From Thermococcus sp. (lineage in GTDB: Archaea; Methanobacteriota_B; Thermococci; Thermococcales; Thermococcaceae), in NCBI RefSeq assembly GCF_027052235.1, contig NZ_JALUFF010000015.1:1-55553 (forward strand): a stretch of 55,553 bases of DNA. The letters are read 5' to 3'. The translations under genes were made by a program, and so were the position numbers. Below the pieces are notes generated by a model. The model did not search any database and was not told the DNA's origin. It saw nothing but the letters and a program-made list of their open reading frames with translations. Shown piece after piece: positions 1 to 55,553 of this stretch. The stretch's first letter is position 1; each line of letters opens with the position of its first letter.

Positions 1-97
1 CCCCTCCCGGAGGGCAGTACACCCGGGAACGCTGGCGGGCTTAACTTCCGGGGTCGAAACGAGACCGGGTGTGGCCCCGCCGCTATGGCCGCCGTGC
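1..97 (-). rRNA. 5S ribosomal RNA (partial, 3' end outside window)
   Basis: Read on the minus strand, the first 97 bases give the classical archaeal 5S rRNA: a 5' GGCGGCCATAGC stretch, the CCACACCCGGTCTC segment, the CCCGGAAGTTAAG core and the GTACTGCCCTCCGGGAGGGG arm. About 20-25 nt of the 3' end, which would close helix I, lie before position 1. No 23S or tRNA gene is next to it on the upstream side, so it is a stand-alone 5S gene or the last gene of a locus continuing left. Its own TATA box lies at 118-129. The identification rests on many conserved blocks and is very secure; the exact 5' end (95-98) is approximate. Confidence 0.96.
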
Positions 98-117
98 CAA
101 TAACCCCTCCCGAAACG

Positions 118-129
118 AATTTATAAATT
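118..129 (-). promoter_or_regulatory. TATA box of the 5S rRNA gene
   Basis: A perfect 12-bp palindrome AATTTATAAATT is centred about 26 bp before the inferred 5S start on the minus strand, the canonical archaeal TATA-to-start distance. Because it is symmetric it could also be read rightwards, but scpB has a better placed element of its own at 149-157. Confidence 0.75.
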
Positions 130-148
130 TTGCGGTCTTGGGGGCAAG

Positions 149-157
149 CTTAATAAC
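149..157 (+). promoter_or_regulatory. Probable TATA box of scpB
   Basis: CTTAATAAC lies so that transcription would begin near 178, giving a leader of about 10 nt that contains the GGTGGTGAG ribosome site just before the ATG at 188. The position suits a short Thermococcales leader, but the match to consensus is modest. Confidence 0.5.
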
Positions 158-187
158 GCCGGAAGCCGAAGTCCTCCGGGTGGTGAG

Positions 188-760
188 ATGGGACTCATCG
201 AGGACAAGGCACTTGTTGAGGCTGCCCTCTTCGTTTCTGGCAGGCCCCTCAGCCTCAAGGAGCTTTCAAGGGCCCTCGGAATACGCTCTCTCGATTACCT
301 TGAGAAGCTTATAGAGCTCATAGCTGCAGAATACGCCGAGAGGAAGAGCGCCATAGAGGTGGTCAAGGTTCTTGGAGACAAGTACGTGATGCAGGTCAAG
401 CAGGAGTACAGCCAGAGGGTGATACACCTGATGCCGAGGCCCGACCTCAGAACGGGAGAGCTCAAGACGCTCGCGCTCATAGCCTACCTTCAGCCAATAG
501 AGCAGAGCAAGATAATAAAGCTCCGCGGGAGTCAGGCCTATGAGCACATCAAAAAGCTCGTAGAGATGGGTTTAATTTACGCGGAACCCTACGAGAGGAC
601 GAAGCTCCTGGGCACAACCCAGAAGTTTGCCGAGCTCTACGGCTTCCCCGAGAACGACCCCAACGTCATCAAGGAGGCCTTCAGGAAGGTCGTCCACGCC
701 GAGTACAGCGACCTCATAGAGAAACTCGAAGGTAAGGGCAAGGAAGAAAAGTCTGAGTAA
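188..760 (+). CDS. scpB: Segregation and condensation protein ScpB
   Basis: This 190-residue protein matches the ScpB family along its whole length: an N-terminal winged helix beginning with the typical 'VEAALFVSGRPLSLKEL' segment (residues 8-25), and a second one around residues 85-150 containing LALIAYLQP and the 'IKKLVEMGLI' wing, with a charged tail. ScpB and the kleisin ScpA bind SMC and form the condensin-like complex that organises and segregates chromosomes. No scpA or smc is seen here. The ATG at 188 is preceded by GGTGGTGAG. A hairpin at 808-831 may end the transcript. The gene lies divergently from the 5S rRNA gene. The family call is firm. Confidence 0.93.
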   Translation: MGLIEDKALVEAALFVSGRPLSLKELSRALGIRSLDYLEKLIELIAAEYAERKSAIEVVKVLGDKYVMQVKQEYSQRVIHLMPRPDLRTGELKTLALIAYLQPIEQSKIIKLRGSQAYEHIKKLVEMGLIYAEPYERTKLLGTTQKFAELYGFPENDPNVIKEAFRKVVHAEYSDLIEKLEGKGKEEKSE

Positions 761-807
761 ACGTTTACGGTTTTCTTGAGGCCATAGTTTTCCACTTTTC
801 TGTTTTG

Positions 808-831
808 GGCAGAAATAAACTCTTTTCTGCC
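808..831. terminator. Inverted repeat between scpB and the RPA operon, possible terminator
   Basis: Arms GGCAGAAA and TTTCTGCC (8 bp each) with an 8-base loop lie 48 bp after the scpB stop, next to T-rich DNA at 785-806. A termination role is inferred; archaeal termination depends mainly on T-runs, so the hairpin may be incidental. Confidence 0.4.
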
Positions 832-854
832 TCAAAGAAGGCCCGAAAGAAAAG

Positions 855-863
855 TTTAAATAC
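855..863 (+). promoter_or_regulatory. TATA box of the RPA operon
   Basis: TTTAAATAC preceded by the purine-rich AAAG (BRE-like) would place the transcript start near 885, right before the GGTGAG ribosome site at 886-891. It serves the three RPA genes, which follow without further gaps. Confidence 0.65.
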
Positions 864-895
864 GGGAACGTCGGATTACCATTAGGGTGAGTGCT

Positions 896-1969
896 ATGTC
901 AGGCCTTACTAAAGAGCAGATTGTGAACCAGATCATCCGGCAGAGGGGCCTCTCGAAGGCCGAGATTGAGAAGAGAATAGCGGAGATAGCCAAAAGGGAG
1001 GGGATTTCCGAGCACGCCGCCGCTGTGATGCTTGCCGAGGAACTCGGGGTCAAGCTCACAGAGGGCGAGGAGCTTCTCCACGTAGCCGACCTCGTCCCCG
1101 GTATGACCGGGGTCAACATCGTGGCGAGGGTTCTCAGGAAGTTCCCGCCGAGGGAGTACACCAAGAAGGACGGCTCAAAGGGCAGGGTCGCGAACCTCAT
1201 CGTTTACGACTCGACCGGTCAGGCGAGGCTCGTCCTCTGGGATGCACTGGTCTCGAAGTACTACGATGAGCTCAGCCCGGGTGACGTCATCAAGATAATA
1301 GACCCCTCCGTCAGGGAGGGGATGAAGGGGGTCGAACTTCACGCCAACTTCAGGACGAGGATAATCAAGAACCCCGAGGACCCGCGCGTTGAGGAGATAC
1401 CTCCCCTAGAAGAGGTCAGAAGCTACTCCTACAGGAGGGTGAAGATAAAGGACCTCCAGGGTGGCGAGCGCTTCGTCGAGATAAGGGGCACCGTGGCGAA
1501 GCTCTACAGGGTTCTCGTCTACGACGCCTGTCCGGAGTGCAGGAGAAAGGTTGACTACGACCCGGCAACGAACACGTGGCTCTGCCCCGAGCACGGCGAG
1601 GTCGAGCCAGTGAAGATGGTCGTCCTTGACTTCGGCCTTGACGACTCTACGGGTTACATCAGGGTTACCCTCTTCGGCGACGACGCCGCTGAGCTTTTAG
1701 GGGAGTCGCCGGAAGAGATTGAGGCCAAGATAGAGGAGCTCGTCGAGGGCGGACTGACTGTAAAGGAAGCTGGAAGGAAGGTAGCGGAGGAGGACTACTA
1801 CACTCTCCTCGGCAGGGAGATAATAGTTCGCGGTAGCGTCGTTGAGGACAAGTTCCTCGGAACCCTGCTGAAGGCCAGAAGCTGGGAGGAAATCAACGAA
1901 AGGCGCGAGATAGAGCTCGCCAGACGCGAGCTGTACGGGGCCATAAAGTCCCTTGAGGGTGGTGAGTGA
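896..1969 (+). CDS. Replication protein A, 41-kDa subunit (RPA41)
   Basis: The 357-residue product is the large subunit of the heterotrimeric single-stranded DNA-binding protein of Thermococcales, acting in replication, recombination and repair. An N-terminal helical part (residues 1-60) precedes OB-fold strands around residues 65-160 (segment 'VNIVARVLRKFPPREY') and a second OB fold around 180-290 that carries a zinc finger of type C-X2-C...C-X2-H (CPEC...CPEH, about residues 205-225). The length equals that of the Pyrococcus protein (about 358). A GTG lies 9 nt further upstream in frame, but the ATG at 896 has GGTGAG at the right distance. It is followed after one base by RPA14. The call is secure. 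Confidence 0.93.
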   Translation: MSGLTKEQIVNQIIRQRGLSKAEIEKRIAEIAKREGISEHAAAVMLAEELGVKLTEGEELLHVADLVPGMTGVNIVARVLRKFPPREYTKKDGSKGRVANLIVYDSTGQARLVLWDALVSKYYDELSPGDVIKIIDPSVREGMKGVELHANFRTRIIKNPEDPRVEEIPPLEEVRSYSYRRVKIKDLQGGERFVEIRGTVAKLYRVLVYDACPECRRKVDYDPATNTWLCPEHGEVEPVKMVVLDFGLDDSTGYIRVTLFGDDAAELLGESPEEIEAKIEELVEGGLTVKEAGRKVAEEDYYTLLGREIIVRGSVVEDKFLGTLLKARSWEEINERREIELARRELYGAIKSLEGGE

Positions 1970-1970
1970 A

Positions 1971-2348
1971 ATGGAGGAGGTTCGCTTTAGGAGGAGAAAG
2001 CCCGCCGTTGAGAGAAAAATAGCGGAGATAAGGGAGGAAGACACCCGCGTCTCCCTCATAGGAAAGGCCTTCAAGGTGGACAAGCTGGACTACACCTTCT
2101 GGATCGACGACGGGACTGGAGTGATACTCGTTGAGAGCGAGGAAAACGTCCTTCCCGCGAACGGCCAGATTGTGAGGGTCATCGGCAGGGTCATCAGGAA
2201 CGACGAGGGCGTCCACATCTTCGGCGAGGTAATACAGGACTTCAGCGAGGCCAATCTTGAGGCCCTTGAGGAAATCAGGGAGCTTGAGAGGAAGTACCTC
2301 CCGAAGGTCGAGGGGATAATCAACTTCTTTGGAGGTGAGGAGGAATGA
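1971..2348 (+). CDS. Replication protein A, 14-kDa subunit (RPA14)
   Basis: A 125-residue single OB-fold protein. It starts one base after the RPA41 stop and its last codons overlap the RPA32 start (ATGA). The OB fold runs from about residue 25 (DTRVSLIGKAFKV) through the DDGTG turn near residue 50 to VIRVIGRVI-like strands near residue 70, followed by a C-terminal helix rich in Glu and Leu. In Pyrococcus this subunit holds RPA41 and RPA32 together. An alternative start 18 nt upstream would overlap RPA41 and lacks a ribosome site. The function follows from operon position and fold. Confidence 0.9.
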   Translation: MEEVRFRRRKPAVERKIAEIREEDTRVSLIGKAFKVDKLDYTFWIDDGTGVILVESEENVLPANGQIVRVIGRVIRNDEGVHIFGEVIQDFSEANLEALEEIRELERKYLPKVEGIINFFGGEEE

Positions 2349-3145
2349 AGAAGCGCCTTCCCGCGAGCAGGGTCTACATCAGGGACATCATCGAGGGCTA
2401 CTACGTGAGGAGCGAGGGCGACTTCGAGCCGAACTACCTGATAACCAAGGACGCCAGAAAGGTTTACCGCGTTAAGGTAGTCGCAACGGTTGTCAGGGAG
2501 CCGGTCATAAGCGACGACGAGACCTACGGAAAGTTCCAGATTGATGACGGAACGGGAACGATATGGGTTCTTGGCTTCCGCGACGATACCCGCTTCATAA
2601 AGCTCGTGAAGAAAGGTGATTTGGTTCAGATAATAGGCAAAGTTGCGGAGTGGCGCGACGACAAGCAGATACTTGTCGAAGGCGTTTCCAAGGTCTCCCC
2701 GAACTTCTGGATACTCCACCGCTTCGAGACCTTGAAGGAGAAGGTCGAGCACGCAAAGAAGGCGAAGATAGCCTTTGACATATACGACCGCTACGGGATA
2801 ACCGCCAAGGCCAAGGTTATCGCCAAGAACAAAGGAATAGACGAGGATATGCTCCAGACGATAGACGAGCTCTACACGATGATGCTTGAACAGAGAACCC
2901 TTGAGGAGGAGCTCTTCGAGGAGGAAGAGGAAGAAGAGACCCCCGTCATTAACCCCGAGCTTGAGAAGGCCAAGAAAGCCGTCATGGATCTGCTGAGGGA
3001 AAAGAAGAAGGCCCTCTCCCACAAGTTCATAGTCAAGAAACTCTCAAAGGAGTTCGACGAGGAAATCATAGAGGAGGCCATAGCCCAGCTACTCGCGGAG
3101 GGGGAGATATACGAGCCCGAGATAGGCTTCTACGAGCCCCTCTGA
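2345..3145 (+). CDS. Replication protein A, 32-kDa subunit (RPA32)
   Basis: The third RPA subunit, 266 residues, is translationally coupled to RPA14 by a 4-nt overlap. An OB fold occupies residues about 40-125 (VYRVKVVATVV, the FQIDDGTGTIWV turn, and LVQIIGKVAEW). A linker of nine to ten acidic residues follows around 190-200, and a C-terminal winged-helix domain ends the chain (about 205-266), as in eukaryotic RPA32. The protein should be part of the RPA heterotrimer that coats ssDNA and contacts primase, polymerase and RadA. The three genes end 5 bp before a convergent gene. The assignment is firm. Confidence 0.92.
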   Translation: MKKRLPASRVYIRDIIEGYYVRSEGDFEPNYLITKDARKVYRVKVVATVVREPVISDDETYGKFQIDDGTGTIWVLGFRDDTRFIKLVKKGDLVQIIGKVAEWRDDKQILVEGVSKVSPNFWILHRFETLKEKVEHAKKAKIAFDIYDRYGITAKAKVIAKNKGIDEDMLQTIDELYTMMLEQRTLEEELFEEEEEEETPVINPELEKAKKAVMDLLREKKKALSHKFIVKKLSKEFDEEIIEEAIAQLLAEGEIYEPEIGFYEPL

Positions 3146-3149
3146 TTTT

Positions 3150-3530
3150 TCAATATTGTTCCCTCATCGTCCTTATCACCGGGTCGTGAATGAGGGTCGA
3201 GGTTATGCTGTCAACCATTCTGAAGAACTCCTCCTTTCCCTTTTCCAGATCCATGGTTTCGAGCCTTATCAGCTCGCACCTTTCCCCGAGTATCCACTTT
3301 CCGAGGAGTATCTTCTCCCTCCCGTCCTTCTGAAGGTCGAGCCTGACCAGTCCGTAGGGTATGTCAGCCGTCCACCAGTTGGCCTTGAAGGTTACCCTCC
3401 AGTTGCCTTCTTCGACGGCCTTTGCCAGCTTCTCCATGGTTGTCCCCGGGCCGTGAGGGGTCTTGAATGTGACGACCGTCCACAGCCCATTCTTTTCCAG
3501 CTCCGCGAGGATTTTATCCTTGAACTCCAT
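3150..3530 (-). CDS. Uncharacterised Thermococcales protein, 126 aa
   Basis: I do not recognise a named family. The protein is soluble, with a hydrophilic N-terminal helix and then mixed beta segments (WTVVTFKTPHG, WRVTFKANWW, YGLVRLDL) rich in Trp and aromatic residues, and no signal peptide, metal motif or transmembrane segment. The alternating strands suggest a small alpha/beta or beta-sandwich fold. The start chosen is the ATG at 3530, with GAGGTGAT before it; a GTG 9 nt earlier overlaps the end of the prenyltransferase gene. It lies 5 nt downstream of that gene on the same strand, so the two are probably co-transcribed, but no functional link is evident. Confidence 0.7.
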   Translation of the reverse strand: MEFKDKILAELEKNGLWTVVTFKTPHGPGTTMEKLAKAVEEGNWRVTFKANWWTADIPYGLVRLDLQKDGREKILLGKWILGERCELIRLETMDLEKGKEEFFRMVDSITSTLIHDPVIRTMREQY

Positions 3531-3535
3531 ACTTA

Positions 3536-4369
3536 TCACCTCACAACGGACGCAAAGAGGAACGCCATAACCGCGAGAAATATGCTGGCCTTTAAAAGCT
3601 TCTGGGCACGGTGGGCGGTCTCCCTATCCTGGGAGCGGAGTATTAAAAAGGCCGAGTAGAGGATTATTGCATCCACTGGGAGCATCGCGAGGTAGCTCAG
3701 CCCAACTCCTGCCTTTATCGGGAGGAAAGAGGCAAGAACCGTTGCGATCGCGAAGGACGCCCCCACATAGGAGGCCTTTTTCCTGCCCCATATTATCGGG
3801 AGGGTTCTGGCACCCTTGGCGAGGTCGCCTTCAACGTCCTCTATATCCTTGATGACCTCCCTGGCAATGTTAACGAGGAAGGCACAGAGGGCCAGGTAGC
3901 CGGCCAGACCTATGCTACCAACGGCAACTGCCCCGTAGAGTGGGGTTGCCCCGGTCAGCGAAGCAACAGCCAGGTTGCCTATGAAGGGCATCGGCTTGAG
4001 CTTCCATGCGTAGAGGAACATCGTCACGTACGCCAGAACCGCCAGGATGAAGGCGTAGATGTTTATGAAGACGGCAAGGGTGAGGCCAGCGGCGAAGAGG
4101 AGCATTGCATACCAGAAGGCCGTCCTTCTGCTCATCGCCCCCCTTGGGAGGGGTCTCTCTGGCCTGTTTATCCTGTCTATCTCGTAGTCGAAGTAGTCGT
4201 TTATCGTGTTGCCCCCAGCACACCCGAGGGTGACCACGAGGAAGACGAGAAGGCCCTTAAGGGGCGAGGGGAAGTGGCCTACGGCTACGATGGAGCCTAG
4301 GAGGCCAACTACCCCCGCTAAGATGCAGTTGTGCGGTCTCGTTATCTCGATGAAGGCCTTCGCTTCCAT
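3536..4369 (-). CDS. Digeranylgeranylglyceryl phosphate synthase (UbiA family)
   Basis: A 277-residue membrane prenyltransferase with about nine hydrophobic segments. The UbiA aspartate motif NDYFDYEID is at residues about 57-65, and a second Asp-rich loop, IKDIEDVEGD, is near residue 175. Together these bind Mg-diphosphate. In archaea this UbiA branch transfers the second geranylgeranyl chain to geranylgeranylglyceryl phosphate and so builds the archaeol core of the membrane lipids. The ATG at 4369 follows a GGTGG site; a GTG 9 nt upstream is the alternative. The opening ITRPHNCILAGVVG resembles other archaeal DGGGP synthases. Another UbiA substrate cannot be fully excluded by eye. Confidence 0.88.
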   Translation of the reverse strand: MEAKAFIEITRPHNCILAGVVGLLGSIVAVGHFPSPLKGLLVFLVVTLGCAGGNTINDYFDYEIDRINRPERPLPRGAMSRRTAFWYAMLLFAAGLTLAVFINIYAFILAVLAYVTMFLYAWKLKPMPFIGNLAVASLTGATPLYGAVAVGSIGLAGYLALCAFLVNIAREVIKDIEDVEGDLAKGARTLPIIWGRKKASYVGASFAIATVLASFLPIKAGVGLSYLAMLPVDAIILYSAFLILRSQDRETAHRAQKLLKASIFLAVMAFLFASVVR

Positions 4370-4412
4370 TAGGGCCACCTAATTCATTTTTCCGGCAGTT
4401 TTTAAAACCTTT

Positions 4413-5468
4413 CTACAGCTCGTCCCTCCGGAGAAGCCCGAGCTCCTCCCCGGTCTCAAGGACGCGCATTCTCCCGAGCCTGAGCTCCTCAATTCCGTCG
4501 AGGGAAGTCAGAGGTGTGAGAACTTGGGCAGTCTTGGCTGTGAAGTTCACCCACTTGAGTATCCCGAGGCCGGGGCAGAGGCCGTTTCCATCGATGAAGC
4601 CCACGAGGAGGTTACTTAGCCTCTCGAAGTCGACCGCCTGAAGGGCCCTGCTGTAGTGGCGTGGCACCGCCTCAACATCGGCCTTGACGACCGTATAGCG
4701 GTTCCCCTTCCAGCCAGCCAGAACAACCCACCTGAAGAGCTCCTCAAGGAGGGCCTTTTCCTCAACAGTGAGAGGCCTCCCGTTGAAGAGCGAGGTTCCT
4801 GTTACGGGTGTTTCCTCAAGGTTAACCTCCACGAGGGAAGCGCTCTCAAAGTAGGCCCTCCACTTGGCGAAGCGGACTTCCCTGCGCTCCTCCCTGCTGT
4901 GGGATTTCGCGAGCTCGCTAACCTTTAGCCTTACAACGTCCCCGTACTTCGAAAGGGATCGTGCGAGTCCATCTAGTTCGTTTCCTCTTTCTAGAAGGAC
5001 AATAACGTCCGGCCTGACGAGTTCTGCCTTGAGGCGTTTCATCTCGGCTCCGATGCCAGAAACAAACCCCGTAGTGTCTATTATCACAACATCGGCATCA
5101 TCAAGGGCCATACCCGTGAGCCTCTTAACGCCAACTGCCATCTCGCCCGCGAACTGCGAGGGCGAGACCGCCCCGATGAAGTAGTGGGCAATCCCTTTGA
5201 GCTCGGTAAAGCTCTCGAAGGGCCCCTCAGGGAAGGCAAGGCTTATCGTTGCGGGGGGAAGTATGCCCTTTTGCCCGACGTCTGCGTCAACCACTGCAAC
5301 GCCGTGCCCGAGGGAGATGAGTTCGTTCGCGAGGAAAGTTGCCAGTGTAGTCTTCCCGCTGTCTGTGTCACCCACTATCATGACCTTTACGGGTGCTCTC
5401 GAAGAGAGCTCTTCAACGAGCTCAACCCTGTCCGGCGGAACTTCGACTGTGTAGGTCGCTTTGTTCAT
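4413..5468 (-). CDS. Polynucleotide 5'-hydroxyl kinase, Clp1/Grc3 family
   Basis: A 351-residue protein with the Walker A P-loop GDTDSGKTT near residues 33-41, followed by the family motif VVDADVGQKG (about 60-70) and a Walker B-like VVIIDTTGFVSG (about 128-140). Members of the archaeal Clp1/Grc3 family, such as the one characterised from Pyrococcus horikoshii, phosphorylate 5'-OH ends of RNA and DNA with NTP and could act in RNA repair or processing. The C-terminal third (about 230-351) is a beta-rich extension as in relatives. The ATG at 5468 has GGTGAGAG upstream. It is separated from the DGGGP synthase by a 43-bp gap. Confidence 0.87.
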   Translation of the reverse strand: MNKATYTVEVPPDRVELVEELSSRAPVKVMIVGDTDSGKTTLATFLANELISLGHGVAVVDADVGQKGILPPATISLAFPEGPFESFTELKGIAHYFIGAVSPSQFAGEMAVGVKRLTGMALDDADVVIIDTTGFVSGIGAEMKRLKAELVRPDVIVLLERGNELDGLARSLSKYGDVVRLKVSELAKSHSREERREVRFAKWRAYFESASLVEVNLEETPVTGTSLFNGRPLTVEEKALLEELFRWVVLAGWKGNRYTVVKADVEAVPRHYSRALQAVDFERLSNLLVGFIDGNGLCPGLGILKWVNFTAKTAQVLTPLTSLDGIEELRLGRMRVLETGEELGLLRRDEL

Positions 5469-5615
5469 GCTCTCACCTTCTCCCGGAGATTAAAAAACTT
5501 GATGCCTCCCGAACCAGAAAGACTTATAAGGTTGGGCCTCATCACTTGTTGAATGGGTAGGTAAAATTTGACTTATATCGCGTTTATCTCTGAAAAAGTT
5601 CAAGGAGGTGATTGA

Positions 5616-6080
5616 ATGGTTGAGGAGGGAACCCTTACCCCCAGACAGCTTCGCCTGCTGAGGAAGCTCTACGAGGAGGGGAAGACGATAGAGGTTCACA
5701 CAGTCGAGAAGACGCAGGACGAGCTTGCAAAGGAGCTTGGAATAACCAGGCAGGCCCTCAGCAACCACCTGAAGGTTCTCAAGGAGCTCGGCTACATAAG
5801 GACGGGCAGGGGCTTCATAGACCTCACCGACAAGGCCCTTGAGTTGCTAGGTGAGAAGAAGGGCGACGTCTTCGTCTTCGTCAAGATTGAGCCGACCAAG
5901 AGGAGGCAGGTCTACGAGAGGCTCAAGGAGCTCAAGATAAAGAAAATCTACCGCGTAACTGGAGACATTGACCTCATAATCGAGGCCGACAAGACGAAGC
6001 TCGACGAGATACTTGAGGAGATAGCGTCACTCGACGGCGTGAGGGAAACTAACACCCACCTCGTCCTTGAGGTTCTCTGA
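5616..6080 (+). CDS. HTH transcriptional regulator, Lrp/MarR-like with C-terminal sensor-like domain
   Basis: The 154-residue protein has an N-terminal winged helix (residues 8-75). Its helix-turn-helix TQDELAKELGITRQALSNHLKVLKEL is of the ArsR/MarR/Lrp type and is followed by the wing GYIRTGRGFIDLT. The C-terminal half (about 85-154; VFVFVKIEP, RVTGDIDLIIEAD, NTHLVLEVL) has the beta-alpha-beta pattern of the AsnC/RAM ligand domain. It is therefore probably a small feast/famine-type regulator, but with an unusual HTH order. The start has AAGGAGGTGATT just before the ATG. TATA-like boxes at 5521-5528 (ACTTATAAGG) and near 5570 (ACTTATATC) precede it. Targets are unknown. Its 3' end overlaps engB by 32 nt. 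Confidence 0.78.
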   Translation: MVEEGTLTPRQLRLLRKLYEEGKTIEVHTVEKTQDELAKELGITRQALSNHLKVLKELGYIRTGRGFIDLTDKALELLGEKKGDVFVFVKIEPTKRRQVYERLKELKIKKIYRVTGDIDLIIEADKTKLDEILEEIASLDGVRETNTHLVLEVL

Positions 6081-6618
6081 GGGCTTTCTCGATTCTTCTT
6101 TTTAGCTCCTCGATGTTCTGCCCGAACTTTGCGGAGACGGGAACGAGAACGTCTCTGGCTTCCTCCAGGGGGATTCCGAACTTCTCGGCGAGGAAGTTCA
6201 GGGTTCTCTCAAGGTTCCTGACCTTGTCAACCTTGTTAACCGCGACTATCGTCGGTATCCCGAGCTCCCTGAGGAAGGAGTAGAACTCGACGTCAATCGG
6301 TATCTCTCCCCTCTTCTCCCAGCGCTCTATTATCTCCGGTGCGGACTTTCCGTCCACGACGAGAACCGCGAGCTCTATCTCCTCCGCGTTCTCCTCTATG
6401 AAGGCCACTATCTCGTCCTTTATCCTCTCCTGGACTTCCCGGGGGAGCCCGCTCATGAAGCCAAAACCCGGCAGGTCAACGACCTTCCTGTTCCTCCAGT
6501 TCACCTCAACGGGCTTCCTAGTGACCCCGGGGCGCTTTCCCCTCTTTACCTTCTTCCCTGTGAGTCTGAATATGAGGGTGCTCTTTCCCACGTTGGAGCG
6601 CCCCGCGAAGATTATCAT
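6049..6618 (-). CDS. engB: Ribosome-associated GTPase EngB (YihA family)
   Basis: A 189-residue TRAFAC GTPase with G1 GRSNVGKS (residues 6-13), G3 DLPGFG (about 48-53), G4 NKVD (about 132-135) and the G5-like PVSAKFG. EngB proteins assist large-subunit assembly; archaeal members are assumed to do the same. The chosen ATG (6618) follows GGGGGTGAAAG, and a TATA box CTTATAAA at 6649-6656 would start the transcript near 6626-6630, so the longer reading frame back to 6690 cannot be right. The gene converges on the HTH regulator with a 32-nt overlap of coding ends. Confidence 0.93.
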   Translation of the reverse strand: MIIFAGRSNVGKSTLIFRLTGKKVKRGKRPGVTRKPVEVNWRNRKVVDLPGFGFMSGLPREVQERIKDEIVAFIEENAEEIELAVLVVDGKSAPEIIERWEKRGEIPIDVEFYSFLRELGIPTIVAVNKVDKVRNLERTLNFLAEKFGIPLEEARDVLVPVSAKFGQNIEELKRRIEKALREPQGRGGC

Positions 6619-6708
6619 TCTTTCACCCCCTCCTGCTTTCGTCATTTGTTTATAAGGGTTGGCGGAAAGGTTAAGTAGATTGACGTTCAAAGTTGTGCGG
6701 TGGTGGTT

Positions 6709-7362
6709 ATGCCGGAGGAGAGCAGTCGTGCGAATCAGCTCGTTAACAAGTTCGTCATCTCCCTAACCGAGGGAAAGATACTGGGCTACGTTACCGACAT
6801 AAACGTCGAGGTTGAAGGAGATGAGTTCTACTTCATCCTGAGGATGAAGGAGGTCGAAAACCTCGGCAAGGGTCAGAGCATCTTCACGAGCGAGAAGAAG
6901 ATGAAGATAAAGCCAGGGGATATAGTCAACGTTGGTCCCCACGTCATAATCCTCGGCGACGGCAAGGTTCCGCCGCTGAGGGAGATAGAGCGCCTTCACC
7001 AGATAGCCGAGGAGTACAACAACCTGATGCGCGAGCTTGAGGCGAAGGACAAGCTGATAGAACAGCTCAAGGAGGAGAACTACCAGCTGACGAGACAGAT
7101 AGAGGAGCTCCAGAGGGAGCTGAGGAAGTATCAGGTAATGAGGGAGGACTTCGACCACCTGAAGGAACAGCTCGTCCGCCAGGAGGGACAGCTTGAGATG
7201 GCGAGGGAGTACATAAGACTCCTTGAGGGGCTAAGACACGACATAGACAAGATAAAGGGCGACGTTGAGTCCCTGATTGAGACACAGCTTGAGGAAGTCG
7301 TGAGGGCAATAATAAATGAGGAGCTGAACGCAAGGGGATTAAAGAAGACGAGCTTCCTCTAA
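6709..7362 (+). CDS. PRC-barrel-like domain plus long coiled coil (CdvA-like architecture)
   Basis: A 217-residue protein in two parts. Residues about 15-85 form a beta-rich domain (KILGYVTDINVEVEGDEF, MKIKPGDIVNVGPHVIIL) resembling a PRC barrel. From about 90 to 200 there is one continuous heptad-rich coiled coil (Leu, Glu, Lys, Gln), ending in a short tail. This is the architecture of CdvA, the membrane-recruiting protein of the crenarchaeal ESCRT-type division system, and I believe CdvA-like annotation is used for some Thermococcales proteins, though I cannot verify it here. No ESCRT-III or Vps4 gene is in the window. ATG at 6709 follows GGTGGT. The gene ends overlapping the Sec61-beta stop on the other strand. 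Confidence 0.6.
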   Translation: MPEESSRANQLVNKFVISLTEGKILGYVTDINVEVEGDEFYFILRMKEVENLGKGQSIFTSEKKMKIKPGDIVNVGPHVIILGDGKVPPLREIERLHQIAEEYNNLMRELEAKDKLIEQLKEENYQLTRQIEELQRELRKYQVMREDFDHLKEQLVRQEGQLEMAREYIRLLEGLRHDIDKIKGDVESLIETQLEEVVRAIINEELNARGLKKTSFL

Positions 7363-7529
7363 CCGAATATGCTCGGTCCGAAGGCGTAGAGGAGGAACTC
7401 TATCGCTATAAGGACGAGCGTGAGGCCTATCACTCCCTTCGGGCTTATTTTTATTGCCCTCGTGTCCTCGTCGAAGAACCTCATAAGTCCCGCTCCGGTC
7501 GGGGGAAGTGTTGTCTTTTCCTTTGCCAT
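7359..7529 (-). CDS. Preprotein translocase subunit Sec61-beta (SecG-like)
   Basis: This 56-residue gene starts MAKEKTTLPP and has one C-terminal transmembrane helix (about residues 32-51, GVIGLTLVLIAIEFLLYAFG) after a short cytosolic segment with the conserved TGAGLMRFFDEDT and ISPKG parts. That is the hallmark of archaeal Sec61-beta, the tail-anchored third subunit of the SecYE translocon in the cytoplasmic membrane. It has GGTGAGAG before the ATG and a TATA-like TTAAATAAC at 7561-7569. Its stop TAG overlaps the stop of the preceding convergent gene by 3 nt. The gene is easily missed because of its size; the identification is strong. Confidence 0.92.
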   Translation of the reverse strand: MAKEKTTLPPTGAGLMRFFDEDTRAIKISPKGVIGLTLVLIAIEFLLYAFGPSIFG

Positions 7530-7661
7530 GGCTCTCACCTGAGGTCTCTTTCTTTAGGAGTTATTTAAGCTTCACGGTAAGGTTTTTAAACGCTCCGCTC
7601 AAGAGCGGTCGGGAAAGGGCAGTGCCCAATGAATCCCGCTGATGAGTGGAGGTGGGAGGAA

Positions 7662-8042
7662 ATGGCAACTTTCAAGTTGGTTATATCGAACCCCAAGAGC
7701 GGTATAGCCAGGCAGGTTGAGATAACCGGTGGCGAGGCAGAGAAGCTCATAGGAATGCGCATCGGTGAGGAGATTCCAGCCAAGGAGCTCGGCCTCAACC
7801 TCAGGGAGATATTCGGCGACGAGAAAATCCCCGAAGACGCGAGGCTCAGGATAACCGGTGGAACCGATAAGGACGGCTTCCCTATGAGGCCTGACGTTCA
7901 CGGCCCGAGGAGGGTCAGGATACTCCTCTCAAGGGGCCCCGGCTTCAGGCCGACTGAGAGGGGCGAGAGGAGGAAGAAGACAGTCCACGGAAACACCATA
8001 AGTCCGAACATAGTGCAGGTCAACATGAAGATTGTCTTCTGA
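7662..8042 (+). CDS. Small-subunit ribosomal protein eS6 (S6e)
   Basis: A 126-residue protein matching archaeal S6e: [14 protein letters not shown] at the start, the central [25 protein letters not shown] block, and the basic [22 protein letters not shown] region. It belongs to the 30S body. The ATG at 7662 has GGAGGTGGGAGG upstream; a longer frame back to 7629 lacks similarity to the family. The promoter is probably the GTTTTTAAAC element at 7581-7590. It is followed 71 bp later by aIF2-gamma, the usual order in Thermococcales. Confidence 0.95.
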
Positions 8043-8113
8043 CCTCTTTTCTTCTATCCCTCGGGTAAACCTTAATAAACGACCCCGCTTTCTATGGTTA
8101 GGGGTGTGAGAAG

Positions 8114-9346
8114 ATGGCAAAGAAGAAGGAGTTTAGGCAGGCTGAGGTTAACATAGGCATGGTGGGTCACGTTGATCACGGTAAAACCACACTGACGAAA
8201 GCCCTAACCGGAATCTGGACAGATACACACAGCGAGGAGCTGAGGAGAGGAATCACGATAAAGATAGGCTTTGCAGATGCCGAGATAAGGAAGTGCCCCC
8301 ATTGTGGCAGGTACTCAACTTCGCCAATCTGTCCCTACTGTGGCCATGAAACCGAGTTCGAGAGGCGCGTTTCCTTCATAGATGCACCGGGTCACGAGGC
8401 ACTGATGACCACGATGCTCGCCGGAGCCTCGCTTATGGACGGCGCCGTTCTGGTCATAGCTGCGAACGAGGGGGTCATGCCCCAGACGAGGGAGCATCTA
8501 ATGGCCCTTCAGATAGTCGGAAACAAGAACATAGTCATAGCCCTCAACAAAATAGAGCTCGTCGACAGGGAAAAGGTGATGGAGCGCTATAGGGAGATCA
8601 AGGAGTTCGTTAGGGGAACAGTAGCTGAGAACGCTCCAATAATTCCGATTTCGGCACTACACGGTGCGAACGTTGACGTGCTCCTCGCTGCAATAGAGAA
8701 GTTCATACCAACTCCCAAGCGCGACCCGAACAAGCCACCCAAGATGCTGGTTTTGAGGAGCTTCGATGTCAACAAACCGGGAACCCCGCCGGAGAAGCTC
8801 ATAGGCGGTGTCATAGGGGGCTCGATAATTCAGGGCAAGCTCAAGGTTGGCGACGAGATTGAGATAAGGCCCGGAGTTCCCTACGAGGAGCACGGGAGGA
8901 TAAAGTACGAGCCCATAACTACTGAGATAGTCTCCCTGCAGGCCGGTGGAAGGTTCGTTGAGGAGGCCTACCCCGGCGGTTTGGTGGGTGTCGGAACGAA
9001 GCTCGATCCCTACCTCACGAAGGGCGACTTAATGGCCGGAAACGTCGTCGGGAAGCCGGGCAAGCTTCCGCCGGTCTGGGATGAGCTCACCCTTGAGGTT
9101 CACCTCCTTGAGAGGGTCGTTGGAACGGCTGAGGAACTGAAGGTCGAGCCAATAAAGAGGAAGGAGGTTCTCCTCCTGAACGTTGGGACGGCCAGGACGA
9201 TGGGCCTCGTCACCGGCCTCGGAAAAGATACGATCGAGCTCAAGCTCCAGATACCTGTCTGCGCCGAGCCCGGCGACAGGGTGGCGATAAGCAGGCAAGT
9301 GGGAAGCAGGTGGCGCCTGATAGGCTACGGCTTCATCAGGGACTGA
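8114..9346 (+). CDS. Translation initiation factor aIF2 subunit gamma
   Basis: A 410-residue GTPase of the EF-Tu/SelB class with G1 GHVDHGKT (residues 18-25), switch 1, a zinc knuckle of two CPXC pairs (CPHC and CPYC, about 57-75), G3 DAPGH (about 91-95), G4 NKIE (about 148) and G5 SALHG. Domains II and III follow, with the [18 protein letters not shown] signature of e/aIF2-gamma. It is the core of the heterotrimer that delivers initiator Met-tRNA to the small subunit. ATG at 8114 follows GGGGTGTGAGAAG, with a TATA-like CTTAATAAAC at 8071-8080. It is followed closely by an Fcf1-like gene. Confidence 0.97.
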
Positions 9347-9378
9347 GTCTCTCCCCTTTTCTGTTTTGGGTGGTTCCC

Positions 9379-9792
9379 ATGGAAAGAAAGGAGTGGCTCG
9401 TAATTCCAGACACCAACTTTCTCCTCGTCCCGGGACAGTTCGGTGTTGATATTATCTCCGAACTCCACAGGATCCTCGACGTCCGCTTCAAAATTCTCGT
9501 CCCAAACGTTGTCCTTCAGGAGCTGGAGGTCATAGAGAGAAAATCGAGGGGAAAAGACCTTCTCGCCGTTAGGATGGCCAAGAAGCTGGCGGAGCGCTTT
9601 GAGAAGGTTGATATTGGTGAGTTCGGTAAGAAGCCGATAGACGACCAGATACTTGAGTTCGCGAGCAGGAACGAGAGGGTTATCGTCTGCACCAACGACA
9701 AGGGCCTGAAGAAGCGCCTTAGGGAGAGGGGGATTCCGGTCGTTTATCTGCGCTCGAAGAAGATTCTTGAGCTTGAGGGCATGCTGGAGTGA
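9379..9792 (+). CDS. PIN-domain protein, Fcf1/Utp24-like
   Basis: A 137-residue single PIN domain. The acidic positions are present: PDTNFL (Asp about residue 11), QELEVIE (Glu about 49), DQILEF (Asp about 91) and CTNDKGLKKRL (Asp about 108), which together build the Mg site of PIN ribonucleases. Proteins of this group in archaea resemble Fcf1/Utp24, the endonuclease that cleaves pre-rRNA in eukaryotes, and the gene customarily follows aIF2-gamma in Thermococcales, pointing to RNA maturation rather than a toxin. No antitoxin partner is nearby. The frame is open further upstream, but only the ATG at 9379 gives a PIN-like N terminus. Confidence 0.8.
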   Translation: MERKEWLVIPDTNFLLVPGQFGVDIISELHRILDVRFKILVPNVVLQELEVIERKSRGKDLLAVRMAKKLAERFEKVDIGEFGKKPIDDQILEFASRNERVIVCTNDKGLKKRLRERGIPVVYLRSKKILELEGMLE

Positions 9793-9838
9793 GATAAGCC
9801 TTAAAACCTCTACTTCTCCACCACATTGGGTGAGAAGA

Positions 9839-10615
9839 ATGTACAGCGAGGAGGAACTGCTTGAGGAGATACGCGGGCTTCTTCGAGATGAGGGGCTTTA
9901 CAGGGCCTACGAGGAGGCCTTCTCCAGGTATCGCTACTACTTCGAGACCACCAACTACATAGTTCTCAACGTCTACCAGTTTAACGACCATGGCCCGGTT
10001 CACGTCCTCCTTACAACGAGGAGGGCCCTTGAGCTGCTCAGGATTATCAAGAAGTTCGGCATCCAGACGACCGCTGAGAAGCTTGGGAAGCCCCACTGGT
10101 GGAGCGAGTTCATCGTTGCCTTTGGCGCGCTCTTCCACGACATCGGCAACATGATACACAGGGTGAACCACTACGAGTTCAGCGTCCTCCTTGCCGAGCC
10201 GATAGTTGACGAGCTCGTGAAAAAGTTCGAGGAGAGAGACCCGCTCCTCCTCAAGGCGCTCACATTAAACGCAATCTACACCCACGATGAAGCGGTTCCC
10301 TGCACGACCATCGAGGGCTCTCTGGTCACCATAGCTGACGGCTGCGATATGGAGGCCGGGAGGAGCAGGCTGGCCTACAAGAAGGACAAGGTTGACATTC
10401 ACGCCGTCTCGGCCCTGGCGATAGAGAGGGTGGAGATAAAGGAGGGCGACGAGGAGCACCCGGTACTCATCGAGATATGGATGAAACATCCTGCAGGAAT
10501 CTTCCAGGTGGACGAGATACTGACGAAGAAGGTGAAGAGCTCCCTCCTAAGGGGAAAGATCAGGCTGAGGATACACACGGGCAAGAACGGGGAGACGCTC
10601 GAAAAGATTATCTGA
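9839..10615 (+). CDS. HD-domain metal-dependent phosphohydrolase
   Basis: The 258-residue protein has the HD superfamily residues in order: His of FNDHGPVHV (about residue 51), the HD doublet in ALFHDIGNMIHR (about 100), and Asp of TIADGCDMEAGR (about 178). This metal site hydrolyses phosphomonoesters or diesters, often of nucleotides. The C-terminal part (200-258) is beta-rich and may be a regulatory domain. The substrate cannot be predicted. It starts at ATG 9839 after GGGTGAGAAG. It follows the PIN gene by 46 bp and precedes the DUF434 gene by 20 bp, so the three may be co-transcribed. Confidence 0.82.
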   Translation: MYSEEELLEEIRGLLRDEGLYRAYEEAFSRYRYYFETTNYIVLNVYQFNDHGPVHVLLTTRRALELLRIIKKFGIQTTAEKLGKPHWWSEFIVAFGALFHDIGNMIHRVNHYEFSVLLAEPIVDELVKKFEERDPLLLKALTLNAIYTHDEAVPCTTIEGSLVTIADGCDMEAGRSRLAYKKDKVDIHAVSALAIERVEIKEGDEEHPVLIEIWMKHPAGIFQVDEILTKKVKSSLLRGKIRLRIHTGKNGETLEKII

Positions 10616-10635
10616 AGTTCCTTCCTTCTATTCCC

Positions 10636-11283
10636 ATGCTGAGGGAAGCCTACCTTGACCTCAAATACCTACTCAACAGGGGCTACCGGAAGAAGAGCGC
10701 CCTCTCTTTTGTGGCCAACCACTACAGGCTGACCCTTGAAGAGAGGCACCTTCTCGCGAGATGCGTCTTTCCAGACTCGTGGGTCGAGGAAGTGAGGGGA
10801 AAGCTCCTAGAACCTGACGAACTCGGGGGCAAAATCCTTGCCATAGACGGCTTCAACGTCCTCATAACGCTGGAGTCTCTTTTGGAGGGGAAGGCCATAC
10901 TCTGCGAGGATGGCCTCGTGAGGGATTTGAAATACCAGGGGAGCTACCGGCTCGGCGAGCGGACGGGGGCTCTGATAAGAGAAGTCGTGGGAGCTTTGAA
11001 GGGCCTGAAGGTTGGAAGGGCCGTGTTCTTCTACGGTAAGAACGTCCCGAGGAGCGGTGCGGTTAAAGCAATCACGGAGGGAGCCATGGAGCGGTTCAGC
11101 CTTCCCGGGGATGTCTACCTCGTGAAAAGCCCGGACTTCGAGCTGAAGGGTTTTGAAACCGTTGCAACAGCCGACATCGGGATAATCTCGAAGGTTTCTC
11201 ACGTCTTTGACCTTGCCCACTATACTGGGAAATTGCTTGGAAAAAGGCCACTACCTCTTTCAGAGGTTCTCGGGAGAACGTAA
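10636..11283 (+). CDS. DUF434-type protein of unknown function
   Basis: A 215-residue soluble protein. The first 55 residues (AYLDLKYLLNRGYRKKSALSF, then TLEERHLLARCVF) match my recollection of DUF434. From residue about 70 the chain reads ILAIDGFNVLITLESLL, a buried strand ending in Asp-Gly-Phe-Asn that recalls the first acidic strand of NYN/PIN-type nucleases, and further acidic positions occur in TVATADIGII. A nuclease-like fold is an inference only. The longer open frame back to 10477 overlaps the HD gene; the ATG at 10636 is preferred, although its ribosome site is weak, so it may depend on coupling to the upstream gene. Confidence 0.65.
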   Translation: MLREAYLDLKYLLNRGYRKKSALSFVANHYRLTLEERHLLARCVFPDSWVEEVRGKLLEPDELGGKILAIDGFNVLITLESLLEGKAILCEDGLVRDLKYQGSYRLGERTGALIREVVGALKGLKVGRAVFFYGKNVPRSGAVKAITEGAMERFSLPGDVYLVKSPDFELKGFETVATADIGIISKVSHVFDLAHYTGKLLGKRPLPLSEVLGRT

Positions 11284-11289
11284 TCATAT

Positions 11290-11302
11290 AGCGTTTAACG
11301 CT
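11290..11302. terminator. Inverted repeat and T-run after the DUF434 gene
   Basis: AGCGTT-T-AACGCT (6-bp arms, 1-base centre) starts 7 bp after the stop codon, and TTTTT follows at 11311-11315. The T-run is a plausible archaeal termination signal; the palindrome may be coincidental. Confidence 0.35.
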
Positions 11303-11430
11303 TAGATGTCTTTTTAAAAACTTCAAGTTATCTTGGAACTTTGGAAAGTCTTTAATAGGTTGGACGCCTAAAGTTAATCTAATGGTACTCGCCCCGCTTT
11401 TCTTTTTTCTCCGGGGGAGGTGGGAACATC

Positions 11431-12579
11431 ATGAAGAGAGTCTCTACCGTCACATTGATTGCAGTCCTCCTCGGGATGGTTGTTATTACGGGCTGTCTTG
11501 GTGGCGGGAATGCACAGAGTGCCCCTTCAACGGCTTCTTCTGCATCCTCTCAGATATCTGCCCCCCCGGTTTCAACGGCAATGACTCCAGCGACCACGAC
11601 AGCCCCTCCAAGGAGCTGGAAAATGGAGCTCGTCTGGAACGTCTCAACCTCGGGCATACCCTTCATGGACATGGGCCCCGACGGGAGCCTTTCAGCGGTG
11701 ATTGACTGGGAAAGGGCCTACCTCTACCTCGTCAAGCCCGATGGCGAGAGCGTCGCCTTCGACGTCCAGGGGGAAGACCCCGTTAAGCCGGTTATTGCCG
11801 GCGTTATCGTGAAGGGCAGAGAGACCTACGTCCTTGCCAGCTACGCGGATTTCGCGGGGGTGAGGGTTTACTCATGGAGAGGCCAGAGGAGTGAAGAGAG
11901 GCACGGCTGGGCGGGTAGCGTTGCCGACGGCATCGCCCGCTCGCCGAGCGGAAACCACACCTGCTACCTCATAACGCCCAACGCGGGAAAGCAGGAGCTC
12001 TACTGCGATGGAAAGAGGCTGAATCTAGGCTCCGATGAATACGAGCTACACTCGGTCTCCGACTCTGGAGTGGTCGTTCTGGGAATCGGCGATAAATCCC
12101 TCGTGCTGAAGGAGGGCGAGAAGCTCCTTGAGATTAACAGCGGGAGCGTCATAGCTTACCGGGATAAACTCATCGCGAGCGAGGACGGAAAGCTCAGAGT
12201 TTACTCGCTCAGCGGGGAGGTTCTGGCAGAGAGGAAAGGCTACACATTCAGGATGACAACTCTGATGCGCTGGACGCTTGTCCCTACAGCGAAGTACCTC
12301 TTCAGGTACGAGCCCCTTGAGGACACTTCCGTCCTCACGTGGAATCTCACAGAGCTCAGAACCCTTCCCGGCTTCCCCTACTTCGCTAACGAGAACTTTG
12401 TGGTAATGGGCGATGGGAAGAGCCTACACTGCTACTCTCTTGAGGATTTTCACGAGGTCTTCAGCGTCGAAGTGCCCGGTGATATCGGCTACGTGAAGCT
12501 CAGCAATGACGGAAGGGTTCTCCTGGTCTCGGGCGAAACTGGTGGCTTTTGGCTTTATCGGGCCACCGCTTCCGGTTGA
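11431..12579 (+). CDS. Predicted secreted lipoprotein with beta-propeller-like repeats
   Basis: A 382-residue protein with a lipoprotein signal: basic MKR, a hydrophobic core and the lipobox ITGC with Cys22 as the predicted lipidated residue, followed by GGG and a Ser/Thr/Ala-rich linker (about 28-60). The rest is beta-rich with repeated blade-like units (for example PDGSLSAVIDWERAYLYLVKPDG, KLRVYSLSGEVLAER, VKLSNDGRVLLVSGETGGFWLYR), so it resembles a WD40/PQQ-type propeller anchored outside the cell. I recognise no enzymatic motif. The next gene, also a lipoprotein, starts 21 bp later, so both probably form one transcript. Confidence 0.75.
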   Translation: MKRVSTVTLIAVLLGMVVITGCLGGGNAQSAPSTASSASSQISAPPVSTAMTPATTTAPPRSWKMELVWNVSTSGIPFMDMGPDGSLSAVIDWERAYLYLVKPDGESVAFDVQGEDPVKPVIAGVIVKGRETYVLASYADFAGVRVYSWRGQRSEERHGWAGSVADGIARSPSGNHTCYLITPNAGKQELYCDGKRLNLGSDEYELHSVSDSGVVVLGIGDKSLVLKEGEKLLEINSGSVIAYRDKLIASEDGKLRVYSLSGEVLAERKGYTFRMTTLMRWTLVPTAKYLFRYEPLEDTSVLTWNLTELRTLPGFPYFANENFVVMGDGKSLHCYSLEDFHEVFSVEVPGDIGYVKLSNDGRVLLVSGETGGFWLYRATASG

Positions 12580-12600
12580 ATACGATGGGAGGTCTGTGGT

Positions 12601-14433
12601 ATGGAAAAACGTAACCTGGCACTGCTGTTGGTTGCGGTTGTGCTGTTTGGAGTTGTTTCCAGCGGATGCCTCGGAGGTGGAGGAGGCGGAAGTTCCAGCT
12701 CCTATGAAAGCTCAGCTGCCCCTTCGACTTCATCCACGGTGACCTCGGGAATGGCAACTCAGGCATCTGCAACGTGGGAAACGCCGTGGAACGCCTACAA
12801 CCCCGTGACGGTTGATGGGAAGGCCTACTACATAACCCAGATCGAGTACACCTTCACAATAAAGACCGGCGAGGGGGAGAGGAGCTACAAGGTAGTTAAG
12901 AAGAGGGGCTACATCAAGGCTCACGTCTACTCGGAGGAGAACGGGGGAAAGAAAGACCTCGGGGAGTTCAACCTCTTCGCCTACTACGGGAAGATAACTC
13001 CCCTCAACGGCCCGGCCAACGGCACCTTCGAGTACATAGTGGCAGTTAAGGAGAGAACCAACGACACCGACAGGTACTTCCTCCAGCCCCTGCCGAACTT
13101 CGAGGCTATCGGAACGGGAAAGGCTGTTGTAGTGGAAGCCAGAAGCGGTGGGGGGTACTTCTACTGGAGCAATCCACCGGCCATGGGTCAGTACTCCGAG
13201 CTGCCCTACACGGAGGGAGACATAAACGACGTTCTGAGCGGGCTTGGGAACTACCTCTTCCAGGGCTGGGTCGCGGTCGTTAGTTCGGGCGCTTGGAGCG
13301 GTCTGGAAGGACACGACCTCCTCAAAAAGGACGAGTACACCTTCTCCTTCATGGGGATGGGCTACCACTACAAGATTTCCCCCGATGGTAGCGTAACCCT
13401 CGACGGCAAGTCCTTCAGGGTCAGCAACGTTGAGTGGAGCTATTCCATGGGTGGAGTGAGCATGCAGGGGAGGGCAACTATAGCGCCTTCTCTGCCCGTG
13501 CCGGTAGAGGCTGAGGGGAACTTCGTTGACCTGAGCTCGGGAACCAAGATCTATTCAAAGCTGAAGATCGATGAGGTAAAGCTTGAGGAGAAAATAGGAG
13601 GATTGACCGTTTCCATAGAGAAGCCAACATCACCCGGTGAGGAGACCGAAACCAGCACCGAGACCTCAACTGAAACCGGCACCTCCACCCAGTCGGAGAG
13701 GCCTTCCTCAGACAACTGGAAGCTCGCCTGGGACGCCAGCAAGCCGATAAAAATCGGGGAGGACACATACGTGCTCAAGGGTCTCACCTATGAGGTCACC
13801 TATAAACTGGCCGGTCAGAAAGTTCACTACACGATGGAGCGTGGCTATACTGAGGCGGATGACGGTTACAAGGCCTACGCCGTAGTGAGGATGGACGACG
13901 GTTCCGAGTACAGGTTCGAGGTCTACTTCTCCCCGGACGAGCTTGAGGAGTACACCGGCTGGGTTCTGTGGATGCCCTCGGTTCTTCAGCTAACCGAGAG
14001 CAACTCCCCTGAGAAGGTAGTCATAGAAGGGCCTTCGTGCAGTTACACCTACGATGAGGAGAGCGGGGAGATGAACGGGGACATGACATGTGGCGCCGAG
14101 ATAAGAGAGAGTCCCTTTGACCAGATATGGGATCTCTACAACGGCTTTGCCGGCGGAATCTACGGCGATGTTGTCGAGGTGGACTCGCTAACAAGGAGCG
14201 GTGAGGGTTACACGGTGCAGCCCGCTGGAAGCGTGAAGCTCGCTGGAATGGACTTCCCTGTGTACAGTGTGAAGTGGAGCGGATCCCTTCTGGAAATGTC
14301 CGCGAACGGGGAAACGGTTGTAGCACCACAGCTGCCAATCCCAGTTGAGATAACAGCATCGATAGCTTACCCGGGAGAAGCACTCTACGTCCACGTTAAG
14401 GTAACCGGTTTGAGGCTCGAAAGGTTGAGCTAA
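12601..14433 (+). CDS. Predicted secreted lipoprotein with internally duplicated domain
   Basis: A 610-residue protein with signal MEKRNLALLLVAVVLFGVVSSGC; Cys23 is the probable lipid site, then a Gly/Ser-rich stretch. Two similar domains follow. Unit A (about 57-335) begins TPWNAYNPVTVDGKAYYITQ and ends with APSLPVPVEA...KLKIDEVKLEEK. Unit B (about 372-610) begins KLAWDASKPIKIGEDTYVLK and ends APQLPIPVEI...VKVTGLRLERL. They are joined by a Thr/Ser/Glu linker (about 346-368). No catalytic motif is apparent; a ligand-binding or cell-surface role is inferred. The ATG is preceded by GGAGGT. Three Cys besides Cys23 occur in unit B only (CSY, TCG). Confidence 0.75.
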   Translation: MEKRNLALLLVAVVLFGVVSSGCLGGGGGGSSSSYESSAAPSTSSTVTSGMATQASATWETPWNAYNPVTVDGKAYYITQIEYTFTIKTGEGERSYKVVKKRGYIKAHVYSEENGGKKDLGEFNLFAYYGKITPLNGPANGTFEYIVAVKERTNDTDRYFLQPLPNFEAIGTGKAVVVEARSGGGYFYWSNPPAMGQYSELPYTEGDINDVLSGLGNYLFQGWVAVVSSGAWSGLEGHDLLKKDEYTFSFMGMGYHYKISPDGSVTLDGKSFRVSNVEWSYSMGGVSMQGRATIAPSLPVPVEAEGNFVDLSSGTKIYSKLKIDEVKLEEKIGGLTVSIEKPTSPGEETETSTETSTETGTSTQSERPSSDNWKLAWDASKPIKIGEDTYVLKGLTYEVTYKLAGQKVHYTMERGYTEADDGYKAYAVVRMDDGSEYRFEVYFSPDELEEYTGWVLWMPSVLQLTESNSPEKVVIEGPSCSYTYDEESGEMNGDMTCGAEIRESPFDQIWDLYNGFAGGIYGDVVEVDSLTRSGEGYTVQPAGSVKLAGMDFPVYSVKWSGSLLEMSANGETVVAPQLPIPVEITASIAYPGEALYVHVKVTGLRLERLS

Positions 14434-14464
14434 ACTTTAAATCTTCTTTTCTCAATCTTTTCAC

Positions 14465-15103
14465 ATGTTTGGAAGGTACGAGCTGAGGACCCAGTTCATC
14501 AAGGTTGGGGACGTTAAAATCCACATCGTTGAGGAGAGTCCGGGCCTCTTCCGCTATAGGAGGGATGAGGTTACCGCGATATTCAAGGGCGGGAGAAATA
14601 TTGACGTTCTGCCGGCTCCGGCCGAGGGCTACGGTGTGAAGCTCCTAATGATAGACCTTCTGGAAAAGGTCATCGTTCCTCCCGGAGATTCCTTCGTTTT
14701 CTACCTTGAGGCCCCCATCGAGGTTCTGGTCTCAATAGGGGAAAAGGTCATAGACAGGTTCCAGCTCTTTAAGGAGAAGTACGCCCTCTACGGGACACCT
14801 CAGATCGGTGCGATAGCAAGGTACTGGAAGTCGGGCGTTTATACATCAACGCCTGAGTTTCCCGGCGTCGTTAAGGTTGTTCTCACCAACAGGAGCAGGG
14901 TATGGCGGGAACTCGACCACATAGTGTTCTTCATAAAGGACAGCGTTATGTACTATACGAAAGACAGGGCATTCTACCCTCTGATGATAGTTGAGTTCAG
15001 GTCGGGAATCCCCGAGGTTAACAACACCGGGAAGCCACCGGAAGAAAACCTGATTCCGACAAAGGAGGAACTCCCCCTTCCCAACTTCCTGATGAGGTGG
15101 TGA
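14465..15103 (+). CDS. DUF432 protein
   Basis: A 212-residue soluble, beta-rich protein. Its opening (RYELRTQFIKVGDVKIHIVEE) and the segment PPGDSFVFYLEAPIEVLVSI fit DUF432 as I remember it, an archaeal family without assigned function that occurs beside mechanosensitive channels. There is no signal peptide. Its stop codon is only 2 bp before the MscS start, so the two are almost certainly translated from one message, which suggests the protein modulates or assembles with the channel. Its TATA box is probably the ACTTTAAATC element at 14434-14443. Confidence 0.75.
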   Translation: MFGRYELRTQFIKVGDVKIHIVEESPGLFRYRRDEVTAIFKGGRNIDVLPAPAEGYGVKLLMIDLLEKVIVPPGDSFVFYLEAPIEVLVSIGEKVIDRFQLFKEKYALYGTPQIGAIARYWKSGVYTSTPEFPGVVKVVLTNRSRVWRELDHIVFFIKDSVMYYTKDRAFYPLMIVEFRSGIPEVNNTGKPPEENLIPTKEELPLPNFLMRW

Positions 15104-15105
15104 GG

Positions 15106-16194
15106 ATGGACGTTTCATCCCTTAACATAACCCTGATCTCCGGGATGGACGGGGGGAGCATATCAATAACACTGCTCTCAATAATCAAGGCCGTCGCCAT
15201 TCTGGTTCTCGGGGTTATACTGGCGAGAATCGTCAAGGCTGAGGTAATAAAGGCCTCAAGGAACACCACCTACGTCTGGATAATAAACGAGGAAAGCGCC
15301 TCTGCACTCTACAACCTGATAGTTTTCATAGCCGTTATAGAGTCCCTCAATGCCCTGGGGATACTCTCCTACAAGCTCTGGGGCGTTACCCTGAGCAACC
15401 TCCTCATAGCCCTCCTGATTTTTTACTTCTCCTACCTCCTCGCGAAGAAGTCCAAGGACTACCTAATCTCCCGGGCACCGCAGAGCAAGCTCCCCGAGGT
15501 TCAGCTCAAGGCAAAGCTCTTCTACTACACCGTCATAACCCTCGCCTTCTTCATTGCCCTGAACATAGCGGGGATAAGCGGTGAGCTGTCAACCCTCCTA
15601 GCCGCGGCCGGAATAACCGGTATCGTCCTCGGTTTCGCCTCTCAGGCGGTCATTTCAAACTTCATCTCAGGAATTTTCATGTACTTCGACAAGCCCCTCC
15701 AAGTTGGCGACGCCGTCAGGCTTCCCGAGTCGGGCGTTGAGGGCATAGTCGAGGACATTCACATCCTATCGACGCGGATAAGACAGTGGGACGGGACGCT
15801 GATAAGGATACCAAATGCATCTCTCTTCAACAGCAGCATAGTAAACCTCCAGAGGTATCCAGTGAGGAGGACAACGATAGTCGTGGGGATTTCCTACAAG
15901 TCCGATATCCGGAAGGCCATCGACACCGTACTGAGGGTTCTCGATGAGGAGCCCTACGTCCTGGCAAAGCCCGAGCCGAAGGTTTATGTTGAGGAGCTCG
16001 GCGACAGCTCCGTGAACCTGACGATATGGGCGTGGGTTCCCAGTTCCCTCTGGATCGGGCAGAACCTTCTGCGCTCAAGGTTCCACCTCCTTCAGAAGAT
16101 AAAGGAGGCCCTTGAGGCTGAGGGAATCGAGATACCCTTCCCGCAGAGGGTCAACTGGTTCGCGGAAGAGCTCAAGGTCAGGATTGAGAAGTAG
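15106..16194 (+). CDS. Small-conductance mechanosensitive channel (MscS family)
   Basis: The 362-residue protein has about four N-terminal hydrophobic segments (residues 20-45, 65-90, 98-120, 135-160). They are followed by the MscS pore helix and beta domain: LLAAAGITGIVLGFASQAVISNFISGIFMYFDKPLQVGD (about 160-200) with the Ala/Gly-packed TM3 and FDKPLQVGD, then the beta domain ending near residue 250, and a cytoplasmic alpha/beta vestibule. It opens under membrane tension and releases solutes on osmotic downshock. ATG 15106 is preceded by GAGGTGGTGAGG. It is coupled to the DUF432 gene. Confidence 0.92.
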   Translation: MDVSSLNITLISGMDGGSISITLLSIIKAVAILVLGVILARIVKAEVIKASRNTTYVWIINEESASALYNLIVFIAVIESLNALGILSYKLWGVTLSNLLIALLIFYFSYLLAKKSKDYLISRAPQSKLPEVQLKAKLFYYTVITLAFFIALNIAGISGELSTLLAAAGITGIVLGFASQAVISNFISGIFMYFDKPLQVGDAVRLPESGVEGIVEDIHILSTRIRQWDGTLIRIPNASLFNSSIVNLQRYPVRRTTIVVGISYKSDIRKAIDTVLRVLDEEPYVLAKPEPKVYVEELGDSSVNLTIWAWVPSSLWIGQNLLRSRFHLLQKIKEALEAEGIEIPFPQRVNWFAEELKVRIEK

Positions 16195-16227
16195 CTCCTA
16201 CCCCCTTCATTTCTCACGCCGTGCTAA

Positions 16228-16238
16228 AGTTTAAATAC
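16228..16238 (+). promoter_or_regulatory. TATA box for the DUF2226-like gene
   Basis: AGTTTAAATAC would start transcription near 16260, so the coding start must be the ATG at 16272, which follows GGTGATATTT, and not the earlier in-frame ATG at 16221. Confidence 0.6.
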
Positions 16239-16271
16239 AATGATGGACATATTAGCCCATTGGTGATATTT

Positions 16272-17063
16272 ATGCGACTTCCATCTGTGACACCTTTGGA
16301 GGAGAACCGTCTCTGCAGAAACCGGGATGAGTTCGACCGACTGGTGAAGGAAGCCCTGGCAAGGGGCAAAGGTGCCTTCCTGAAAATCTTCGGAAAGGCT
16401 GGAGGAAGGCCCTATTATGCCACCATTCTCATCGATGACGAGAAGGTGCTCGCTGTGGAAACCGTTGACGTATCTTCGGGTGCCTCCCTCGTTGGAAGCG
16501 GAGCGCTGGATGTTGTCAACAAGATGGTGGCTGAAGGACCGCTCGTTGTTGATGTATACCCCCTTAGTGATGTGGATGTGAAGATGTCCATTGTCGATAA
16601 CATCGACGTTTACAACAATACCCCGAAGATGCCCCTTTCAAGACTTCACTCATCGCCAAGGTCAGAGGATACCGTGGGAGGCCCGACAGGAGTCCAAGCT
16701 CTTTCAAAACCTCCGGAAGTGGTGGGGCATAAGACTTCGGTTGAAAAACCCCGCAGGAGGTTTGAAGTCAAAATAAAAGCTCCGGTTGAGCTTGACCCAT
16801 ACCTCCGGGGGATGGCCAAGAGAATAAACTCACTGGCCAAGGCCTCGGGTATCGAGCTATCGGGGCTTGAAATAGAGGCAAAGGAGGTCAGGTACGCCCT
16901 CGGCTCCGGTTCCGCAGTCCACGCAACGGTAAAGCTCTATACCGGGGGGAAGGTGACTGGAAACATTAAAAACGACTTTGAGAGCGCGATATACCGTGAG
17001 GCAGGGGAGCTCTCGAAGGACCTGGGGAAGAGGGTTGTGATAAGCAGGGTGCTCTTTTCATAA
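16272..17063 (+). CDS. DUF2226-like protein, function unknown
   Basis: A 263-residue soluble protein. The N-terminal domain (1-105) begins MRLPSVTPLEENRLC and contains GKGAFLKIFGKAGGRPYYATILIDDEKVLAVE, a mixed alpha/beta region that resembles what I remember as DUF2226. A low-complexity linker rich in Ser/Pro (about 115-160) leads to a C-terminal domain (165-263) starting RRFEVKIKAPVELDPYLRGMAKRI and ending in TGNIKNDFESAIYREAGELSKDLGKRVVISRV, which looks like a small alpha/beta domain. No catalytic motif is seen. The stop overlaps the convergent methyltransferase gene by 6 nt. The family name is tentative. Confidence 0.55.
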   Translation: MRLPSVTPLEENRLCRNRDEFDRLVKEALARGKGAFLKIFGKAGGRPYYATILIDDEKVLAVETVDVSSGASLVGSGALDVVNKMVAEGPLVVDVYPLSDVDVKMSIVDNIDVYNNTPKMPLSRLHSSPRSEDTVGGPTGVQALSKPPEVVGHKTSVEKPRRRFEVKIKAPVELDPYLRGMAKRINSLAKASGIELSGLEIEAKEVRYALGSGSAVHATVKLYTGGKVTGNIKNDFESAIYREAGELSKDLGKRVVISRVLFS

Positions 17064-18386
17064 ACTACCTTTTTCTATCAGGGCGTAGAAGAAGCCTATG
17101 GTCTTGTGCCTGTGGGGCCATGCCCTCATCGTGCCCTCAAGAAAACCGGGGCTGTATGGGCCATCTACGGGCACTAGTCTGGCGTTTTCGTGCCTCTTCA
17201 AAAACCACTCCACAACGCCCTCGTTTTCCTCGGGAAGCATCGAGCATGTCGAGTAGAGAAGCCTTCCTCCGGGCTTCAAGAGCTTCCAAGCGCTCTCGAT
17301 TAGCTCCTTCTGGAGGGCGACTACTTTGGGAATGTTCTTTTCGCGGAGACGCCACCTGAGCTCTGGGTTCTTCGCTATCGTTCCGTCGCTCGTGCATGGG
17401 GCATCGAGCATAACCCTGTCGGCAATCTCCTCGCCTATTATCTCCGGTGCATTCCTTCCATCGGAGGTTATAACCTCAACTATCTCGACTCCCGTCCTTC
17501 TGAGAACCTCTTTCATGCGCCTTACCCGCGCCCTGTCGACGTCAAAGGCGTATATTTTTCCTCTGTTCTCCATCAGTTCCGCCATGTGGGCGGTTTTACC
17601 CCCCGGAGCCGCCGCGAGGTCAACGACCGTTTCACCGGGCTTGGGGGATAGGACGAGGGACGCAACTGCAGGGGCTTCTTCCTGAGCTATCGCCCAGCCC
17701 TTGTTGAGAAGCCACCCCGGATTAAAGGAGTCGAGGATTCTAATGACCGTCTCGACCCTCTCACTTCTCTTAAAGCGGACGTTCTTTCTCCTCAGGTAGC
17801 TTTCAACGTCCTCAACGCTCGCCTTCAGCCTGTTCACCCTCAAACTCGTCGGGAGGGTCTCGTTGAGGGCCTTGAGGAGCTCCTCCGCCTCGTCGCCTAG
17901 GAGAGAGCGCATCCTCGCTATGAACCACTCTGGAAAGAGGTACTCCCACTTCAGCCTCTTCTCCTCGGTGTCCAGCTTTGGGACGTAGTTTACGACCCTC
18001 GGCAGGAGGTCGTAGTAGTAATAGCCCACGAAGGGGTGGGTCTTTCTGGAGAGGAACTGGGCCAAGCCCTTCAGGTGTTGCAACGTTTTCTCGCCCGGTT
18101 CCCTGAAAACGGCCACCTCAACGGCCACCCTGAGGGTTGCCCTCAGCCAGGGATCGAGGATAAGAGGCGAGACTCCAACCAGCTCCTCTATAACCTCGTC
18201 TATGAGGCCGAGCCTCCTCTGGATGGAGTAGAAAATGCCAGTCAGCTTTGAGTTCTCCCAGCCCTCAATCCTGTACTTTGAGAAGGCCTTCCTCTTCGCG
18301 CTCTGGCTTGGCTTTATCTCTTCCCCGAGCTTGACGGCCTCGATGAGGGCGTGGAGCTGCCTGTCGCTGAGTTTCAATTTTCCCAT
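17058..18386 (-). CDS. RNA (cytosine-5) methyltransferase, NSUN/RsmB family with NusB-like N-terminal domain
   Basis: The 442-residue protein has an N-terminal all-helical NusB/RsmB-type domain (about 5-150) and a C-terminal SAM methyltransferase. The cofactor loop is VVDLAAAPGGKTAHMAEL (about 250), the PC motif with catalytic-support Cys is DAPCTSDG (about 330), and the nucleophile motif is STCSMLPEENE (about 390). These two cysteines define tRNA/rRNA m5C methyltransferases. The substrate (tRNA or rRNA) cannot be settled by eye. The ATG at 18386 is chosen; a GTG 9 nt upstream is possible. It follows the HEAT-repeat gene by 11 nt. Confidence 0.9.
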   Translation of the reverse strand: MGKLKLSDRQLHALIEAVKLGEEIKPSQSAKRKAFSKYRIEGWENSKLTGIFYSIQRRLGLIDEVIEELVGVSPLILDPWLRATLRVAVEVAVFREPGEKTLQHLKGLAQFLSRKTHPFVGYYYYDLLPRVVNYVPKLDTEEKRLKWEYLFPEWFIARMRSLLGDEAEELLKALNETLPTSLRVNRLKASVEDVESYLRRKNVRFKRSERVETVIRILDSFNPGWLLNKGWAIAQEEAPAVASLVLSPKPGETVVDLAAAPGGKTAHMAELMENRGKIYAFDVDRARVRRMKEVLRRTGVEIVEVITSDGRNAPEIIGEEIADRVMLDAPCTSDGTIAKNPELRWRLREKNIPKVVALQKELIESAWKLLKPGGRLLYSTCSMLPEENEGVVEWFLKRHENARLVPVDGPYSPGFLEGTMRAWPHRHKTIGFFYALIEKGSL

Positions 18387-18397
18387 CCAGCACACCG

Positions 18398-19315
18398 CTA
18401 TAGTGCCGTTCTGTTGCCGTAAAAGAACTCACCTGTGAAAGTGCCGGCACTTGACGATACCAGGTAAGCTTCCTCAACAAGGCCCAACCGGGCCAGCTCC
18501 TCTGCGACCCTCTGAGCCTCGCGGGGATGCAGGCGATAGTAGCGGGTGACCATCTCCCGGAGCCTGTCGAAGGCGTCAATGGCTTTAACCTTTATGAACT
18601 GATCGCTGCACGATGAGAGGAGCCTTCTAAGGGCAGGCAAAACGGCTTTTATCACTGCATCCATAGGGAACACCACGGGTAGCTTCGTCAGCCTTATAGA
18701 CGCGGTTAGACCGGCATCTATAAGCCTCTCGCTGTTGCTGTTTATCAGGTCGGCAATCCTTTCAACCAGCAGCTTCCAGTCGTTTCTCTCGACCGCTCCC
18801 GACCTTATGAGAACGAGCGACGCCACGGCAATTTCCTCTGCAGTTCCATCCCTTAGGGCTCTGAGGAGCAGAGAGGTTGTCCTTTTGGAGACGTATGGAA
18901 TCTTTATGCTCTCTATGACCTCCATAATACTCGACCAGACCCGGGGGCTCTTTGAGGTGGACTTTTTGAGTATTACCTCAATGATCGGGGCAAGTCTTCT
19001 ATCGGTTAGCGGGTTGTTTTTGAGAAGAATGGCCAGAAGTTCGAGGGCCCTGCTCGAAATCCTGTCGTCGTCGCTTCCGGCGGCGGCTATTATCTCATCA
19101 AGCCCAAGCTCCAGAACGCGTTTTCTCTCTTTCCAGTTCGATCCCCTCGTGGATTCGATAAGAGCAGTCAATGCCCTTATCTTGAGGGTTCCGTCCCCTG
19201 ATCTCAATACGCCAAGTACCTCCACTAGGGCCCTCTCGTCTTCAGCGACTACCTCGGCAACCCTTCCAACATCCCATGTTTTAAGGGTCTCCCTTATTTC
19301 AGGCACCTCCTCCAT
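18398..19315 (-). CDS. HEAT/armadillo-like helical repeat protein
   Basis: A 305-residue, almost all-helical protein built of about seven paired helices of 35-40 residues (for example VLRSGDGTLKIRALTALIEST, SDDDRISSRALELLAILLKNN, DGTAEEIAVASLVLIRSG). This solenoid pattern is typical of HEAT or ARM repeats and implies protein or nucleic-acid scaffolding, not catalysis. No known archaeal partner can be named. The TATA element GATTTAAATAT lies near 19337-19347, which puts the transcript start close to 19315, so the mRNA may be leaderless. It is probably co-transcribed with the m5C methyltransferase downstream. Confidence 0.7.
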   Translation of the reverse strand: MEEVPEIRETLKTWDVGRVAEVVAEDERALVEVLGVLRSGDGTLKIRALTALIESTRGSNWKERKRVLELGLDEIIAAAGSDDDRISSRALELLAILLKNNPLTDRRLAPIIEVILKKSTSKSPRVWSSIMEVIESIKIPYVSKRTTSLLLRALRDGTAEEIAVASLVLIRSGAVERNDWKLLVERIADLINSNSERLIDAGLTASIRLTKLPVVFPMDAVIKAVLPALRRLLSSCSDQFIKVKAIDAFDRLREMVTRYYRLHPREAQRVAEELARLGLVEEAYLVSSSAGTFTGEFFYGNRTAL

Positions 19316-19373
19316 TGTGCACACCCGTATTTCTCTGATTTAAATATCTCCGCCTCAAATATAGCCTTTTCGC

Positions 19374-20006
19374 TTAAATAGCTCCAATGTCCCTTGAGGA
19401 TTTTTCAAAGCGGTAGATATCAACGGGTATTCTCTCCAACCTCTTCCTGTGGAAGTGGAACTGGGCTGGAATTTCGAGGAAAACCGTTAGGCGATGGGTA
19501 ATCCTGAAACCGTATTCATATGTAAATCTTTCGATAAACCTTCTAACTTCCGGCTTTGCCAGGTGGATTGAGTACACCGAGAATGAAATTTCAAAGGCCT
19601 TCTTGAGGAAGGGTCTGTCGGCATGTTTTATCTGACTTCCAAAGGGGGGGTTCATGATGACGGTGTCAACCTTGGCTGAGAACTCCGAGACGTCTCCCTC
19701 AAAGACCTCAACGCACTCCGAGGTTCCCGTCCTTTCGAGGTTCCTCCTGAGTACTCTAACCGCATTGCCGTCCTTCTCAACGGCGTAAACCTTTTTAGCC
19801 CCCAGAAGGCACGCTCCTATGGAGAGAACCCCCGTCCCGGCTCCGAGGTCGGCTATAACCCTGTCCTCGATTTCCCCGAGGGAGTGGGCCAGCCAGAGGA
19901 GCTCGGAAGCGACGTTTCCGGGCGTTCTGTACTGTTCGAGCTCCGCCTTCGGGTTCTCAAACCCCTCCAGCCGGGAGAGCAGGATCGCCAGTTGCTTCTT
20001 CTTCAT
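19374..20006 (-). CDS. METTL5-like RNA N6-adenine methyltransferase
   Basis: A 210-residue Rossmann methyltransferase. The SAM-binding motif is [21 protein letters not shown] (about 58-78), VYAVEKDG follows as the acidic ribose site, and the catalytic NPPF tetrad in [10 protein letters not shown] (about residue 130) is diagnostic of amino-methylation of adenine. Order and length match METTL5 relatives, which make m6A in small-subunit rRNA near the decoding site. The ATG at 20006 follows GGGTGATTCC, the longer frame lacking support. It is the third gene of the dph2 cluster, which suggests that translation-factor and rRNA modification are co-expressed. Confidence 0.85.
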
Positions 20007-20010
20007 GGAA

Positions 20011-20382
20011 TCACCCGTAGACCCTCTCAACCAGCTCCCTGAGGGTTCCGTTCATCTGATAGCCCGGAACCTTTAAGGCCGTTCCCGCTATGCCGAAGAT
20101 TATCGTCACGGAGACCGCACCAACGAAGAAGAGGATGAAGGCCAGAATGGACGCGGAGAGAGCGCTTCCAGCTTTCAGGCCCTTGGCAAGGAAATAAGCA
20201 AGTGTCATTAGAAACCCCACCACGAAGCCGAGCTTTATTGAGACCAGGGGTATAGCAACTGAGAGAAGGAGCAGGGTTATCCATCGGGGCTTCAGGTAAG
20301 TGAAGAGAGCCATAACGGTTTTGAGCGACCAGTAGCAGAGGAGGAACCAGTTAGCGATGCTAAAGACTGTTCCTGTATCCAT
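20011..20382 (-). CDS. Small membrane protein between dph2 and the METTL5-like gene
   Basis: A 123-residue hydrophobic protein with about four transmembrane segments (about residues 5-27, 31-51, 52-70, 76-101) and a short polar tail. It has no motif I recognise. The start ATG (20382) lies 23 nt inside the end of dph2, and its stop is 4 nt before the METTL5-like start, so it is translationally embedded in this operon. The position may be accidental packing or a functional link to translation. Confidence 0.7.
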
Positions 20383-21400
20383 GAAGCGCTACCCCCAGTG
20401 GCTCGTCTTCGGTTCTCTCAACACCGAGTATTTCGTCGAACTCGTAGTCCTCGCGGAGGCCGAGCAGTATCTCCGCTTCCCTCGGGGTGAGGACGGGCTT
20501 CCTCCAGTTCTCGTAGTCGTCTATGGGAACCCTCGGGCAGGCGACGACGACGTAGGCGTCAAAAGAAAAGCCCTCCAGGGCCGGGTAGCTTATGTGGTTC
20601 ATCACGAGGAGCTCGGCCCTCTTCCCGTGCTCGCGGAGGAGCCTCACGATTCTCCGGGCTTCACTCAGGCGGAGCTGGCCCTTCTTCGTGCTCGTCACAA
20701 CCCCGAAGCTTTCGGCGTCCATTGCCTTGGCAATCTGGGCCCATCGCTTCCTTATCAGCCTCTCCGCTTCCCCCTTCATCCACGTGGCGTCGCCGGAGTA
20801 AGGGTTTACCGCCAGGGTCGGCTTTTTGGTGGCTATGGCGACGCCGAGCGGGTGGAAGTAGCCGGCTCCTATGAAGAGCACCCCCTCGCCACCAACCCTC
20901 GCGCTTGAGAAGTTGCACCCCAGAACCTGTCCCGGCCAGCTTACCCTTGAGTCCCCTCTCCCGATGAGAACCTCGAAGCCATTGTTCTCCAAAAACACCC
21001 TGGCCTTTTCAAGCTGGTGTATGTGCTGAGCCGTCGTCACGAGGGCTATCCTCTTTCCAAGCTTTTTGATCTCTTCAAGGTTCTTCTCAAGGGCGGGAAC
21101 TACCTCAACCTCCGCAAAGGCAGGAACAAAGATAGTCGGAACCTCCAGATGGAGCTTCATGTAGCTGTGGCCCAGATGGATTAGGGCATCACAGCCGAGG
21201 CTCTTGGCCTCTCTATCGGCCGGGTCGCAGGCGCCGTAGTTCACCTCCCCATGAAGCATGACCTCGATTCCGTTCTCTTCAAGGAAGCCCCCCAGGGCCT
21301 CGGCCTCTCTCCTCAACCCCTCTGGGGACTGTATGAGAACCCTCCCTGCACCGATGAGCCTGAGCTCCTTAAGGACTTCCCGGGCATGTATCTCGTGCAT
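20360..21400 (-). CDS. dph2: Diphthamide biosynthesis enzyme Dph2
   Basis: The 346-residue protein has three conserved cysteines in the archaeal Dph2 setting: GACD (about residue 59), LGCNFS (about 163) and VACPRVP (about 287). They ligate a [4Fe-4S] cluster used for non-classical radical SAM chemistry that transfers the 3-amino-3-carboxypropyl group to a histidine of aEF2. Three similar alpha/beta domains each contribute one Cys, as expected. Family signatures include VLIQSPEGLRREA and LIHLGHSYMKL. The TATA box is GCATTTAAACGC at 21431-21442. The ATG at 21400 follows GCGGTGATCGG. Confidence 0.93.
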   Translation of the reverse strand: MHEIHAREVLKELRLIGAGRVLIQSPEGLRREAEALGGFLEENGIEVMLHGEVNYGACDPADREAKSLGCDALIHLGHSYMKLHLEVPTIFVPAFAEVEVVPALEKNLEEIKKLGKRIALVTTAQHIHQLEKARVFLENNGFEVLIGRGDSRVSWPGQVLGCNFSSARVGGEGVLFIGAGYFHPLGVAIATKKPTLAVNPYSGDATWMKGEAERLIRKRWAQIAKAMDAESFGVVTSTKKGQLRLSEARRIVRLLREHGKRAELLVMNHISYPALEGFSFDAYVVVACPRVPIDDYENWRKPVLTPREAEILLGLREDYEFDEILGVERTEDEPLGVALHGYRNSL

Positions 21401-21584
21401 CCGATCACCGCTCTCCCTTGGTGGCGGGCGTTTAAATGCTCATCGCTTACAACCCGTTACTTCTGAATTTTCAGGTCCGTTAATGGCGTTATGCGAACGT
21501 TGGATTACATTAACAGACGTTGCACAACATTTATTAACCTCAATGCCCCTTGGAATTTTTGCAAGATATTGGGAGGTGCATCAA

Positions 21585-22175
21585 ATGAAGAGGGTTGCAC
21601 CCATACTTGGACTGCTCGTTCTTGTAGTGCTGGCGAATCCCGTGGCGGCCTCCAGTAGTCTTGGGGGCTCAGACCACTGGCACCCCTATCCGAGCGGCAT
21701 AATCCCGGGGGACATAGTGATAGGCCACAACCCCCTCAGCGACCTCATAATCCCCGGCTACTGGACGCACACCGGGATAATAGCCTACTACGACTCCAAC
21801 GCAGGGGACTGGGTTGTCATAGAGGCATGGGACAACCCGAGCGCGGTCAGAATGGTCTACCTCTCCGACTTCCTTAAGAGGTACGACACGGTCGCGGTTC
21901 TCCGCGTCAGAACGACCAACGAGATAAGGCTCGCGGCCGTTAACTTCGCCTTCCAGCAGCTAGGAAAGCCCTACGACTGGAAGTGGTGGACAAAGGAGGT
22001 TTACGGCGACAGCTACTACTGCTCGGAGCTGGTCTGGGCCTCTTATAAGGCCGTTGGAGGACCCGATATCGACGCCCACCCCGGCTTCAGCTGGAAGTAC
22101 CTCTGGGGAGTCGCACCCCAGGAGATATACGACGACGGTGACACCTACGTGATCTACTACCACAGCGACGCCTGA
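21585..22175 (+). CDS. Secreted YiiX-like permuted papain-fold (NlpC/P60-type) hydrolase
   Basis: A 196-residue protein with a Sec signal peptide (about 1-22, PVAA/SSS cut). The mature domain has the circularly permuted NlpC/P60 (YiiX) layout: a His first in WTHTGIIAYY (His62), a Glu in VVIEAWD (Glu80) and the Cys later in YYCSELVW (Cys146), matching His-Glu-Cys. These enzymes cut amide bonds in peptidoglycan or other substrates, but Thermococcales have no peptidoglycan, so the substrate is unknown. The longer open frame back to 21258 is not coding. GGGAGGTG precedes ATG 21585, and a TATA-like ATTTATTAACC lies at 21528-21538. Confidence 0.75.
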   Translation: MKRVAPILGLLVLVVLANPVAASSSLGGSDHWHPYPSGIIPGDIVIGHNPLSDLIIPGYWTHTGIIAYYDSNAGDWVVIEAWDNPSAVRMVYLSDFLKRYDTVAVLRVRTTNEIRLAAVNFAFQQLGKPYDWKWWTKEVYGDSYYCSELVWASYKAVGGPDIDAHPGFSWKYLWGVAPQEIYDDGDTYVIYYHSDA

Positions 22176-22262
22176 TTTCCCCTTTTTCTGTTTCATTCCG
22201 AAACCCTTTTATACTTCCTCTGCGGATTATACCTCGAAGTTCGATGCATCGGGGTGAGTGAT

Positions 22263-22601
22263 ATGGAGACCGTCGAGGGGGTTATTGTCGTCACCACCGA
22301 GACGATACCGGGCTACAGAATAGTTGACGTCAAGGGCATCGCGCGCGGTGGCATCGTCCGGGCCACCCATATAGGGAGGGACATAATGGCCCTCCTCCGG
22401 AACATCAAGGGCGGTGAGGTGAAGGAATACACCGAGATGATGGCCGAGGCTAGGGAGGAGGCCTTGAGAAGGATGGCGCTCCACGCCAAGGATATGGGGG
22501 CTAACGCAGTCATTAACGTCCGCTTTGCGACGTCGAACGTCGGTTCAAGCCTCGCCGAGGTCTACGCCTATGGAACCGCCGTTGTCATCGAGAAGGAGTG
22601 A
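22263..22601 (+). CDS. UPF0145 (YbjQ-type) small homooligomeric protein
   Basis: A 112-residue protein that fits the UPF0145/YbjQ family: IVVTTETIPGYRIVDVKGIARGGIVRAT at the start, a central helix EMMAEAREEALRRM, and GANAVINVRFATSNV near the end, a fold thought to form pentamers or decamers. The role is unknown. GGGGTGAGTG lies before the ATG at 22263; another ATG 9 nt upstream is in frame. It overlaps the next gene by one base, so it starts an operon with the protease, PadR and SdpI-like genes. Confidence 0.85.
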   Translation: METVEGVIVVTTETIPGYRIVDVKGIARGGIVRATHIGRDIMALLRNIKGGEVKEYTEMMAEAREEALRRMALHAKDMGANAVINVRFATSNVGSSLAEVYAYGTAVVIEKE

Positions 22602-23323
22602 TGAGCATGTACCTTTTTCCCTTTCCCATCCTTGGAGGTCTCTTGGCATGGGCGACGGTTTATCTCATCGGCTTCAGGAGGCAGAGATGGGGTGAGCTGC
22701 TCCTCGGCTTTGCTGCCTTCTTCATCGCGATTTTCGTCCAGAACCCCCTCCAACAGCTCCCCCTCCTTGGAATCGGAATCCGCTCGAACGCCGACGTTGT
22801 CTCGAGGGGAACGGCCTTCACCGTGGCCGTTGCACTATGGCTCGGCCTGATTGCCGGCCTCGTACAGGAGGGTGTCAAGTACTATCTCGTGAAGGAAAGA
22901 AAGCTCCGTGAGGCCGTCTTCGTCGGCCTCGGCTTTGGCGTGACCGAGGCCTTTTTCGTGGCGGGGGTTAGTGTCCTCATGGTTACCATTCACGGGGGCT
23001 CCCCCGAAGTCCCACTCCCAACGGCACTCCTCTCGCTCTCCGAACGCTACTTTGTAACCCTCTTCCACGTTGGAACCGCGGTTCTTTTAGCCTACTACGC
23101 CCAAAAAGGTCTGGGGAAGAGGGGGCTTCTCTATATGATTGGCCTGCACACGGTACTTGATACGGGCGCGGCATACTTTCAGCTGATTCAGGCTGCTCAC
23201 GAATCAAATGTCCTAATCTACCTCCTTGAGGCAATCGTTGCGGTTGTTGGAATTCTGGTGTTTGCTTACGGGGCGTTAAAGGCACTCAGCGAGCCAGAAG
23301 TGGAAGAAAAGCCAATCTGGTGA
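22601..23323 (+). CDS. YhfC-type intramembrane glutamic protease (CAAX-protease relative)
   Basis: The 240-residue membrane protein has about seven hydrophobic segments. The family residues are present: AGLVQEGVKYY (Glu in the EE/EXXK-like position, about 85-95), GFGVTEAFF (about 110), LFHVGTAVL (about 150) and IGLHTVLDTG (about 180), with buried Glu and His residues as in CPBP/Rce1-type proteases. YhfC members are annotated as glutamic-type membrane proteases of unknown substrate. ATG 22601 overlaps the preceding stop; another ATG is at 22607. It lies immediately before padR. Confidence 0.75.
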   Translation: MSMYLFPFPILGGLLAWATVYLIGFRRQRWGELLLGFAAFFIAIFVQNPLQQLPLLGIGIRSNADVVSRGTAFTVAVALWLGLIAGLVQEGVKYYLVKERKLREAVFVGLGFGVTEAFFVAGVSVLMVTIHGGSPEVPLPTALLSLSERYFVTLFHVGTAVLLAYYAQKGLGKRGLLYMIGLHTVLDTGAAYFQLIQAAHESNVLIYLLEAIVAVVGILVFAYGALKALSEPEVEEKPIW

Positions 23324-23712
23324 GGCCCTTGCTCGGAAACCGGAAGGAAAAGGCCCTCAAGAAGCTCCGAAAGGAACTCCGCTCCGGCCTTTATTCCTAC
23401 CTTGTCCTCTCTCTACTTGAGCGAGAAGGGGAACTGCACGGCTACGCGATAAGGAAAAGACTTGAGGTTCTCAGCGGGGGGAAGCTCGTGCCGAGTGAGG
23501 GAGCTTTGTACGACATCCTTAAGGGCCTCAGAAAGCTCGGCCTCCTTGAGGACTTCTGGGCCGAAGTCGGCGGGAGGCCGAGGAAGTACTACCGCCTCAC
23601 CGACCTCGGAAGGGAGGTTTTGGTGGAGCTGAGGCGTGAGATAGACGAAATCGTTGGGGTTCTCTCAAAGCTTGAGGGAGGTGGAGAGTTTGAACTCTCA
23701 AACCGCGGTTGA
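23320..23712 (+). CDS. PadR-family transcriptional regulator
   Basis: A 130-residue winged-helix protein. The PadR signature is clear: SGLYSYLVLSLLEREGELHGYAIRKRLE (about 22-50), then SEGALYDILKGLRKLGLLED, the wing GGRPRKYYRLTDLG and a C-terminal helix for dimerisation. The start is GTG at 23320, overlapping the stop of the protease by 4 nt; no nearer ATG exists. It presumably represses this operon, although no clear operator was found upstream of 22263. Its 3' end overlaps the SdpI-like gene start by 23 nt. Confidence 0.82.
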   Translation: MRPLLGNRKEKALKKLRKELRSGLYSYLVLSLLEREGELHGYAIRKRLEVLSGGKLVPSEGALYDILKGLRKLGLLEDFWAEVGGRPRKYYRLTDLGREVLVELRREIDEIVGVLSKLEGGGEFELSNRG

Positions 23713-24496
23713 GCTGTTCATATCCCTTGGCATCCTGCTGGCGGGTCTTCTGACGCTCGCCTTCAGAGACAGGCAGAACCCCTACATCGGGGTCAGGATA
23801 GGCTACACCTATATGTCAGGAGAAGCGTGGAGAAAAGCTAACACCGTCGGCGGCCTTTTCTTCGTCGGCCTCTCCCTCGTGATGATTACTCTCGCGGTGA
23901 TTGGCGTCTCAATAACAACCTTCACTCTCGTCCTCGTTACGGGCGTTCTCATTGGGGCGGGTCTCTCTATAACCATCGCCAGAAGGGTCTACGAGATGGA
24001 GGAGATTTCCACTGAGGCCCCTGCAAAGCCCGAAGGGGAGAGGATAGAGGTGAAGGTCGGGCCCTACATGCTCATTCAGCTTGCCTTCCTCGGCCTCTAT
24101 CTCCTTCTCGTGGCCCTGAACTGGAGGACCCTTCCGGATACGATGGCGGTCCATTTTGATGCCTCCGGAAACCCCAACGGCTTTATGTCAAAGCTCTGGG
24201 GAGCCCTTCTGGTGCCCATCCTCGTCTGGATTATCCCCTTCGGTCTGACGGTGCTCGGAAAAGACCCGGGCTTCTTCGCGAGGATGGGGAACTTCTCAAC
24301 TAGCGGGTGGAGGGCGTGGGCGTGGTTCAACACCCTGATGAGCCTCGGAATTATTATGGTTTCTTCATCGATGGTTCTGTACAACCTCGGAAAGCTACCG
24401 TCAAAGGCGATGACGTACTCAACACTGCTCTTTATGGCGCTGGTATTCATCGGCATTTACCTGCTCCTGAGGGTGAGGGGAAATGGAAGAGCATAA
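23690..24496 (+). CDS. SdpI/DUF1648-type membrane protein
   Basis: A 268-residue polytopic protein with about eight hydrophobic segments. The N-terminal half has an SdpI-like signature (NPYIGVRIGYTYMSGEAWRKAN, about 30-51), and the C-terminal half a DUF1648 signature (LPDTMAVHFDASGNPNGFMSK, about 150-170). In Bacillus SdpI, as I recall, DUF1648 precedes the SdpI domain, so the order is reversed here. Bacillus SdpI gives immunity to a secreted killing protein and sequesters a repressor. The start is the TTG at 23690, which has GGAGGTG at the best distance; no ATG fits. It follows padR. Confidence 0.75.
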   Translation: MNSQTAVELFISLGILLAGLLTLAFRDRQNPYIGVRIGYTYMSGEAWRKANTVGGLFFVGLSLVMITLAVIGVSITTFTLVLVTGVLIGAGLSITIARRVYEMEEISTEAPAKPEGERIEVKVGPYMLIQLAFLGLYLLLVALNWRTLPDTMAVHFDASGNPNGFMSKLWGALLVPILVWIIPFGLTVLGKDPGFFARMGNFSTSGWRAWAWFNTLMSLGIIMVSSSMVLYNLGKLPSKAMTYSTLLFMALVFIGIYLLLRVRGNGRA

Positions 24497-25223
24497 CCTC
24501 CTCAGAATCCTCTATGGGCTCTTTCTCGGTGGTTTCCTTATCATTGCCGGCCTGATAACATTCACCGCCAGAGACGAACCCGGAATAGGCTTCAGAATAG
24601 GCTACACCTACCTCTCGGACCGGGCCCGTAGAAAGGCCAACTTCATCGCCGGAGTGGGAACGCTGATAACGGGCTTTCTGTTGATAGTTCTCTCCCCATT
24701 CCTTCCTTGGATGTGGCTGATGATCGCTCTGCTCGCGGGCCTCGGAATCACGTTGTTCCTTGCCTATTCCATCGCAAGGCACGAGTACGAGCTTGAAGAG
24801 CTCTCAAAGAGTGCACCCGACAAACCGGGGAGGAGGATAGAACCGCCAAAGGTCGAGAAGTACGTTGTCCTTCAGCTGACCTTTCTCACGGTTTCACTGG
24901 TTCTCTTCGTCGAAAGGCTTGGGGAAGGTTCAGGAGTTGAAATGATGGTTGTCGTCCAGCTCTTCCTCCTTGTACTCACGATTTTCGCTTCCCAGCCAGT
25001 CGTCTTCCAGCTGGCCCCGAAATTTAGGGGAAAGATGGCCGTAGGCTTTGCCGGGGCAATAACGATAGTTTCTGGAACAATGACACTTCAGCTGGCCGTT
25101 ATGGCTTTAAAGCCAAACATGAGCCCGCTTACTGGAATCCTTCTGCTTTTCGTTTCGCTGGGCTCAATATTCTACGCGGTCTTCATATCGCTAACGAGCG
25201 CCTATGAGGAGGGTTATTATTAG
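24483..25223 (+). CDS. SdpI-like membrane protein, tandem paralogue
   Basis: A 246-residue polytopic protein overlapping the previous gene by 14 nt. It shares the SdpI-like stretch (GIGFRIGYTYLSDRARRKANFI, about 33-54) and the following EYELEELSKSAPDKPGRRIE linker, which mirrors YEMEEISTEAPAKPEGERIE in its neighbour, so the pair arose by duplication. The DUF1648 signature is missing: the expected H-F-D-A-S-G stretch is not present, and the C-terminal half has diverged. Its last bases overlap the convergent HTH gene by 4 nt. Confidence 0.72.
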   Translation: MEEHNLLRILYGLFLGGFLIIAGLITFTARDEPGIGFRIGYTYLSDRARRKANFIAGVGTLITGFLLIVLSPFLPWMWLMIALLAGLGITLFLAYSIARHEYELEELSKSAPDKPGRRIEPPKVEKYVVLQLTFLTVSLVLFVERLGEGSGVEMMVVVQLFLLVLTIFASQPVVFQLAPKFRGKMAVGFAGAITIVSGTMTLQLAVMALKPNMSPLTGILLLFVSLGSIFYAVFISLTSAYEEGYY

Positions 25224-25609
25224 CCTTCAAGGGCCTTCACCAGCTCCTTTTCGTTCCCCTCTCTAACGAGCCCGATCTCAACGGCATGCTCCAGCACGTA
25301 ATCTGGAAAGGCCGTGGTGAAGAAGGCCCGTATCCCCCTACCCGGTAGGTAAAAGGCGTAAACCCTGACCGGGCCGTTGCACTCGCCCTCGAAAACCGCA
25401 AAACCCTTCTCGGCGTTTATCCTAACGACCCTCCACGAGAAAATCTCGGCAAGGTCAAAAAACGCCTCGAAGAGCTTTGACCTCGCATCCCTTAGGGCCT
25501 TGTTAACGGCCTGCCTCGAAATCCCAAGGGACTGAGCTATCTCGATTTCGCGCATGCCTTTAGCTCTCATGAGCCAGATTCTCTCCATGCCTTCAGGAAG
25601 TCTGAACAT
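25220..25609 (-). CDS. Small HTH protein, sigma-70-region-4-like, probable regulator
   Basis: The 129-residue protein has an N-terminal HTH (about residues 8-45) with IWLMRAKGMREIEIAQSLGISRQAVNKALRDARSKL, which looks like sigma-70 region 4 or archaeal HTH-10 modules. A C-terminal beta-rich domain (50-110; FSWRVVRINAEKGFAVFEGECNG) may sense a ligand. It is the last gene of a minus-strand trio and overlaps the upstream membrane protein gene by 17 nt. It could be the repressor of the palindrome at 26535-26558 at the head of this operon, but that is an inference. Confidence 0.65.
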   Translation of the reverse strand: MFRLPEGMERIWLMRAKGMREIEIAQSLGISRQAVNKALRDARSKLFEAFFDLAEIFSWRVVRINAEKGFAVFEGECNGPVRVYAFYLPGRGIRAFFTTAFPDYVLEHAVEIGLVREGNEKELVKALEG

Positions 25610-26288
25610 TCAAACCACCCGCTAGGATGGATCTAAGCCCCTTCAGAAATCTCTCCTTTGATGCTGACTCACCTAGGAGGACTATCTTTTCATTTTCGGT
25701 TTTGATTATGATCGCGTCTTGACCGTAATCCCCGATGGAGATAAAGACATCAAAGAAGCCGTAGGCGATAACACTCAAGCTGAACTCGGGATGCCGGAGG
25801 TAAAGGAACGCCAGCGCCGAGACCAAGGAGATGATTCCAGAAGCCATAACCCGGGTTCGCTTATCTACAGGCCTGAAGAGGTAGTTAAGGGATGAGAGCA
25901 GGGAGATATAAATCCAGAAAATTCCGTATGACTGCCCCCGAAGAAGCAGGAGGATTCCCACGAATAGTCCAGTTGCTAGACGCCCCATGGGAACCCAGGG
26001 CCTTTGAAACTGTCCGATTATCCTGATTCCATAGGCCTCGGGCAGTTCTATGACCTCAACTACCTCGTCCGGTAGGATTTCCTTTTTGGCGAGAGGGATG
26101 GGTCTTCCAATCCTGATGACTATCTTCTGGCCCTCTATTCTGGCCTCGCTTGTGAAGGAGATGTAGATGATAAGCCAGAAAGAAAGCCCCATAAGAATCC
26201 AGCTGACTTTCTCGCCTGTTAGGAAAGACACCACAAGAAGCAGGAAGGGCACGAGAACAACCGGATGGTCCACTATTTTCAGTACCAT
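25593..26288 (-). CDS. Membrane protein of unknown function
   Basis: A 231-residue protein with two N-terminal transmembrane segments (about 8-25 and 28-46), a soluble beta-rich stretch with IVIRIGRPIPLAKKEILPDEVVEVIELP (about 55-90), three further hydrophobic segments (about 105-175) and a C-terminal polar domain. The arrangement resembles PH-like (YdbS/bPH2-type) membrane proteins, but I cannot confirm that. It overlaps the small gene upstream by 10 nt and the HTH gene downstream by 17 nt, so the three form one operon. Confidence 0.65.
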   Translation of the reverse strand: MVLKIVDHPVVLVPFLLLVVSFLTGEKVSWILMGLSFWLIIYISFTSEARIEGQKIVIRIGRPIPLAKKEILPDEVVEVIELPEAYGIRIIGQFQRPWVPMGRLATGLFVGILLLLRGQSYGIFWIYISLLSSLNYLFRPVDKRTRVMASGIISLVSALAFLYLRHPEFSLSVIAYGFFDVFISIGDYGQDAIIIKTENEKIVLLGESASKERFLKGLRSILAGGLNVQTS

Positions 26289-26524
26289 CCAAACACCTCC
26301 AAGGGTCTCCCTTCGATGTTTTCAATTTTCACCTTGGAAGGGGCATAGGGGCCGTAATCCTTCATAACGGCGCTTCTGCCTGTTGAGACAGCTACCATGA
26401 CGATCCCAAGGAGAAACGCTATCCTTGAATGGACCCACAGGGAAATCCCAATCAGGAGCCAGCCCCACGCTCTGACGAGGAACAGCCTCCCTCCTGCTGG
26501 CATGGGGTAACGGCCGAGCTCCAT
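26279..26524 (-). CDS. Small membrane protein, first gene of a palindrome-controlled operon
   Basis: An 81-residue protein with one or two hydrophobic segments (about residues 14-45; RAWGWLLIGISLWVHSRIAFLLGIVMVAV) and a polar tail. No family is recognised. The ATG at 26524 follows GGTGA; a GTG at 26533 is the alternative. Its promoter (TTTAAG-type TATA at 26560-26569) is followed at once by a perfect inverted repeat spanning the transcript start, so the gene is probably repressed by a dimeric regulator. Confidence 0.6.
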   Translation of the reverse strand: MELGRYPMPAGGRLFLVRAWGWLLIGISLWVHSRIAFLLGIVMVAVSTGRSAVMKDYGPYAPSKVKIENIEGRPLEVFGWY

Positions 26525-26534
26525 ACCCTTCACC

Positions 26535-26558
26535 GTGTCAACCTATGTAGGTTGACAC
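26535..26558. promoter_or_regulatory. Perfect palindromic operator (11-bp arms)
   Basis: Arms GTGTCAACCTA and TAGGTTGACAC are separated by TG. On the minus strand it spans the inferred start site of the small membrane protein operon, directly downstream of its TATA box, a typical position for a dimeric repressor. The divergent methyltransferase gene starts at 26619 and has its own TATA-like element (TGCTTAAATTATC, 26579-26591), so the palindrome is upstream of that promoter. Confidence 0.72.
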
Positions 26559-26618
26559 AATTTTTAAGCCTTTCGATATGCTTAAATTATCTCCCGCACT
26601 TCCAGCGGTGGTGAGGTT

Positions 26619-27398
26619 ATGTCTCTTGAAGAGCTCTACCGCTACCTGAACTGGCGAATGGGCCCAAGTGATGAAAGGGCCAGAGAGCGGTTCGAGGGAA
26701 TAGAGGGGTTTTTCGAGTCCCTCGACTGGCTTCCCCGTAACGGCAGGGTTCTCGACCTCTGCGCCGGGACGGGCATAGCGGGTGTAGCACTTGCAAAGGC
26801 AACCGGTGCGAAACTCCTCACGGTTCTCGACGCCAGAAGGGACGACCTCGGGCTCGCCCGCGAGTGGCTTAAGATTGCCGGCATAAGCCCGGAGCTCAGA
26901 ACGGTTCAGGGGGACGCGAGGGAAGTGGCGAACCTCGTCGGGGAGCACGATGTAGCTCTCCTCTGGGGCTACACGATGCCGCACTTCGATCCCTTTGACG
27001 CGGTAAGGCTCTTCGCGAACGTTGTCCTAGTCCTCAGTGAGGACGGGGTTTTCATGATAGAGGACATGGACAGGGTTTACTGGATACTTTACAGGGCCGG
27101 TTACAGGAGGTTCCTCATAGAAGGCCGGAGGGAGAACTGCACGATTGCTTCCATGCATGAAGGGTACGACTTCGAGAGGGGCACCTTCAGGAGGGGCTAC
27201 TACCTCCTACCCGGTTTAAAAAAGATAAGCGACGTCAACTTTCACTATTGGGACATAGCGACTCAGCTGGCCATAGGGAGCATTTTCTTCAAGGAGTACG
27301 GGTTAATAAGGCGCGAGGAGCACGGTAACCCGAAGGTTGGCGATGTTCTCTACTTCAAAAAGCCAAGAAAAGAGCTTGGGCTGGAGACCCTCAGATGA
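26619..27398 (+). CDS. Class I SAM-dependent methyltransferase
   Basis: A 259-residue protein with an N-terminal helical part (RMGPSDERARERFEGIEGFF) and a Rossmann methyltransferase core. Motif I is VLDLCAGTGIAGVALA (about 44-60), the second acidic strand is LTVLDARRDDLGLA, and a third GDAREVA (about 95) fits the adenine loop. A product strand VALLWGYTMPHFDP ends the core where small-molecule methyltransferases have their substrate loop. The substrate is unknown. ATG at 26619 follows GGTGAGG. The gene converges with the nitrilase, overlapping by 8 nt. Confidence 0.75.
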   Translation: MSLEELYRYLNWRMGPSDERARERFEGIEGFFESLDWLPRNGRVLDLCAGTGIAGVALAKATGAKLLTVLDARRDDLGLAREWLKIAGISPELRTVQGDAREVANLVGEHDVALLWGYTMPHFDPFDAVRLFANVVLVLSEDGVFMIEDMDRVYWILYRAGYRRFLIEGRRENCTIASMHEGYDFERGTFRRGYYLLPGLKKISDVNFHYWDIATQLAIGSIFFKEYGLIRREEHGNPKVGDVLYFKKPRKELGLETLR

Positions 27399-28185
27399 CG
27401 TAGTACTGGGGCCTTCTGTCCCTGAAGATGTCGTTCCTCTCGTTTATCCTCTTGTCCCTCGCGAGTGAGAGGTCAATCTCGACGACTGCGACCTCTTCCC
27501 TATCCTCACTCCCCATCGCCAGAACGTCCGCCAAGGGAGAGGCTATCATGCTCTTACCTATGAACTTCAAACCCCTCTCCTCGCCAACCCTGTTGGCAGT
27601 TATAGTATAAACCCTGTTCTCCAGAGCTCTAATCGGCATCGCCCTCGGTGCGTAGGGCATGACCAGGTTGCTCGGATGAGCTATTATCTCCGCTCCTTTT
27701 AAAGCCAGAGTCCTCGCGCTCTCCGGGAAGAACCAGTCGAAGCATATCATAATCCCGACCTTGGCTATTCCAATGTTGAAGACGTGGAAGCCGAGGTTTC
27801 CGGGTTTAAAGAACAGCTTCTCCCTGTTGAAGAGGTGAACCTTCCTGTATTTTCCGATGTAGCCCCAGCCAACCGGACCGACTATAACGGCCGAGTTGTA
27901 GAGATTGCCCTTTTCGTCCCTCTCCGCGGTACCTGCAACTATGAAGGCCTCCTTTTCCCTTGCGAGCTCGACGAGGAACTTCGTTGTTGGCCCGTCCGGT
28001 ATCTCTCCCGCCACCTCAGCAACTTCAGACCTGCTCTCGAAGTTGTAGCCGGTGTCGAAGAGCTCGGGCAGGACAACGAGTTTCGCTCCTTTCTCGACGG
28101 CTTCTCCAACGAGCTTCTCCGCCTTCGAGTAGTTCCTCTCGGGGTCCAAAAGGACCGGCTCCATCTGGACGTAGGCAACCTTCAT
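27391..28185 (-). CDS. Carbon-nitrogen hydrolase (nitrilase superfamily)
   Basis: The 264-residue protein has the Glu-Lys-Cys triad of the nitrilase superfamily: LVVLPELF (Glu about 42), KYRKVHLF (Lys about 113) and MICFDWFFPE (Cys about 146). The length and motifs correspond to the thermostable nitrilase characterised from Pyrococcus abyssi, which cleaves small aliphatic nitriles, although amidase activity cannot be excluded from sequence. The ATG at 28185 follows GGTGATACC, and ACCCTTATCAAATCC (28214-28228) is a likely promoter. The upstream region is a 330-bp gap. Confidence 0.88.
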   Translation of the reverse strand: MKVAYVQMEPVLLDPERNYSKAEKLVGEAVEKGAKLVVLPELFDTGYNFESRSEVAEVAGEIPDGPTTKFLVELAREKEAFIVAGTAERDEKGNLYNSAVIVGPVGWGYIGKYRKVHLFNREKLFFKPGNLGFHVFNIGIAKVGIMICFDWFFPESARTLALKGAEIIAHPSNLVMPYAPRAMPIRALENRVYTITANRVGEERGLKFIGKSMIASPLADVLAMGSEDREEVAVVEIDLSLARDKRINERNDIFRDRRPQYYVI

Positions 28186-28518
28186 GGTATCACCGTTACA
28201 TCTTTGTCCTCGGATTTGATAAGGGTGGCGGTTTCTCATACATTGAAGTCCGCGGTTTTCGGCGCTTTTCTCTGGTTTTTCTGGCTGAAAATTGCCATCA
28301 ATAGACTTTGCTTTTCATACATTAACGCAAAGTTGGTTTAAACCAAAATTCAGTCGCTAAAGGGATTTTAGGACGGTTTAAGGCTCGGAATAGAGATACT
28401 GCACGAACTCAACTCACCGGCTCTTTAGTTGCCCTAAAAAGGAGGAGTTTCAGCCTAAGGGGAAAAGCTTAAAAGTGAGCCCTTTAAGCTCCTCCCGGAG
28501 ATACGGGAGGTGACGCTC
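28186..28518. other. Non-coding gap between the nitrilase and L41e genes, with inverted repeats
   Basis: The region is AT-rich and holds no convincing gene on either strand. Visible elements are a perfect palindrome TTGGTTTAAACCAA (28333-28346); an inverted repeat ACTTTGC...GCAAAGT (28305-28311 and 28327-28333, 15-base loop); two copies of TCATACATT (28236-28244 and 28315-28323); and the L41e promoter AGCTTAAAAG (28466-28475). The nitrilase promoter lies at its left end. The palindrome resembles an operator, but nothing shows which gene it serves. Confidence 0.4.
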
Positions 28519-28632
28519 ATGAAGCGCAGACCAAGGAAGTGGAAGAAGAAGGGAAGGATGAGGTGGAAGTGGATTAAGAAGAGGATACGCAGGCTCAAGA
28601 GACAGCGCAGGAAGGAGCGCGGGCTTATCTGA
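28519..28632 (+). CDS. Large-subunit ribosomal protein eL41 (L41e)
   Basis: A 37-residue, extremely basic protein (Arg, Lys and Trp in over half of positions), starting [18 protein letters not shown] and ending KERGLI. This composition and length identify L41e, one of the smallest ribosomal proteins, at the subunit interface. The ATG is preceded by GGGAGGTGACGCTC, and a promoter is seen at 28466-28475. It is followed 10 nt later by a phosphoesterase gene, probably in the same transcript. Confidence 0.92.
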
Positions 28633-28642
28633 GGCCTGCACT

Positions 28643-29284
28643 ATGCCCCTTTCTTTTGGAGACCTCTCCCTTCTTCTCAGGACTTCCCTCGGAAGGACGC
28701 TCGTTTTTGCCGACCCCCACATAGGTTTCGAGCTCTCCAGGGGTTTGAGGATTCGCACCGGGTTTGAGGAGGAGCTGGCTTTCTTCGTCCTCGAAGTTAA
28801 CCCCGATGTTCTGATAATCCTTGGGGACGTTAAGGAGCCCCTCGGCCTGAGCTTCCGCCTGCGGGAGATGCTCCTCCGCTTCTTCAGCCAGATACGTGAT
28901 GTGAACGTTCTCATAGCGAAGGGGAACCACGATGGAAGAATTGAAGAAGTGACGGAGAACTTCCCCAACGTTGAGGTCTCCGACCACTTCCTGATAGACG
29001 GCAAGCTCTTTCTTCACGGCCACAGGAGGCTACCCCCCATGGATTTCGAGGAGGCCTTCCTCGGGCATGCCCATCCGGCTTATACCTTCAGGAGCGGTGG
29101 CGTCTCCAAGAAGGTCAAGGTCTTCGCCAGGCTTGGGAAGTTCCTGGTTCTCCCGACTGTGAACCCCTACGTAGAGGGTTTTGACGTCAGGGAGGGTGTA
29201 AAGCTCGTCCCGTTCCTCCGGGGATTTAGAGAGGCAAGCCTCTTCCTCCCCGAAGGGCTCTACATTGGAACCGTCAACGTTTAA
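28643..29284 (+). CDS. Calcineurin-like metallophosphoesterase
   Basis: A 213-residue protein with the metallophosphoesterase signature in order: FADPHIGFE (Asp-X-His, about 24), LGDVKEP (Gly-Asp, about 60), GNHDG (about 92), HGHR and GHAHP (about 125-140), which bind two metals. It is the archaeal phosphoesterase type related to ICC and YfcE proteins and is annotated in some genomes as a DNA-repair-associated phosphoesterase. The substrate is not identified by sequence. It starts at ATG 28643 shortly after L41e and is followed 24 bp later by trkA. Confidence 0.83.
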   Translation: MPLSFGDLSLLLRTSLGRTLVFADPHIGFELSRGLRIRTGFEEELAFFVLEVNPDVLIILGDVKEPLGLSFRLREMLLRFFSQIRDVNVLIAKGNHDGRIEEVTENFPNVEVSDHFLIDGKLFLHGHRRLPPMDFEEAFLGHAHPAYTFRSGGVSKKVKVFARLGKFLVLPTVNPYVEGFDVREGVKLVPFLRGFREASLFLPEGLYIGTVNV

Positions 29285-29308
29285 AACCATTCTGTGTACG
29301 TTGGTAGG

Positions 29309-30496
29309 ATGGCAATGAAGGTAATCGTCGTTGGTGCGGGTCGCGTTGGGAGGCGCGTTGCGGAGCACCTCTCAAAGAGATACGAGGTGACGGTCGTTGA
29401 TATAAGGGGTGAACTTATTGAGGAGCTTCAGTACTTTCTCGATGTCCTCGGCGTTGAGGGCGACGCCACGCTCCCGGAGACGCTGGAGGAGGCGGGAGTT
29501 GGGGAAGCGGACTACGTTATAGCGACCACCGACAACGACAACGTTAACATCATAGTCTGCTCTCTTGCAAAAACCCTCTCGAACCCAAAGACGATAGCCC
29601 GCGTTAAGAACATGGACTACCTCCATGTATGGGGCAGGGGCAGGAAGGCCCTCGGCGTCGATCTTATGGTGTGTGCCGTTCCTCTTGTTGCGAGGAGCAT
29701 AATAAACGTTGTCGACTACCCCGAGCTGAGATTTCTCAGGAACATCTACGGCAACCTCTACGTTGGCGATGCGGTTTCTGTTCCAGAGGACACGTGGAGT
29801 GTGGAAGTTGGTGGGAGAAAGCTTATAGTGGGCACCATCGAAGAGATAAAGCGCTCCTATCATCCTAGAAGGCCGAAGAACGTCCTGATCATGGGGGGAA
29901 GTGAAACGGGAGTTTTACTGGCCTCCATGCTGTCAAACAAGGGGTACGACGTCAAGCTCGTTGAAAAAGACCCCCAACGGGCACTTTACGCATCTAAAAA
30001 GCTGGAATCGGCAATGGTGATTCAGGGAGACGTCTTCGACGTTTCCCTCTGGAGGGAAGAGGGGCTGAGTGAAGCCGAAGTGGCCGTGGCTTCCCTAGGA
30101 AACGACAGCGATAACCTCCTTGCTGGACTTTTGGCTATGAAGCTTGGCATTGAAAGGGTTTTCTCTGTCGTTCACGAGGCGTTTTTTGGCGATATCTTTG
30201 AAAAGAACGGCATTTTTGTCGTCAGTCCAGAGGTTGAAACAGCGGACAGAATAGTCCTAGCCACGAAGGGCGAGCACGTCCTTGGTGTTGTCTCAGGGAT
30301 ACCCGGAGTCACCGTCTTGGCCGTTGAGGTTAATGATGCCTTAGTCGGTAAGGGGCCTAAGGAAGTTGGTGCTGTGCTCGGGCCCGTTATCAGGGAGGGT
30401 GAAATCGTAATCCCGACCGATGAGTTCCGCTTGAGAAGGGGGGACGTAGTCATCTTGGTCGTTGAAAACGAAAGGCTTGGGGAGATAGAAATATGA
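29309..30496 (+). CDS. Trk potassium uptake regulatory subunit TrkA
   Basis: A 395-residue protein with two tandem RCK domains, each with a Rossmann nucleotide-binding fold: KVIVVGAGRVGRRVAEHL (about 3-20) and NVLIMGGSETGVLLASML (about 195-212), with the acidic end of strand beta-2 (VVDIRG; LVEKDP) and the Gly-Asp motif (EGDATLPETL; QGDVFDVSL). RCK proteins bind NAD(H) or adenine nucleotides and gate TrkH. The start has two options (ATG 29309 or 29315) and a TATA CGTTTAAAACC at 29277-29287, which puts the transcript start about at 29309, so the mRNA may be leaderless. Its stop overlaps trkH by 4 nt. Confidence 0.9.
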   Translation: MAMKVIVVGAGRVGRRVAEHLSKRYEVTVVDIRGELIEELQYFLDVLGVEGDATLPETLEEAGVGEADYVIATTDNDNVNIIVCSLAKTLSNPKTIARVKNMDYLHVWGRGRKALGVDLMVCAVPLVARSIINVVDYPELRFLRNIYGNLYVGDAVSVPEDTWSVEVGGRKLIVGTIEEIKRSYHPRRPKNVLIMGGSETGVLLASMLSNKGYDVKLVEKDPQRALYASKKLESAMVIQGDVFDVSLWREEGLSEAEVAVASLGNDSDNLLAGLLAMKLGIERVFSVVHEAFFGDIFEKNGIFVVSPEVETADRIVLATKGEHVLGVVSGIPGVTVLAVEVNDALVGKGPKEVGAVLGPVIREGEIVIPTDEFRLRRGDVVILVVENERLGEIEI

Positions 30497-31968
30497 GGAT
30501 GCGCTCTACACTTGCCCTTCTAGGTGAGATAACAACCCTCCTTGGCCTTGCCTTCCTTCCTCCACTTCTTCTGGCGCTGAAAGAGGGCACCCCGGTGGGG
30601 CCATTCCTCATTCCCCTCTTTTTGAGTCTATCTATTGGTCTCTCCCTCCGTCTTCTCGACAAAAATCCCGAAATAGGGACTAGGGAGGCCTTTTTCTTGG
30701 TCTCTGTCGCATGGTTGGTCGTTGCAATCTTGGGGGCCTTGCCCTACATCCTCTTCGGGAAAACTTCCCTCGCTAATCCGGTAAATGCGCTTTTTGAGAG
30801 CATGAGCGGTTTTACTACTACTGGTGCCACAGTCCTCGACGACTTCTCTGGCTTGCCCGGCTCGGTGCTTTTCTGGCGCCAGTTTACCCAGTGGCTCGGC
30901 GGAATGGGTATAGTGGTTCTGGCAATAGCAATACTTCCAAGGCTCAGTGTCGGCGGTGCCGAGCTCATGAGCCTTGAGGCTCCGGGCCCACAGCTCCAGA
31001 AGCTTACCCCCCACATAAGGCAGACCGCAAGAATATTCTGGGCCATCTACCTGGCCCTGACGCTCCTTGAAACCACCCTGCTGAGCCTCCTCCATTACCT
31101 GGGGATGGCCCCAAGGATGACCCCATACATGGCGCTCCTTCACTCCTTCACGACGATGAGCACCGGTGGGTTCTCCCCCCTCTCCGCCTCGTTGGGAGCT
31201 TTCTCTCCGATCGTCCAGTGGGTTGTTATAATCTTCATGGTGCTCGCTGGGGCGAACTTCGCCCTCTACTGGTATCTCCTTAGAGGGGACTGGAGGATCT
31301 TCAGAAACGAAGAGTTCAGGGCTTACATCCTCTTTCTCCTTGCATTCTCCTTCCTTCTCGTTCCGATGCTCATAGGACAGTATGGGTTCTCTTTCCTCAC
31401 CGCCCTCAGGCAGGCCCTCTTTCAGGTAACGTCAATAGTAACCACCACAGGCTATGCTACAATGGACTTCGCCCGCTGGGTGCTACCTGCTCAGACGGTG
31501 CTCTTCTTCGCCATGTTCATTGGCGGTTCCAGTGGCTCCACTGCAGGTTCAATTAAGGTAGTCCGGTGGGTTATAGGGCTGAAAGCCCTCAGGAGGGAGC
31601 TTTTTCAGACCTTTCACCCAAATGCTTTAAGGCCGGTTAAACTTGGCGGGAAGCCCGTTGATGAGCACTCCGTCAGGGGTGCCCTAGCGTTTATAGTCCT
31701 TTACCTGCTGGTGTTCCTGCTCGCGTCGCTCTTCGTTATGTTCAACGGAACTACCACGGGGGCACAGCTCAGCATAGCCGATTCAATGAGCGCCGTTGCG
31801 GCGACCCTTGGAAACATAGGACCGGGCATCGGGGCCGTTGGGCCAATGGCCAACTACCTCATCTTTCCCCCTTCCACAAGACTGCTGATGTTCTTCCTTA
31901 TGTGGCTCGGCAGGCTTGAGATAGTAACTGTTCTCGTTCTATTTACACGGGCCTACTGGAAGTGGTAA
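30493..31968 (+). CDS. Trk potassium transporter membrane subunit TrkH
   Basis: The 491-residue membrane protein has about ten transmembrane helices and the four pore loops of the KtrB/TrkH superfamily, each with a conserved Gly: FESMSGFTTTGATV (about 100), SFTTMSTGGFSPL (about 215), TSIVTTTGYATMD (about 315) and ATLGNIGPGIGAV (about 435). These line a K+ pathway. It overlaps trkA by 4 nt, so channel and regulator are co-translated. It provides potassium uptake; hyperthermophiles accumulate high internal K+. The following HTH gene is 68 bp away. Confidence 0.93.
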   Translation: MRMRSTLALLGEITTLLGLAFLPPLLLALKEGTPVGPFLIPLFLSLSIGLSLRLLDKNPEIGTREAFFLVSVAWLVVAILGALPYILFGKTSLANPVNALFESMSGFTTTGATVLDDFSGLPGSVLFWRQFTQWLGGMGIVVLAIAILPRLSVGGAELMSLEAPGPQLQKLTPHIRQTARIFWAIYLALTLLETTLLSLLHYLGMAPRMTPYMALLHSFTTMSTGGFSPLSASLGAFSPIVQWVVIIFMVLAGANFALYWYLLRGDWRIFRNEEFRAYILFLLAFSFLLVPMLIGQYGFSFLTALRQALFQVTSIVTTTGYATMDFARWVLPAQTVLFFAMFIGGSSGSTAGSIKVVRWVIGLKALRRELFQTFHPNALRPVKLGGKPVDEHSVRGALAFIVLYLLVFLLASLFVMFNGTTTGAQLSIADSMSAVAATLGNIGPGIGAVGPMANYLIFPPSTRLLMFFLMWLGRLEIVTVLVLFTRAYWKW

Positions 31969-32036
31969 TGAAAAGGCTTATTAACACCTGTGCAATCTAA
32001 TTTTCATAGGTGTGAACAAACAGTTGGGTGACAGGG

Positions 32037-32369
32037 ATGAGCGACGTTTACGAGAGGCTTGAGGCCTTGCTCCGTTCCCTGGGGGTCAAAAAGACCGAGC
32101 TGAGGATATACCGCCTCCTCCTTGAAAAGAGGAGGCCCATGAGGGTAACCGAGATAGTGAACGAGCTCGGGATAAGCGAGCGCTCGGTCAGGGAGCACGT
32201 GCTGAGCCTCTACCGGAAGGGCATCCTGAGGCGCGAGCTCGTCCAGCAAGGCTGGCTCGGATACACCTACAGCGCCGTCTCCCCAGGTGAGCTCCTGGAG
32301 CACATAAAGGCCACCATACTGAAAAGGATAAACGAGCTGGAGGAAGAGCTCAGGGGCTCTGGGAGCTGA
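32037..32369 (+). CDS. Small winged-helix transcriptional regulator
   Basis: The 110-residue protein has a winged-helix domain with KKTELRIYRLLLEKRRPMRVTEIVNELGISERSVREHVLSLYRKGILRREL, of the TrmB/ArsR type, followed by a YTYSAVSPGELLEHI wing and a C-terminal helix with a coiled-coil tendency for dimerisation (IKATILKRINELEEELR). Its effector and targets are unknown. Two in-frame starts exist (GTG 32028 and ATG 32037). It follows trkH by 68 bp and its 3' end overlaps the convergent peptidase gene by 20 nt. Confidence 0.78.
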   Translation: MSDVYERLEALLRSLGVKKTELRIYRLLLEKRRPMRVTEIVNELGISERSVREHVLSLYRKGILRRELVQQGWLGYTYSAVSPGELLEHIKATILKRINELEEELRGSGS

Positions 32370-34035
32370 GCGAGACTATTCCGGCCCCCGCGAGGAGTTC
32401 TACCAGATTCTCAAGCTTTTCTTTCTCAACTCTGCCGTATTCCTCCTCAAGTGCCATTAAAGCCCTCTCCCTCGGGAGGATCTCTCCGAGCATGAGCAAC
32501 TCGTGGAGTTGGGTGTAAACCTTCCTCTCCTTCGTCAGCTGTTTGAAGGCCCTCCAGTCGGCGTTTCTGGCCCTTATGAGCCTCTCGTTCAGAATCCCTC
32601 TGGACTTCCACTCCAGCCAGGGTTCTTCCCTAAAGTCGTGCCCCACGTTGATTCCCAGGTAAACCGAGTCCCGGGCGAGACCTCTGAGAACGAGCCTCTC
32701 GGCCTCCTCCGTATCACGCTCCATTGACAGCTCCCCGAGAACTTTCAGGGAGTAGGCCCTAGCGAATCTCCTGAGTTCGTTCTCCTCTCCTTCAGCCAAG
32801 GCTAGAGCAGTGGCCAGAACGGCCCGCCCGATGATCCCGATGGTTTCCCTGCTGAGCTTCTCAACGCTGTCCTCGCTGGAGTGGTAGAAGCGGTCGGGCC
32901 ACGTTATGGGCATCACCGCCGGAACGCCGAAGAAGTTCAGGACGTCGTGGTCGCTCCCCATCTCGTAGGGATAGGCCCTGAAGGGCATTACCGGCATCGG
33001 GCTTCCAGAAAAGCTCGAACCCCTGGAGTTCGACAACTCAAGGTATGCCTCCAGAAGCCCTGAGACCATTGAAAACCTTGAAAGGGGCGTTCTGACAAGC
33101 ATAAGCGTGGAGCCGGAACGGTCGGGGCTTCCGGCGACCATATCGAGGTTTATGGAGGTGTAGTATTCATCAACCCCGAGGGAATCCACAAAGGCCTGTG
33201 TTCCGTGGTACTCGGGAACCCAGAGGAAGGCGAAGCCGAAGCGGGATGAACTTCTGGCATTGCTCAGGGCGCGGGCGAGCTCCATCAGCATCGCGCTTCC
33301 GGAAGCGTTGTCGTTGGCCCCGGGCTTCGGGTGGCAGATGTGGGCCGTGAAGAGGATGTAAGGGGGCTCCCCGACCTTGGCGAGTAGCATTGGCAGGTCT
33401 TCTCTCTTCTTCACCTCGCTCTCGACGTTTATTCTCGCCCTCACTCCCCCGCTCAGGGCCTTTCTGGTTAGCTCCTTCGCGACCTCCTCGGGGACGGCGA
33501 TGGCAGGTATTTCGGCCCATTCCATGTCATCCTCCGTCAGGAACAGGCCGATGTAGGGGAATGCCTTCCCGCCCTTCTCCCTGTATGCTATGAAGCCCTT
33601 TGCACCGGCCTCGTTGGCTTTCCTGTATGCCTCTCTCCAATCTCTCCCGACGAGGACAACCTTCTCCTCTGCCCTCTCCCAGTCTTCCTCCCTCAGGATT
33701 GGCAGGACTTCCCCTTCGGCTTCCCCCGGAGGGGAGTGGGCCATCACAAGGAGCGGGCTCTCCCCGGTCGTCAGCGTCTTTTCCCCGAGCCGGGCTTTTC
33801 CTTCTACAAGCTCCCACGCTATTGGAGATTTAAGGGTTAGGTGCCAGCTCCTCCCGTCGTAGGAAGCCCTGTGGAGCTCAACCTCAACCCCGAGCTCCCC
33901 AACAAACTCCTTCACGACGAGGACTGTATCGACGAGCTCCCTTGACCCCTGTATCCGATGGAACTTCCCAATCTCGTTGACGTAGTTGAGAACGCTCTCC
34001 CTACTGAACTTCGCCCGGTCAAAGAACCGCCTCAT
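32350..34035 (-). CDS. M28-family metallopeptidase with PA-like insert
   Basis: A 561-residue soluble protein without signal peptide. The catalytic part (about 225-400) has the two-zinc M28 pattern: TAHICHPKPGANDNASGSA (His and Asp ligands), VPEYHGTQAF (Glu), INLDMVAGS (Asp) and YHSSEDSVEKL (His). An intercalated domain before this (about 75-200; ILREEDWERAEEKVVLVGRDW, EAGAKGFIAYREKGG) resembles a PA domain. The C-terminal 140 residues are helical with a winged-helix-like end. M28 enzymes of this kind are aminopeptidases; this one may belong to the DUF4910-type group. Its TATA box GCATTTAAGC lies at 34063-34072. Confidence 0.8.
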   Translation of the reverse strand: MRRFFDRAKFSRESVLNYVNEIGKFHRIQGSRELVDTVLVVKEFVGELGVEVELHRASYDGRSWHLTLKSPIAWELVEGKARLGEKTLTTGESPLLVMAHSPPGEAEGEVLPILREEDWERAEEKVVLVGRDWREAYRKANEAGAKGFIAYREKGGKAFPYIGLFLTEDDMEWAEIPAIAVPEEVAKELTRKALSGGVRARINVESEVKKREDLPMLLAKVGEPPYILFTAHICHPKPGANDNASGSAMLMELARALSNARSSSRFGFAFLWVPEYHGTQAFVDSLGVDEYYTSINLDMVAGSPDRSGSTLMLVRTPLSRFSMVSGLLEAYLELSNSRGSSFSGSPMPVMPFRAYPYEMGSDHDVLNFFGVPAVMPITWPDRFYHSSEDSVEKLSRETIGIIGRAVLATALALAEGEENELRRFARAYSLKVLGELSMERDTEEAERLVLRGLARDSVYLGINVGHDFREEPWLEWKSRGILNERLIRARNADWRAFKQLTKERKVYTQLHELLMLGEILPRERALMALEEEYGRVEKEKLENLVELLAGAGIVSLSSQSP

Positions 34036-34073
34036 AATACCACCGGGAAAAATAGGGGGAGGAGCTTAAATGC

Positions 34074-35129
34074 TTACCCCCACGTGACGTGCCTGTTGAA
34101 GAGAAAGCGGACTACGAAGGACAGCACTATTCCCACGAGGTTTGCCAGGAGGTAGTTCATTCCGAGCCAGACGAGAACCACGTAGATAATCCACTGGAAG
34201 AGCGCCCCGGTGAGGGCAGCTGCGTGAAAGCTCAGGAGCCTCTGGGGGAGGGGTCTTTTCCTGAGGTCACGGAACGTCCAGAGGTCGTTCCATAGGAAGT
34301 TGTTGAGTATCGCTAGCTCGGTGGCGGGTATATTGGCTATATACTTGTCGATGCCAAGGTGGACGAAGAGCCAGAGGAAGCCCTCGTTAACCAATACTCC
34401 GGAGAGACCGACCAGGCTGAACTTGAGGAGCCTGTCTAGCTCGCCTTCCCAGCGCATCAGCCGGTAGAGGTGCCTGAGGTAGTTGAACATCGTTCTCCCG
34501 CTCAGCTTGCTCTCGCCGGCTTTTCTGAGACCGAAGGTGAAGGGCACCTCAGCGACTTTTTCATAGCGCCCCTTGATGAGTATCTCAAGGAGTATCTTGA
34601 ATCCCACCGGGTTCAGCTCAACCCCCTCGACAACCTCCTTCCTGAGGGCGAAGAAACCGCTCACCGGATCACGAACGTTCCTTATCTTCGGCAGGGCCAG
34701 TCTTCCGAGCATTATTGCGCCCTTCGAGATGAGCTTCCTGTACCAGTACCAGTTCTCCACCCTCCCACCGGGGACGTAGCGACTGGCTATTGCAATGTCA
34801 GCCCCCGCTTCTATCGCCTTCAGCAGGCTCGGGATGACCTCCGGCGGGTGCTGCAGGTCGGCGTCCATAACGACGAAGACGTCTCCACTGGCCTCTTTGA
34901 AGCCCCTTATTACAGCTGAAGAGAGGCCCTTCTCCTTTGTTCTCCTTATCACTCTGACGTTGTACTTCCCCGAGAGTTCTTGGGCCAGCTTCCAAGTCTC
35001 GTCGGGTGAATCGTCATCTACAATAACTATCTCGTAATCGTAGCCCTTCAGTGCCCTCGAAATCCTCTCAAAGAGCTCCGGGAGGTTCTCGCGCTCGTTG
35101 TAAGTCGGCACTATGACGCTTACCTTCAT
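34074..35129 (-). CDS. Dolichol-phosphate mannosyltransferase (GT2, with GtrA membrane domain)
   Basis: The 351-residue protein has a GT2 catalytic domain (1-230): VSVIVPTYNERENLPEL, VDDDSPDETW, the metal-binding DADLQHPPE (about 88-96) and DPVSGFFALRKE. A GtrA-like membrane domain of four helices (about 235-351) follows. This order matches the Pyrococcus furiosus dolichol-phosphate mannose synthase whose structure is known; it makes Dol-P-Man for N-glycosylation. The ATG at 35129 follows GGCAGGTGGGAAG. Its promoter shares the TATA region at 35162-35171 with tRNA-Pro. Confidence 0.9.
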   Translation of the reverse strand: MKVSVIVPTYNERENLPELFERISRALKGYDYEIVIVDDDSPDETWKLAQELSGKYNVRVIRRTKEKGLSSAVIRGFKEASGDVFVVMDADLQHPPEVIPSLLKAIEAGADIAIASRYVPGGRVENWYWYRKLISKGAIMLGRLALPKIRNVRDPVSGFFALRKEVVEGVELNPVGFKILLEILIKGRYEKVAEVPFTFGLRKAGESKLSGRTMFNYLRHLYRLMRWEGELDRLLKFSLVGLSGVLVNEGFLWLFVHLGIDKYIANIPATELAILNNFLWNDLWTFRDLRKRPLPQRLLSFHAAALTGALFQWIIYVVLVWLGMNYLLANLVGIVLSFVVRFLFNRHVTWG

Positions 35130-35161
35130 CTTCCCACCTGCCGGCTCTCCTACTCCGTAAA

Positions 35162-35171
35162 CTTTATAAGT
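35162..35171. promoter_or_regulatory. TATA region shared by tRNA-Pro (+) and the mannosyltransferase (-)
   Basis: CTTTATAAGT contains a TATA core usable from both strands: TTTATAAG 34 bp before the tRNA on the plus strand and CTTATAAAG about 38 bp before the mannosyltransferase ATG on the minus strand. No other TATA-like element is visible in this 70-bp gap. Confidence 0.6.
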
Positions 35172-35199
35172 CCTGCGAATTCCCTTATGAGCGGGTAGT

Positions 35200-35277
<78 letters not shown>

Positions 35278-35558
35278 TCGGGACTTTGCCCGGCTAGCTA
35301 TCATCAGAGTTCGTAAAGCTTTTCCAAAAGCTTCAGCGCCGGCGAGAGGTTAGGTGCTTTTCCTAAGGGTTTGAGTTTGGAGAATTTTTATGTGTAAGTT
35401 TGGTCTTTTGTGCGTGTTTAACTTGAGAAGTTGCCCCTGAGCACCGATAATGAAATTGAAACTGTTTGGGGCTTTTTAGTATTAAACACCCTTTTCTGAG
35501 GAGAATTTTGACAGAATTCCTGGCTTGGCAGAGTTTTGATGACTATACATGCCATTTC
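35278..35558. other. Gene-poor DNA after tRNA-Pro
   Basis: AT-rich sequence without a plausible open frame on either strand. It contains an inverted repeat AAGCTTTT-CC-AAAAGCTT (35316-35333), which may act as a processing or termination signal after the tRNA. I looked for a copy of the tRNA 3' end as an attachment-site duplicate and found none. Confidence 0.4.
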
Positions 35559-35783
35559 TCATCGAGGGGGTTTGAGGAAGCTTTTCCGATGAGCTTTTTG
35601 GTATTCTTCATCGAGCTCGAAGAGCATTGCTAAATCCTCAAGGATTTCCTCAGCATCGGCCTTCTCAAGGAGGGGTTCCCAGTTGTTGCTCACCTCGGCG
35701 AGGTAATAAAACCTCTGCCAGCTAACGCCGTACTTCTCCTCAATACTCTTCAAGGCTCTCTTTATCTCTCCTGAAAGGCTCAT
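35559..35783 (-). CDS. Small helical protein, unknown function
   Basis: A 74-residue, acidic, mainly helical protein (SLSGEIKRALKSIEEKYGV, AEEILEDLAMLFELDEEYQKA) with no motif I recognise. It has GGAGGTTTGTCC before the ATG, which favours a real gene, but no homology can be named. It lies immediately downstream of the GC-rich structured segment on the same strand, so it could be read through from it. A longer frame starting at 35804 overlaps the end of that segment and is less likely. The size suggests an antitoxin or small regulator, but no toxin gene is adjacent. Confidence 0.5.
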   Translation of the reverse strand: MSLSGEIKRALKSIEEKYGVSWQRFYYLAEVSNNWEPLLEKADAEEILEDLAMLFELDEEYQKAHRKSFLKPPR

Positions 35784-35799
35784 GGACAAACCTCCAACA

Positions 35800-36027
35800 A
35801 ACAAAAGTCATCGGCCCCGCTCGGGGCCTCGGCCTCCTTCATCAATCCGGCGGGCCTCAACCGTAGCCCAACCCAACCCCGCCGGCTCTCTGGTGGCGAT
35901 GGCCCCCTCACGAAGGTCCGGGCCGTCATCGCGCCCTCGACCCGGGCTTCACTCGGGCGCCCAATAAGGAGAGGCGTTCGCCAAGCCCACCTCACGAGGT
36001 TAAGCACCTCACTCGGCGGGCAACCCC
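35800..36027 (-). ncRNA. GC-rich, strongly foldable segment; candidate non-coding RNA or structured leader
   Basis: About 225 bp of strikingly GC-rich DNA between AT-rich flanks with no convincing protein. On the minus strand it forms several strong hairpins: CCGGCGGG/CCCGCCGG (8 bp), GGCCCC-GAGC-GGGGCC near its 3' end, GCGCCC/GGGCGC and GAGGT-GCTTA-ACCTC. GATGA occurs three times and CGAGTGA twice, as in kink-turn-rich RNAs. A TATA-like element (GTTTATTAG, about 36043-36056) would start transcription near 36023-36027, and CTTTTG at 35802-35807 is a possible end. I found neither the RNase P nor the SRP signature. It may be an independent RNA or the leader of the next small gene. Confidence 0.5.
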
Positions 36028-36101
36028 AAGATACTTAACTGCTAAAAACTAATAAACGTTTTCCGTTACCAGTACTGAGTGGTTCAACTTCACTTCGTTC
36101 T

Positions 36102-36926
36102 TTAGCCCTTCCCCAGAAGGATTCCTCCCACGATGAGGCAAAGCCCGAAGACCGTTGAGGCCTCTATCCTCTCCCCCACCGCCAGCGAGATGAAGAAAAG
36201 GCTCAGGAAGGGCACGAGATAGGCCAAATTCGAGGCGAACTCCATCTCATCCTCTATAGCTCTGTACCAGATGAGGAAGGTAACGCCCATCTCGAATAGG
36301 CCGACGTAAACCGCTCCGATAAGACCTTTAAGGGGCGGAAGGGTAAGCCCGCCCGAGAAAGCCAAAGCTAGAAAAACGTAGGCGGAGCCGAAGAGGAAGT
36401 TCCAAAAGGTCTTCTCAACCAGAGGTCTATCATCCTTAAGGTTCAGCACCCAGTAGGAGGCCCATATCACCGCGCTCCCGAGGGCTAGGGCAACCCCGGC
36501 TGGATTCGAGAAGTCCAGCCCCCTCAGGTTTCCCCTCGTGGCCACGATAAAGGCACCAAAGAAGCCGAGGAAGAGCCCGGTAACCACCCTTATTCCGGGC
36601 CTCATCCCGAGGAGCGGAACCGAGAGAAGGACGAGCATCAGAGGCCAGGTGTAGTTCAAGGCCTGCGCCTCCTGAGCAGGAAGCATGTCATAGGCCGAGA
36701 AGAGGACGGTGTAGTAGAGAACAAGGAGAAGGCCGAGGTAGGCCGAGCGGAGGTTCTGCCTCCTTATAGAGAACTCGCGGGAGTGGAGTATTCCAAAGAC
36801 TACGAGGGAAGTTAGAGAGGCGTAGAATAGCAACTGGAGTGGTGTCAAATACCTCAGCGAGAGCTTGAAGGCGGAAGCGACAGTTGACCAGAGGAGCACC
36901 GCGAGGAGAGCGTGCCTTTTGGGCAT
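36102..36926 (-). CDS. EamA/DMT-superfamily transporter
   Basis: A 274-residue hydrophobic protein with about ten transmembrane helices in two similar halves, the pattern of the drug/metabolite transporter superfamily (EamA). The first half begins AVLLWSTVASAFKLSLRYLTPLQLLFYASL and the second ALGSAVIWASYWVLNLKDD, both with the conserved 'W' and small residues of EamA repeats. Substrates in this family range from amino acids to nucleotide sugars and are not predicted here. The start ATG is at 36926; a TATA-like GATTTTTATTCC overlaps the end of the ATPase gene upstream. Confidence 0.83.
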   Translation of the reverse strand: MPKRHALLAVLLWSTVASAFKLSLRYLTPLQLLFYASLTSLVVFGILHSREFSIRRQNLRSAYLGLLLVLYYTVLFSAYDMLPAQEAQALNYTWPLMLVLLSVPLLGMRPGIRVVTGLFLGFFGAFIVATRGNLRGLDFSNPAGVALALGSAVIWASYWVLNLKDDRPLVEKTFWNFLFGSAYVFLALAFSGGLTLPPLKGLIGAVYVGLFEMGVTFLIWYRAIEDEMEFASNLAYLVPFLSLFFISLAVGERIEASTVFGLCLIVGGILLGKG

Positions 36927-36956
36927 GTCTGGAGATGGAGCGGGAGGAATAAAAAT

Positions 36957-38036
36957 CTATCCGCTCTCCTTCAGAACCCGCTCAATGACCGGGTCAACTA
37001 TGCGGTACCTCCTCCTGCCATCCACCCATTCCCTAACTATCCAGCTCATCTTTTCCAGGCTGTCCAGGAGTTTTGCAAGCCTCGCCTTTGGGACTTCCTG
37101 CCCCTTTACGGCTAAATACTCCCTGAGGAGCTCCCAGCGGTTGTAGCCTTTTGCGATGCCCTCAAGGATCAGGACGTAGCGGGGACTTCTCCTTTCAAGT
37201 TCTTTGAGCTCTCCCCTGAGGAAGCCTTCGGCCCTCTTTAAGACGCTCTCAATCGCGGATTTAAGGTTCCTCTCCCTGATATAAGCCCTCCCAAAGTCCA
37301 CAAGCCAGCCAGGGATTCCGTCAAGGACTTCAACTGCTCTTTCAATGTCCATCATCGGAACTTCAACACCCGCCTCCGCGAAGCCCTGTTTCAGGAACTC
37401 GACGGAGAGACTTCTCGAAAAGGGCATCAGCCTTACTTCCCCGTAGCTCCTTCCGTAAAGGGGGCTCTCGTACTCGTCAAGGCCGAGGAAGTCGTGGAGG
37501 AGACCGACCTCCGAACCCGTCAGGATGAACCTGAGGTTCTCAAGGTTATCATAGGCATAGGCAAGGAGTGCTAAAAACTCCCGTCCCCCGCGGGAACCGT
37601 AAAAGCGGAGGTATTGGGCCTCGTCCACACCTATAACAGCCCCGACCTCATTAAGGGCCTCAAGGACGTCGGAAATTTGAAGGGATTTCTCGAACCTGAG
37701 CTCAATCCCCTTCACTCTCACGCCCCTAACGGTCTTCATGGCCTCGATGAGGATGCTTCTAAAGTCCTTGCCCAGGGAGTTGAGGGCCCTCTCAAGCTCC
37801 CTCCTCAGGGAATCCGCCGTTATCCAGCCACCTGAATCGAAGTACATTTTCCTGGCGTCTATGTAAACACCACTCTCAATCTCGTTGAGCGTTGCCCTCA
37901 GGAGGGAGCTTTTACCAACCCTTCTTATCCCGAGGAGGAGCGTTAAGGGCTCATCAGCTGATAAGAGTGCCTCAAACTCTTCTCTCCTATCGAATAACTC
38001 CTCAATGCTCCTCTTAGGCCTCGGGTCGAACAGCAT
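36957..38036 (-). CDS. Archaeal AAA-type ATPase (PF01637-like)
   Basis: The 359-residue protein has a P-loop GIRRVGKSSLL (about 36-46), a Walker B GVDEAQYLRFYG (about 135-146), a sensor-like FILTGSEVGLL (about 170) and a C-terminal winged-helix region (about 270-359). This is the standard set-up of the large 'archaeal ATPase' family, which lies near STAND and Orc/Cdc6 proteins and occurs in many paralogues in Thermococcales; its role is unknown. The start codon follows directly two inverted repeats (38038-38074) that hold its ribosome site. No partner gene is coupled to it. Confidence 0.8.
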   Translation of the reverse strand: MLFDPRPKRSIEELFDRREEFEALLSADEPLTLLLGIRRVGKSSLLRATLNEIESGVYIDARKMYFDSGGWITADSLRRELERALNSLGKDFRSILIEAMKTVRGVRVKGIELRFEKSLQISDVLEALNEVGAVIGVDEAQYLRFYGSRGGREFLALLAYAYDNLENLRFILTGSEVGLLHDFLGLDEYESPLYGRSYGEVRLMPFSRSLSVEFLKQGFAEAGVEVPMMDIERAVEVLDGIPGWLVDFGRAYIRERNLKSAIESVLKRAEGFLRGELKELERRSPRYVLILEGIAKGYNRWELLREYLAVKGQEVPKARLAKLLDSLEKMSWIVREWVDGRRRYRIVDPVIERVLKESG

Positions 38037-38037
38037 A

Positions 38038-38074
38038 GGTAACGCCCCCGTTACCAGGTAACGCCCCCATTACC
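38038..38074. repeat. Two tandem 18-bp inverted repeats at the ATPase start
   Basis: GGTAACGCCCCCGTTACC (38038-38055) and GGTAACGCCCCCATTACC (38057-38074) are separated by one base. In the first, the 7-bp arms GGTAACG and CGTTACC enclose CCCC; the second has one mismatch. They fill the space between the TATA box of the ATPase (about 38073-38081, minus strand) and its ATG at 38036. The only G-run able to serve as ribosome site (GGGG on the message) is in the hairpin loop of the first repeat. Confidence 0.8.
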
Positions 38075-38123
38075 TATAAGCCTTTGGGCGTGCGAGAAAA
38101 CATGAGAGAAAAGAATGGGGAAA

Positions 38124-39320
38124 TCACTCCTCCCTGAAGGCGCCGTACTTCTTGGGGTCGTAGAAGGGAGGAGTAACCGTTACCGCTTTCCTGAGCTTGC
38201 CCCTTATCTCGACCTCGATTTCCACGCTCGGTTTCGCGTATTCCGGCTTCACGAAGGCTATTCCAATCCCTATGCCGAGGAGTGGTGAGAGGGTTCCGCT
38301 CGTTACCTCGCCTATGAGCTCGCCGTTCGCGTAGACTTTATACCCTTCCCTCGGAATTCCCCTGTCGACCATCTTGAAGTGCACCATCTTGCTCGGAAGG
38401 CCTCTCTCCTTCTGCTTCAGCAGGGCTTCTTTCCCTATGAACTCCTTGTCCCAGAATATTGCGAACTCAAGGTTGGCCTGGAGAGGGGTTACCTCGTCGA
38501 TGTCGGTGCTGAGGAGTTGCTTTTCTTTGGTCTCGTTTCCGTAGAGGGTGTAGCCGGCCTCAAGGCGGAGGGTATCTCTCGCTCCCAGTCCAGCGGGCTT
38601 TATGCCGTACTTCTCTCCGGCCTCAAGGATGGTCTTCCAGACGTGGAGGGCCTTCTCCGGCTCGCTCCTCTTGGCCGGATCCGGGTGGTACGGGTTGGCG
38701 TCCTCGAAGTAGACCTCGAAGCCGTTCTCGCCCGTGTAGCCGCTCCTCGAGAGGAGCATCTTTATCCCGTCGAGCTCGACCTCCTTCGCCTGGAACCACC
38801 AGAGGTCATTGATGTCAATTCCGAAGAGGTCTTTGGCGAGGTCTCTAGCTTTAGGCCCCTGTATTGAAAACATCGCCATGTCGTAGGTCTTGTTCTCTAT
38901 CTCAAGGTCTATCTCGCCGAACTTCTCTATTCCGCGCTTTATCGCGTTGAACCATGCGTCGAGCTTCTCGAAAGCGTCGCTGTCACAGACCATCATGTAG
39001 GTGTCGTTCCCGAGGTTGAAGACAAGCGTCTCGTCCTTAACTGCGCCTCTCTCGTTGAGGACGAGGGTGTAGGTTCCGCTTATTGCGGGAGGCTTCCTTA
39101 TGTCGTTGGTTGTGACGTACTGGAGGAACTCCAAGGCGTCTTTACCGCGGAAGAAGATTTCCCCCATGTGGGAGACGTCGAAGATTCCGACGCCGTTTCT
39201 GACAGCCAGATGCTCCTCCTTTATGCTTGAATACCAGATGGGCATCTCCCAGCCCGCGAACTCCTCAACCTTCTTCGCGTGCTTTTTATGCCAGTCGAAG
39301 ATGTGAACCCTCTTGACCAT
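38124..39320 (-). CDS. gcvT: Glycine cleavage system T protein (aminomethyltransferase)
   Basis: A 398-residue protein matching GcvT along its whole length: [25 protein letters not shown], the [14 protein letters not shown] loop that contributes to folate binding, [15 protein letters not shown] (about 203) and the C-terminal barrel with [13 protein letters not shown]. The conserved Asp in the T-site ([13 protein letters not shown], about 255) is present. It transfers the aminomethyl carbon of glycine to tetrahydrofolate. ATG 39320 follows GGTGAT. No gcvP or gcvH is seen in the window. The next gene upstream is an ABC permease. Confidence 0.95.
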
Positions 39321-39363
39321 AGACATCACCGTTAAAACTTCTGTCTGGCCGTTATAACCCTTT

Positions 39364-40587
39364 TCACTCCACGTGCCTTATGGCCTCTGCCGGGTTCAGC
39401 TTCGCTGCCTTCTTGGCCGGATAAATGCTGGCGAGGAGGCCCACTATCACGGTGACCCCGAAGGCGACAGCGACTACTCTTGCGTCGACGACCGGGCCCG
39501 GGAGTCCGGGAGTCTTTGCCCTTAACAGTCCAACGACTATCTCCGCCATCAGAACGCCGAACCCAAAGCCTATGATTCCCCCGATCAGGGTCATCATCAT
39601 GCCCTCAAGGAGTATCATCTCAAGGACGAACCTCTTCTTGGCCCCAAGGGCCCTGTAGGTTCCAATCTCCCTCGTCCTCTCCATGACCGATGTGAGGAGC
39701 GTGTTTATCACGCCCAATGCACCGACGAAGAGTGCTATGCTCCCTATGCCGATGAGGAGGTTGTTCAGCATCGTCTCTATCTGGACGACGACCTCTATGC
39801 CCTGGCTCTCGGTTATAACAGTGGCACTCGGGAGGATTTTCTGAACCTGTTCCTTAACCTGGTTCACAAAGGAGACATCATCCACCCAGAGCTCGATGAA
39901 GCTTACCTGCCCCTGCTCGCTGTACATCCTCTGCAGGGTTCCCAGGGGGACGAAGACGCTGGTGTCTATGAAGCCTCCTATGACGCTCTCTCCGCTCTCC
40001 TGGAAGTTTCCGGAGACCTTAAACTCCCAGGCCCTTCCGTTCTCGTCGTATATCTTTATCGTCTGGCCCGGGAGTATCTCCCAGTTCAGATAACCCCCAC
40101 CCTCCTTCTGAACCCTCCCGTTCGCCAGGGAATAGCCAAGGAGGGCTTTGAAGCGGGAACCCTGCGGTATAAACTGGCCCCTCTGGAGCTGTGGCCCGGT
40201 GAGGGCGTAGAACCTCTGGGCGTCCCTAGGGATTATCCCCATAACGGTAACGGGTATCTCCCAGCCCCTGTATTCCATCACCGTGAACTTGACGAGCACG
40301 GGATTTACGGCCTCGACGTGGTTTATCTTTCTCAGCTCGTCAACGACGCTCTCGTTGAGGGTGTTCGTCCCGATGGTCCATATCGAGGCCCCCATGCCCG
40401 GAAGGACTATTACGACGTTGCTTGTGCTCTGCAGGGTTCTGCTTATGGAGAGCTGGAAGCCCTCGGCTATCGAAACGAGGGCCGTTATTGAGGCTATCGC
40501 GATGATTATGCCGAGCATTGTGAAGAATGTCCTTATCTTCCTCCTGTGGAGGTTCCTGAAGGCTATCTTCAGTATCTCCCTATCCAC
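39364..40587 (-). CDS. MacB/FtsX-type ABC transporter permease
   Basis: The 407-residue protein has one N-terminal transmembrane helix ([22 protein letters not shown], about 16-38), a large extracytoplasmic MacB_PCD-like domain (about 45-270), and three C-terminal helices with the FtsX signature [43 protein letters not shown]. Such permeases use ATP hydrolysis for mechanical or export work. It overlaps the COG1361 gene by 8 nt and belongs with the ATPase at 42415-43113. Confidence 0.87.
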
Positions 40588-42418
40588 GCCTCAGCCTCCA
40601 GGCTATGAGTATCACCAGGACGAAAAGCGCGCCGGCTATGTAGTAGTAGTCGTACTTCCTTCTGGCCGAGATGTTGGCCGGTAGCTGGAGGCTTATGGTC
40701 TGGTTGAAACTCGTAAAGCTCCCGTTTATCGTCATATAGGTAACTTTAACGACTATCGGGTAACGGCCCGCGCTGACGGTTGAGTTCAGAACCACGAAGT
40801 TCACGCTGTCGTAGTCCATTGACTCGACGCTACCGACGTAGCGCTCGCCGAGGGGGAAGAGGCTTAAAACCGGGGAGCTTACCGATACGGTTACGCCCCT
40901 CGCCGGTGCCTTCCCGTCGTTCGCGACGTCAATCTCGAAGTTGTACTTTCCGTCGCTTATCCAGACGTTGCCGATGTAGACCTTAAGCCTCGGTCTTCCC
41001 TCGACCTGCACTCCAAAGGTTGCTTCCTCTTTGTAGGAGACGCTGTTCTCGTCCTCGTAGGTTATCACAGCGTAGAGGGGGTAAACCCCCGTCGGGACCT
41101 CCTTGACGGCGAAGACCAGAACCCCTTCACCGGTTCCGTTCACGGGTAGCTCGTCGAAGTAGATGACGCTCTGCTTTCTGATTGGGTATATGCTGGCCTG
41201 CTCCTCCGTCTCCCCTGTTGGAAAGAGGGTGTATGTCTGCCTTCCCTCCTTCGGCTTAGTTGGTAGGAGCTCGACCCTGACGTGATATGCAGGAGCGTTG
41301 CCGGCGTTTCTTACCTTCAGGAGAACGGTGAAGTTCGATGCAGGCTCTACCGGGTTGGGCTCGGTTGTGAAGTTCTCGATTACCACCTTTGGCCTCATGA
41401 TGTCGTTTACGGGTATCCCGATCTCAAACTCCTCTCTCTTGGTGACCCCGTTCTCATCGCTGTACTCGACGCTGATGTAGAGCGGATAAACGTCGGGCTT
41501 TATGGCCTTCGAGGCTATGAGCGTGAAGTGAAGCGTCTTCTCGTGGCCTGGCTGGAGCATTCCGGTGTACTGGATGGGTCCCTGGCGGTAGGATGCGAAG
41601 GGTATCTCCCTTTCAAATGTGGGCACGTTAACCGTCGGGAGGAGAACCATCTGGACGTTCTCCTGTCCCTGCAGGTAGGACTTCGAGTAGAGGTAGACCT
41701 TAACGTATCTCGCCACCCTGTTCCCGATGTTCTCCACGGTGACGTTGAGCTGGAAGGGTCCACCGACCTCGACGGGCGAGAAGCTGACGTTTTTCACAAT
41801 AACCACGGTGCCTTCGACTATCGAGTAGGTTATGTACTTGGGCACGAGTATCTTCATCGTGGCGCTATCGTTGGTGATGTTGTATATCAGTATGTCCGTG
41901 CTGTACCATAAATGGGCCCCCTTTCCAAAGTAGGCGTAGTCAGTAGTTCCGTTCCTGTGGTAGCGCATCAAAACGCTCTCGTTTTTGATTTCAAGCACCG
42001 AGAGCTGGAGAGGGCCGTAGGAAAAGGTGGTGTTCTCGTGGGCGACACCGTAGAAGACAGTTGCGGGCTTTGAGTAGACCGCCACGAGAGCCCTCGGGCT
42101 GTTCGAGAGGGGGTTCTCTATGTATATCAGCGAGACCTTTATATCCTCGTAGGGGTAGCTCTCGCCGGGAGATAGGGAGAAAGTCTCCCTCCTGAAGTTC
42201 CTGTTGTCCCTTATCTCAAAGAGAACCAGCGGTGGCCATGTGTTCGGGTTGTAGAGGAAGTTGACGACGGTTATAGTGTAGTTGCCGATTATTACGGACT
42301 CTCCTAGTCCCAGGTAGCCCTGGAATGTCTTCATGTAGTCCGGCTCGGCAAGAGATGAGGCGTGAACGGGGGGAATCAGGGTGAGCAGGACTATCAGGAT
42401 GACCACGAGCCTCTTCAA
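40580..42418 (-). CDS. Membrane-anchored COG1361/CARDB-type extracellular protein
   Basis: A 612-residue protein with a signal peptide (about 1-20, PPVHASSLA), several Ig-like beta-sandwich units (NEW3/CARDB type) each with the repeated 'VENIGN...VKVYLYS', 'VRNAGNAPAYHVRVELLP' and 'VANDGKAPARGVTVSVSS' pattern, and a C-terminal transmembrane helix plus RRG (about 590-612). Such proteins are classed as COG1361 S-layer-like and occur with ABC transporters of archaea. It may take the place of a substrate-binding or surface-linking subunit. Its ATG overlaps the stop of the ATPase gene. Confidence 0.8.
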   Translation of the reverse strand: MKRLVVILIVLLTLIPPVHASSLAEPDYMKTFQGYLGLGESVIIGNYTITVVNFLYNPNTWPPLVLFEIRDNRNFRRETFSLSPGESYPYEDIKVSLIYIENPLSNSPRALVAVYSKPATVFYGVAHENTTFSYGPLQLSVLEIKNESVLMRYHRNGTTDYAYFGKGAHLWYSTDILIYNITNDSATMKILVPKYITYSIVEGTVVIVKNVSFSPVEVGGPFQLNVTVENIGNRVARYVKVYLYSKSYLQGQENVQMVLLPTVNVPTFEREIPFASYRQGPIQYTGMLQPGHEKTLHFTLIASKAIKPDVYPLYISVEYSDENGVTKREEFEIGIPVNDIMRPKVVIENFTTEPNPVEPASNFTVLLKVRNAGNAPAYHVRVELLPTKPKEGRQTYTLFPTGETEEQASIYPIRKQSVIYFDELPVNGTGEGVLVFAVKEVPTGVYPLYAVITYEDENSVSYKEEATFGVQVEGRPRLKVYIGNVWISDGKYNFEIDVANDGKAPARGVTVSVSSPVLSLFPLGERYVGSVESMDYDSVNFVVLNSTVSAGRYPIVVKVTYMTINGSFTSFNQTISLQLPANISARRKYDYYYIAGALFVLVILIAWRLRRG

Positions 42419-43113
42419 AGTTCTTTCACCTCGTAGAGCTTTCCGTCCCTTATCCTCAAAACCCTATCGGCCTTTTTTGCCACATCCATATCGTGGGTGA
42501 CCACAACGAAGGTAATGTTTCTTTCCCTGTTGAGCCTCAGCATGAGGTTCACTATCTCCTCCGAGGACTTGGTGTCGAGGTTTCCAGTTGGCTCGTCCGC
42601 AAGAACGATGCTCGGCTCGTTTGCCAGAGCTCTAGCTATCGCAACCCTCTGCTGTTGCCCACCGCTCATCTCGTTTGGTTTGTGCTCCTCCATCTCGGGA
42701 ATGCCGACCATCCTGAGGAGCTCTCTGGCTCTCTCGACCCTCTTCTTCGGCGGAACTCCCGCGAGGATCATCGGTAGTTCGACGTTCTCAAGGGCCGTGA
42801 GGATTGGGATGAGGTTGTAGTGCTGGAACACGAAGCCTATCTTCCTCAGCCTTATCTCGCTCAACTCGTCATCGTCGAGACCTACAACGGGGATGCCGTC
42901 TATGAACACCTCTCCGGAGTCAGGAACGTCGAGGAGCCCGAGTATGTTGAGGAGCGTCGTCTTACCGCTCCCGCTCGGCCCGATTATCGCCACGAAGTCC
43001 CCTTCGTAGACCTCTATGCTCGCTCCCCTGAGGGCGTGAACCCTTACCCCCTTGCCCATCCTGTAAACCTTGTGGAGGTTGATCGCCCTCAGCACTGCTT
43101 TCTTCATCTCCAT
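42415..43113 (-). CDS. ABC transporter ATP-binding protein (MacB/LolD type)
   Basis: The 232-residue protein has Walker A GPSGSGKTT (about 45-53), Q-loop VFQHYNLIP, the ABC signature MSGGQQQR (about 142-149), Walker B IVLADEPTG (about 163-171) and the H-loop VVVTHD. The LolD/MacB subtype is supported by its length and the permease type downstream. It is the first gene of a three-gene operon (ATPase, COG1361 protein, permease) with 4- and 8-nt overlaps. The start is ATG 43113 or 43107. Its promoter may be shared with the universal stress protein. Confidence 0.9.
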   Translation of the reverse strand: MEMKKAVLRAINLHKVYRMGKGVRVHALRGASIEVYEGDFVAIIGPSGSGKTTLLNILGLLDVPDSGEVFIDGIPVVGLDDDELSEIRLRKIGFVFQHYNLIPILTALENVELPMILAGVPPKKRVERARELLRMVGIPEMEEHKPNEMSGGQQQRVAIARALANEPSIVLADEPTGNLDTKSSEEIVNLMLRLNRERNITFVVVTHDMDVAKKADRVLRIRDGKLYEVKEL

Positions 43114-43134
43114 CGCCCATACTTCCAGAAAACC

Positions 43135-43143
43135 CTAATATAG
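43135..43143. promoter_or_regulatory. Bidirectional TATA box, ABC operon (-) and universal stress protein (+)
   Basis: CTAATATAG (CTATATTAG on the minus strand) is nearly symmetric and lies about 25 bp from the expected starts of both divergent genes, near 43113 on the minus strand and 43165 on the plus strand. The whole gap is 61 bp, so both genes probably share this one element. Confidence 0.55.
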
Positions 43144-43174
43144 TTTCCTGCCGTATTATCCCATGGTGGGCTCC

Positions 43175-44011
43175 ATGTTCGAGAGGGTTCTCTACCCCAC
43201 GGACTTTTCGGACGTTTCCCTTCACGCGCTCAGGCACTGCATCCCCGAGCTCTTCAAGCTCGGCGCCAGGGAACTCCATCTGATTCACGTCATCGACATA
43301 ACAGTGACGGAGTTCGAGGCCTTTGAGCTTGAGGGAGTCTTCAGGGAGAAGCTGGAGGACATAGCCAGGGAACTGAGGGAGATGGGCATCAACGTGAAGA
43401 CCCACGTCACCATAGGGATACCCTCCATAGAGATTGCAGAGACCGCCCAGAGGGAGAACGTTGACCTCATCGTGACCCCAAGCATAGGGGAGAACGCCTG
43501 GAGGCAGATGTTCATGGGGAGCACGGCCTCAAACCTCGCGAGAACAACGAAGAAGCCAGTACTTCTCCTCAAATACGTCAGGGAGGGGGAGTCCTTTAAG
43601 TTGCCGGTCGAGTGCTCCGGCCTCTTCAGGAAGCCCCTCGTGGCGGTTGACTTCTCGAAGTGCTCCCTGAGGGTTGCCCAGGTGGTCAAAAGGTTCCTTG
43701 AGCACGTTGAGAGCGGAGTACTCCTTCACTCTGTCGACTACGGAGGGATAAAGGAGCTGGAGCACAACATAGAGGTCGCCAAGAAGAACCTGGAGAAGCT
43801 CTCTCGCGGGCTTGACGGTAAGTTCAGCCTTGAGGTTATGGTGGGCACCGCCAGTCAGGCGATAATAGGAACCGCCCTGGCGAAGGGTGCTACCCTCATA
43901 GTGCTGGGCAAGAAGGGCAGGAGCGTTCTCAAGGATCTAATCCTCGGCTCAACGGCTGAGAGGGTCATAAGGGACTCCAAACTGCCGGTGCTCCTCGTTC
44001 CATGTGACTAG
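43175..44011 (+). CDS. Universal stress protein with two UspA domains
   Basis: A 278-residue protein with two tandem UspA domains. The first starts ERVLYPTDFSDVSLHALRH (about 3-21) and ends LARTTKKPVLLLK; the second starts PLVAVDFSKCSLRVAQ (about 153) and carries the nucleotide motif GKKGRSVLKDLILGSTAERVI (about 245-265), which matches the ATP-binding G-X2-G-X9-G-S/T type. The first domain lacks a clean copy of the motif (PSIGENAWRQMFMGSTA). ATG 43175 follows GGTGGGCTCC, with an earlier in-frame ATG at 43163. Confidence 0.87.
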   Translation: MFERVLYPTDFSDVSLHALRHCIPELFKLGARELHLIHVIDITVTEFEAFELEGVFREKLEDIARELREMGINVKTHVTIGIPSIEIAETAQRENVDLIVTPSIGENAWRQMFMGSTASNLARTTKKPVLLLKYVREGESFKLPVECSGLFRKPLVAVDFSKCSLRVAQVVKRFLEHVESGVLLHSVDYGGIKELEHNIEVAKKNLEKLSRGLDGKFSLEVMVGTASQAIIGTALAKGATLIVLGKKGRSVLKDLILGSTAERVIRDSKLPVLLVPCD

Positions 44012-44070
44012 CCTCAGACTGGAACGGCTTCCTCATCAACTCGGTAGCTACCCTGTTGGCATCATCGGCC
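44011..44070 (-). ncRNA. Candidate C/D-box small RNA (methylation guide)
   Basis: On the minus strand this 60-nt stretch starts GGCCG, followed by a C-like box ATGATGC (44065-44059), a guide-like segment, a D'-like CCGA (44044-44041), a C'-like TTGATGA (44039-44033), a second segment GGAAGCCGTTCCAGT and the D box CTGA (44017-44014), then GGC that can pair with GCC of the start. A TATA box CTTTATAAAA (44100-44091) lies 25 bp upstream, and no protein gene follows on this strand, so the promoter most likely serves an RNA. The C boxes each deviate at one position and D'-C' spacing is short, so the call is a candidate. Confidence 0.6.
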
Positions 44071-44090
44071 TCTCCTTCTTTTTCCCCACG

Positions 44091-44100
44091 TTTTATAAAG
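44091..44100 (-). promoter_or_regulatory. TATA box with no protein gene downstream
   Basis: CTTTATAAAA on the minus strand is a good archaeal TATA element placed just after the DUF99 stop. It would start transcription near 44070, exactly at the candidate C/D-box RNA. The convergent universal stress protein gene ends at 44011. Confidence 0.6.
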
Positions 44101-44688
44101 CTACTCCCTCTTGCTCTCCCCGGTCATCACGGCCGAGGCTATCATGTGGGCCAGCCTGAGGGGCTCCGGAATGAGACCACTTCTGGTGGTCACCCTGACT
44201 ATCTCCCGCGCGGTTTTCTCGTCAACTCCAATTGCCTGGAGGTAGAGCTTTTCCGGGATGACCTCCACGAGGGGCGGGGCCTTCCTTATGAGCCCTATCC
44301 TCTCCACTGCATCAGGAAAGTGCTTTCTCAGGGCGCTCTCCATGGCATCTACGTCCGGCCTCTTCCTCACAACGACGACGACTGGCAGTCCAGTCTCTCT
44401 GTAAAGCCTCTCGACATCGACTACGTTGAAGCCCGCGTAGGTTATGCCTTTCAGGAGGATTACGCGGAGGTCTTTGAAGCGGGACTCGGTGACGGCGCTG
44501 ATCATCGCCTCGGTTGCATCTTTCCCGTCCACAGTTATCCAGCGGGCCAGGACTCCAACTACCTCAACCGCTCCTTTCATCACGACCCCGATGAGAATCG
44601 TTTTACCGCGGATGAGCTTTGAAGAAAAGGAAAAAGTGCCGTCGTCAAAGCCCACAACCCTTATCTGGGGCTTGACCTTCCGTATCAT
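44101..44688 (-). CDS. DUF99 protein (endonuclease V-like fold)
   Basis: A 195-residue protein matching DUF99: it starts [16 protein letters not shown] (Asp in the FDDG position resembles the first catalytic Asp of endonuclease V), then [47 protein letters not shown] and VVVVRKRPD. The activity of this archaeal family has not been assigned to my knowledge; RNase H-like fold similarity to EndoV is inferred. Start ATG 44688 overlaps the cutA stop (ATGA-type, 4 nt), so the two are coupled; an ATG at 44712 is in frame. Confidence 0.82.
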
Positions 44689-44999
44689 CCGAAAAGCACC
44701 CTCGCCATCCACTCCGAGTACTCCCTGTTGAGCTTGTCGAGGTCTATCCTTGCAATCATCGGGACATCATAGGGGTGGAGCTCAAGCAAGGCATCCCTGA
44801 GCTCCTTCCACTTACTGACCTCTGTCTTGAGGATTGCCCCGACTTCCTTTTCCTCCTCAATCTTACCCTCCCACCAGTACATCGCTTCGTGCTCTCTGAG
44901 GTTTGCGCAGACTATGAGCTTCCTCTTGAGGAGCTCCCTCACAACTTTCCTTGCGCTCTCCCAGTCCGGGAAGGTCGTGTAAACGATTATCGCCTCCAT
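44685..44999 (-). CDS. cutA: CutA1 divalent-cation tolerance protein
   Basis: The 104-residue protein matches CutA1: [34 protein letters not shown], the [22 protein letters not shown] block with the conserved W and acidic residues, and [13 protein letters not shown]. CutA1 forms a very stable trimer with a ferredoxin-like fold and binds copper, though its true role is unsettled. ATG 44999 is chosen; the upstream in-frame extension lacks similarity. It is followed by DUF99 on the same message and is divergent from the acylphosphatase gene. Confidence 0.93.
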
Positions 45000-45068
45000 A
45001 GGCCATCCCCCAGTTGGTAGGCGGGTAAAGCTTAAATCACTTGTGGAATAAACTCGCCGGGGTGTGGT

Positions 45069-45344
45069 ATGGAGAGGGTAAGGGCCCATCTGAGGATATA
45101 CGGTAGGGTTCAGGGAGTTGGTTTCAGGTGGAGCATGCAGAGGGAAGCTAGAAAGCTCGGGGTGAGTGGCTGGGTTAGGAACCTTCCGGATGGAAGCGTC
45201 GAGGCCGTCATAGAGGGCGATCCCGAGAGGGTGGAGGCACTAATTGGCTGGGCACATCAGGGACCGCCTCTGGCGAGGGTGACGAGGGTAAAGGTGGAGT
45301 GGGAAGAACCGGAGGGACTTGAGGGCTTCAGGGTGATCGGGTAG
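45069..45344 (+). CDS. acyP: Acylphosphatase
   Basis: A 91-residue protein with the acylphosphatase signatures [10 protein letters not shown] (about 12-21; the Arg is the phosphate-binding residue) and [17 protein letters not shown] (about 34-50; Asn catalytic). The thermostable homologue from Pyrococcus horikoshii has the same length. It hydrolyses acyl phosphates such as carbamoyl or acetyl phosphate. The ATG follows GGGGTGTGGT. Its 3' end overlaps the convergent regulator gene by 17 nt. Confidence 0.95.
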
Positions 45345-45924
45345 TCAGCTTGTCGAGGAGAATCCTCTTCGGGCAGTACTTGACCTCACAGTAGTTGCAG
45401 ACCAGCTTTTCCTTCTCCTTCTCCGGCGTGTGCAGTATGAGCTTCTGGAAGCCCCTTATCTCCTTTATCTTGGCGAAGGTCTCAACCGGCAGGGTTCCGT
45501 CTATGACGATGAATATTTTGCTGGGCTCTTCCCTGAGGTTCCTTCCGAAGATTTCCATAACAGGGACACTGTTCTTTGCTATTAGCGTCATCACATCGCC
45601 GAAGGCACTCTCGTAGAAGCCCTTCTCCACCTCTATCTCAAGGACTTCCCAGCCCATGAGCGGTGCCACGTTTATCAGTCCCGGGAGAGGGCTGAGCTTC
45701 TGGAATATCAGCCTTAGCGGGTACGTCTTCTCGATGTATTCAATCGTGTGGTAGATTATCTTCCTGTTGACGCCTATGGCCCTGGCCAGCTCGCTTATCG
45801 GTATCTCGACGTTCTTCAGGTATATCTTGCCGTTCCTCACGCTGAGCCCGTTCTCGAAGAGGAACTCGGCGACCTTCTTTCTGGCGGGGTAATTCTTGAA
45901 GTAGGCCTCAAGTATAAGCATCAT
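45328..45924 (-). CDS. Predicted regulator of amino acid metabolism with ACT-like domain (COG2150 type)
   Basis: A 198-residue protein. Residues about 1-70 form an HTH ([25 protein letters not shown]). A following part (about 88-165) resembles an ACT domain ([36 protein letters not shown]). The C-terminal segment ends with a cysteine group CNYCEVKYC (about 180-188) that looks like a metal or cluster ligand set. The combination matches my memory of COG2150. The ligand and targets are unknown. TATA GATTTAAATATTC at 45959-45971 serves it. Confidence 0.72.
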
Positions 45925-45958
45925 TTTTGTTCACCTCTTACTCATTTATGGGTAGGAG

Positions 45959-45971
45959 TGAATATTTAAAT
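45959..45971. promoter_or_regulatory. TATA element before the COG2150 regulator, possibly also used rightwards
   Basis: GAATATTTAAATC reads as a TATA box on both strands. On the minus strand it starts the regulator mRNA near 45940, just before GAGGTGAAC and the ATG at 45924. On the plus strand the PfkB gene could use it, or instead the GTTATAAC element near 45986-45993. Confidence 0.5.
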
Positions 45972-46025
45972 CTTTCCCCGGCAAAGGTTATAACGACCGG
46001 CGTCTACTGGTATGGGGGGATGAGC

Positions 46026-46898
46026 ATGCTGGACGTCATCGGTATGGGAAACCTCAACTACGACATAATATTCCTCCTCGACAGGTTTCCCGAGTTCCAC
46101 GAGAAGGTCGTTGCCAGAGATGCCCACTTTGGCCTCGGCGGTGCTGCCGGAAACACGATAAGCTGGCTGGCCACCTTTGGCCTCAGAACAGGTTTCATCG
46201 GGGTCGTTGGAGATGATGAGATAGGGAGGGCCCACCTCAACTACTTCAAGTCCCTGGGCGTTGACACCCGGGGGATTGACGTTGTGAGCCTTCCCTCAGG
46301 AGTTGCAGTTGCGATGGTTCATGGGGACGACAAGAGGATAGTCAAACACTTGGGAGCCAATTCCCTCAGGAGGTTCAAGCCCGATTATGCGCGCGAGGCG
46401 AGGTTTCTCCACCTGTCCTCGAATCCGCCGGAGCTCATAGAAGAGGCCGTCCGCTTCGCGAACACCGAGGGAATAAGGATTTCCGTTGACATCGGCGAGG
46501 CGACCGTTCCCCGGGATGTGGAGGGAATGATAGACTACCTCTTGATGAACGAGGACGAGTACCGCAGGAAGTACGGCTCCCTTGACCCGTTCCTCAGCAA
46601 CGCCAAAAACCTGATAATAACCCTCAACGGTGGCGGTGCAATCGTCAGGGCGGGAAAAGAGGTGAGGGAAGTCAGGGGGCTGAGCGCGGAGGTCGTTGAC
46701 TCTACAGGAGCAGGCGATTCCTTCGATGCCGGCGTCATATACGGCCTCTTAAAGGGGTGGTCGCTCTTCGACTCAGCGAAGCTCGGAATGTTGCTGGCCT
46801 ATCTCACCGTCCAGAAGGTCGGCGCTAGGAGCGCGATAGTTCCCCTTGAGAGGGTTAAGGAGGAGGCCGATGAGCTGGGGCTTGAGCTCCCGTGGTGA
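46026..46898 (+). CDS. PfkB-family carbohydrate or nucleoside kinase
   Basis: A 290-residue ribokinase-type protein. The two PfkB signatures are visible: [15 protein letters not shown] (about 38-52) near the N terminus and [18 protein letters not shown] (about 222-240), including the catalytic Asp of GAGDSFDAG. The family phosphorylates sugars or nucleosides, and Thermococcales have many members (for example in the AMP degradation route); the substrate cannot be named by sight. Starts at ATG 46026 (GGGGG upstream) or 46020. The next gene lies 74 bp away. Confidence 0.82.
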
Positions 46899-46972
46899 CA
46901 GGAAAATCCTTAAAAGCCAACGGCCTAAAAGCCTTAGAGAGTCCAAAAGTCCTTAGGGTGGAGGTGAAGCTC

Positions 46973-47260
46973 TTGGAGATTGTCATTGATAACTTCAAAC
47001 CGAAGATTACCCGGCCCTTCAAGAGGAAGAACGAGTACTGGGTAAAGCTAATCCTCCAAAACGGAGAGGAGTACATTATGAAGTTCAAAACGCCACTGGA
47101 AGCAGAGGATGCAGTATACGGCATGCTTGATGACCTCCAGGTCTATGGAGGAAAGGTCAAGCTCAAACTGAGGGAGGGGAACGTCATAGAGGATATAGAG
47201 GTCATAGAACTCTACAAACCCTCTGCCAAGGAACTGCTTAATGAATACTTTAGCGATTGA
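46973..47260 (+). CDS. Small conserved-looking protein of unknown function, TTG start
   Basis: The 95-residue protein is a basic, beta-rich sequence (EIVIDNFKPKITRPFKRKNEYWVKLILQNGEEYIMKFK, VKLKLREGNVIEDIEVIEL) with a short helix at the C terminus. I recognise no family. The start is TTG 46973, preceded by a strong GGAGGTGA 5 nt away; the in-frame upstream extension overlaps a promoter-like TATA (ATCCTTAAAAG, 46909-46919) and is not coding. The gap to TFE includes the TATATATA promoter. Confidence 0.6.
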   Translation: MEIVIDNFKPKITRPFKRKNEYWVKLILQNGEEYIMKFKTPLEAEDAVYGMLDDLQVYGGKVKLKLREGNVIEDIEVIELYKPSAKELLNEYFSD

Positions 47261-47303
47261 CGCCCTTTTCTGTTCATCATAGTTGTCATTTTGACAGGAA
47301 AGG

Positions 47304-47311
47304 TATATATA
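47304..47311 (+). promoter_or_regulatory. Strong TATA box of the TFE gene
   Basis: TATATATA, preceded by the purine-rich GGAAAGG (BRE-like), is one of the best promoters in the window. It predicts a start near 47333 and a leader of about 50 nt before the GTG at 47383, or nearly none if the TTG at 47341 were used. Confidence 0.7.
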
Positions 47312-47382
47312 ACCGTTGAGACATAGACTTCTATTGGGGTTTGTCCGTTAAGGATTCCTTCGAATTCTCGGAGGTCGTCGCA

Positions 47383-47943
47383 GTGGCGAGGAGGAAGAAC
47401 AAAGAACTCATCGAAATCGCACGGGACATCGGCGGTGAGGAGGCCGTTGAGGTAGTTAAGGCTCTCGAAAAGGTCAAGGAGGCAACCGACGAAGAGCTCG
47501 CAGAGAAGACCGGGATAAGGATTAACACCGTCAGGAGAATCCTCTACGCCCTCAACGACCAGGGGCTCGCTGACTTCAAGAGAATCAGAGACCCGGAAAC
47601 CGGCTGGTATTACTACTACTGGCGACTTGAGACCAAGAAGTTGCCCGAGATTATACGGGCCAAGAAGATGGCCGAGCTCAAGAAGCTCAAGGAGATGCTG
47701 GAGGAGGAAACCAGCGAAATCTACTACTGGTGTGGCACTGAGGGGCATCCAAGGCTCACCTTTGACGAGGCCATGGAATACGAGTTCCAGTGCCCGATAT
47801 GTGGCAAGATGCTCATGCAGTACGACAACACCAAGATAGTCGAGGAGCTGAAGGAGCGCATAGCCAAGCTGGAGGAGGAACTCGGCCTGAGAAAGAAGCC
47901 CAAGAAGTCCCGCTCAAAGAAGGGCAAAAAGAAGGAATCCTGA
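47383..47943 (+). CDS. tfe: Transcription initiation factor E, alpha subunit (TFE)
   Basis: A 186-residue protein with an N-terminal extended winged helix (about 1-85; [65 protein letters not shown]) and a C-terminal zinc ribbon (WCGTEGHP...[10 protein letters not shown], about 118-150), as in eukaryotic TFIIE-alpha. It stabilises the open complex and stimulates transcription. The start: GTG 47383 has GGAGGT at 47370-47375 and gives the length seen in Pyrococcus (about 190), while TTG 47341 lacks a good ribosome site. The lysine-rich tail is a DNA-binding extension. It is followed by the DUF2110 gene 39 bp later. Confidence 0.93.
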
Positions 47944-47982
47944 GGGTGAACGGCCTCTTAATGAACTTCGGGGATGGTTTGA

Positions 47983-48717
47983 ATGAGGGAAGTTGTTATT
48001 CTGGAGAAGGTTTACGGTGACAGGAGCGGTTTTTCAAAGCTCGATAGAAAGCTCAGAGCGCTCATCGGAGACCTTGAGGTGGAGTGGAAGCTCTCAGCCG
48101 TTAAGAAGAACTGGGTCAGGATTACCCTCAACGGCGAGGACGAGGAGGTAAGCGCGAACCTTGTCAGGCAGGAGTTCGGGGAAGTTCCCTACAAACTGAG
48201 CGCGGTGGAAGCTGGCAAATCTTACCGGGGGCGCTTTACTGACCTCGGAAAGGTGGGCTACGGGGCCTACGTGGACATTGGGATATTCAGCCCCAGGCCA
48301 AAGGACGCACTCCTTCCCCTCTACTACCTCAAGGAGCAGTTCGGTGATATTCCCGTCAGGCAGATGATAAGGAAGTTCGGCTGGGTTGACAACCTGCCGG
48401 TTGATGTCAGGGTCACGGAGGTTGAGTTCGGGGCGAGGGAAGTGGAGGTTGCCTTCACGGAAAGCCAGCTGAAGCGCATAAAGTCGTGGATCAGCGATGG
48501 CCTAGACAAGCTTTTCGTAACGGGGACGATAAGCGAGAAAGTCGAGGAGGCCCTCGTGAAAACCGGCCACGGAAGGGACGTCAAGAGGATGGAGGAGCTC
48601 GGCCTCATGGAGACCCTGCTCGTCCTCAAGAAGGGCACTCAAGCTCCCGGCATAATAAAGGCCCTTGGCCCACACCTGAAGGGGGCCCTCTTCGGGGCAA
48701 TAAAGTTCGGGGACTAA
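47983..48717 (+). CDS. DUF2110 protein
   Basis: A 244-residue soluble protein. It fits DUF2110 as I remember it: EVVILEKVYG start, WVRITLNGEDEEVSANLVRQEFGEVP (about 45-70) and the central GRFTDLGKVGYGAYVDIGIF, an S1/OB-like strand pattern, which suggests RNA binding. The family is archaeal, of unknown function, and is commonly next to TFE, an arrangement that suggests a role in transcription or RNA processing. ATG 47983 has weak spacing from GGGGATGG. Its stop overlaps the next gene on the minus strand by 4 nt. Confidence 0.72.
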   Translation: MREVVILEKVYGDRSGFSKLDRKLRALIGDLEVEWKLSAVKKNWVRITLNGEDEEVSANLVRQEFGEVPYKLSAVEAGKSYRGRFTDLGKVGYGAYVDIGIFSPRPKDALLPLYYLKEQFGDIPVRQMIRKFGWVDNLPVDVRVTEVEFGAREVEVAFTESQLKRIKSWISDGLDKLFVTGTISEKVEEALVKTGHGRDVKRMEELGLMETLLVLKKGTQAPGIIKALGPHLKGALFGAIKFGD

Positions 48718-50048
48718 GAGAGCGAATGGATAGCCCTCGGAACGAGGAGGGCCAGAAAGAGGTAGGCATAGTGGGCACCGCAGAGGCCGGCTGAAGTCAG
48801 TATGATGAAAACGACCGAGAGAAGCGTTAGGAATGCAGTCGGCCCCTTCATCCTGAACCCTTTTTTCCAGCCGGTGGAGAGGTAGGCAACCACCAAGAGG
48901 GGGAGTGCTGACTCCTTCGCGAACTCAAGGGCCGGAAAGCCAACCTGAGGAAGCCCGAGCCACAGGGGAAACTGCTCGGCAAGGGCGACGGCTCCCAGAA
49001 TGACGAGGAGCAGGTAGAGTGCGTTTCTCTTCATCCTCTTCGGGAAGGTGGCCACGAAGACCAGCGGGAGCAGGAGGAAGAGGGGGTTGAAGATGGAGGC
49101 AAAGAGGGTTGCGATGGCCATCAGGAGGATGTGGAAGCTCCCCGATTCGGGGGAGAAAGCGGAGTTAACGGCTATTGCTAGAACAGTTAGGAGGGCCGTT
49201 ACCGCGAGAGCGGAGACGTCCAGAGATGAAATTGCATCCCTCAGGAGGGGGGCCGTAAAGGCCGAGCCGAAGGCTATGAAGCCCAGCTCCCTCTCCCTCT
49301 TGGGGGCGGTGTAAAAGAAGAGCCCGGTCGCGGTTATTATTAGGACCCAGTGTGCAAACCAGAGGTTCTCTTCCACAGGGGGAACGAGTGAGAAGGCCTT
49401 TCCCAGGAAGGCTTCAAGCGGGGTTTCCGGGCCTGCCCCGGCCCAGACCTCAAGTCCCCTCAAGAAGAGAGGGCCGAAGCTGTCCGGGATTGGTGATGGC
49501 TTGGAGAGCGCGAGCCACGTGAAGACCAGCGCCCCCGACAGGGTAAAGAACTTTGCCGTGTGATCTCTGGAGCTGGCGAAGGAGGCCAGGAAGAGAAGGA
49601 ACACCCCGAGGAACAGCAGGCCGAAGATTGCAAGTGAATTCGCTGAGGGGCTCCAGAGTCCGGCAAAGGCCCTCTCGGTTAGGTAGATGTTATCCTCCGT
49701 TCCGGTAATAATTACCGTGCCGTTGAGAACTATTATCGAGGGCGAAAAGGAGAGGGAAGTCGGAAGACCCGTCCTGTTCCAGAGTCTTGCTATCTCGGGG
49801 TTGTCCTTAACGTTCCCGACGAGAACCCTTACTCCGTTTCCCCTCTTTTTTACTAGGCCCAGCTTGGAGTCAACGTAGTGGGCCCACCCCTTTGACCAGT
49901 AGTCCTCTCCCGGAATGACGGTATAGGTGGAGTTCGAGGAGAGAAAGGCCTCAAAAGCCTCCCTGTTCGGATAGTAGTGTACCCCCGTGGCAGAAACGTG
50001 GGGGACGAAAAGCAGCAACAGGAGCAAAGCCGTGAGGGCCCTTTTCAT
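48714..50048 (-). CDS. Large polytopic membrane protein with extracellular N-terminal domain
   Basis: A 444-residue protein with a signal peptide (about 1-20), an extracytoplasmic soluble domain (about 21-135; VHYYPNREAFEAFLSSNST) and then about ten transmembrane helices that end at the C terminus. The short polar loops and long hydrophobic runs resemble polytopic membrane glycosyltransferases, but I see no DXD motif. No family is recognised; it could be a transporter or membrane enzyme. Its ATG follows GAGGGAGGGAGAGC, and the leader contains a strong GC-rich hairpin (50062-50121). Confidence 0.65.
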   Translation of the reverse strand: MKRALTALLLLLLFVPHVSATGVHYYPNREAFEAFLSSNSTYTVIPGEDYWSKGWAHYVDSKLGLVKKRGNGVRVLVGNVKDNPEIARLWNRTGLPTSLSFSPSIIVLNGTVIITGTEDNIYLTERAFAGLWSPSANSLAIFGLLFLGVFLLFLASFASSRDHTAKFFTLSGALVFTWLALSKPSPIPDSFGPLFLRGLEVWAGAGPETPLEAFLGKAFSLVPPVEENLWFAHWVLIITATGLFFYTAPKRERELGFIAFGSAFTAPLLRDAISSLDVSALAVTALLTVLAIAVNSAFSPESGSFHILLMAIATLFASIFNPLFLLLPLVFVATFPKRMKRNALYLLLVILGAVALAEQFPLWLGLPQVGFPALEFAKESALPLLVVAYLSTGWKKGFRMKGPTAFLTLLSVVFIILTSAGLCGAHYAYLFLALLVPRAIHSLS

Positions 50049-50054
50049 GCTCTC

Positions 50055-50121
50055 CCTCCCTCAACGTAGCCTGGCCCAGCACGGCCCCATCGCCTCGGGA
50101 CTTCCCGGCCTGAGCCGTGCC
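50055..50121 (-). ncRNA. GC-rich hairpin in the leader of the membrane protein, candidate structured RNA
   Basis: On the minus strand the leader starts near 50121 (TATA-like CCTTAAGCT at 50142-50150) with GGCACGGC, which pairs with GCCGTGC further on; inside it CCGGG-AAGT-CCCGAGG forms a second hairpin. The remaining leader contains the GGAGGGAGAG ribosome site. No ACA box follows the stem, so an H/ACA RNA is unlikely. It may be a structured leader that regulates the membrane protein or an independent small RNA. Confidence 0.4.
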
Positions 50122-50168
50122 GGAGAAAATAGGAGAAAAGAGCTTAAGGGCTTTTCGTTTTGAGGGGA

Positions 50169-51059
50169 TTACTCCTCCCCAGAATCCTCGCCCTTCAGTT
50201 CCTTGAGCCTCTCGACGAGCCTCTTCGCCAACTCCATGAAAGCCTTTGCCGCTGGAGTATCTCCGTATAAGACTATTGGTATTCCCGTGTCGCTTGCCTC
50301 TCTCGCCTTTAGGTCTATTGGGATTTCTCCCAAAAACTCAACGCCCTCCTTCTCGGCGAGCTTTCTTCCACCGCCCTTTCCAAAGACATCAATCTCATTC
50401 CCGCAGTACGGGCAGATTAGATAGCTCATGTTCTCAACGACAGTTATGTAGGGAACCTCCATCTTCTTCATCATGTTAACTGCCTTCCCTGTGTCGAGCA
50501 GAGCTACCTCCTGGGGAGTTGTGACAATTATGGCCGCATCAAGCTGAACGTTCTGAACAACTGTGAGTATTTCATCCCCGGTTCCGGGCGGGAAGTCGAT
50601 TATCATAAAGTCCAGCTCGCCCCACTTAACATCGCCGAGGAGCTGTTTTATTGCCTTGGTCACGAGTGCCCCACGCCAGATTACGGGCTGGTCCTCTGGA
50701 ACTAGAAAACCCATGCTCATTACCTTTATCGGGGTCACCTGACCCATGAAGTCTGCCATCGGTGGGAGCATCTCGAAGCGTCCGTCCTCCATCCTCTCGG
50801 CCAGAACGTCGGCCTTCTCGACGCCGAGCATCTTGGCGACGTTCGGCCCGTGTATGTCTGCATCCAGCACTCCGACGAAGTATCCCATCTTCGCCAGTGC
50901 TGTGGCGAGGTTTACAGCGACAGTGCTCTTTCCAACACCGCCCTTACCGCTTAAAACCGCTATCTTGTACTTCCACTTGGTCTGCTTCTCCTTTATCCTC
51001 TGTTCGAGGGGGTCTGCGCCCAGTCCGCCTATGTTGAGGGTCGGAGCTTTGATAGTCAT
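50169..51059 (-). CDS. Mrp/NBP35-type ATPase (Fe-S cluster carrier)
   Basis: The 296-residue protein has the deviant P-loop GKGGVGKST (about 39-47), the switch VLDADIHGPN (about 68-77) and LDFMIIDFPPGTGDE (about 145-160), as in Mrp/NBP35 (ApbC) proteins. A CPYCG motif (about 218-222) near the C terminus matches the Cys-X-X-Cys that binds a bridging [4Fe-4S] cluster in the dimer. The likely role is scaffold or carrier in cluster assembly, needed for ferredoxins and oxidoreductases such as Por and Vor next door. ATG 51059 follows GGAGGTGG. Its promoter has an inverted repeat at 51074-51089. Confidence 0.88.
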   Translation of the reverse strand: MTIKAPTLNIGGLGADPLEQRIKEKQTKWKYKIAVLSGKGGVGKSTVAVNLATALAKMGYFVGVLDADIHGPNVAKMLGVEKADVLAERMEDGRFEMLPPMADFMGQVTPIKVMSMGFLVPEDQPVIWRGALVTKAIKQLLGDVKWGELDFMIIDFPPGTGDEILTVVQNVQLDAAIIVTTPQEVALLDTGKAVNMMKKMEVPYITVVENMSYLICPYCGNEIDVFGKGGGRKLAEKEGVEFLGEIPIDLKAREASDTGIPIVLYGDTPAAKAFMELAKRLVERLKELKGEDSGEE

Positions 51060-51073
51060 AAAACCACCTCCGA

Positions 51074-51089
51074 CTTAGGTTTACCTAAG
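51074..51089. promoter_or_regulatory. Inverted repeat in the Mrp promoter, DtxR-like operator candidate
   Basis: CTTAGGT-TT-ACCTAAG (7-bp arms, 2-base spacer) lies between the TATA box (TTTTTAAGC, about 51091-51100) and the inferred transcript start near 51071. It resembles half of the TTAGGTTAGSCTAACCTAA operators of iron regulators of the DtxR/IdeR family. The binding protein is not in the window, so the link is an inference. Confidence 0.5.
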
Positions 51090-51154
51090 CGCTTAAAAAT
51101 GTTTAGAAAGTTGGTAACAGTACCCAATTATGGGAAATGATGGAAAAGAAAAGG

Positions 51155-52150
51155 TCACTCCCCGGGCTTGGGGAGGTATACGTCAACACCAAGAACCTTC
51201 CACATGGCCTTGATCTGCTCCCTGAGCTCGTCTATTGCCTCGGGCCTCTTGAAGAGGTGCTTGAACCTGCCCTGCAACTTGAGGTACTCCTCGATGGGCT
51301 TCTTGAACTCTATTGCCACTACCTTTCCTCCCTCGCGCTTGACCTTAGCACCTCCTCCCGGTGACTGTATCTTGATGTTGAAGAAGTCGCCGTTTTCAAT
51401 CTCGAAGAGTGGCCACATTCCGGTCTCGATAGCTAAGCGGGCTATCTCAACGCCCTTCTCAAGCGGGCTCTTCCATCCGGTCGGGCAGGTGCAGTGAACC
51501 TGCACGAAGGCTGGGCCATCGACCTTTGCTGCCTTCTTCATCTTCCTGACAAAGTCGAAGGCGTTCCCTATACTAGCCGTTGCCACGTAGGGTATCTGGT
51601 GGGCCGCAGCGATTAAAGCCACCCACTTCTTGGGCTTGTCCTCACCGATGGAGTACTTTCCGGGCGGTGAAGTTGTTGTCCAGGCACCATAGGGGGTTGA
51701 GCTTGAGCGCTGGATTCCTGTGTTCATGTAGGCCTCGTTGTCGTACATTAAATAGACCACGTTGTGGCGCCTCTCGAGCATACCGCTTAAAGCCTGAAGG
51801 CCTATATCAGCGGTACCGCCGTCACCGCCTATCGCCAGTATCTTACCCTTCCTGCCGAGCTTCTTCCAGGCAGCTTCAACACCGCTGGCTGCCGCGGCGG
51901 CGTTCTCGAAAGCCACGTGAACCCACGGGGCCTTCCAGGCGGTGTACGGGAATACCGCCGAAACAACCTCCATACATCCCGTTGCCTGGGCTATGGCGAA
52001 GGCGTTTGGATCGCCGTACTTCTCCTCCATGGCCTCGCTGAAGGCCTTGGTGGCGAGCTTGAGAGCGGTGGCACAACCGCAGCCGGCACAGGCGGCGTGT
52101 CCGGGTGCCCAGTACTCGCGAGTGGTAATCGGGGGTTTCCTAACGGCCAT
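51155..52150 (-). CDS. porB: Pyruvate:ferredoxin oxidoreductase, beta subunit
   Basis: A 331-residue protein, the TPP-binding subunit of POR. Cys ligands to the proximal [4Fe-4S] cluster are in [14 protein letters not shown] (CXXC, about 24-27) and [10 protein letters not shown] (about 217). The TPP motif is [37 protein letters not shown] (about 100-135). The length equals PorB of Pyrococcus furiosus (331). It oxidises pyruvate to acetyl-CoA and CO2. The ATG at 52150 is preceded by GGTGAGGAAG. It follows porA by 10 bp and is the last gene of the por part. Confidence 0.96.
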
Positions 52151-52160
52151 CTTCCTCACC

Positions 52161-53345
52161 TCACAGTATCTCCTTCCTCAGGCCGATCCAGTTAACCTCA
52201 TCAAACTCCTCTCCGGCGAGGGCTTTCTTGCTGATCTCAAGGACTTCGTCAAGGTTCTTGAAGGTGACGTCCCTGCCGCCGAGGCCGAGGATGAAGTCTA
52301 TCAGTATGGGCTTCTCCTTGCAGTTTACGAGGGCCCTGCTGAAGTCCTGGAAGAGCGCTCCGCCGACGCTGAAGGTGACGTTCTTCTCCAGTAAAGCAAG
52401 AACCTTCGCCTTCTTGGCCAGCTCGCGAACCTCCTCAACGGGGAACGGCCTGTAAACGGTGAGCTTCGCGGCACCGGCCTTGATTCCCTTCTCGCGGAGG
52501 TGGTCGACGTACTCCTTGACGGTTCCGGCGAGGGAACCCATTGTGACGAAGATTATCTCAGCATCGTCAGTTCTGTACTCCTCCACCTTGCTGTACTTCC
52601 TACCAAAGCGCTTCTCGAACTCCTCAAAGACCTCGTCGATGACCTTCTTGGCGTTCTCGTTGGCTTCCCAGACGGTGTATCTTGCCTCCATGTAGTGGGC
52701 CGGGAAGGCAAGTGTACCCTGGGTTATCGGTCTGGCCGGGTCGAGGTAGGCGTGCTTGGGAACGTACTCGCCGAGGAACTCGTCGACGACCTCCTGGTCG
52801 GGAATCTCAACAGGTTCGACCGTGTGGGTCAATATGAACGCGTCGAAGCCGACCATTGCCGGGAGGAGAACCCTCTCGTCTTCAGCGACTTTGAAGGCTA
52901 TTAGGATTAAATCGAGTGCCTCCTGGTTGTTTTCAGCGTAGAACTGGAGCCATCCGGTGTCACGCTGGCTTATGCTGTCCTGCCAGTCGTTCCAGATGTT
53001 GATTGGAGCGCTGAGTGAGCGGTTTCCAATGGCCATAACTATGGGGAGGCGCATTCCTGCGGCGATGAAGAGAACCTCGTGCATCAGAGCCAGACCCTGT
53101 GATGCCGTTGCCGTGAAGGTTCTAACTCCAGCCGCTGAAGCTCCAACACAGGCAGAGATAGCTGAGTGCTCGCTCTCGACCTTTATGAACTCGGCGTCGA
53201 GCTCGCCGTTCGCCACGAACTCACTTATCTTCTCGGGAATGAGGGTCGAGGGCGTAATCGGGAACGCGGCTATAACTTTCGGCTTGGCAAGCTTTGCCGC
53301 CCAGGCAGCCGCTTCGTTGGCCTTCATAACGGTCCTTATCGGCAT
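52161..53345 (-). CDS. porA: Pyruvate:ferredoxin oxidoreductase, alpha subunit
   Basis: A 394-residue protein of the POR alpha family: N-terminal [37 protein letters not shown], the conserved [45 protein letters not shown], and a C-terminal domain II-like stretch with [26 protein letters not shown]. It binds pyruvate and carries part of the TPP site. The length (394) agrees with Pyrococcus. ATG 53345 follows GGTGGTGGAAG. It overlaps neither neighbour but lies 11 bp after porD. Confidence 0.96.
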
Positions 53346-53356
53346 CTTCCACCACC

Positions 53357-53674
53357 TCACTTCGTCTCCCTAACCATAACTATTGCATCGGTCGGGCATT
53401 CGTTGGCGCAGATTCCGCAACCCTTACAGTAGTCGTAGTCGAAGACCGGGTAGTTCTCCTCGTCGAGGTAGATAGCCGGCTCTGGACAGTAGATGTAGCA
53501 GAGGTAGCACCTAACGCACTTGTCGCGGTTGAACTCGGGCATAAAGACTCTCCAGCTTCCCGTCTTGTTGACGACGCTGCTTCCCGGGATGTAGGCTATT
53601 GCTCCGGGTGTCATCTTTTCGCTGTACTCCTTCTTCACCCTCTCGATGTCCGCCTTAAACGGGCTCTCAGCCAT
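53357..53674 (-). CDS. porD: Pyruvate:ferredoxin oxidoreductase, delta subunit (ferredoxin-like)
   Basis: A 105-residue protein with two [4Fe-4S] motifs, CVRCYLCYIYCP (about 56-67) and CKGCGICANECP (about 86-97). It relays electrons from the beta subunit to external ferredoxin. ATG 53674 follows GGTGATATAC. A promoter is probable at 53705-53717 (TTTAAG-type) with a GTTATCAAC site between TATA and start, so the three Por genes can be expressed independently of the Vor genes. Confidence 0.95.
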   Translation of the reverse strand: MAESPFKADIERVKKEYSEKMTPGAIAYIPGSSVVNKTGSWRVFMPEFNRDKCVRCYLCYIYCPEPAIYLDEENYPVFDYDYCKGCGICANECPTDAIVMVRETK

Positions 53675-53692
53675 GTATATCACCTCTGGTGA

Positions 53693-53701
53693 GTTATCAA
53701 C
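53693..53701. promoter_or_regulatory. GTT-N3-AAC site in the porD promoter (SurR-like half-site)
   Basis: GTTATCAAC, symmetric (GTTGATAAC on the minus strand), lies between a TATA box at about 53706-53716 (AAATTTAAGTTT on the minus strand) and the start near 53685. The redox regulator SurR of Thermococcales binds GTTn3AACn5GTT; the third element is missing, so this is only a partial match. Confidence 0.35.
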
Positions 53702-53737
53702 TTGAAACTTAAATTTTGCGTGGACAAAAATGAAAGG

Positions 53738-54673
53738 TCAGCCAAAGACCTCAGCGAGCTTCTTCAGCTTCTCCCACTCGTGGTTGACCCACTGCTGGAG
53801 TATCTCAACGTCTTCCCTGGTCATGTACTTGAAGCGACCCTGCAGTTTAAGGAACTCCTCAATCGGCTTCGGCTCCTTCCTCGGATTGGGCATGTTTATT
53901 CTGTATTTCCCGTTCTCGTACTCGAAGAGCGGGAAGTAAGCCGTCTGGACGGCAAGCCTTGCTATTTCGATGCTCTTGTCGGTCGGACTTCTCCATCCGG
54001 TCGGGCACGGGCTGAAGAGCTGGATGAAGCTCGGACCGGGTATCTTTCTGGCCTTCCTGAGCTTCCTTATGAAGTCCTCTGGATAGGCAACGCTGGCAGT
54101 TGCCGCGTAGGGAACCTCGTGGGCTATGACGATGTCTATGACCTTCTTCTTGTGTCTCTTCTCCAGAAAGTGCCTCTTTCCACCAGGTGTGTTCGTCGTC
54201 CAGGCTCCGTAGGGGGTAGAACCGCTCCTCTGGATTCCTGTGTTCATGTAGGCCTCGTTGTCGTACATGATGTAGAGGGCGTCGTGTCCTCTCTCAAGGA
54301 ATCCGCTTAATGCCTGTAGCCCTATGTCCGCTGTTCCACCGTCGCCGGCCCAGCCGACGACCATAACACCGTCGTCGCCCTTGACCTTGTACCCGAGGGC
54401 CTTTAAAGCGGCTTCAATTCCGCTTATGACTGCTCCTGTGGTCTCGAAGGCCGTGTGGAAGAGATTGGCATCGAGGGTGTTGTAGGGCCAGGCACCGGCT
54501 ATGATTGTTGAACAGCAGGCCGGGATGACAACTATGGTCTTCCTCCCGTAGGCCTTGAGGACGTATCTCAAGCCGAGGGAAGCGCCACAGCCCTGGCAGG
54601 CTGTATGGCCGGCATAGAAGTGCTCCTCCGCGGGGAGGGTGAGTCTTTTCTTAACGCTCTCGGGAATCTCCAT
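53738..54673 (-). CDS. vorB: 2-Ketoisovalerate:ferredoxin oxidoreductase, beta subunit
   Basis: A 311-residue TPP-binding subunit related to PorB. The cluster cysteines are in HTACQGCGASLG (about 26-29) and CPTGWRSP (about 207), with a further pair in IPACCSTIIAG. The TPP motif is [40 protein letters not shown] (about 93-132). The length equals VorB of Pyrococcus furiosus (311). The enzyme oxidises branched-chain 2-oxo acids from amino acid breakdown to acyl-CoAs. It follows vorA by 5 bp. ATG 54673 is chosen over an upstream frame that overlaps vorA. Confidence 0.94.
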   Translation of the reverse strand: MEIPESVKKRLTLPAEEHFYAGHTACQGCGASLGLRYVLKAYGRKTIVVIPACCSTIIAGAWPYNTLDANLFHTAFETTGAVISGIEAALKALGYKVKGDDGVMVVGWAGDGGTADIGLQALSGFLERGHDALYIMYDNEAYMNTGIQRSGSTPYGAWTTNTPGGKRHFLEKRHKKKVIDIVIAHEVPYAATASVAYPEDFIRKLRKARKIPGPSFIQLFSPCPTGWRSPTDKSIEIARLAVQTAYFPLFEYENGKYRINMPNPRKEPKPIEEFLKLQGRFKYMTREDVEILQQWVNHEWEKLKKLAEVFG

Positions 54674-54678
54674 CTCTC

Positions 54679-55553
54679 TCACCTCTTGAGGTGGAACCAC
54701 TCAACCTCTCTATCGAGCTTTCCGCTCTCTATTATCGCCTTCATGTTCTCCGCTATGGCCTTGACGTCTCTGACCGTGAAGTCCCTTCCACCGAGTCCGA
54801 CGATGTAGTTCTTCATTATCGGCCTTGCTCCGGTGTTGTAGAGCGCTCCTTTGGCCTCGTTGAAGAGTATGCCCTCCTGCCCGAAGGAGAAGTTCCTGTC
54901 CAGAACGGCTATTCCCTTGACCTTCTCGGCTATCTCAAGCAGTTCCTCCTTCGGGAACGGGCGGAACCACCTCACCTTCGCGTAGCCGACCCTGTAGCCC
55001 TCGCTCCTCAAGAGGTCAACTGCCTCCTTTACCGTTCCCATCAGCGAGCCCATTCCCATGAAGACGAAGTCTGCATCGTCCACGTAGCCCTTCTCTATCA
55101 TGTCGCTGTAGTCCCTTCCAAAGCGCTCTCCGAACTCTTTACCAACCTCTTTGATGACCTTTTTGGCGTCTTCGTGGGCCTTGGCCAGCTTGTAGCGGAA
55201 CTCATAGTAGTCGTTTGGAGTGGCCAGAGCGCCAACAGCTATCGGGTTGTCGAAGTCGGTGAGCGTGTAGAGGGGCTTCCTCGGCGGGAGGAACTCGTCA
55301 ACGAGCTCCTGAGGAATCATCTCGACGACGTCGTAGGTGTGGCTCAGTATGAACGCGCTCTCGACGACCATTACCGGAACGTTAACAGTCTCGGCTACCT
55401 TAAAGGCCATCAGAACTCCGTCGTAAACCTCCTGGTTGTTTTCAGCGTAGAACTGCATCCAGCCCGTGTCGCGCTGGGCCAAGCTGTCGGTCTGGTCGTC
55501 CCAGACGCTCCAGGGGGGAGCCATGGCACGGTTGACGTCAACCATAACTATCG
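54679..55553 (-). CDS. vorA: 2-Ketoisovalerate:ferredoxin oxidoreductase, alpha subunit (partial, 5' end outside window)
   Basis: Read on the minus strand, 291 codons are open to the window edge: the C-terminal three-quarters of an about 394-residue alpha subunit. Similarity to PorA is obvious ([40 protein letters not shown] versus the PorA equivalent), including the GLGGRDFTVRDVKAIAENM tail. The N-terminal substrate-binding part is missing because the window ends there. The next gene to the right in Thermococcales is normally vorD. The ATG at 55545 is internal, not the start. Confidence 0.93.
   Translation of the reverse strand, partial: IVMVDVNRAMAPPWSVWDDQTDSLAQRDTGWMQFYAENNQEVYDGVLMAFKVAETVNVPVMVVESAFILSHTYDVVEMIPQELVDEFLPPRKPLYTLTDFDNPIAVGALATPNDYYEFRYKLAKAHEDAKKVIKEVGKEFGERFGRDYSDMIEKGYVDDADFVFMGMGSLMGTVKEAVDLLRSEGYRVGYAKVRWFRPFPKEELLEIAEKVKGIAVLDRNFSFGQEGILFNEAKGALYNTGARPIMKNYIVGLGGRDFTVRDVKAIAENMKAIIESGKLDREVEWFHLKR

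Follow-up and report, generated by a model that had tools for sequence, protein, structure and literature searches.

The two tandem palindromes between the TATA box and the start codon of a Thermococcus ATPase gene are most likely the operator of that gene, bound by the winged helix of its own product in a negative autoregulatory loop; from comparative sequence analysis we put the probability of this reading at roughly 0.86. The gene encodes a winged-helix protein and carries a palindromic site over its own promoter, an arrangement that is kept in orthologues. The evidence consists of the architecture of the element, its conservation, the matching of half-sites to protein clades, the covariation of one amino acid with one base, and the constraint on the Shine-Dalgarno (SD) sequence, all of which are seen directly in the genomes compared. 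The layout and the clade-specific half-sites, which change with a single amino acid, indicate a family of self-controlling switches that is large and apparently undescribed.

The element and its gene

The stretch of DNA analysed here (the window, 55,553 bases) contains the following features, all on the minus strand.

36957..38036, minus strand: archaeal STAND-type ATPase of 359 aa, with a P-loop NTPase, a helical lid and a C-terminal winged helix
36999..37184, minus strand: C-terminal winged-helix domain (residues 285-346), proposed to bind the operator; from the structure model and PF21100
37050..37088, minus strand: recognition helix (residues 317-329); from the structure model and the covariation of residue 317
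37086-37088, minus strand: codon of Lys317, at the N terminus of the recognition helix; the residue varies together with half-site base 2
38034..38036, minus strand: ATG start codon, 1 bp from the proximal repeat; the aligned start is kept in relatives
38038..38055, minus strand: start-proximal palindrome GGTAACGGGGGCGTTACC, half-sites GGTAAC/GTTACC
38044..38049, minus strand: SD-like ribosome-binding site GGGGGC, the centre of the proximal palindrome; from the G-rich centres of relatives and the GGDGRD consensus
38050..38062, minus strand: inner inverted pair GTTACC-T-GGTAAC with a 1-bp linker, the spacing that varies least in the family
38057..38074, minus strand: distal palindrome GGTAATGGGGGCGTTACC, located between the TATA box and the predicted start site
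38074..38081, minus strand: TATA box GCTTATAG, whose final G is the first base of the distal repeat

Read on the minus strand, the order is GCTTATA-GGTAATGGGGGCGTTACC-T-GGTAACGGGGGCGTTACC-T-ATG, and the repeats fill the interval between TATA box and ATG, with single bases as joints. The 18-bp repeats are 95% identical to each other in a 19-bp register. Allowing up to 3 mismatches, they are the only two copies in the window, against a mean of 0.03 in 100 shuffles, and a general scan of the 55,553 bases found one array of tandem inverted repeats of this geometry. In the whole source genome, no further copies were found at up to 1 mismatch, and the count of 2-mismatch matches is not far above that of a reversed-pattern control. 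A sequence-only reading had described two 18-bp repeats spanning the interval from TATA box to ATG, the first able to form a 7-bp hairpin with a GGGG loop that holds the only SD-like sequence; these claims are confirmed: the array is unique in the window, the proximal repeat has the complementarity for a 7-bp stem closed by a GGGG loop, and the sole SD-like stretch is GGGGG. What is conserved as a dimeric unit may instead be the inner pair GTTACC-T-GGTAAC, not each 18-mer: no spacing in the family varies less than the 1-bp linker, and some clades keep the inner pair alone. Operator and ATPase gene lie directly 3' of gcvT and 5' of an EamA-family transporter gene (window 36102-39320), and this gene order is kept among orthologues.

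The protein matches PF01637 (4e-18, 66.4 bits versus a curated cut-off of 33.2) and, at its C terminus, the winged helix PF21100 (1e-11). An AlphaFold model built from 22 family members reached a pLDDT of 94.4, and its winged helix comprises helices 285-295, 301-310 and 317-329 and strands 333-338 and 341-346, with a beta wing at 333-346. Two solved relatives, 2QEN (5e-104) and 2FNA (6e-59), share the fold with TM scores of 0.90 and 0.86 over the query; the distant matches beyond them are Orc1/Cdc6, Apaf-1 and CED-4, of which Orc1/Cdc6 is the next best (TM 0.42-0.48). This score is too low for a close match to an Orc1/Cdc6 initiator, and the elements lie in promoters of ATPase genes. An hhGRExE-type N-terminal motif, Walker A and Walker B are present (LFDRREEFE, GIRRVGKSS and VIGVDEAQ), and R17, E20, G41, K42, D138 and E139 are invariant among 22 diverse members. 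At the place of the GxP motif, expected at the end of the NTPase module, the window protein reads DGIPGWL, and the Pro is Val in many members. A search with PADLOC gave no specific anti-phage defence model over the full length, only weak matches (best 1e-6, PDC-S27), and no convincing NCBIfam family was found for the ATPase.

Conservation of the layout and clade-matched half-sites

Family relatives were found in 59 of 61 genomes of the genus searched, often with 5-15 matches per genome. Across about 160 genes from Thermococcaceae and Thermoproteota, palindromic half-sites fill the space between TATA box and start codon in nearly all cases, usually with the geometry h-6-h'-1-h-6-h' and within the range h-(5-7)-h'-1-h-(5-7)-h'. 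We read 117 upstream regions and found, almost without exception, inverted half-sites running up to the start codon, with letters that differ by subfamily. Within the genus the half-sites are GGTAAC, AGTATC, ACTTAC (in two clades), ACTTGC, ACTATC and AGTTCC, and there are two fused forms, ACCAGT-A-ACTGGT and CATAC-AGTATG. A strict definition (score of at least 15) finds tandem inverted half-sites directly before the start codon of 97 of 116 relatives versus 0.5% of dinucleotide shuffles, and most of the remaining relatives have a fused inner palindrome. A 19-bp period is present in 94/116 relatives, and the inner linker measures 1 bp in 135 of the 145 relatives with a detectable inner pair. 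The sequence-only reading had proposed a search for the repeat upstream of orthologues; the layout is present there, as it is before distant paralogues, and the absence from orthologues that would have refuted the reading was not found.

The half-site classes coincide with well-supported protein clades: on a 109-sequence tree there are 13 label changes compared with 66 after shuffling, a count inflated by one label that lumps the two ACTTAC clades. In other genera of Thermococcaceae the same half-site goes with the same protein subfamily. Thermoproteota have the same layout with further half-sites, and 91% of their 35 loci score above the 99th percentile of shuffles.

Several variants of the arrangement were observed. 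At one AGTATC-class gene (L025:1405-1500) the 18-bp palindrome occurs four times in tandem, not twice. A distant PF01637 relative in the source genome (L130; G000:C76, upstream of 22940) is preceded by a row of three palindromes (TTTACAT...ATGTAAA); the last of them extends past the first ATG into the coding sequence. Four PF01637 proteins of about 460-470 aa from the source genome (L133, L135, L138 and L139) share a stretch resembling CGAGTATTATAC before their start codons, which is possibly another type of self-operator in a sister family.

Covariation of residue 317 with half-site base 2

Residue 317, with which the recognition helix begins, follows the second base of the half-site. All 47 genes with Lys or Asn have G there and all 80 with Asp or Glu have C, and one further gene has Gly; for fused half-sites and a few weak ones the assignment was made from the pattern or by inspection. 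Reading of G by Lys/Asn and of C by Asp/Glu is chemically ordinary. When each family was left out in turn, residue 317 was the best predictor of base 2 among all 359 columns (0.92; next 0.81), and its shortfall from 1 is the share of residues unseen in training. The same analysis over protein columns gave no convincing column for half-site positions 4-6. A tree of 69 representatives was computed with the winged helix left out; on it, base 2 and residue 317 each change 5 times, and the two switch together in 4 of 4 well-supported independent pairs; the sign test (p = 0.125) is not significant alone because the events are too few.

Apart from three AGTTCC genes, Thermoproteota served as an out-of-sample test of the rule. 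Automatic calls there gave D-C 14 times, K/N-G 12 times and D-G twice, and both D-G exceptions (L277 and L279) are mis-phased, the sequence reading ACTGGT, that is, C. The recognition helix as a whole was rejected as the top covarying window, ranking 37 of 330 in a window-based partial-distance analysis in which residue 317 alone stands out. Deep clade structure confounds the signal of the helix beyond this residue, and since the partial correlation does not single out the whole helix, the covariation claim rests on residue 317.

The ribosome-binding site, the transcription start and a possible RNA element

On the coding strand, all 105 tandem-type genes have a G-rich centre in the proximal palindrome, whereas the distal centre is G-rich in 29/105, C-rich in 24/105 and self-complementary in 37/105. 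Predicted pairing with the anti-SD sequence averages -7.8 kcal/mol for the proximal versus -2.8 kcal/mol for the distal centre. Given this difference in G-rich centres, the proximal site is, by its sequence, also the presumptive ribosome-binding site, and the earlier claim that the repeats hold the ribosome site was right. In four gene-less operators (L171, L176, L259 and L260) the proximal centre has no G-run, so the centre seems to be kept for translation only where there is a gene to translate.

In T. kodakarensis, transcription starts about 23 bp after the TATA box, the median leader measures 16 nt and the consensus of the ribosome-binding site is GGDGRD (PMC4247193). Of 129 relatives, 108 have 38-42 nt between TATA centre and start codon, and this spacing combined with the ~23 bp rule places the predicted transcription start inside the proximal left half-site, at about 38050-38052, with a leader of about 16 nt.

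The sequence-only reading had also offered an RNA element, in which one or two hairpins with the SD in the loop would control translation by their opening, as a thermometer, a riboswitch or a protein-bound leader. The 7-bp stem of the proximal repeat with its GGGG loop (-10.1 kcal/mol at 37 °C) and the central position of the SD in the proximal palindrome of all tandem-type relatives speak for it, but the distal repeat is equally palindromic although it lies upstream of the predicted transcription start. Stem mismatches of the G-T and A-C types are about equally frequent (9 vs 7 in the distal and 11 vs 10 in the proximal repeat), as expected of a DNA palindrome, and a leader of ~16 nt removes part of the left arm of the hairpin. 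At 85 °C the full stem folds with -0.8 kcal/mol and truncated leaders with 0, a search of Rfam gave no match, and the covariation of the half-sites with residue 317 of a DNA-recognition helix also counts against an RNA element. Mismatch types, leader length, folding from 37 to 85 °C and Rfam thus all fail to support this part of the earlier proposal, and we consider control by RNA improbable. A cis-regulatory RNA of the riboswitch or thermometer type was rejected as a candidate on the lack of a G-U preference, the truncated leader, the instability at 85 °C and the empty Rfam search.

Operators without genes and other explanations

In at least 20 genomes the operator is present and the ATPase gene is absent. 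At the gcvT locus, which was compared in 30 genomes, the gene or its remnant occurs with the operator in 10, the operator alone in 4, and neither in 16. Ten genomes share an operator-only gcvT-EamA locus (L157, L158, L160, L161, L163-L167 and L169), in which the operator is followed by a conserved stretch of about 60 bp (AAATTTTATTCGG...AAATCGCTGAATTTATAT) before EamA, and in eleven genomes an AGTATC operator remains beside the place where the gene once was. Decayed gene-less operators are under-counted because most were found by pattern search. These operators may reflect recent gene loss, a second binder, or use by a neighbouring promoter. One genome, G015, keeps an operator and has no detected family protein; there, a perfect palindrome GGTATCGGTACCGATACC stands beside a degenerate partner (L171:2000-2035). 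The source genome itself carries a broken AGTATC-class copy (L068; G000:C27:57746-58812), in which the gene is divided between two frames and a short insertion interrupts the operator.

The persistence of operators in genomes without the cognate ATPase, and in G015 without the whole family, is what would be expected if the palindromes served one or several unrelated DNA-binding proteins instead of the ATPase. Such a reading needs a different regulator for each clade, matched across genera and phyla, and the half-sites covary with the recognition helix of the ATPase itself; moreover, most gcvT loci without the gene are also without the operator. We give control by another regulator little credence. 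It is likewise improbable that the ATPase recognises the repeats for a purpose other than transcription, for example at an origin-like or remodelling site or at the end of a mobile unit. The resemblance of its fold to archaeal Orc1/Cdc6, the patchy presence of the gene and the decayed or lost copies that leave the operator behind agree with that idea, but the element sits between the TATA box and the start codon of one gene with an SD built in, there are several different elements per chromosome, the gcvT-ATPase-EamA order is conserved among orthologues and no second end was seen. The mobile-element version was rejected, as the searches found no viral or phage relative and only one remote plasmid relative (26% identity), and no flanking ends were seen.

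Proposed mechanism and significance

The sequence-only reading had suggested a tandem operator for a dimeric regulator, perhaps the ATPase itself, and this suggestion is strongly supported by the repeats of orthologues and paralogues, the clade-matched half-sites and the pairing of residue 317 with base 2. Binding by the ATPase, repression and ligand control are what we infer from these comparisons. In the proposed mechanism, two ATPase dimers, or one dimer and flanking half-sites, would use their C-terminal winged helices to engage the four half-sites, and base 2 would be read by residue 317, the first of the recognition helix. Once bound, the protein would occlude the TATA box, the transcription start and everything up to the start codon, and this cover is proposed to block transcription initiation; what relieves or sets the repression would probably be the state of the STAND-type ATPase domain, defined by its nucleotide or by a signal. 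Operator and translation signal would thus be packed into one 18-bp element, and clade-specific half-sites could allow several copies per genome to control themselves without crosstalk.

A regulon search with the GGTAAC and AGTATC elements in 61 genomes returned, among the hits checked, family genes, gene remnants and gene-less former loci. Two further hits, of one lone sequence, GTAACGGGGGCGATAC (L172 and L174), are probably due to chance. A broader proposal, to which we assign somewhat less than an even chance, is that hyperthermophilic archaea harbour orthogonal, self-addressed STAND switches, where each of several paralogues in a genome reads a private four-half-site operator that includes the ribosome-binding site and is essentially confined to its own promoter, has itself as sole transcriptional target, and gains new specificities by paired changes such as those of residue 317 and half-site base 2. 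If so, these ATPases would be sensors, not regulators of other genes.

PF01637 ATPases are much expanded and unexplained in Thermococcales and many Thermoproteota, with structures solved and no function found. The clade-matched operators give a first handle on the role of their winged helix and come with a simple residue-base rule. They make the question of function tractable, as it becomes a question of what relieves self-repression, and they are a natural source of candidate pairs of repressor and operator, mutually orthogonal and able to work in hyperthermophiles. In the literature searched, which left out most subscription papers, no published description of matched self-operators was found, and their novelty in PF01637 ATPases is provisional.

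Comparison with known systems

The closest known proteins, PABY2304 of P. abyssi (2QEN) and SSO1545 of S. solfataricus (2FNA), belong to the same PF01637 family and have the same full-length fold with a C-terminal winged helix; in the structural match they are 52% and 35% identical to the window ATPase, respectively. No operator, DNA target or function is given for either in the literature searched, and the matched operator is, as far as that literature goes, new. Archaeal Orc1/Cdc6 proteins also combine an AAA+ module with a winged helix and are a distant fold match; they differ by the low TM score and by the location of the sites described here, which lie in promoters of ATPase genes.

Autoregulatory operators of archaeal and bacterial repressors place palindromic half-sites over the TATA box and start site of their own gene. 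The window system resembles these in its palindromic half-sites over the promoter of a gene with a winged-helix product. Unlike them, it has an AAA+/STAND ATPase as the regulator, four half-sites with a 1-bp inner linker, an SD inside the proximal palindrome, several orthogonal paralogues per genome, and no regulon beyond the gene itself in the two half-site classes searched.

The mycobacterial IniR is a STAND-like ATPase that acts as a transcription regulator; its ATPase domain was modelled on SSO1545, with 15% identity, and its C-terminal domain was likened to SdiA (PMC5760070). By analogy, IniR is a precedent for a STAND-like ATPase as transcription regulator, with the difference that it regulates another operon, iniBAC, through this C-terminal domain (PMC5760070), whereas the ATPase described here is proposed to control its own gene.
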